Part shown: positions 1 through 33,502 of the stretch, piece by piece
Layout of the letters: each line of letters opens with the position of its first letter
How positions within the stretch are numbered: the stretch's first letter is position 1
Source of the DNA: Pseudomonadota bacterium
Lineage (GTDB): Bacteria; Pseudomonadota; Alphaproteobacteria; CADEGL01
Assembly (NCBI GenBank): GCA_027619995.1
Contig: JAQCGR010000007.1
Coordinates: 1 to 33,502 of the forward strand
Reading direction: 5' to 3'
Length of the DNA: 33,502 nucleotides
The notes under the pieces: generated by a model
The model's database searches: none
Told to the model about the DNA's origin: nothing
The model's input: only the letters and a program-made list of their open reading frames with translations
Made by a program: the position numbers and the translations under genes

Positions 1-1368
1 GAGACTGACGGCGAATATTTTCTCGACGCTTCGGATCGCCTCGGGGGTCGAGAAGATCACCACCCGGTCGCGCGCCTTGATCGCGGTATCGGGCCGCGGC
101 AACATGACTTGGCCGTCGCGCAGGATCGCGCCGACGATGATGCCCTTGGGCAGGCGAGCCTTGGCCAGGGGCACGCCGACCAGGCTGGAGGTCTCCAGCG
201 CCTCGGCCTCGATCACCTCGCCGACTCCTTTGCGCAGGGAATGCACCGCCCGGATACGGCCCCGGCGGACATGCTGGAGGATGGTCGAAACGGTGATCTC
301 CTGGGGCACGACGACGACATCCACACCCAGGGTCGTGATCAGCGATTCGAAGGTCATATTGTTGACCAGGGTCAGGGCGCGGCGGGCACCATAGCGCTTG
401 GCCAGCAGCGAGCAGAGGATATTGACCTCGTCGTCGTTGGTGACCGCGACGATGGCCTCCGCCGAACTGACATTGGCCTCCTCGAGGATCTCCGGATCCA
501 GGGCGTCGCCGTGGATCACGACGGTCTGGCTCAGGCTCTGGGCTGCGTATTCCGCCCGCGCCTTGCTGTGCTCGATGACCTTGGCGGTGACGCCGGGATG
601 GGCGTCTGTCTCCAGTTCCTGGGCGAGGTAGAGGCCGATGTTGCCGCCGCCGACGACGATCACCCGGCGCGCCTCGCTCTCCTCATGGCCGAAGGCCGCC
701 ATGCCGCGCGCGACATGGTCGTTATCGACCGCGAAATAGACGTCGTCGCCGGTCAGCATCTGATCGTCGCCTCGGGGCACGATGACCTTCTCGGCGCGGA
801 TGATCGCGACAATCGTGATGTTGAGTTCCGGAAACAGGTCGGTCAGCTGGCGCAACGGGGTGTTGATGATCGGGCAGTCGTCGGTGATATGGACCCCGAT
901 CACCCGTACCCTGCCATCGGCCAGGGGCACCGAATCGAAGGCTCCGGGAACCTGGAGCCGGCGGCCGATCGCCCGCGCCACTTCGATTTCAGGCGAGATG
1001 ATGACGTCGATCGGCAGATGATGGCGGCTGAACAGATCCGCCCAGATCGGCTGCAGATAGGTCTGGGAGCGGACACGCGCGATCTTGGTCGGCACGTCGA
1101 ACAGCGAATGGGCGACCTGGCAGGCCACCATGTTCACCTCGTCCGCGTAGGTCACGGCGATCAGCATGTCGGTATCGCGCGCGCCGGCCCGTTCGAGCAC
1201 GCTGGGATGCGAGGCGTAGCCCACGATTCCGCGCACATCGATGGAATCGCTGATCTTGCGGACGAGATCCTGGTTCTGGTCGATGACCGTGACTTCGTTA
1301 TCCTCGGTCGCCAGATGACGCGCGATATTGGAGCCGACCTGGCCCGCACCGCATACGATAACCTTCAT
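1..1368 (-). CDS. trkA: Trk system potassium uptake protein TrkA (3' end outside window)
   Basis: Minus-strand translation from ATG at 1368: MKVIVCGAGQVGSNIARHLATEDNEVTVIDQN..., then a second nucleotide-binding repeat RRVIVVGGGNIGLYLAQELE; two TrkA_N/TrkA_C repeats. Open to window position 1 without a stop, so absent from the ORF track. Confidence 0.93.
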   Translation of the reverse strand, partial: MKVIVCGAGQVGSNIARHLATEDNEVTVIDQNQDLVRKISDSIDVRGIVGYASHPSVLERAGARDTDMLIAVTYADEVNMVACQVAHSLFDVPTKIARVRSQTYLQPIWADLFSRHHLPIDVIISPEIEVARAIGRRLQVPGAFDSVPLADGRVRVIGVHITDDCPIINTPLRQLTDLFPELNITIVAIIRAEKVIVPRGDDQMLTGDDVYFAVDNDHVARGMAAFGHEESEARRVIVVGGGNIGLYLAQELETDAHPGVTAKVIEHSKARAEYAAQSLSQTVVIHGDALDPEILEEANVSSAEAIVAVTNDDEVNILCSLLAKRYGARRALTLVNNMTFESLITTLGVDVVVVPQEITVSTILQHVRRGRIRAVHSLRKGVGEVIEAEALETSSLVGVPLAKARLPKGIIVGAILRDGQVMLPRPDTAIKARDRVVIFSTPEAIRSVEKIFAVSL

Positions 1369-1507
1369 TCACGTCGCTCCGCCAAAGTCTGACCGCAAAG
1401 CATGGTCGCAACGCATGATCAGGGGCATGGTCAAAGGCTTGCCCCTGGGGCCGTATAGACCGGCTACGGCCTACTCCCCGCCCCCGACAGCGTCAAGCCG
1501 CGGTTTC

Positions 1508-2917
1508 CTATTCCTCGCCGTCAGGCCCGCGCGTGGATCCGGCCACGCCGAGATTCTTGAGCTTACGGTGGAGCGCCGAACGCTCCATGCCGACGAAGCT
1601 GGCGGTGCGGGAGACATTGCCTCCGAAACGCGTGATCTGGGCCAGCAGATACTCGCGCTCAAAAATTTCGCGCGCCTCGCGCAGGGGCAGGCCCATGATC
1701 TCGCCCGAACGGTCGCCGTTCAACGCCGGCGGCGCGGTCGAGCCGATCTCCGGCGGCAGCATATCGGCCCGAATCGGCGTTCCCGCCTCGCCCGGACTCA
1801 TGATCAGCAGCCAGTCCGCGACATTGCGCAACTGACGAACATTGCCCGGCCAGTCATAAGCCTGCAGCGCGGCGAGGGCATCCTCGCCCACAGCACGAGG
1901 CTGGATGCCCGAAACCTCTGAGGAACGCTTGATGAAATGCTGGGCCAGCGCGGGGATGTCGTCGCGCCGCTCGCGCAAGGACGGCACCTGGATCGGCACC
2001 ACGTTCAGGCGGTAGTAGAGGTCCTCGCGAAACCGGCCGGCTTCGATTTCCGCCGTCAGGCTACGGCTGGTGGTCGCGACCACGCGCACGTTCACCTCTA
2101 CCCGCGGCCCCCCCCCGCCCATGCGCTCGAAAGTCTGTTCCTGCAGCACGCGCAAGATCTTGCCCTGGGTCTCCAGCGGCATATCGGCGACCTCGTCGAG
2201 CAGCATCGTGCCGTTATGCGCCCGCTCGAACGCACCGACCTTGCCTTGTCCCGAAGTGCCATTCGCCGCGGCCTGCACGCCGAACAGCTCCGACCCCATG
2301 CGGTCGGGCTCCATATTCGCGCAATTCAGCACGACAAAGGCGCCGTCCGCCCGGCGTGACTGGTCGTGAATCAGCCGCGCGACGACCTCCTTGCCGACTC
2401 CCGCCTGGCCCGTGATGAGGACCCGGCTGCTGGTCGGCGCGACGCGGTCGATCGCCTGGCGGATCTGCTGGACAGCGTTCGACTGGCCGATCAGTTCGGT
2501 CGACGAGCCGGCCCGCAGGCGCAGTTCCGCATTCTCGCGGCGCAGATCCGCTGCCTCCATCGCACGCTCGATCAGCAGCAGCAGGCGGTCGGTCTTGAAC
2601 GGCTTCTCGATGAAATCGTAGGCGCCGCGCTTGATGGCCGAAACCGCCGTTTCGATATTGCCGTGGCCGCTGATCATGACCACCGGCAGGTCCGGATGAT
2701 CGGCCTTGATGCGGTCGAGCACTTCGAGCCCGTCGAGGCGACTGCCCTGGAGCCAGATATCGAGAATCACCAGATTGGGTCGACGGACGGCGACGCTCTG
2801 CAGCGCCGCATCACTGTCAGCGGCCTCGCGCGGCTCATAGCCCTCGTCCACCAGAATGGCGGCTGTGAGCGAACGGATGTCCGATTCGTCGTCGACGATC
2901 AGAATGTCACGTGACAT
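1508..2917 (-). CDS. ntrX: Nitrogen assimilation response regulator NtrX (sigma-54 AAA+ family)
   Basis: 469 aa; receiver domain MSRDILIVDDESDIRSLTAAIL, AAA+ domain, C-terminal Fis-like HTH; adjacent to ntrY. Confidence 0.93.
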   Translation of the reverse strand: MSRDILIVDDESDIRSLTAAILVDEGYEPREAADSDAALQSVAVRRPNLVILDIWLQGSRLDGLEVLDRIKADHPDLPVVMISGHGNIETAVSAIKRGAYDFIEKPFKTDRLLLLIERAMEAADLRRENAELRLRAGSSTELIGQSNAVQQIRQAIDRVAPTSSRVLITGQAGVGKEVVARLIHDQSRRADGAFVVLNCANMEPDRMGSELFGVQAAANGTSGQGKVGAFERAHNGTMLLDEVADMPLETQGKILRVLQEQTFERMGGGGPRVEVNVRVVATTSRSLTAEIEAGRFREDLYYRLNVVPIQVPSLRERRDDIPALAQHFIKRSSEVSGIQPRAVGEDALAALQAYDWPGNVRQLRNVADWLLIMSPGEAGTPIRADMLPPEIGSTAPPALNGDRSGEIMGLPLREAREIFEREYLLAQITRFGGNVSRTASFVGMERSALHRKLKNLGVAGSTRGPDGEE

Positions 2918-5264
2918 AGGGTGCGATCTTACTTTTACGTTCGGATTGTTCTTCTCGACGGCGCTCGTCCGTCGCCGCTTTTTTGCCCCCGACGTCGAAT
3001 ACCAGGCGAACCTGCGCCCCGCCCCCGGGCCGGTCCTCCAGGATCAAATCCCCTGCATGATCTTCCATGATTTTCTTGACGATGGCCAGACCCAGGCCCG
3101 TGCCCTTCGTCCGCGTCGTGACATAGGGCTCGGTCAGCCGGTCGCGTTCGTCGACGGGCAGGCCCCGCCCGTTGTCCCGCACGACGATTTCGATATCCCC
3201 TTCCTCCGCCACCACACCCAGTTCGATCATCCCCTTGGGCCGGTCCTCGTCCGGCAATTCCCGCCCCTGGATCGAATCCGCCGCGTTCTGAAGCAGGTTG
3301 GTCAGGGCCTGCGTGATCTGGCGCCGGTCGCAACGCACGGTCACCTCGGCATCCGCGCCGGTGATGGTATAGGCGATCTCTGGATTGGCCGTGCGCTGGA
3401 GGAAGAACGCGTCACGGCAAACTTCGCCCAGATTCTCGATCTTCATCACCGGCGCCGGCATCCGGGCGAAGGCCGAGAATTCGTCGACCATCCGGCCGAT
3501 ATCGCCGACCTGGCGGACGATCGTGTCCGTGCAGGCGACGAAGGTTTCCTTGTCGCTCGTGATCTCGCCCAGATACTTGCGCTTCAACCTTTCAGCGGAA
3601 AGCTGGATCGGGGTCAGCGGATTTTTGATCTCATGGGCGATGCGCCGCGCGACATCGGCCCAGGCCGCCTTGCGCTGGGCCGAAAGAAGCTCCGAGATAT
3701 CGTCGAAGGTCACGACATAACCGACGATATCGCCCGCCGACCGCTCCACGGTGGCGCGTGCCAGGAAGGTCCGGGCGCGGCCCGCGCGCTCGACCTTGAT
3801 CTGCGCCTCCGAGAATCCCTGGCTGCGTTGACGGGCGAGGCGGATAAGCTCGCGGAACTCGGGCACGACTTCGTTCAGCGGCTTGCCGATCTCGCCCTCG
3901 ATCTCCATCGAAAGCAGGGTCGAAGCCGAGCGGTTTGGCAGGTTGATCCGCGCATCTCGGTCGAGTCCAATCACCCCGGCAGACACGCCGCCCAGGACGG
4001 CCTCGGTGAAGCGCCGGCGCAGATCGAGCTGCTGATTGGCTTCGACGAGTTCCTGGCGCTGGGTCTCCAACTGGCTGGTCATCCGATTGAAAGCCCGGCT
4101 CAGGGTGCCGAGTTCATCCTCGGGTACGCTCTCGATCACCCGGGCGGAAAGATCGCCGCCGCGCACCCGTTCCGCCGCTTCGATCAGCGCGCTGACCGGC
4201 CGGGCGAGCTGTGTCGCGAAGGTCAACCCGACCCAGACGGCGGCAAGCAGGAGAAGCAGGGCGAGGACGGTAAACATCATCGCGAAATTGATCTGCAGGT
4301 CCCAGCGCGTTTCCTCGAGATCGACGTAGGCGGCGACCGCCTCCTGTGTGCGTTGGACGTGATTGATCACGCTGGCATCGACGAAACGCCCGACATACAG
4401 GAAGGTATCGACCAGCCGGTCCAGGCGAACCAGCGCGCGCACCCGGTCCTCGGAATCGTTGGTCATGACGGCGACTTCGCCCTCGCGGGCCTTGTCCAAC
4501 GCCCAGCCCGGGACTGGGTCGAATTCCAGCGCAAAGCTGAGGCCGGAGCGGGAGATGACCTGCGTGCTGCCGTCGATGATCACCGCTTCCGGCAGGCCGC
4601 GCAGCGAAGCATGGGCCGACAGCACGCGATCGAGCAGGTCGCGGTCGTTCCAGATCACCGGATTTTCGCGGATCAGGTCATGGGCCATGGCCAATACATC
4701 GGCGCGGATCGTCTGCTGGTGCTCGCCCAGATAGGCATCGGCGACCGCCAGGGATTCGCTCAATGCCGTCCGCACCCGATCGCTGAACCAGGCCTGCACG
4801 CCGAAATTCAGGAACAGGACCGATGCGACGGCGACGACGATGGCCGGGGTCACGGCCACGATGCTGAACAGCATGACCAAGCGGATATGCAGGCGCGCGC
4901 CCGCCAAGCCCCGCCGCCGCTCCGTCCAGACCTGGACGATGCGCCGCGCCACCACGGCGCCCAGCGCGAGCAGGATGACCAGATCGATATTGAGGAGAAT
5001 CAGAACGATAGACTGATCGGGAGCCGACGGCTGGGTCAGCGCGATATAAGTCGCGATCCCGGAGATGCCGGCCGCGATTGTCAGGGCATAGGCAAGCTTG
5101 CGGGCCAGATGGGTGCGCACGGCCCAGGCCTGAAGCCGAAGCCCGCGCTTCGAGATGCCGGACGGCACCACAATCTCGCTGTCGGGTCGGGAATCGGCGC
5201 TCATACCCTCATCCGTCATTCGGCGAAGTGCGTCCCCCGACGCGCGCGCCGCTCTGCGCCCCAT
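2907..5264 (-). CDS. ntrY: Membrane sensor histidine kinase NtrY
   Basis: 785 aa; N-terminal TM segments, HAMP, PAS, HisKA (RRIAHEIKNPLTPIQLSAERLKRKY), HATPase (TKGTGLGLAIVKKIMEDHAG); 3' end overlaps the ntrX start. Confidence 0.93.
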   Translation of the reverse strand: MGRRAARASGDALRRMTDEGMSADSRPDSEIVVPSGISKRGLRLQAWAVRTHLARKLAYALTIAAGISGIATYIALTQPSAPDQSIVLILLNIDLVILLALGAVVARRIVQVWTERRRGLAGARLHIRLVMLFSIVAVTPAIVVAVASVLFLNFGVQAWFSDRVRTALSESLAVADAYLGEHQQTIRADVLAMAHDLIRENPVIWNDRDLLDRVLSAHASLRGLPEAVIIDGSTQVISRSGLSFALEFDPVPGWALDKAREGEVAVMTNDSEDRVRALVRLDRLVDTFLYVGRFVDASVINHVQRTQEAVAAYVDLEETRWDLQINFAMMFTVLALLLLLAAVWVGLTFATQLARPVSALIEAAERVRGGDLSARVIESVPEDELGTLSRAFNRMTSQLETQRQELVEANQQLDLRRRFTEAVLGGVSAGVIGLDRDARINLPNRSASTLLSMEIEGEIGKPLNEVVPEFRELIRLARQRSQGFSEAQIKVERAGRARTFLARATVERSAGDIVGYVVTFDDISELLSAQRKAAWADVARRIAHEIKNPLTPIQLSAERLKRKYLGEITSDKETFVACTDTIVRQVGDIGRMVDEFSAFARMPAPVMKIENLGEVCRDAFFLQRTANPEIAYTITGADAEVTVRCDRRQITQALTNLLQNAADSIQGRELPDEDRPKGMIELGVVAEEGDIEIVVRDNGRGLPVDERDRLTEPYVTTRTKGTGLGLAIVKKIMEDHAGDLILEDRPGGGAQVRLVFDVGGKKAATDERRREEQSERKSKIAPYVT

Positions 5265-5268
5265 CGGA

Positions 5269-6746
<1,478 letters not shown>

Positions 6747-6756
<10 letters not shown>

Positions 6757-7883
6757 TCCTCCGGCGCGCTCTCCGGCGCGCCATGCACGGGCAGTCGGAT
6801 CGTAAAGACGGTCTCGCCCGGCCGACTGTCGAAATCGACCGCCCCCCCGTGGTCTCCGATGACCTTGGCGACCAGGGCGAGGCCCAGGCCCGAGCCGTCG
6901 GACTTGCTCGTCACGAAAGGATCGAAAAGGCTCGCCCGCACCGCTTCGGGAACACCGATCCCGTTGTCGATCACCCGCAAGGTCAGAGGCAGATGAACCC
7001 GCTCCCCGGTCGGGCCGGACACGCGAACGCCATGTTCATAGGCCGTTTCAAGACGAATCGTGCCGCCCGCCTCGCCACTCGCCTCGGCCGCGTTCTTGAC
7101 CAGATTGAGCACGGCCTGGATCAGCAGGTCGCGATCACCCCGGACGGGGGGCAGCGATGGGTCATAGGCATCGACGAAGCGCAGGTGGCTGGCGAAACCG
7201 GATTCGGCGATGTGCCGCACATGCTCCGTCACGTCATGGATATTGACCGCGTTCTGGCGCGGCAGGCGTGCGCCGGAGACGGCCTCGACCCGGTCGACCA
7301 GGGCCACGATACGGTCGACTTCCTCCCGGATCAAGCGAGTCAGCGCCTTGTCTTCCTCGTCCAAGCCCTGCTCGACGAGCTGGGCCGCGCCGCGGATGCC
7401 CGATAGCGGATTCTTGACCTCATGGGCGAGCATGGCGGCGAGGCCGGAAATCGAGCGTGCCGCGTGGCGATGCTGAAGACGTTCGTCCAGCCGCCGCACC
7501 CCGGCCGCCTGTTCGAGCGAAACCACCGCCGCGCCCGGGCGCTCGGCAATCGGTGCAACATGCAGATTGACCAGGCGCCGTCCGGTCCAGGGCGTGTCGA
7601 TGACCAGATCGTATTCGGCGAGGCTGCCGCCGGCGGCGACGGCATGATCGATCAATGCCCGGATCGAGCTGTCGGCAGGCAGGAATTCGTCCAGCGAACG
7701 GCCGATCATGCGGCCGATCGAAACATTGAAAAACTGCTCGGCCGCCGCATTGCCGTAGGACAGCCTGCCGTCGGGTTCGAGAGCCAGCACGGGCGCGGCC
7801 AGGGACGAGAGAATCGAATCGCCGCTCTGCATCTCCGGCTCGGAAGCCAATTGCACGGGACGGATCGGCGCGGGCGCTGTCAC
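6747..7883 (-). CDS. ntrB: Nitrogen regulation sensor kinase NtrB (NRII)
   Basis: 378 aa; PAS, H-box [18 protein letters not shown], ATPase domain; overlaps ntrC start and dusB end. Confidence 0.94.
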
Positions 7884-8863
7884 GCGGCGTCCCGCTCCTC
7901 TTCCGCGCCGAAGAAGGCGCGGACCTCCGCGCGCACCGCCTCGGGCTCGGTCAGGCGATTGACCCGCTCGCGGAAGGCCGCCGCATCGCGCAGCCCCCGG
8001 GCATACCAGGCCAGATGCTTGCGCGACGCGCGCAGCCCCTTGAAAGCCCCGTGATGGATCAGCATCGCCTCGAAATGCTCAAGCGCAACCGCGCCGCGCG
8101 CCGCCGGCGATGGATCGACCGGCGCTTCGCCCTGGCGGAGATAGCGCGCGACCTGGGCCGGAAACCACGGCCGGCCATAGGCGCCGCGCCCGATCATCAC
8201 GCCATCCGCGCCGGATTCGGCCAGACAGCGCGCGGCATCCTCCACCGTGTCGATATCGCCATTGGCGATCACGGGGATCGACACCGCCGCCTTGACCCGC
8301 CGGATAAAGGACCAGTCGGCCCGGCCCTCGAAAAACTGGTCCCGGGTCCGGCCATGCACCGTGATCGCCTGGATGCCGCAGGCTTCGGCGATACGGGCCA
8401 GATTGGGCGCATTGCGATTGGCCATGTCCCAGCCGAGCCGCATCTTGAGCGTCACCGGAAGGCTCACGGCGCCCACCGTCGCCTCCAGAATTCGCGCGGC
8501 GTGGATTTCGTCCCGCATGAGGGCCGAGCCGGCATGTTTGTTTACGATCTTCTTCACCGGGCAACCGAAATTGATATCGATGATCGCTGCCCCGCGATCC
8601 TCGTTCAGCTTGGCCGCCTCGCCCATGATTTCCGGCTCGTGACCCGCCAACTGGACGGATGTCGGCCGCTCCTCTGTCCCGGCGGCAAGCTTATGGGATT
8701 CCATGGTCTGCCGGATCACCGATTGGGACGCGATCATCTCTGTCACGTCCAATCCCACGCCATAACGCCGCACCAACCGACGGAACGGCAGGTCCGTGAC
8801 CCCCGACATGGGGGCAAGCACCACCGGGTCGCTCAGAGTGACGGGGCCGATAGAAATGCTCAT
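7880..8863 (-). CDS. dusB: tRNA-dihydrouridine synthase DusB (NifR3)
   Basis: [35 protein letters not shown]... [19 protein letters not shown]; canonical nifR3-ntrB-ntrC order. The ORF extends to 8968; start at 8863 chosen because the family begins near this point. Confidence 0.92.
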
Positions 8864-9037
8864 TTCGTAGGCACTAAATTCCACTGCTTGGAAATTGGGC
8901 ACACCATAGCGACGGGACTCATCGCGGTAAACGCCGCTTTTGGCCCGTGGCATGGGACTCCGCCTCATGGTAAGGGACTAGTCCAGCGTCGCCGGCCCCG
9001 CCGATTGCCGGCATCGAGTATCTCCAAGAGATTGGCC

Positions 9038-10225
9038 ATGACCCGCACCGTCGCCCTGATCGTCGCCGCCGGCCGCGGCACCCGCTTCGGCGGCCCCGTG
9101 CCCAAGCAATACCGCGCCCTGGGCGGGCGGGCGGTGCTGGCCCGAACGATCGCCGCCTTCCGCGACCATCCGGCCATCGACGCCGTGCGCGTCGTGATCC
9201 ATCCAGACGACCGCGCGCGCTTCGACGCGGCGGTCGCGGGCCTTGACCCGCTGCCGTCGGTCGACGGCGGCGCCAGTCGCCAGGATTCCGTGCGTCTGGG
9301 TCTGGAAAGCCTGGCCGGGGATGCGCCGGATCTGGTGCTGATCCACGACGCCGCCCGGCCCTTTCTGGACGCCGCCGCCATCGACCGGGTGATCGCGGCC
9401 CTGTCCGAGGCCGAGGGCGCGATTGCCGCCCTGGCCGTCACCGACACGATCAAGCGCCAGGACGAGGACGGTAACAGTGCGGGCACCGTCGATCGTACCG
9501 GGCTCTGGCGCGCCCAGACGCCGCAGGGCTTCCGTTTTCCGGCGATTCTGGCCGCCCATCGGTCGGCCCCGGCCGAGGGTCTGACCGACGATGCGGCTGT
9601 CGCCGAACTGGCCGGCCTGTCGGTGCGGCTCGTTCCCGGCGACGAACGCAATTTCAAGATCACCACCGAAGCCGATCTGATCCGGGCGGAGGCCATGTTG
9701 ACCGACTCACCGCAATCCGCCCCCCCGGCCTGGGAATTCCGCACCGGGATGGGTTACGACGTCCATCGCTTCGGCCCCGGCGACCGGGTCTGGCTCTGCG
9801 GCGTGGAACTGGCTCATGACCACGGCCTCGTCGGCCATTCCGACGCGGATGTCGGGCTTCATGCCCTGACCGACGCCATCCTGGGCGCGATCGGGGCAGG
9901 CGATATCGGCCATCATTTCCCGCCCTCCGACCCGCAATGGAAGGGCGCGCCCTCGGATCTGTTCCTGGCCCATGCCGGGCGCCTGGTCGCCGAACGGGGC
10001 GGTTCAATCGCCCAGCTCGACGTCACCCTGATCTGCGAGAAGCCCAAGATCGGCCCCTACCGGACCGCCATGGTGGCCCGCGTCGGCGAGATACTCGGCC
10101 TGGCCCCGGATCGGGTCAGCGTGAAGGCTACCACCACCGAACGCCTGGGCTTCGCCGGGCGCGGCGAGGGCATGGCCGCCCAGGCCATCGCCACCGTCCG
10201 CCTGCCCGCCGACGGCACGGGTTGA
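9038..10225 (+). CDS. ispDF: Bifunctional IspD/IspF: MEP cytidylyltransferase / MECDP synthase
   Basis: From ATG 9038: [30 protein letters not shown] (IspD) fused to [25 protein letters not shown] (IspF); IspDF fusions are known in Alphaproteobacteria. The upstream part of the 736-aa ORF is read-through. Confidence 0.94.
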
Positions 10226-10229
10226 GCCG

Positions 10230-10706
10230 GTGAACGGGCCCGTCCGCCGCGATCTGTCCTGGTGGGCCGCCACCTGGTTCGGCTCGGGCGCATTGCCCAA
10301 GGCGCCCGGAACCTGGGGCTCCCTCGCCGCCCTGCCCTTCGCTTGGATCATTCAGACCGGCCTCGGACCGGTCGCCTTGGTCGCGGCGGCCCTGGTCGTG
10401 TTCTTCCTTGGCATCTGGGTGTCGGAGCATACGGCGCGCGACATGGGCCATTCCGATCCGGGCCAGATCGTGATCGACGAAGTTGCCGCCCAATGGCTGG
10501 TCCTCGCCGTCGTGCCGGCGAGTTGGCAGAGCTACCTCGCCGGCTTTGTCCTGTTCCGGCTGTTCGATATCCTGAAGCCCTGGCCGATCCGCCAGATCGA
10601 ACGCCGGCTCGGCGGCGGCTTTGGCATCATGGCCGACGATATCCTGGCGGCGATCTATGCCGCGCCCTTCCTCATCACCCTTTCTTGGTTTAAGATTATT
10701 TTATGA
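10230..10706 (+). CDS. pgpA: Phosphatidylglycerophosphatase A
   Basis: GTG start; WFGSGALPKAPGTWGSLAALP, GQIVIDEVAAQWL motifs, TM helices. Confidence 0.88.
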   Translation: MNGPVRRDLSWWAATWFGSGALPKAPGTWGSLAALPFAWIIQTGLGPVALVAAALVVFFLGIWVSEHTARDMGHSDPGQIVIDEVAAQWLVLAVVPASWQSYLAGFVLFRLFDILKPWPIRQIERRLGGGFGIMADDILAAIYAAPFLITLSWFKIIL

Positions 10707-11191
10707 ATACCAATATATTACATGGTCTTGTTAAGGAAGTACTTGAGCAATACAGAGAGGCTCATCTGCGCATCGCGACGGCGGAATCCTGCACCGGCGG
10801 GATGATCGCCGCGGCCCTGACCGCCGTCGCCGGCTCCTCGGATGTCTTCGAACGCGGCTTCGTGACTTATTCCAACGAGGCCAAGGCCGAACTGCTGGGC
10901 ATTCCCATAGCCCTCATCATTGCGCATGGCGCGGTAAGTGAACCGGTCGCCCGAGCGATGGCGGAGGGCGCCCTCGCCCATTCGGCCGCCGAGGTCGCGG
11001 TCAGCGTAACGGGCGTCGCCGGCCCCGGCGGCGGGAGTCCGGCCAAACCCGTGGGCCTGGTCTTCATCGGCGCCGCGGGCGGCGGCGATGCAACAGTGGT
11101 CGAGCGCCATATCTTCACCGGCGATCGCGACTCGGTTCGCCTCGCCTCCGCGCGGGCCGCCCTCGATCTGCTTTCCCGTCGGGTCGGTTGA
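10703..11191 (+). CDS. CinA-family nicotinamide-nucleotide amidohydrolase (short form)
   Basis: RIATAESCTGGMIAAALTAVAGSSDVFERGFVTYSNEAK ... SVTGVAGPGGGSPAKPVGLVF; ATGA overlap with pgpA. Confidence 0.92.
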   Translation: MNTNILHGLVKEVLEQYREAHLRIATAESCTGGMIAAALTAVAGSSDVFERGFVTYSNEAKAELLGIPIALIIAHGAVSEPVARAMAEGALAHSAAEVAVSVTGVAGPGGGSPAKPVGLVFIGAAGGGDATVVERHIFTGDRDSVRLASARAALDLLSRRVG

Positions 11192-11207
11192 GTCTCGGCC
11201 CAGACCT

Positions 11208-11930
11208 ATGACCATGACGGATATACCGGGCCGCGCGGTCCTTTGGTCTTGCCTGAGCGCCGTTGGCCTCTTCGCCCTCGGCGGCGGGATCTTCTATGGG
11301 ATCGGGGAATGGCGCGCCGAACCCCTCAGCCCCTTGGTCAGCCTTCTCTGCGGTTTCGCCATCGAGGTCGTCGCCCTCGTCCTGCCGCTCTACCTCTTTG
11401 TCGTCCGGCGCCATTGGCGCGGTTGGGCGGCCCTGGGATTCGTGCCGACGCGATTCGGGGCCGTCGCCCTCGCCCTCCTGGCCTGGATCGTCGCCATGCC
11501 CCTGATCGGTTTCGCCGAGGAGGCCTTCAGTGCCTGGCTCGACCTCGGCGACCGCAATCCGCAATTCGACTCGATCGGCGATTTGCTCGGCAGCCCGATT
11601 ATGCTCGGCGTCGCAATCCTCGCGATCGGCGTGATCGTGCCCATCGCCGAGGAGGCCTTCTTTCGCGGGTTGCTCTTCGGCTGGCTGCGCGGCCGCCTGG
11701 GGCTGGCCGCGGGCGTGCTGCTGAGTTCGCTGCTGTTCAGCGTGGTGCATGTCTTCGACGTCGTGCTGCTGCCGGTTTTCCTGCTCGGCATCCTCTTCGC
11801 CGTGATCTACACCCTGAGCAAGAGCCTATGGCCGGCCATCATCGCCCATGGCACGCACAACACGCTCCAGCTCGCTTGGCTCTATGCGGCGGTGAATTAC
11901 GACTTTCCCCTGCCCGGCTTCAACGCTTAG
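11208..11930 (+). CDS. CPBP-family intramembrane metalloprotease (Abi/CAAX-like)
   Basis: Likely ATG at 11208 (MTMTDIPGRAVLWS); hydrophobic; IAEEAFFRGLLFGWLR (EExxxR) and SVVHVFDV, GTHNTLQ motifs. Confidence 0.88.
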   Translation: MTMTDIPGRAVLWSCLSAVGLFALGGGIFYGIGEWRAEPLSPLVSLLCGFAIEVVALVLPLYLFVVRRHWRGWAALGFVPTRFGAVALALLAWIVAMPLIGFAEEAFSAWLDLGDRNPQFDSIGDLLGSPIMLGVAILAIGVIVPIAEEAFFRGLLFGWLRGRLGLAAGVLLSSLLFSVVHVFDVVLLPVFLLGILFAVIYTLSKSLWPAIIAHGTHNTLQLAWLYAAVNYDFPLPGFNA

Positions 11931-12375
11931 GCGCGACGCCGCCTGGCCCGTAGAGAACTTTCGCGCGCGTCTCGAAGGCGGCGACCATGCGGCGCACGGC
12001 TTCGTGGAAGAACGCCCCGATCACGGCCTGCAACATGCGCGAGCGGAACTCGAAATCGACATAGAAGCCGATCACCGTGCCGCCATCCGGGGACGATTCG
12101 AATATCCAGTGGTTTTCCATGTATTTGAACGGGCCGTCGGCATAGCGCACGTCGATCCGGTTCGGCCGCTCGAGAATGACGCGCGAAGTGAACCGCTCGC
12201 GGATCATCTTGAAGCCAATCACCAGATCGGCCTGGATGACATCGCCCTCCCGCTCTCGGATGCGCGCGGCCACGCACCAGGGCAGGAATTCAGGATAGGA
12301 TTCGATATCCGCGACCAGTTCGAAAAGCTGGTCCTGCGTATAGGGCAGATTACGCCTCTCGGCATGGCTGGGCAT
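11920..12375 (-). CDS. RatA/Coq10-like START-domain protein (ubiquinone-binding)
   Basis: 151 aa; PYTQDQLFELVADIESYPEFLPWCVAARI; in conserved position downstream of lipA. Confidence 0.88.
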   Translation of the reverse strand: MPSHAERRNLPYTQDQLFELVADIESYPEFLPWCVAARIREREGDVIQADLVIGFKMIRERFTSRVILERPNRIDVRYADGPFKYMENHWIFESSPDGGTVIGFYVDFEFRSRMLQAVIGAFFHEAVRRMVAAFETRAKVLYGPGGVAPKR

Positions 12376-12382
12376 ACGCCGG

Positions 12383-13357
12383 TCAGGCGTTCGCGGCGAG
12401 CTTGGCGTCCCGGGCCGCGCGCAGGCGCGCGAAATCGTCGCCCGCCAGATAGGAGGAGCGGGTCAGGGGAGAGGCCGAAACCATCAGGAAGCCCTTGCCA
12501 TATGCCATTTTCTCAAAGGCCTGGAACTCCTCCGGCGGCACGAAGCGCTTGACCTCGTGATGGCGCGGCGTCGGCTGCAGATACTGGCCGATGGTCAGGA
12601 AATCGATATCGGCGGCGCGCATGTCGTCCATCACCTGATGAACCTCGCCCCGGTCCTCGCCCAGCCCAACCATCATGCCGGATTTGGTGAAGATGGAGGG
12701 GTCGAGCCGCTTGACCCCGTCGAGCAGGCGCAAGGAATGGAAATACCGCGCGCCCGGCCGCACCGTGGCGTAGAGGCGCGGCACGGTCTCCAGATTGTGG
12801 TTGAAGACATCGGGCCGGGCCTCGACGACGATCTCTAGCGCCCCCTCCTTGCGCAGGAAATCCGGGGTCAGCACCTCGATGGTGGTCTCCGGCGAGCGTT
12901 CGCGGATCGCCCGGATCACCTTGGCGAACTGATCCGCCCCGCCATCGGGCAGATCGTCGCGGTCGACCGAGGTGATAACGACATGGGCCAGGCCCAGTTC
13001 CGCCACCGCCTCGGCCGTGTTCAGCACTTCATGCGGATTGACCGCGCCGGGGATGCCCGTCTTGACGTTGCAGAAGGCGCAGGCTCGCGTGCAGGTATCG
13101 CCAAGGATCATCACCGTGGCGTGCTTCTGGGCCCAGCAGGTGCCGATATTGGGGCAGCCCGCCTCCTCGCAGACCGTGGCGAGGCCCAGGCGGCGCATCA
13201 GCTTGCGCGTCTCGAAATACTGCGGATCGGTCGGCGCCTTGACCCGAATCCAGGCCGGCTTGCGCTTAATCTCCGTCGCCGGCCGGTGGGCCTTCTCGGG
13301 ATGGCGCGGCGCCGCGTCGCCCGCGGCCCTCGGAAACTCTTTTATATCGTTTGGCAC
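12383..13357 (-). CDS. lipA: Lipoyl synthase
   Basis: 324 aa; [13 protein letters not shown] and radical-SAM [13 protein letters not shown] motifs. Confidence 0.96.
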
Positions 13358-13360
13358 GGG

Positions 13361-14761
13361 CTAGAAATGGATGGCGCGGCCGTAGGCGTCAAGCACCGAC
13401 TCATGCATCATCTCCGAGAGGGTCGGATGCGGGAAGACGCTGTGCATCAGTTCCTGCTCCGTCGTCTCCAGGGTCATGGCTACGCCGTAGCCCTGGATCA
13501 GCTCGGTCACCTCGGCCCCGATCATATGGGCGCCCAGCAATTCGCCCGTCTTTTCGTCGAAGATCGTCTTGACCATGCCCTCGACCTCGCCCAGGGCAAT
13601 GGCCTTGCCGTTGCCCTGGAAGGGAAAGCGCCCGACCTTGACCTTGCGCCCGCCCTCCTTGGCCGCCGCCTCGGTCAGGCCGACGCTGGCCACCTGGGGC
13701 TGGCAATAGGTGCAGCCGGGGATGCGCCGCTTGTCGATCGGATGTAACCCCTTCACCCCGGCGATGCGCTCAGCCACCAACACGCCTTCGTGGCTCGCCT
13801 TATGGGCCAGCCAGGGTGCGCCGGCCACGTCGCCGATGGCGTAGACGCCGGGCTCGCCCGTCTCCAGCCATTCGTTGGTGACGATATGACCCTTCTCGAC
13901 CTTCGCCTTGCTGCCCTCCAGGCCCAGATCCTCGACATTGCCGGTGATGCCGACGGCCAGGATGACCCGGTCGTATTCCTTGGTCTCGGTCTTGCCGCCG
14001 ACTTCGATGGTGGCCTTTACCGAATCCTTGCCGGCGGCCAGCTTCGAGACCTTGGCCTCGGTATGAATGGTCATGCCCTGGGCCTTGAAGGCCTTCAACG
14101 CGAAGGCCGAAATCTCCTCGTCCTCGACCGGCAGGATGCGCGGCAGGACCTCAACCACCGTCACCTCCGCGCCCATCGTCCGATAGAAGCTCGCGAATTC
14201 GATGCCGATAGCGCCCGAGCCGATGACCAGCAGGCTCTTGGGCATGGCCTCCGGAACCATCGCTTCCTTGTAGGTCCAGATCAGCTTGCCGTCGGGCTCC
14301 AGCCCCGGCAGGGCCCGTGCCCGCGCGCCTGTGGCCAGGATGATGTTCTTGGCGCTCAGGCTGGCGACCTCCTTGCCGTCCTTGGTCACGACGACCTTCC
14401 CTTTGCCCGCCAGCTTGCCGGTGCCGTCGATCACCTCGACCTTGTTCTTCTTCAGCAGATGCGTGACGCCGTTGTTGAGGCGCCGCGCGACGGTGCGCGA
14501 GCGCTTGACCACGGCTGCCATGTCGAAGCCGACATTCTCGGCCTTCAGCCCGTAATCCTTGGCGTTCTGCATGTAGTGATAGATTTCCGAGGTGCGCAGC
14601 AGGGCCTTGGTCGGGATGCAGCCCCAGTTCAGGCAGATGCCGCCCAGATGCTCGCGCTCGACCACAACGGTCTTGAGCCCCAGCTGCGCCGCGCGGATCG
14701 CCGCGACATAGCCGCCGGGGCCGCCGCCGAGCACGATCAGGTCGAAAGTCTTGTCAGCCAT
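13361..14761 (-). CDS. lpdA: Dihydrolipoyl dehydrogenase (E3)
   Basis: 466 aa; GGGPGGYVAAIRAAQLG, disulfide GGICLNWGCIPTKALL, C-terminal HPHPTLSE-type active site (FPHPTLSEMMHE). Confidence 0.96.
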   Translation of the reverse strand: MADKTFDLIVLGGGPGGYVAAIRAAQLGLKTVVVEREHLGGICLNWGCIPTKALLRTSEIYHYMQNAKDYGLKAENVGFDMAAVVKRSRTVARRLNNGVTHLLKKNKVEVIDGTGKLAGKGKVVVTKDGKEVASLSAKNIILATGARARALPGLEPDGKLIWTYKEAMVPEAMPKSLLVIGSGAIGIEFASFYRTMGAEVTVVEVLPRILPVEDEEISAFALKAFKAQGMTIHTEAKVSKLAAGKDSVKATIEVGGKTETKEYDRVILAVGITGNVEDLGLEGSKAKVEKGHIVTNEWLETGEPGVYAIGDVAGAPWLAHKASHEGVLVAERIAGVKGLHPIDKRRIPGCTYCQPQVASVGLTEAAAKEGGRKVKVGRFPFQGNGKAIALGEVEGMVKTIFDEKTGELLGAHMIGAEVTELIQGYGVAMTLETTEQELMHSVFPHPTLSEMMHESVLDAYGRAIHF

Positions 14762-14804
14762 GTGTCCGTTCCGTTTTTCTGGCTTTCATATTGGCAACGG
14801 CTCC

Positions 14805-14845
14805 TCATCCTGAGGAGCGCGCGCAGCGCGCGTCTCGAAGGATGA
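14805..14845. repeat. Palindromic REP-like element in the lpdA-pdhC gap
   Basis: tcatcctgaggagcgcgcgcagcgcgcgtctcgaaggatga: outer arms tcatcct/aggatga plus an internal GCGC-rich palindrome. Confidence 0.8.
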
Positions 14846-14866
14846 TTGGCACACCGCTCCCCTTCC

Positions 14867-16228
14867 CTAAAGCAGCATCGTCAGCGGATCCTCGATCAGG
14901 CGCTTGAAGGCCTGCATCAGCTGGGCGCCGACCGCCCCGTCGATGGACCGATGATCGACCGACAGGGTGCAGCTCATCACCGTGGCGATCGCCAGGGCGC
15001 CGTTCTTGACCACCGGCCGCTGCTCGCCCGCGCCCACGGCCAGGATCGCGCCCTGGCCCGGGTTGATCACCGCGCTGAACTCGCGCACGCCGAACATGCC
15101 CAGGTTGGACACCGTGAAGGTGCCGCCCTGGTATTCCTCCGGCGCCAGCTTGCCGGCCCGCGCCCGTTCGGCGAGATCCTTCGTCTCGCGCGAGATCGCG
15201 GCCAGGCCCTTGCCGCTGGCGTCGCGGATCACCGGGGTGATCAACCCGTCGTCCAAGGCGACCGCCACGGAGACATCGGCGCGCGAGAAGCGGCGCGTCG
15301 CCGTCTCGGTCCAGGTCGCATTGGCGGCCGGCACTTTGAGCAGGGCCAGGGCGGCCGCGCGGACGACGAAATCGTTGACCGAAATCCGGTAGGCGTCCGG
15401 CCCGTCCTTCGGTGCGCGGGCGTTCAATGCCTTGCGCGTCTCCAGCAGCGCATCGATCTCGCAATCCATCGTCACGTAGAAATGCGGCGCTGTCTGCTTC
15501 GATTCGGCCATGCGCTTGGCGATCACCTTGCGCATACCCGAATGGGGAATCTCCTCATAGGCCGGGAGCAAATCGTCCGGCAATGTCGGCGATTTCGCCG
15601 CCGGTGCGGGCGCGCTGGGCTTGGCCGCCGCAGCGTCCTGCCGGGCAGGCTGGGCAGCGGACGCCGCCTGGGCCTTGCCGTCGCCCCGGATCATGGCCTC
15701 GATATCGGCCTTCACGACCCGTCTATGCGGCCCGCTGCCGGGTATCTTCGAAAGATCGATCCCGGCTTGCTGCGCCATGCGCTTTGCCAGCGGGCTGGCG
15801 ACCAGGCGGTCGCCGGAACCAGATTGCTGCGCGGGTTTCGCCTCGGTCGCGGGCGCGGAAGCCTCCCCCTTCTTGGATTCCTGGGGCGCCTGCTTCTCCG
15901 CCACCGGTTCGGGTTTTTCCGCCTTGGCCGCGGTACCGCCGCCGCCAGCCGATCCCCCCGCGTCCTTCAGGGCGGATTCGTCCTCGCCTTCCTCCAACAG
16001 GATGGCGATGGGCGCGTTGACCGCGACCCCCTCCGTGCCGTCGGGCACAAGAATTTTGCCGAGCGTTCCCTCGTCGACCGCCTCGACCTCCATGGTCGCC
16101 TTGTCGGTCTCGATCTCGGCGATCACGTCGCCCGCCGAGATGGCATCGCCTTCCTTCTTGAGCCAGCGGGCCAGGGTGCCCTCCGACATGGTGGGCGAAA
16201 GGGCGGGCATGGTGATTTCAATGGTCAT
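14867..16228 (-). CDS. pdhC: Pyruvate dehydrogenase E2, dihydrolipoyllysine acetyltransferase
   Basis: 453 aa; lipoyl domain [19 protein letters not shown]3-binding domain, catalytic DHRSIDGA. Confidence 0.95.
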
Positions 16229-16261
16229 GATTTCGGTCTCGGCTGCATCGGTATGAGGAGG

Positions 16262-17716
16262 TCAATCGCGGTAGCAGACGGATTTCGCCGCGGCGACCAC
16301 GCGCGCGGCATCGGGCAGGGCCAGAGCCTCCAGATTGGCGGCATAGGGCAACGGCACATCCTCGGCGCAGACCCGCACGACCGGCGCATCGAGCCAGTCG
16401 AAGGCCTGCTCCATCATCACCGCCGCGATCTCGGAGCCGATACCCGCGACGGGCCAGCCCTCTTCCAGGCTGACGATCCGGTTGGTCTTCTTGACCGAGG
16501 CGACAATGGTATCGGTGTCCATCGGGCGCAGGGTCCGGAGGTTGATGACCTCGGCGTCGATACCCTCCTCCGCCAGCTTCTCGGCTGCCTCCAGCGCGAC
16601 CGTGACCATGTGGGAATAGGCCGTGATGGTGACATCGTTGCCCGGCCGGACGATCTGCGCCTTGCCGATGCGGACGATCCAATCGGGATGGTCCGGTACC
16701 TCAAAACTCTGGCCGTAGAGCAATTCGTTTTCGAGCACGACCACCGGGTTGGGATCGCGGATCGCCGCCTTGATCAGACCCTTGGCGTCGGCCGCGGACC
16801 AGGGCGCGACAACCAGCAGACCGGGGCAATGGGCGTACCAGCTGCCGTAATCCTGGGAATGCTGGGCCGCGACCCGGCTGGCCGCACCGTTCGGCCCGCG
16901 AAAGACGATCGGACAGCCCATCTGCCCGCCGCTCATGTAATTCGTCTTGGCGGCGGAATTGATGATCTGATCCATCGCCTGCATGGCGAAGTTGAAGGTC
17001 ATGAACTCGACGATGGGCCGTAACCCGGCCATCGCCGCGCCAACCCCCAGTCCCGTAAAGCCATGCTCGGTGATCGGCGTGTCGATCACCCGCTTCTCGC
17101 CGAACTCCTCGAGCAACCCCTGGCTGACCTTGTAGGCGCCCTGGTACTGCGCCACTTCCTCGCCCATCAGGAAGACATTGCCGTCGCGCCGCATCTCCTC
17201 GGCCATGCCGTCGCGGATCGCCTCGCGCACGGTCTGGGCGATCGTCGGGCCGTCATATTCGGCCTCGATATCCGCCGGACGGGCGGCCTTGGGCGGCGTT
17301 TTCTCGGATTTCGCCTCGGGCTTGGACTTTGCCTCGGCTTTGGGGGCTTCGGATTTGGGTTCGTCAGCCTCGGTCGCCTCGTCCCCGTCCGATGGCCCGG
17401 CATCGCCTTCCGGTTCTGCGGCGGGACTGGAGCCGGGTTTCGGCGCCGCCTCGTCGAGGGCGCCCTCATCCTCATCCTCGCCCAACAGCAGGGCGATCGG
17501 CGTGTTGATCGCTACGCCCTCGGTGCCGTCCTGGATCAGGATGCGGCCCAAGGTGCCGTCATCGACGGCCTCGACCTCCATGGTCGCCTTGTCGGTCTCG
17601 ATCTCGGCGATCACATCGCCGGCGGCGACGGCATCGCCTTCCTTCTTGAGCCAACGTGCGAGCGTCCCCTCGGTCATGGTGGGCGACAGCGCCGGCATCA
17701 GTACCTCGACAGGCAT
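16262..17716 (-). CDS. pdhB: Pyruvate dehydrogenase E1 beta with N-terminal lipoyl domain
   Basis: 484 aa; N-terminal lipoyl domain ([15 protein letters not shown]), acidic/Pro/Lys linker, E1 beta domain [32 protein letters not shown]. Confidence 0.95.
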
Positions 17717-17761
17717 CTCGCCTCCTTGAGTACGGCGTCTGGGCGTTTCAAAGCGCCGCGG

Positions 17762-18847
17762 TCAGGCCGCGGCCACATCCTCTTTGAGGACATCGGTGTA
17801 GAGTTCGGAGGGATCGGGCTCCGGGCTGTCCTGGGCGAATTCGGCCGCTTCCTTGACCTGGGCGCGGACGGCCTTGTCGATCTCCTTCAGGTCGTCCTCG
17901 CTTGCCAACTTTTCGGCGAGAATGCGCTCCTTCAGATGCTCGATCGGGTCGAGCTCCTCGCGCACCTTCTGAACCTCTTCCCGGGTCCGATATTTGGCCG
18001 GGTCGGACATGGAATGGCCGCGATAGCGATAGGTCGCCATCTCCAGGATATAGGGGCCGTCGCCGGCGCGCGCATGGGCCAGCGCCTTGTCCCCCGCCTC
18101 TTTCACGGCGAGGACGTCCATGCCGTCGACCATTTCGCCGGGAATGCCGTAGGCATGGCCGCGCTCAAACAGATCGCCGCCGGCCGCGGCGCGCTGAACC
18201 GAGGTGCCCATACCGTATTTGTTGTTCTCGATGACGTAGACCACCGGCAGATGCCAGAGCGCCGCCATGTTGAAGGATTCGTAGACCTGGCCCTGGTTGA
18301 CCGCGCCGTCGCCCAGATAGGTCATGCAGACAAAACCGTCCTCGCGATAGCGGTGCGCGAAGGCGATGCCCGTGCCGATCGGCACCTGGGCGGCGACGAT
18401 GCCGTGCCCGCCGTAAAAGTTCCGCTCCTTGCTGAACATATGCATGGAGCCGCCCTTGCCCTTGGAATAGCCGGTACGCCGCCCGGTCAGTTCCGCCAGC
18501 ACGCCCTTGGGGTCCATGCCGCAGGCGATCATATGGCCGTGATCGCGGTAGCTGGTGATGACGGTATCGCCCTCGATCGCAGCCGCCTGCATCCCCACCA
18601 CCACGGCCTCCTGGCCGATATAGAGGTGGCAGAAACCGCCGATCAGGCCCATGCCGTACATCTGGCCCGCCCGCTCCTCGAGCCGGCGAATCTCCAGCAT
18701 TTCCTTGTAGTAGTGGAGAAGGTCCTCGGCGGAATACGCACCAATATCGGTGCCGGATCCGGACTCGCTTTTGCCCTGCGCCTTGTCCTTGCGGGCCGCG
18801 CCGGCCGCCTTCCGCCCCTTCGAGGCAGTCGCTTTCGTTCGCGCCAT
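17762..18847 (-). CDS. pdhA: Pyruvate dehydrogenase E1 alpha
   Basis: 361 aa; RRTGYSKGKGGSMHMF, TPP motif GDGAVNQGQVYESFNMAALW, phosphorylation-loop-like YRYRGHSMSDP. Confidence 0.95.
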   Translation of the reverse strand: MARTKATASKGRKAAGAARKDKAQGKSESGSGTDIGAYSAEDLLHYYKEMLEIRRLEERAGQMYGMGLIGGFCHLYIGQEAVVVGMQAAAIEGDTVITSYRDHGHMIACGMDPKGVLAELTGRRTGYSKGKGGSMHMFSKERNFYGGHGIVAAQVPIGTGIAFAHRYREDGFVCMTYLGDGAVNQGQVYESFNMAALWHLPVVYVIENNKYGMGTSVQRAAAGGDLFERGHAYGIPGEMVDGMDVLAVKEAGDKALAHARAGDGPYILEMATYRYRGHSMSDPAKYRTREEVQKVREELDPIEHLKERILAEKLASEDDLKEIDKAVRAQVKEAAEFAQDSPEPDPSELYTDVLKEDVAAA

Positions 18848-19135
18848 GCTCTCTCCCCGTTTCGGGCCTGAAAGCCCGTTTGGCCAGAAAGACTAATGCA
18901 TCACCGGGCCTTCGGCCAGAGCTAAGAGAAAAGTCACTGAGTGGTTACAAAATCAGCGGTCATTGCCGATTATCGGCATCCGCTGTCGCAGTTCCGCCCT
19001 GCGCGCACTTTCAGCGCCTCGATGCGGCGAGATCGACGCGCCGAGATCTGGCTAAACCGAATGCAGCGGCCGGGTTATAGCCGGCGATATGGTCGATATG
19101 CAGGACATGCGCCGACAATCGGTCGGCCCGCCTGC

Positions 19136-19465
19136 CTAATTCAGGGAAACCGTGCGCGGCAGCAGGATGATGTATTCGTTCGGCCCGACGAAATCGAGGG
19201 TCCAGCGCACCCTCTCGTCCAGCATGTCGGGGTCCAGGCTTTCCGGCTTCAGCAGCGCGACGCGGCGGTCGAGCACTTCGCGCTCGGCCCGGGCCGCATC
19301 GAGGATTGCCCGGCCTTCCTGAATCTCCTGCTTATAAAGCCACAATGTGAAGACGCTGCGGTCGCCGGTCAGGCCGTGATAGGCAAAATAACCGATCATC
19401 ATTGCGCCGAGGACGGGCGCCAGGATGAAGCGGGAGCGACGGCGGATTTCGCGCAGGGCTGACAT
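19136..19465 (-). CDS. FtsB/DivIC-family septum formation initiator
   Basis: 109 aa; N-terminal TM then coiled coil (LYKQEIQEGRAILDAARAEREVLDRRVALLKPESLDPDMLDERVR); syntenic between pdhA and eno. Confidence 0.85.
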   Translation of the reverse strand: MSALREIRRRSRFILAPVLGAMMIGYFAYHGLTGDRSVFTLWLYKQEIQEGRAILDAARAEREVLDRRVALLKPESLDPDMLDERVRWTLDFVGPNEYIILLPRTVSLN

Positions 19466-19618
19466 GACCCGCAGGGAATCACAGGCGATTCCCGTCGGTC
19501 AACAGAAATTTATTGTAGAATCAATATATTCTCGGGTTTTCCTGAGTCCCACTATAGGTGGTGAAGAAGTCTCCCGGGACTCGCTGATTCAGCTAAGCGA
19601 TTCACCTTCAACAGGAAT

Positions 19619-20662
19619 TCACCCGCCCGCGACCACCTCGGCCAGGGTCGCGGCCGCCTCTTCCACCGCCGCGCGGTCCGCGTCCAGATGGGTCAGCGCG
19701 CGCATGACCGTCGGGCCGAACACGCCGATCCGGACGCCCTTGGCGACAAGCCCGTCGTGAATCTCCTTGGCGCTGCGGCCGGTTCCCGCGACATCGATGA
19801 AGACGATGTTGGTCTGGATCTGGTCCATGTCGATGCCGATCCCCGGCACCTCGGCCAGGGCCGCGCCCAGGGCGCGCGCATTGGCATGGTCCTCGGCCAG
19901 GCGCTCGATGTTGTTCTCCAGCGCATAGAGCCCCGCAGCCGCGATAATTCCCGACTGGCGCATCGCGCCGCCGAACTGATGCTTGAAGCGCCAGGCCCGT
20001 TCGATGAAATCGCCCGGGCCGGCCAAAACCGCGCCGACCGGCGCGCCCAGCCCCTTGGTGAAATCGAGCCAGACCGTATCGACCGCTTTCGTGTGCTCGG
20101 TCGCGGGCAGGCCGCTGGCGACGACCGCGTTCATCAGCCGCGCGCCGTCCATATGGACCGCCATCCCGTGCTCCCGCGCGACCGCCGCCACGGCGGCGAT
20201 CCGCTCAAGCGTCCAGACCCGGCCACCGCCCCACATGGTCGTCTGCTCGACATGCAACAGGCGCGAGGTCGGATGGTGGTGGCGATAGCCGCGCACGGCG
20301 TCCCTCACCTGTTCGGGCGTATAGATGCCGTTCTCGCCCTCCAGGGTGCGGCTCATCACGCCGTTCAGCGCCGCCGGGCCGCCGGCTTCCCAATGCAGGG
20401 TATGGGCGGTCTTGTCGAGGATCACCTCGTCGCCCGGCTCGCAATGGACGCGGTAGGCGATGGCGTTGCACATGGTGCCCGAGGGCAGGAAGACGGCCTG
20501 TTCCTTGCCCAGCATCTCGGCCGCCAGTTCCTGCAGCCGATTGGTCGTCGGATCCTCCTTGGCCTGCTCGTTGCCGACCTCCGCCTCGTAGATAGCCCTG
20601 CGCATCCCCTCCGAGGGACGGGTGACGGTGTCGCTGTACAGATCAATGCGGATATCGGGCAT
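19619..20662 (-). CDS. ltaE: Low-specificity L-threonine aldolase (PLP, fold type I)
   Basis: 347 aa; IDLYSDTVTRPSEGMRRAIYEAEVGNEQ, MDGARLMNA, VDTVWLDFTKGLGAPVGAVLAG. Confidence 0.9.
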   Translation of the reverse strand: MPDIRIDLYSDTVTRPSEGMRRAIYEAEVGNEQAKEDPTTNRLQELAAEMLGKEQAVFLPSGTMCNAIAYRVHCEPGDEVILDKTAHTLHWEAGGPAALNGVMSRTLEGENGIYTPEQVRDAVRGYRHHHPTSRLLHVEQTTMWGGGRVWTLERIAAVAAVAREHGMAVHMDGARLMNAVVASGLPATEHTKAVDTVWLDFTKGLGAPVGAVLAGPGDFIERAWRFKHQFGGAMRQSGIIAAAGLYALENNIERLAEDHANARALGAALAEVPGIGIDMDQIQTNIVFIDVAGTGRSAKEIHDGLVAKGVRIGVFGPTVMRALTHLDADRAAVEEAAATLAEVVAGG

Positions 20663-20734
20663 GGCAGCCTCGTTGGCAGTGGTTATACGGATCTAACGGT
20701 TAAAATGGTCGATATAAGGAAAAGCCGTGCCACA

Positions 20735-20817
20735 CCCCACCTCACCCTCCCAAGCCTTCGGCGCGGGTCCCTCCCTCTCCCCCCCCAGGGGGAGGAGAGG
20801 GCCGGGGTGAGGTGGGG
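20735..20817. repeat. Intergenic inverted repeat / REP-like hairpin downstream of eno
   Basis: Outer arms ccccacctcaccc (20735-20747) and gggtgaggtgggg (20805-20817); inner hairpin ccctctcc...ggagaggg (20773-20801). Confidence 0.8.
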
Positions 20818-20848
20818 AGGGCACGCCCCCCCTCGAACGGGTTGGGAG

Positions 20849-22180
<1,332 letters not shown>

Positions 22181-22294
22181 TCATCGCCACTGGCGTAATC
22201 AATACAAGTCGCCGGTCGCTTGATCCCTGCCCTCGCCTGGGCCACCATGCCGGGTATGTAATTCCACATAATGGATGTAAATTATCCTGATATT

Positions 22295-22307
22295 GGTATA
22301 ATATACC
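22295..22307. promoter_or_regulatory. Perfect inverted repeat ggtata-a-tatacc in the AT-rich eno/xre divergent region (possible operator/promoter)
   Basis: GGTATAATATACC in an AT-rich island (about 22262-22340); contains TATAAT; lies 68 bp upstream of the xre ATG. Confidence 0.4.
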
Positions 22308-22374
22308 CATTTATGATGAAAACAAAACTAAAATTTACCCACCTCCCGCGTCCCTGTTTGGGCAAGGGCAGCCC

Positions 22375-22605
22375 ATGACGCCGAGCCAATGCAAGATGGC
22401 GCGCAGCGCCCTGGGATGGAGTCTGCGCAATGCGGCCGACAAAGCCGGAATCGGCATCAACACCCTGGTGCGGATCGAAAAAAACGCGGATGTCCGGGTC
22501 AGCACGATCCGCAAGTTGCGAACCGCCTTCGAAGCCGCGGGCATTGCCTTCCTGGCCGATGACGGCCGGGGCTGCGGCATTCGCTATGGTTTGGACCGGG
22601 ATTAG
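22375..22605 (+). CDS. Small XRE-family HTH transcriptional regulator
   Basis: 76 aa; CKMARSALGWSLRNAADKAGIGINTLVRIEKNADVRVSTIRKLRTAFEAAGIAFL, an HTH_3-like pattern. Confidence 0.82.
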   Translation: MTPSQCKMARSALGWSLRNAADKAGIGINTLVRIEKNADVRVSTIRKLRTAFEAAGIAFLADDGRGCGIRYGLDRD

Positions 22606-22640
22606 TCAGCCGGCCACCAGCCACCCTTTTTAGGCGCCGG

Positions 22641-23453
22641 TCAGCCGCTCGCCAGAACGACGTGACCCCGGATTTTCCCGGCAACCGGCCCCTCGCCATG
22701 GGCCGCCGCGATCGCCGCGGCCGCGCGGTCGGTCGTGCGCTCCAATCCTTCCGGATCGCGCGCCTCTATCTCGTTGCGCAGCGGCGTGCCCTGGCAGAAT
22801 GCGATGGCCGGGATGCGAGGGTCCGAGGCGCTGCTGGTTTCCTCGATCGTCGCGATGTTGACGGCGGAAAATCCGGCTTGGCGCAGGTCCGCTTCGATCT
22901 GTCCAACATCGTGATAGCCGTGCGGTGTCCGGGCCATGAAACGGGGCGGATCGTCGGGAAAGACCGTGCCGGCGGCCTCGGTCACGATCCGCGCGAAATC
23001 GTTGTGTTCAATGCCGTCCCAGGTGTTGAACAGGAACCGCCCGCCCGGCTTGAGGACGCGCCGTGCCTCGCGATAGCCGGCGACCCGATCGGGAAAGAAC
23101 ATCACGCCGAATTGGCAGCAGACCGCGTCGAAACTGGCGTCCCCGAACGGCAGGTCGAGGGCGTCCGCCTGCCGCCACTCGATGCGCGCGTCGGGCGCCT
23201 GCCGGCTCCTCGCGCGATCCAACATGGGCGGGTTGAGGTCGCTGACGACATAGCGCGCATGCTCCCCGAGCAGCGACGCCAGGGCACGTGTCACTGCGCC
23301 GCTGCCCGCCGCCGTCTCCAAGACATGCTCGGGCTTCGCCGCCGCGACCCGGCGAGCCAGATCGGACGCGAAACTTTCGAAGATGAGCGGGACGAGATAG
23401 CTATCGTAGATTTCGGGGACCGACCCCGCGAAAACCTTGTCGCTCTCCGCCAT
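22641..23453 (-). CDS. Class I SAM-dependent methyltransferase
   Basis: 270 aa; VLETAAGSGAVTRALA (motif I), DLNPPMLDRAR, ADALDLPFGDASFDAVCCQFGVMFFPDR, RVLKPGGRFLFNTWD. Confidence 0.88.
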   Translation of the reverse strand: MAESDKVFAGSVPEIYDSYLVPLIFESFASDLARRVAAAKPEHVLETAAGSGAVTRALASLLGEHARYVVSDLNPPMLDRARSRQAPDARIEWRQADALDLPFGDASFDAVCCQFGVMFFPDRVAGYREARRVLKPGGRFLFNTWDGIEHNDFARIVTEAAGTVFPDDPPRFMARTPHGYHDVGQIEADLRQAGFSAVNIATIEETSSASDPRIPAIAFCQGTPLRNEIEARDPEGLERTTDRAAAAIAAAHGEGPVAGKIRGHVVLASG

Positions 23454-23509
23454 CGGCGCAACTCCCGTTCCAGCAAGGGTAAGCTAGGCCACGAGGCTTC
23501 GTCTCCGGC

Positions 23510-24352
23510 CTATATCTCCACCGGGTTCGCCTTCGCCACCCGGTCGAATTCCAGCAACGTATCCAACAAGTCTTCGAGCTGGTCCAGACGGACCATGTTG
23601 GGGCCGTCCGAGGGTGCGTTGTCCGGGTCCTGGTGGACCTCCATGAAGACCGCCGCCACGCCCACGGCCAGGGCCGCGCGGGCCAGGACCGGCACGAATT
23701 CGCGCTGGCCGCCGCTCTTGCCGCCCAGCCCGCCCGGCTGCTGCACCGAATGGGTCGCGTCGAACACCACGGGATGGCCGCTGCGCGCCAGGATCGGCAG
23801 GCTGCGCATGTCGGAGACCAGGGTGTTGTAGCCGAAACTGGCGCCGCGCTCGGTCACCAGGATGCCGGCCGCGCCCCCCGCCTCCAGCTTGGCGACGACA
23901 TTGGCCATGTCCCAGGGCGCGAGGAACTGGCCCTTCTTGACGTTGACGGTCTTGCCGGTCGCCGCGGCGGCCAGCAGCAGGTCGGTCTGGCGGCACAGGA
24001 AGGCCGGAATCTGGAGGATATCGACCGCCTGGGCGGCAATGGCGCATTGCTCCTCGGTATGCACATCGGTCAGGACCGGCAGGCCGGTCGCCTCACGCAG
24101 CGCGGCGAAGATCGGCAGCGCGTCCTCCAGCCCCATGCCGCGCGGGCTGTCGGCGCTGGTCCGGTTGGCCTTGTCGAAACTGGTCTTGTAGACGAGGCCG
24201 ATGCCGACCCGGTCCGCGATCTCCTTCAGCGCTCCGGCCATCTCGAAGGCATGGTCGCGCGATTCGAGAGCACAGGGCCCCGCGATCAGGGTGAAGGGCA
24301 GATCGTTGCCGAAGGCGACATCGCCGACCTGGACATGTTTCACGGCCGTCAT
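23510..24352 (-). CDS. kdsA: 3-deoxy-8-phosphooctulonate synthase (KDO8P synthase)
   Basis: 280 aa; [52 protein letters not shown]. Confidence 0.95.
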
Positions 24353-24392
24353 GGCTTGGACATGGCTTGGGAACTTTCCGGTAGTGCCGCGC

Positions 24393-26018
24393 TCACACCA
24401 GCCGCGACTGAGTCACGGCCGCGCCGATAAAGGCGGTAAAGAGCGGATGCGGCTCGAAGGGCTTGGATTTGAGTTCGGGGTGGAACTGCACGCCGACGAA
24501 CCAGGGATGGCCCGGCAGTTCGATGATCTCGGGCAGGACGCCGTCCGGCGACATGCCGCTGAACCGCAGCCCCGCCTGCTCCAGCCGCTCGCGATAGTTG
24601 ATATTGACCTCGTAGCGGTGGCGATGGCGCTCGTCGATCGCCTCCTGGCCGTAGACCCGCCGCACCTCGCTGCCCTCGGCCAGTTTGCAGCCATAGGCGC
24701 CCAGGCGCATGGAACCGCCCAGATCGCTCTTCGAATCGCGGGTTTCGACCATATTGCCGCGCCGCCATTCGGTCAGCAGGCCGACCACCGGATCCTCGCA
24801 GGGCCCGAACTCGGTCGAGCCCGCGCCGGGCAGACCGGCCAGGTTGCGAGCCGCCTCGATCACCGCCATCTGCATGCCGAAGCAGATGCCGAAATAGGGC
24901 ACGCCGTGGGTCCGGGCGAAGGCCACCGCCTCGATCTTGCCTTCCGAACCGCGCTCGCCGAAACCGCCGGGAACGAGGATGCCGTTGACTCCCTCGAGGC
25001 GGCTCACCGCATCCTCGGTCTCGAAGATCTCGGATTCGATCCAGTTCAGATTGACCCGCACATTGTTGGCGATGCCGCCATGGGTCAGGGCTTCGGCCAG
25101 GGATTTGTATGAATCTAGGAGATGGGTGTATTTGCCAACCACGGCGATCGTCACCTCGCCATCCGGCTCCAGCACCCGGCTGACGATATTTTCCCAACCG
25201 GACAGATTTGGCGCCGGCCCCTCGATGCCGAAATAGCGGCAGACCTCGGTGTCGAAGCCTTCCTCGTGATAGCGGACCGGCACCTGATAGATCGTCGTGG
25301 CATCAAGGGCCGAGATCACCCGCTCCTCGCGGATGTTGCAGAACAGCGCGATCTTGCGCTTGGCCGAGGCGGGGATTTCCTGCTCGGCCCGGCACAGCAG
25401 CATGTCGGGCTGGATGCCGACGCTCAGCAACTCGCTCACGGAATGCTGGGTCGGCTTGGTCTTCAGCTCGCCCGCGCTGGCGATATAGGGCAGCAGGGTC
25501 AGGTGGACATAGAGGCAGCGTTCGCGCCCCAGCTCGTAGCCGAGCTGCCGGATCGCCTCGAGGAAGGGCAGGCTTTCGATATCGCCGACCGTGCCACCGA
25601 TCTCGCAGAGCACGAAATCCGCGCCGTCCGTGTCGCGCTGGATGACCCGCATGATTTCGTCGGTGACATGGGGAATGACCTGGACCGTCGCGCCCAGATA
25701 GTCGCCCCGCCGTTCCCGCGAGAGCACGCTGGAATAGACCTGGCCCGCGCTCACGCTGTCCGAACGGCGCGAGGGTACGCCCGTGTAACGTTCGTAATGG
25801 CCGAGGTCGAGATCCGTCTCCGCCCCGTCATCGGTGACGTAGACCTCGCCATGCTGATAGGGGCTCATGGTCCCGGGATCGACATTCAGATAGGGATCGA
25901 ACTTGCGCAGGCGGACCTTGAATCCGCGCGCCTGCAACAGCGCGCCGAGGGCCGCCGTCGCCAAACCCTTACCGAGTGAGGAAGCCACGCCGCCGGTGAT
26001 GAAGATAAACCGCGTCAT
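24393..26018 (-). CDS. pyrG: CTP synthase
   Basis: 541 aa; [27 protein letters not shown], class I GATase [18 protein letters not shown]. Confidence 0.97.
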
Positions 26019-26054
26019 GGACCTACAGTGTAACGACAGGCACCCTCGGCCCCA

Positions 26055-26096
26055 AGCAAAAGAGGCGGCAGATTGCCGCCTCCGGTGATTTTTTTT
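26055..26096. terminator. Bidirectional intrinsic terminator between secG and pyrG
   Basis: Perfect 9-bp stem gaggcggca-gat-tgccgcctc (26062-26082). Plus side is followed by T8 (26089-26096); minus side reads tgccgcctcTTTTGCTTGG. The minus orientation fits the flanking genes. Confidence 0.8.
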
Positions 26097-26126
26097 GCAA
26101 TTGCTCCGGCCGGACCCACCTGAGGA

Positions 26127-26444
26127 TCAACGGACAGGGGCGCTGGGCGAGGACGGAACGCCCTCTTCCTGGGCCGGCGCGGGCATATCGACAATCGATG
26201 CCGGCTCGTCCGATGACCCGGCCAGGATCGCCAGGATCAGACTGGTCGCGAAGAAACAGGCGGCCAGCGCGGCCGTTGCCCGGGTCAGGATGCTGGCGGC
26301 GCTGCGGCCGGTCACGAAGCCCGACATGCCGCCGCCGCCGCCACCGCCCATGCCGAGCGCGCCGCCCTCGCTGCGCTGGAGCAGGACGACCGCGACCAGT
26401 GCGACCGCGATGATCAGGTGGATGACGACGATGACGATTTCCAT
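26127..26444 (-). CDS. secG: Preprotein translocase subunit SecG
   Basis: 105 aa; two TM segments, VVLLQRSEGGALGMGGGGGGGMSGFVTGR. Confidence 0.92.
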   Translation of the reverse strand: MEIVIVVIHLIIAVALVAVVLLQRSEGGALGMGGGGGGGMSGFVTGRSAASILTRATAALAACFFATSLILAILAGSSDEPASIVDMPAPAQEEGVPSSPSAPVR

Positions 26445-26521
26445 GACGAATCCGCTTTGCCGGGCCGAGTCCGGGATATGGCTCTTCGGCGGCGCTTTTT
26501 AACCCCTGCTCGCCGTCGCCG

Positions 26522-27281
26522 CTAGTGGCAACTGCCCGCGATGGTCCAGAATTCCTCGATCTTGAGGCTCGCGCCGCCGACCAGGGCGCCGTCGACATTC
26601 GCCAGCGCCATCAGATTTTCCGCGTTGCCGGCATTGACCGAGCCGCCATAGAGCAGCCGAACGGCGGCGAAATCCGCCCCCCGCGCCGCCAGCAGATCGC
26701 GCAGATGGCCATGCACTTCGGCCACCTGTTCCTCGGTCGCCGTGCGCCCGGTGCCGATCGCCCAGATCGGCTCATAGGCGATCACCAGCCGCCCGGGCAG
26801 AGCGCACTGAGTCGGCCAGTTGCGCCTCGACCACCGCCAGGGTGCGCCCGGCATCGCGCTCCGCCAGGGTTTCTCCCAGACAGACGATGACGATCAGGCC
26901 CTGGCTCTGGGCGGCGGCCAGCTTCCCGGCCACCTGGGCGCTGGTCTCGCCGTGGTCGCCCCGTCTTTCGGAATGGCCGAGGATGACATGGGAACAGCCG
27001 ATCTCCGCCAGCATCGCCGCGCTGATATCCCCGGTATGGGCCCCCGCCTCCGCGCTGTGGCAGTCCTGCGCGCCCAAACCGATTGCACTCCCGATTGCGC
27101 TGGCCCGCAGAATTTCCGCCAGCGGCGCCAGCAGGGTCGCCGGCGGGCACAGAACGATCTCCGCGCGCGGCGCGCCCTCGCGTTCGACTAGGCCCAGCAG
27201 ATCGCGCGCCCGGTCGGGGCCGTCGGCGAGCAATCCGTTCATCTTCCAATTGCCCGCGACGAGGGGGCGAAGCTCGGCCAT
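26522..27281 (-). pseudogene. tpiA: Triosephosphate isomerase, split by an apparent frameshift (real or sequence error)
   Basis: N-terminal part from ATG 27281 (MAELRPLVAGNWKMNG...VILGHSERRGDHGET...[11 protein letters not shown]) is in one frame; C-terminal part ([26 protein letters not shown]...[32 protein letters not shown]) is in another. The switch is at about 26795-26812. Confidence 0.85.
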
Positions 27282-27484
27282 GCGGAACCTCGAACTAGCT
27301 GGGGACTGGGCCTGAATCGGCGCGCCGGATTCTCTAACACAGCGTCTCGGAGGCGCCAACTTGCCCGGCGCGGATTCCGCACCAAATCCGTGTTGCCCCT
27401 GCTCGGGCCGCGCCTCTATGATGCGCCGCACTCGGCGGGCCGGTCGATCCGTCGAAAATTCAAAGGGTTACGGGGTGTCCCGCC

Positions 27485-29377
27485 ATGATGCAGACGATGC
27501 GCAAATATGCCAAGGGCGCGATGGCGGTGGTCCTCTTTGGCCTCCTCATCATCAGCTTCGCGATCTGGGGCATCGGCGACATCTTCCGCAGCGGCTCGGG
27601 CGATCCCGAAGTCGCCACGGTCGGCGAAACCCAAATCACCGTGCGCGAGTTCAATGACGAGCTGCAGCGCGAGTTGCGCCGTCTCGAATCCGTCTTCGGC
27701 CGCCGTCTCGATCCGGCCCAGGCGCGCGAATTCGGCATCGTCGAGCAGGTTATCTCGGGCATGGTCAGCCGGGCGCTGATCGACCGCGCGGCGCTGGACC
27801 TCTCGCTGACCGCCGGCGAGGGACTCATCCAGAAGACCATCTTCGCCAATCCCGCCTTCGCCGGACCGGGCGGCCAGTTCGACCGCGATGCCTTCCAGCG
27901 CCGCCTCTACAATCTGGGGTTGAGCGAGGCGGGCTACGTCGCGGCGGTTCGCGGCGCGATCATGCGGGACCAGCTGACCGGCTCCCTGACCGCCGGGGCC
28001 GTGACCCCCCGCCTGCTGCTCGACGATGTCTATGGCTATCGGCGCGAGCGCCGGGGCGGCACCGTGGTCACGGTCGAGGCCGATACGATGACCGGCATTC
28101 CCGCGCCGACCGAGGCGGAACTCGCCGCCTTCCACACCGAAAACGCCGCCCTCTTCATGGCCCCGGACCTGCGCGCCGTCACCGCCATCGTCCTCTCCGC
28201 CGACGAGGTCGCCAAGTCGATCTCGGTGTCCGAGGAGGAAATCCGCGCCGCCTATGACGACCGGACCTCGGATTTCAGGACCCCCGAGCGGCGGCGCTTC
28301 GAACAATTGCTGTTCCTCGACGAAGCAACCGCGACCAAGGCCGCCGAGATGCTGGCCCAGGGCCGGCCCTTCGCCGATATCGGCACGGAACTCGCGGGCG
28401 GCCCGCCGGTTCCCCTCGGCCCGATGACCCGCGCCGAACTGGCCGCCCAGGCGCCCGACCTGGCCGAGGCCGGTTTTGCCCTCGCGGCCGACGCGACCTC
28501 CGCCCCCCTCCGTTCCGCCCTCGGCTGGCATATCCTGCGCGCCGTCGAGATCGATCCGGAAGTCGTGCAGCCCTATGAGACGGTGAAGGACCGGATCGCC
28601 AGGGAAATCGCGCGCGAACGCGCGATCGAGGAGATCTTCGAGATTTCCAACAGCGTCGACGACACTCTGGCCGGTGGCGCCACGCTCGAGGAAGCCGCGC
28701 GCGGCCTCGCCCTGCCCCTGCGGACCATCCCGGCCATCGACACGGCCGGGCGCGACGCGGATGGCCAAGCGATCGCCGACCTGCCCCAGGAGAACGGTGA
28801 ATTCACCGGCACCGTCTTCGACACGGCGCCCGGCCAGCAGAGTCTGATGATCGAAGTCGGCCTCGATCGCTACTTCGTGCTGCGTGTCGACGGCGAAACC
28901 CCCGCGGCCCTGCGCCCGCTCGACACCGTGCACGATCAGGTCGAGGCCGCCTGGCGCACCCGCCAGCGGCAGGAGGCCGCGGAGAAGGCCGCCCAGGCCC
29001 TGCTCGACCAAGCCCGCGCCGGCGGCGATCTCGCCGCGCTGGCCGCCGAAAAGGGCTATGCCCTGCGCCAGATCGAGCCGACCGTGCGGACCGCCGACGA
29101 TCCCTCCGCCGGGGCAAACGAGCCGGTCACCGCGACCCTTTTCACCCTCGATCCGGGCCAGGCGGCGGTGACGCCGGCCGCCGGCGGCTATGCCGTCGTG
29201 CGTCTCGACACGGTAGAGGCCGCGGCCCCCGTGGCCGATGCCGAAACCTATGAGACCCTGCGCGGCCAGCTGCGCGACCAGATCGCCAACGACATCATGA
29301 GCCAGTTCACCCAGGCCGTCCGCCAGGACCACCCGGTCACGATCAATCAGGCGGCCATCGCGAACTTCATCCAATAG
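27485..29377 (+). CDS. PpiD-like periplasmic peptidyl-prolyl isomerase (SurA_N-like domain, parvulin-type rotamase)
   Basis: 630 aa; single N-terminal TM (MAVVLFGLLIISFAIWGIGDIF), SurA_N-like IVEQVISGMVSRALIDRAALDL, rotamase region; upstream of trpE as in many alphaproteobacteria. Confidence 0.88.
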   Translation: MMQTMRKYAKGAMAVVLFGLLIISFAIWGIGDIFRSGSGDPEVATVGETQITVREFNDELQRELRRLESVFGRRLDPAQAREFGIVEQVISGMVSRALIDRAALDLSLTAGEGLIQKTIFANPAFAGPGGQFDRDAFQRRLYNLGLSEAGYVAAVRGAIMRDQLTGSLTAGAVTPRLLLDDVYGYRRERRGGTVVTVEADTMTGIPAPTEAELAAFHTENAALFMAPDLRAVTAIVLSADEVAKSISVSEEEIRAAYDDRTSDFRTPERRRFEQLLFLDEATATKAAEMLAQGRPFADIGTELAGGPPVPLGPMTRAELAAQAPDLAEAGFALAADATSAPLRSALGWHILRAVEIDPEVVQPYETVKDRIAREIARERAIEEIFEISNSVDDTLAGGATLEEAARGLALPLRTIPAIDTAGRDADGQAIADLPQENGEFTGTVFDTAPGQQSLMIEVGLDRYFVLRVDGETPAALRPLDTVHDQVEAAWRTRQRQEAAEKAAQALLDQARAGGDLAALAAEKGYALRQIEPTVRTADDPSAGANEPVTATLFTLDPGQAAVTPAAGGYAVVRLDTVEAAAPVADAETYETLRGQLRDQIANDIMSQFTQAVRQDHPVTINQAAIANFIQ

Positions 29378-29388
29378 GGGCAAGTGCC

Positions 29389-30894
29389 GTGAATCCCGAT
29401 TTCGACAGCTTCCGCGCCCAATACGACTCCGGCCGCGGGCAGCTTGTCTGGAACACCCTGATCGCGGATCTGGAAACGCCCGTCTCCGCCATGCTCAAGC
29501 TGGCGGACGGGCGGACCAACAGCTTCCTCTTCGAATCGGTCGAGGGCGGCGAGACCCGCGGGCGCTATTCCTTCCTGGGCATGAAGCCGGACCTGATCTG
29601 GCGCTGCCGGCGCGAGCGGTCGGAGATCAACCGCAAGGCCCGTATCGGCCCCGATACTTTCGAGCCCTGTGAGGGCCATCCGCTCGACGTCTTGCGCGCC
29701 CTCATCGCCGAATCCCGACTCGAGGTGCCGCCCGGCCTGCCGCCCATGGCCTCCGGCCTGTTCGGCTATATGGGCTACGACATGGTCCGGCTGGTGGAAA
29801 AGCTGCCCGATGACAACCCGGACGAGTTGGGCCTGCCCGATGCGATCTTCCTGCGCCCCACTGTCGTCGCCATCTTCGATCTGATCGAGGACCAGGTCTC
29901 GATCTGCACGCCGGTCTGGCCCGACCCGGCGATCGGCGCCCAGGCGGCCTACGATCTGGCCTGCGAACGGCTGGCCGATGCGATGGCCGATTTCGGCCGC
30001 AGCCTGCCCTATCGGCGCGAGGCCCCGTCCCGCACGGCGGAGCTGCCCGAGCCCGAATCGAACATGACCCAGCAGGAATTCGAGGGCATGGTCGAGCGCG
30101 CCAAGGAATATATCCGCGCCGGCGACGTCTTCCAGGTCGTCCCGTCCCAGCGCTTCCGCGTGCCATTCCGCCTGCCGCCCTTCGCGCTTTACCGCGCGCT
30201 GCGCCGGCTCAACCCCTCGCCTTTCCTGTTCTACATGGATTTCGGCGATTTCACGGTGGTCGGCTCAAGCCCGGAGATCATGGTCCGCTCGCGCGACGGC
30301 ATCGTCACGATCCGCCCCCTGGCCGGCACCCGCAAGCGCGGCGCGACCCCGGCCGAGGATCAGGCGCTGGAGGCCGAACTCCTGGCCGATCCCAAGGAGC
30401 GGGCCGAGCATCTGATGCTGCTCGATCTCGGCCGCAACGATGTCGGCCGTGTCGCCAAGATCGGCTCCGTGAAGGTGACCGCCCAATTCGAGATCGAGCG
30501 CTATTCCCACGTCATGCATATCAGCTCGAATGTCGAGGGCGAGTTGGACACCGCCAAGCACGACGCCCTCAGCGCCCTGACCGCCGGCTGCCCGGCCGGC
30601 ACTGTCTCGGGCGCGCCCAAGATCCGCGCCATGGAAATCATCGACGAGTTGGAGCCGACCCGGCGCGGCGTCTATGCCGGCACGGTCGGCTATTTCGGCG
30701 CCGACGGCTCGATGGATACCTGCATCGCGCTCCGCACCGCCGTCGTGAAGGACGGCGTGATGTATGTCCAGGCCGGCGGCGGCGTGGTCGCCGACAGCGA
30801 TCCCGAATCCGAATACCAGGAAACCCGCAGCAAGGCCCGCGCCCTCATCCGCGCCGCCGAGGAAGCGGTGCGTTTTGCCGCGCGGAGCGGTTAG
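29389..30894 (+). CDS. trpE: Anthranilate synthase component I
   Basis: 501 aa, GTG start; IRPLAGTRKRGATPAEDQALEAELLADPKERAEHLMLLDLGRNDVGRV, AGCPAGTVSGAPKIRAMEII; no fused TrpG domain. Confidence 0.95.
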   Translation: MNPDFDSFRAQYDSGRGQLVWNTLIADLETPVSAMLKLADGRTNSFLFESVEGGETRGRYSFLGMKPDLIWRCRRERSEINRKARIGPDTFEPCEGHPLDVLRALIAESRLEVPPGLPPMASGLFGYMGYDMVRLVEKLPDDNPDELGLPDAIFLRPTVVAIFDLIEDQVSICTPVWPDPAIGAQAAYDLACERLADAMADFGRSLPYRREAPSRTAELPEPESNMTQQEFEGMVERAKEYIRAGDVFQVVPSQRFRVPFRLPPFALYRALRRLNPSPFLFYMDFGDFTVVGSSPEIMVRSRDGIVTIRPLAGTRKRGATPAEDQALEAELLADPKERAEHLMLLDLGRNDVGRVAKIGSVKVTAQFEIERYSHVMHISSNVEGELDTAKHDALSALTAGCPAGTVSGAPKIRAMEIIDELEPTRRGVYAGTVGYFGADGSMDTCIALRTAVVKDGVMYVQAGGGVVADSDPESEYQETRSKARALIRAAEEAVRFAARSG

Positions 30895-30959
30895 CCGTCC
30901 GGCTGGACACACAAGACTCAACCGTCTCGTCGAGGGCTGTCCAGTTCCCCACCATGTTC

Positions 30960-31113
30960 CCGCTGTCGTCCCGGGACTTGTTCCCGGGACCCATTGCCCT
31001 ATCCACCGCCACAATCGCCGAACCGATGTCCGGGACGCGCGCCAGGAGCCTGCCAGGCCTTGCCATGAGGCGCTGCCCATGGGTCCCGGGAACAAGTCCC
31101 GGGACGACGGCGG
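30960..31113. repeat. Long inverted repeat between trpE and the Hint gene
   Basis: Perfect 28-bp arms cgtcccgggacttgttcccgggacccat (30967-30994) and atgggtcccgggaacaagtcccgggacg (31079-31106); extends to 35 bp (30960-30994/31079-31113) with one mismatch. Confidence 0.9.
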
Positions 31114-31183
31114 AATCTTATAGGCGGAATCTAAGAGGCAGTGTCTCAACGGAATATCCGCGCCGCACGCTTTTCCGCAGCGG

Positions 31184-32650
31184 TCAGATCCTTCCGTCGC
31201 CCCCGGCGGCGCCCTTGTTGTGGACGAGATAGCCGTCGGCGAAATAGGTGTGATCGCCGTCGAGCAGCAGGTTGTAGACCACCGTATCCGGATCGGCCCG
31301 GACACTCGCGATCGCTTCGATCCCAATATCCTGAGCGCGCCCGGGCGCGTAGGACACCGGCGTTAACCCCGAAATCACCGCCACCGCGACCCGGTCGCCC
31401 ACGGCCAGGGCGCCGACCCGCAGGCGTGGGTTCTCGCGCGCCGTGGCCGTCGGATCGATCGCCTTCCAGCCTTCGGCCGTCCAGAACGGGTGCTCCGCCG
31501 TCACAAAGGCCGGGCCGCCGTTGAAACCGTAAAGCAGCCGGCCGCCCAGACGGGGCCGTTCGATTCCGGTCACGGTGTTGATCGCGCCGTCCCGGCCCAG
31601 CACCCGGTCGCCGATCCGGACCTCCTCGATCCGCCTCTCGCCGCCGCCCGCCAGGGCCACCTTCGTGCCGGCGGCGAAACAGGAGTCCTGGCCGATATCC
31701 TCGATACCGCCATAGGACGCGCCGCCGCTACTCTTCCCGGCTTTCGCGGTCCGGGTTTTCTTGACCTCGGCGGCCCGCTTCTTGGCGTATTCGACCTCTC
31801 CCCGGTACTGGCGCGCCTCGTCCTCGGCGACATGAACCGGGTCGAGCAGCACCCCGGAGAACTTCCGGATCTCCTCCTGGTTGGCGAGCGCCCATTTCGC
31901 CAGTTCGAGCTGCGCCGCGGTCAACTCCCCCTTGGCCTTCGACGCCAGATAGCTTCCGTCGCTTCCGGTCCTGCCGAAATTCGACGACAGAAACGTCTTC
32001 AGATCGGTGATGGCCAGCAGGGCCTGGGCGGAGGAGAGGTTCACATCCGACATGAGGTCTTCGATCTTGTCGCTCACCGGCCCCCATTGCTGCCATTTGT
32101 CCATATCCAGACCGAGCCTTTTGGCATCGGCCTTGTGGGTCTCCACATGGCCGTCCTCGTGACGAACAGTGATCCGCCTGTCCTCCTCGGCCCAGGCCGC
32201 CTCCGCCTTGCCGGCGGGCTTCGACTTGGGTTTTGCCAATTCGACATTGCCGTATTGGTCCGTGGTGCCGGCGGTGACGGTGTTCGTCCAACCCTTGTTC
32301 TTCAGGGACGCGCTCACCCAGGTCCGCATCTCGCCAGGCCCGGTGGCGTCGACCGCCGCCTTCTCGGCCGCGCTGCGATCCTCCGGATTCTTGGTCAGCC
32401 CCTGCTTTCGGGTCTTGACGAAGGATTCGAAGCTATCGGCCGAATCCTCGCTGAATTTCTGCTGGGTCTTAAAGCGGGACAGCAATCCGTCGAATTCGGC
32501 GGTGCTCAAGTCGGCGAGATGGCTGTCATCCACCTTCGCGGCGGCCGTGTCCTGGCCGACGGCCGGTATGGCCATGACCGCAAGGATGAGCGCGGTCGCG
32601 ATGACAATTTGAAAACCGGGGAACCTCCCCGGATACGGCGCCATTGCCAT
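31184..32650 (-). CDS. Secreted protein of unknown N-terminal fold with C-terminal Hint (intein-like autoprocessing) domain
   Basis: Start chosen at ATG 32650 (SD-like AAGGGGG upstream; ORF extends to 32704). Signal-peptide-like MAMAPYPGRFPGFQIVIATALILAVMAIPAVGQD. C-terminal Hint: CFAAGTKVALAGGGERRIEEVRIGDRVLGRDG (block A), TAEHPFWTAEGW (block B), VYNLLLDGDHTYFADGYLVHN (blocks F/G). Confidence 0.85.
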   Translation of the reverse strand: MAMAPYPGRFPGFQIVIATALILAVMAIPAVGQDTAAAKVDDSHLADLSTAEFDGLLSRFKTQQKFSEDSADSFESFVKTRKQGLTKNPEDRSAAEKAAVDATGPGEMRTWVSASLKNKGWTNTVTAGTTDQYGNVELAKPKSKPAGKAEAAWAEEDRRITVRHEDGHVETHKADAKRLGLDMDKWQQWGPVSDKIEDLMSDVNLSSAQALLAITDLKTFLSSNFGRTGSDGSYLASKAKGELTAAQLELAKWALANQEEIRKFSGVLLDPVHVAEDEARQYRGEVEYAKKRAAEVKKTRTAKAGKSSGGASYGGIEDIGQDSCFAAGTKVALAGGGERRIEEVRIGDRVLGRDGAINTVTGIERPRLGGRLLYGFNGGPAFVTAEHPFWTAEGWKAIDPTATARENPRLRVGALAVGDRVAVAVISGLTPVSYAPGRAQDIGIEAIASVRADPDTVVYNLLLDGDHTYFADGYLVHNKGAAGGDGRI

Positions 32651-32824
32651 GATCGCGCCCCCTTTCGGATGGTTCGACGACAGCATCGCGCCTGCGCGCG
32701 GCACGGTTCTGCCCGACGACGCCGCAACATGATCGGTTATTCAGATCAAGGGGTCAAACTTTCGGATATCGGCGTCCCGGGCGGGCGGGCGTCGCGAAAA
32801 CCCGCATCCCAGGCCGCATTCCTT

Positions 32825-32864
32825 ACCCCCTGAAACGAAACGGCACCCCCTGAAACGAAACGGC
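32825..32864. repeat. Perfect 20-bp tandem direct repeat (2 copies)
   Basis: accccctgaaacgaaacggc at 32825-32844 and 32845-32864. Confidence 0.95.
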
Positions 32865-32883
32865 CCGTCGCAAGGACGGGCCG
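32861..32883 (-). terminator. Hairpin terminator downstream of the 40-aa peptide gene
   Basis: Perfect 9-bp stem cggcccgtc-gcaag-gacgggccg; on the minus strand it is followed by TTTCGTTTCAGG. Lies 26 bp past the peptide stop. Confidence 0.7.
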
Positions 32884-32908
32884 CTCGCAACGAATGCGTC
32901 GGAAAGGC

Positions 32909-33031
32909 TTAGGTGCGTTCGACCTTGCAGATGGCGCAGGTGCTGAAACGTCCGCCGCCGGTGTGACGATCAAGCGCCTCGTCGGCCAGATTTTCGTCCT
33001 GCGCGGTCTCTAGAACCATGTTTTCGTTCAT
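32909..33031 (-). CDS. Short Cys-containing peptide with double-glycine-type leader; candidate RiPP/bacteriocin-like precursor
   Basis: 40 aa MNENMVLETAQDENLADEALDRHTGGGRFSTCAICKVERT from ATG 33031, preceded by GAGGAG with a 6-nt gap (GAGGAGacaattATG); leader ENLADEALDRHTGG resembles the LSxEEL...GG pattern; core RFSTCAICKVERT. Confidence 0.6.
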   Translation of the reverse strand: MNENMVLETAQDENLADEALDRHTGGGRFSTCAICKVERT

Positions 33032-33075
33032 AATTGTCTCCTCAAAATTAATTCCATCGCAGGCGAATAAACCAC

Positions 33076-33103
33076 ATTTGGGGCTGCCTCCCAATCCCCA
33101 AAT
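33076..33103. promoter_or_regulatory. Inverted repeat upstream of the peptide gene (possible operator or 5' leader hairpin)
   Basis: atttgggg (33076-33083) ... ccccaaat (33096-33103), 8-bp perfect arms, 12-nt spacer, 45-72 bp upstream of the start codon. Confidence 0.4.
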
Positions 33104-33325
33104 CCGCCTTTACAGACTCGGCCCCATTTCAACCGAACCGCCGACAGCAACTCGGCAGCAGCCCAAAAACCCAAATTGCGGCCCGCCTCGGTCGGCGCGA
33201 GAAGAAATCGACCCGGCGTGAGAAACGTTTGGGAGAGAACGGAGCGGAAACGTATAATGCCCCGCTAGGCCCCGCCGTCGCGGGGCCCCGAGAGACGCGC
33301 CAAGATGAAAAATGCCGGGAGAAAA

Positions 33326-33502
33326 ATGCCAATAAATGACAACATTTCGGGTTTTCCGGCGTGCAAGCTATTGATCGGCGCGAAACGGCCAGCGCGATCA
33401 ACGGCTTGCCCCTGCCAAGTTGCGGGCATTCGCGGGCGGAACGCGGCCCTGGCGCGCGTTTTCTCCGCACTGCGCGGCAATGCCAGGGACGGAGTCCCGG
33501 CG
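33326..33502 (+). CDS. Possible hypothetical ORF running off the right window edge
   Basis: Open plus frame from ATG 33326 (or 33305): MPINDNISGFPACKLLIGAKRPARSTACPCQVAGIRGRNAALARVFSALRGNARDGVPA...; GGGAG just upstream of ATG 33326; no stop before 33502, so not in the ORF track. No family recognised. Confidence 0.25.
   Translation, partial: MPINDNISGFPACKLLIGAKRPARSTACPCQVAGIRGRNAALARVFSALRGNARDGVPA

Follow-up and report, generated by a model that had tools for sequence, protein, structure and literature searches.

A short open reading frame in 33,502 nucleotides of alphaproteobacterial DNA (the window, identical with contig C159 of its assembly) belongs, with a probability that we put at roughly 0.6, to a large family of azol(in)e-peptide precursors of the TOMM/LAP type with a cyanobactin-type heterocyclase, in which one enzyme set would serve dispersed precursors in trans. 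As far as can be judged from sequence, the gene is most likely a source of raw material for a library of modified peptides not described so far, because the precursors of relatives adjoin enzymes that make rings from cysteines in cyanobactin-type products.

The precursor gene and its surroundings

The preliminary description of this DNA had reported a 40-residue open reading frame with a strong Shine-Dalgarno sequence and a downstream terminator, and the position, strand, start and stop codons of the frame were confirmed exactly, together with the GAGGAG motif and a GC hairpin followed by a T-rich tail (Table 1). An alternative upstream TTG would extend the frame to 61 residues, and the start is set at MNEN/MSEN instead because the family alignment fixes it there. 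The stem of the hairpin, a likely terminator, starts about 25 nt 3' of the stop codon; the stretch with stem and tail folds at -26.2 kcal/mol (z = -3.1), and it was not among the matches of a consensus terminator scan. Part of the hairpin start is overlapped by a direct repeat of 18-20 bp, CCCCCTGAAACGAAACGGC (window 32828-32867).

Table 1. Features of the precursor gene in the window
Feature	Position	Strand	Details or basis
RiPP-type precursor peptide gene, 40 aa, MNENMVLETAQDENLADEALDRHTGGGRFSTCAICKVERT	32909..33031	minus	ATG 33031, TAA 32909
Leader region MNENMVLETAQDENLADEALDR, with heterocyclase-recognition-like L(X)4L = L15-ADEA-L20	32966..33031	minus	family alignment, pN/pS, motif comparison
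Putative core HTGGGRFSTCAICKVERT with CxxC; leader/core boundary putative	32912..32965	minus	composition, pN/pS, Cys spacing
Shine-Dalgarno GAGGAG, 6 nt before ATG	33038..33043	minus	sequence
9-bp GC hairpin, then T-rich tail, likely terminator	32861..32883	minus	sequence, folding

Just downstream on the same strand lies a 506-residue open reading frame (31184-32704, minus) with a C-terminal Hint (hedgehog/intein-type) domain (PF05203, E = 4.3e-10), possibly a self-processing secreted protein. In addition, trpE is 2 kb away from the window copy (29389-30894, plus), and gaps of the trpG-trpD-trpC region hold precursor copies in the relatives LacPavin_0818_WC50_MAG_65_9 (G001; L083 4063-11215) and RBC064 (G002; L078 4906-13793).

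A large family scattered over the genome

Homologues, which the preliminary description had proposed to look for in related genomes, form a family: at least 34 copies lie in the genome that the window comes from (G000), 55 in that of the sister species, and more in further Alphaproteobacteria. The 40-residue query gave 22 matches in its own genome, the best paralogue at E = 1.9e-8, and a profile built from 25 own-genome matches, with copies accepted at E <= 0.01, returned 34 copies there, 55 in the sister species SI072_bin169 (G004), 19 in RBC064 and six in LacPavin_0818_WC50_MAG_65_9, the last two being members of the window's GTDB family, and none in G003. Among 385 genomes sampled from the class, the other positives were the distant BS150m-G7 (G063), for which a reading of the loci brought the count to about 40 copies, and a genome with a single weak match; the assemblies of G000, G004 and G063 are incomplete. 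A degenerate-DNA scan of the genome collection brought further copies in Reyranella/Enhydrobacter-type and other alphaproteobacterial MAGs. The motif scan of viral contigs gave mostly chance matches and one real precursor copy, the Reyranella-type MTELEMKTEAEVEDFTDELSDEALDRAEGAFASSHSSGS on a contig filed as viral (L183, IMGVR_UViG_3300044655_003528, about 25-144, plus).

The copies are scattered genome-wide, single or in tandem, many of them with a hairpin at their 3' side, and copies lie near contig ends in 9 of 19 contigs against 4.7 expected (p ~ 0.02). Neither NCBIfam nor Pfam holds a family covering the own-genome copies, and NCBIfam holds none covering those precursors of relatives that were tested; precursor genes of roughly 40 residues are thus missed by current family models. 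A search of the PDB with precursor sequences gave nothing meaningful, and the literature searched does not describe the family. The open reading frame is a real gene, far beyond chance, because of the E value of its best paralogue, the 34 profile copies and a coding-type pattern of synonymous and nonsynonymous change throughout the family.

A constrained leader and a hypervariable core

Across 167 distinct precursor copies, a common acidic leader closes with L-x-D-E-A-L-D-R and is followed by a hypervariable, Cys-enriched stretch with a mean length of 20 residues. Cysteine accounts for 10.1% of the core residues, 0.2% of those in the leader and 3.4 +/- 0.2% of those in nucleotide-shuffled cores, and with 10.5% Ser, 6.6% Thr and 14.4% Gly the copies show the Cys/Ser/Thr/Gly-rich core after a conserved leader that marks TOMM/LAP precursors. 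At least one cysteine is present in 93% of the cores and none in 7%; C-x-C and C-x-x-C spacings are enriched, and adjacent CC is depleted. A Shine-Dalgarno-like motif precedes 81% of the own-genome copies and 81-86% of the copies across G000/G004.

A selection test across homologues, likewise suggested in the preliminary description, revealed protein-level constraint in the leader and none in the core (pN/pS ~1.0 just after DEALDR). For the own-genus copies, pN/pS is 0.15 over DEALDR versus 0.92-1.0 over the next eight codons, the absolute leader value being biased because the copies were detected through their leader motif, a procedure that also favours intact frames. Synonymous differences between these copies are near saturation. 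Purifying selection acts on the leader but not on the core, and near-saturated synonymous change beneath a fixed amino-acid motif is the signature of translated sequence.

Within the leader, 161 of the 167 copies have L(X)4L, and all 167 have hydrophobic residues at its two positions; the copies had been filtered for the second leucine but not for the first. In the window copy the motif is L-ADEA-L (LADEAL), and this copy so carries the leader motif of TOMM/LAP precursors. The PatE leader binds the RRE of LynD as a beta-strand spanning L(X)4L, in which both leucines matter, and Val or Phe rescues the equivalent leucine mutants in MprE7 (PMC12455567). The PatE chains of the LynD entries 4v1t and 4v1u contain LAELSEEAL, and members of the family in BS150m-G7 read LAELSDEAL. 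The conserved element of the family is L(X)4L inside LxDEALDR, a heterocyclase-recognition-like motif, and not GG. The motif scan also matched a lanthipeptide-like short open reading frame of Hyalangium versicolor, ELTDEALDSLISGGASEQLDSCCWSSC (L234, 6148-6348, plus), so LxDEALD is also found in GG-type leaders elsewhere.

Heterocyclase loci in relatives and a proposed pathway

In relatives, precursors flank a conserved locus whose enzymes are a TruD/LynD-type fused TOMM heterocyclase, an oxidase of the SagB/ThcOx type and an M1 aminopeptidase (PepN). The locus and its precursors were found in RBC064 (L153), in the Reyranella-type contigs L197, L203, L212 and L255, and in L204, so that a YcaO (SagD-type) cyclodehydratase is encoded with homologous precursors in RBC064 and in Reyranella-type loci. 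In L203, from an uncultured Reyranella, a precursor is followed on one strand by the fused heterocyclase, then SagB and then PepN. For TIGR03604 and TIGR03882, the fused proteins at L153, L203 and L204 score above the curated cut-offs, and the L153 and L204 oxidases do so for TIGR03605. Moreover, the L204 heterocyclase can be aligned over the full length with TruD (E = 2.5e-142) and LynD (1e-136), its N-terminal winged-helix (leader-binding) region alone reaches 6e-17 against TruD/LynD, and the locus oxidase aligns with CyaGox (E = 4e-42). A cyclic-peptide-export ABC transporter and an SPFH protein are present at two loci (L153 and L206), and AurF-like and DUF697 proteins recur at the heterocyclase loci. 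Twelve other alphaproteobacterial genomes encode more distant fused or split enzymes, and in the eleven of them that were read (33-41% identical) no leader copy lies within about 1.5 kb of the enzyme.

A pathway can be proposed from the family, its selection pattern, the cysteine enrichment, the enzyme loci beside homologous precursors and the match to the leader motif bound by LynD, and each of its biochemical steps is deduced rather than observed. The acidic leader would be bound via L(X)4L (LxDEALDR) by the RRE of the fused TruD/LynD-type YcaO heterocyclase, which would cyclodehydrate Cys, and possibly Ser/Thr, of the core to azolines, and the SagB/ThcOx-type dehydrogenase would oxidise these to azoles. 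The M1 aminopeptidase would probably trim the leader, and the cyclic-peptide-type ABC transporter beside two of the loci may export the product. A single set of this kind would act in trans on precursors dispersed by the dozen.

The missing maturase and alternative explanations

The fused heterocyclase was not found in G000, in its sister G004, in G001 or in G063, though all of them carry precursor copies. The single stand-alone YcaO of the window's genome (C418) scores 189.7 bits against a TOMM cut-off of 219.25, stands in a non-RiPP neighbourhood and was rejected as maturase. LanC (PF05147) is absent from all six genomes, and no SPASM radical SAM, MNIO or PqqD protein found in the searches tracks the precursor family. 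The SPASM matches of BS150m-G7 resemble PqqE, NirJ and similar proteins, and a locus of PqqD, HprK and T1SS genes in G000, G004 and G002 was not taken as maturase because it resembles the HPr-rel-A/exopolysaccharide type. An ABC match on contig C343 of the sister species proved to be a tat locus. CaiB, ornithine cyclodeaminase and SDR genes, the recurrent neighbours in an all-against-all BLAST of the first five genomes, were likewise set aside, as they resemble ordinary conserved metabolic clusters; tandem ornithine-cyclodeaminase-like and CaiB/acyl-CoA genes lie near precursors in several genomes of the family (L010 and L072; L085; L009 and L122), probably through shared synteny. The PepN of the island was sought in the other five genomes, and this search, which had no positive control, gave no match. 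In BS150m-G7, PqqD-like and HprK-like genes stand beside two near-identical short open reading frames (L268, G063:C20, 15776-17762, minus) of the form MSxESNKTPKSDGLSRRDALARLGLAATVAYAAPTLLQLKG..., which resemble a second, unrelated small-peptide system.

Genomic islands are often lost from metagenome bins, and yet four independent losses of the heterocyclase are awkward for an account by loss or incomplete bins. There is good support for placing the window copy in a TOMM-associated precursor family; a heterocyclase acting on this copy we only infer, because its own assembly yielded no fused heterocyclase.

These absences fit an unlikely alternative, in which the peptides are a true RiPP family matured, in the window's lineage and in BS150m-G7, by a different enzyme class that has adopted the leader, the TOMM association being confined to RBC064 and the Reyranella-type genomes. 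The fused enzyme is missing in four of the five whole genomes with the family, and constrained leaders, Shine-Dalgarno sequences and Cys-rich cores persist where it is missing, but searches for LANC, SPASM, YcaO, MNIO, PqqD and C39 yielded no maturase-like family that tracks the precursors, and L(X)4L is kept in every lineage.

It is less probable still that the copies are relics, or repeats that multiplied, after the loss of a maturase island and are now mostly functionless. Such an origin would suit the missing island-type genes in four genomes, the scattered and tandem copies, and the RBC064 heterocyclase locus near tRNA-Ser, an island-like placement given that genomic islands often lie near tRNA genes. 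However, leader pN/pS is well below 1 with synonymous sites near-saturated, Shine-Dalgarno-like motifs are retained before the large majority of G000/G004 copies, and most frames are intact, even if detection favours intact copies.

It is highly improbable that the peptide is a bacteriocin of the double-glycine kind, be it class II, lantibiotic or Nif11-type, with export through a C39 ABC transporter, which is how the preliminary description had read the leader. The window copy does contain GG(G), and L-12 and L-7 relative to it match the general spacing of GG leaders. However, GG occurs within six residues of DEALDR in 30% of all copies and 38% of own-genome copies, too few for it to be the defining cleavage site. 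All C39 matches found belong to T1SS-type transporters in T1SS/HprK/exopolysaccharide surroundings, whose domains are apparently degenerate, the catalytic Cys position, read by eye, appearing as Gly or Ser. Against the comparison with lantibiotic and Nif11-type leaders stand the lack of the LanC-like cyclase of class I/II lanthipeptides and the Nif11/NHLP and other precursor models of NCBIfam and Pfam, for which no hit reached the cut-off (for Nif11 the lowest E was 0.15, in one relative). The double-glycine reading fails because GG is not a family feature and no C39 protease accompanies the family, and the family alignment already largely refutes it. What endures of the preliminary description is an unannotated RiPP-type precursor with a conserved leader, a hypervariable Cys-rich core and its own Shine-Dalgarno sequence and hairpin, along with the suggestion of trans-acting machinery.

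Small non-RiPP proteins, such as metal-binding or regulatory peptides, would account for the CxxC of the window copy and the enrichment of C-x-x-C in the cores, but are highly improbable given cores that are hypervariable in sequence and Cys number and close homologues that adjoin peptide-modifying enzymes.

Relation to known systems and biological meaning

The azol(in)e precursor family is best read as combining the workings of a cyanobactin-type azole system with a dispersed library like that of the prochlorosins (PMC4663559, PMC10783134). As in the cyanobactins (PatE/TruE; TruD/LynD; ThcOx/CyaGox), full-length homologues of the fused heterocyclase and the oxidase are present in relatives of the window copy, the leader LAELS[DE]EAL contains L(X)4L, and the cores are hypervariable (PMC4663559). 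In contrast to them, the present family is alphaproteobacterial rather than cyanobacterial, its precursors of about 40 residues bear one core and are dispersed genome-wide, and its loci hold an M1 aminopeptidase, no PatA/PatG protease or macrocyclase being recognised on reading of 8-20 kb heterocyclase loci; the family would accordingly be assigned by likeness to cyanobactins and not as a cyanobactin.

Prochlorosins and synechococsins (ProcA/ProcM) share with it a conserved leader, a hypervariable Cys-containing core and precursor genes that number in the dozens and stand alone or in tandem; up to 83 prochlorosin-type precursors per genome and 16 in a row are reported (PMC10783134). ProcM, however, is a LanM, whereas LanC is absent in the genomes here, the chemistry would be that of azol(in)es, and the leader does not resemble Nif11. 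In the Mpr azoline proteusin system (MprC, MprE1-10), one promiscuous YcaO cyclodehydratase serves ten precursors through L(X)4L recognition (PMC12455567), which resembles the motif and the one enzyme for many precursors proposed here, although the MprE leaders are long, folded NHLPs encoded in a cluster and the present ones are short and belong to dispersed genes. Cox et al. 2015 define TOMM groups by a cyclodehydratase and Cys/Ser/Thr/Gly-rich precursors, and their main text has ten uncharacterised groups with Reyranella and Alphaproteobacteria unmentioned (PMC4603692).

Somewhat short of even odds, we tentatively propose that Alphaproteobacteria have a system, not described before, in which a single heterocyclase of the cyanobactin type would act in trans on dozens of precursors set amid core metabolic genes, an azole counterpart of the prochlorosins, with some lineages keeping the constrained library after the known maturase has gone or been replaced. 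Dispersed libraries of one enzyme and many substrates are best known from LanM, in the prochlorosins, and their purpose is open. If the proposal is true, about 170 natural candidate heterocyclase substrates share one recognition motif, and a second dispersed library, based on azoles, would exist in freshwater, soil and marine Alphaproteobacteria and would provide an independent test of why such libraries exist.
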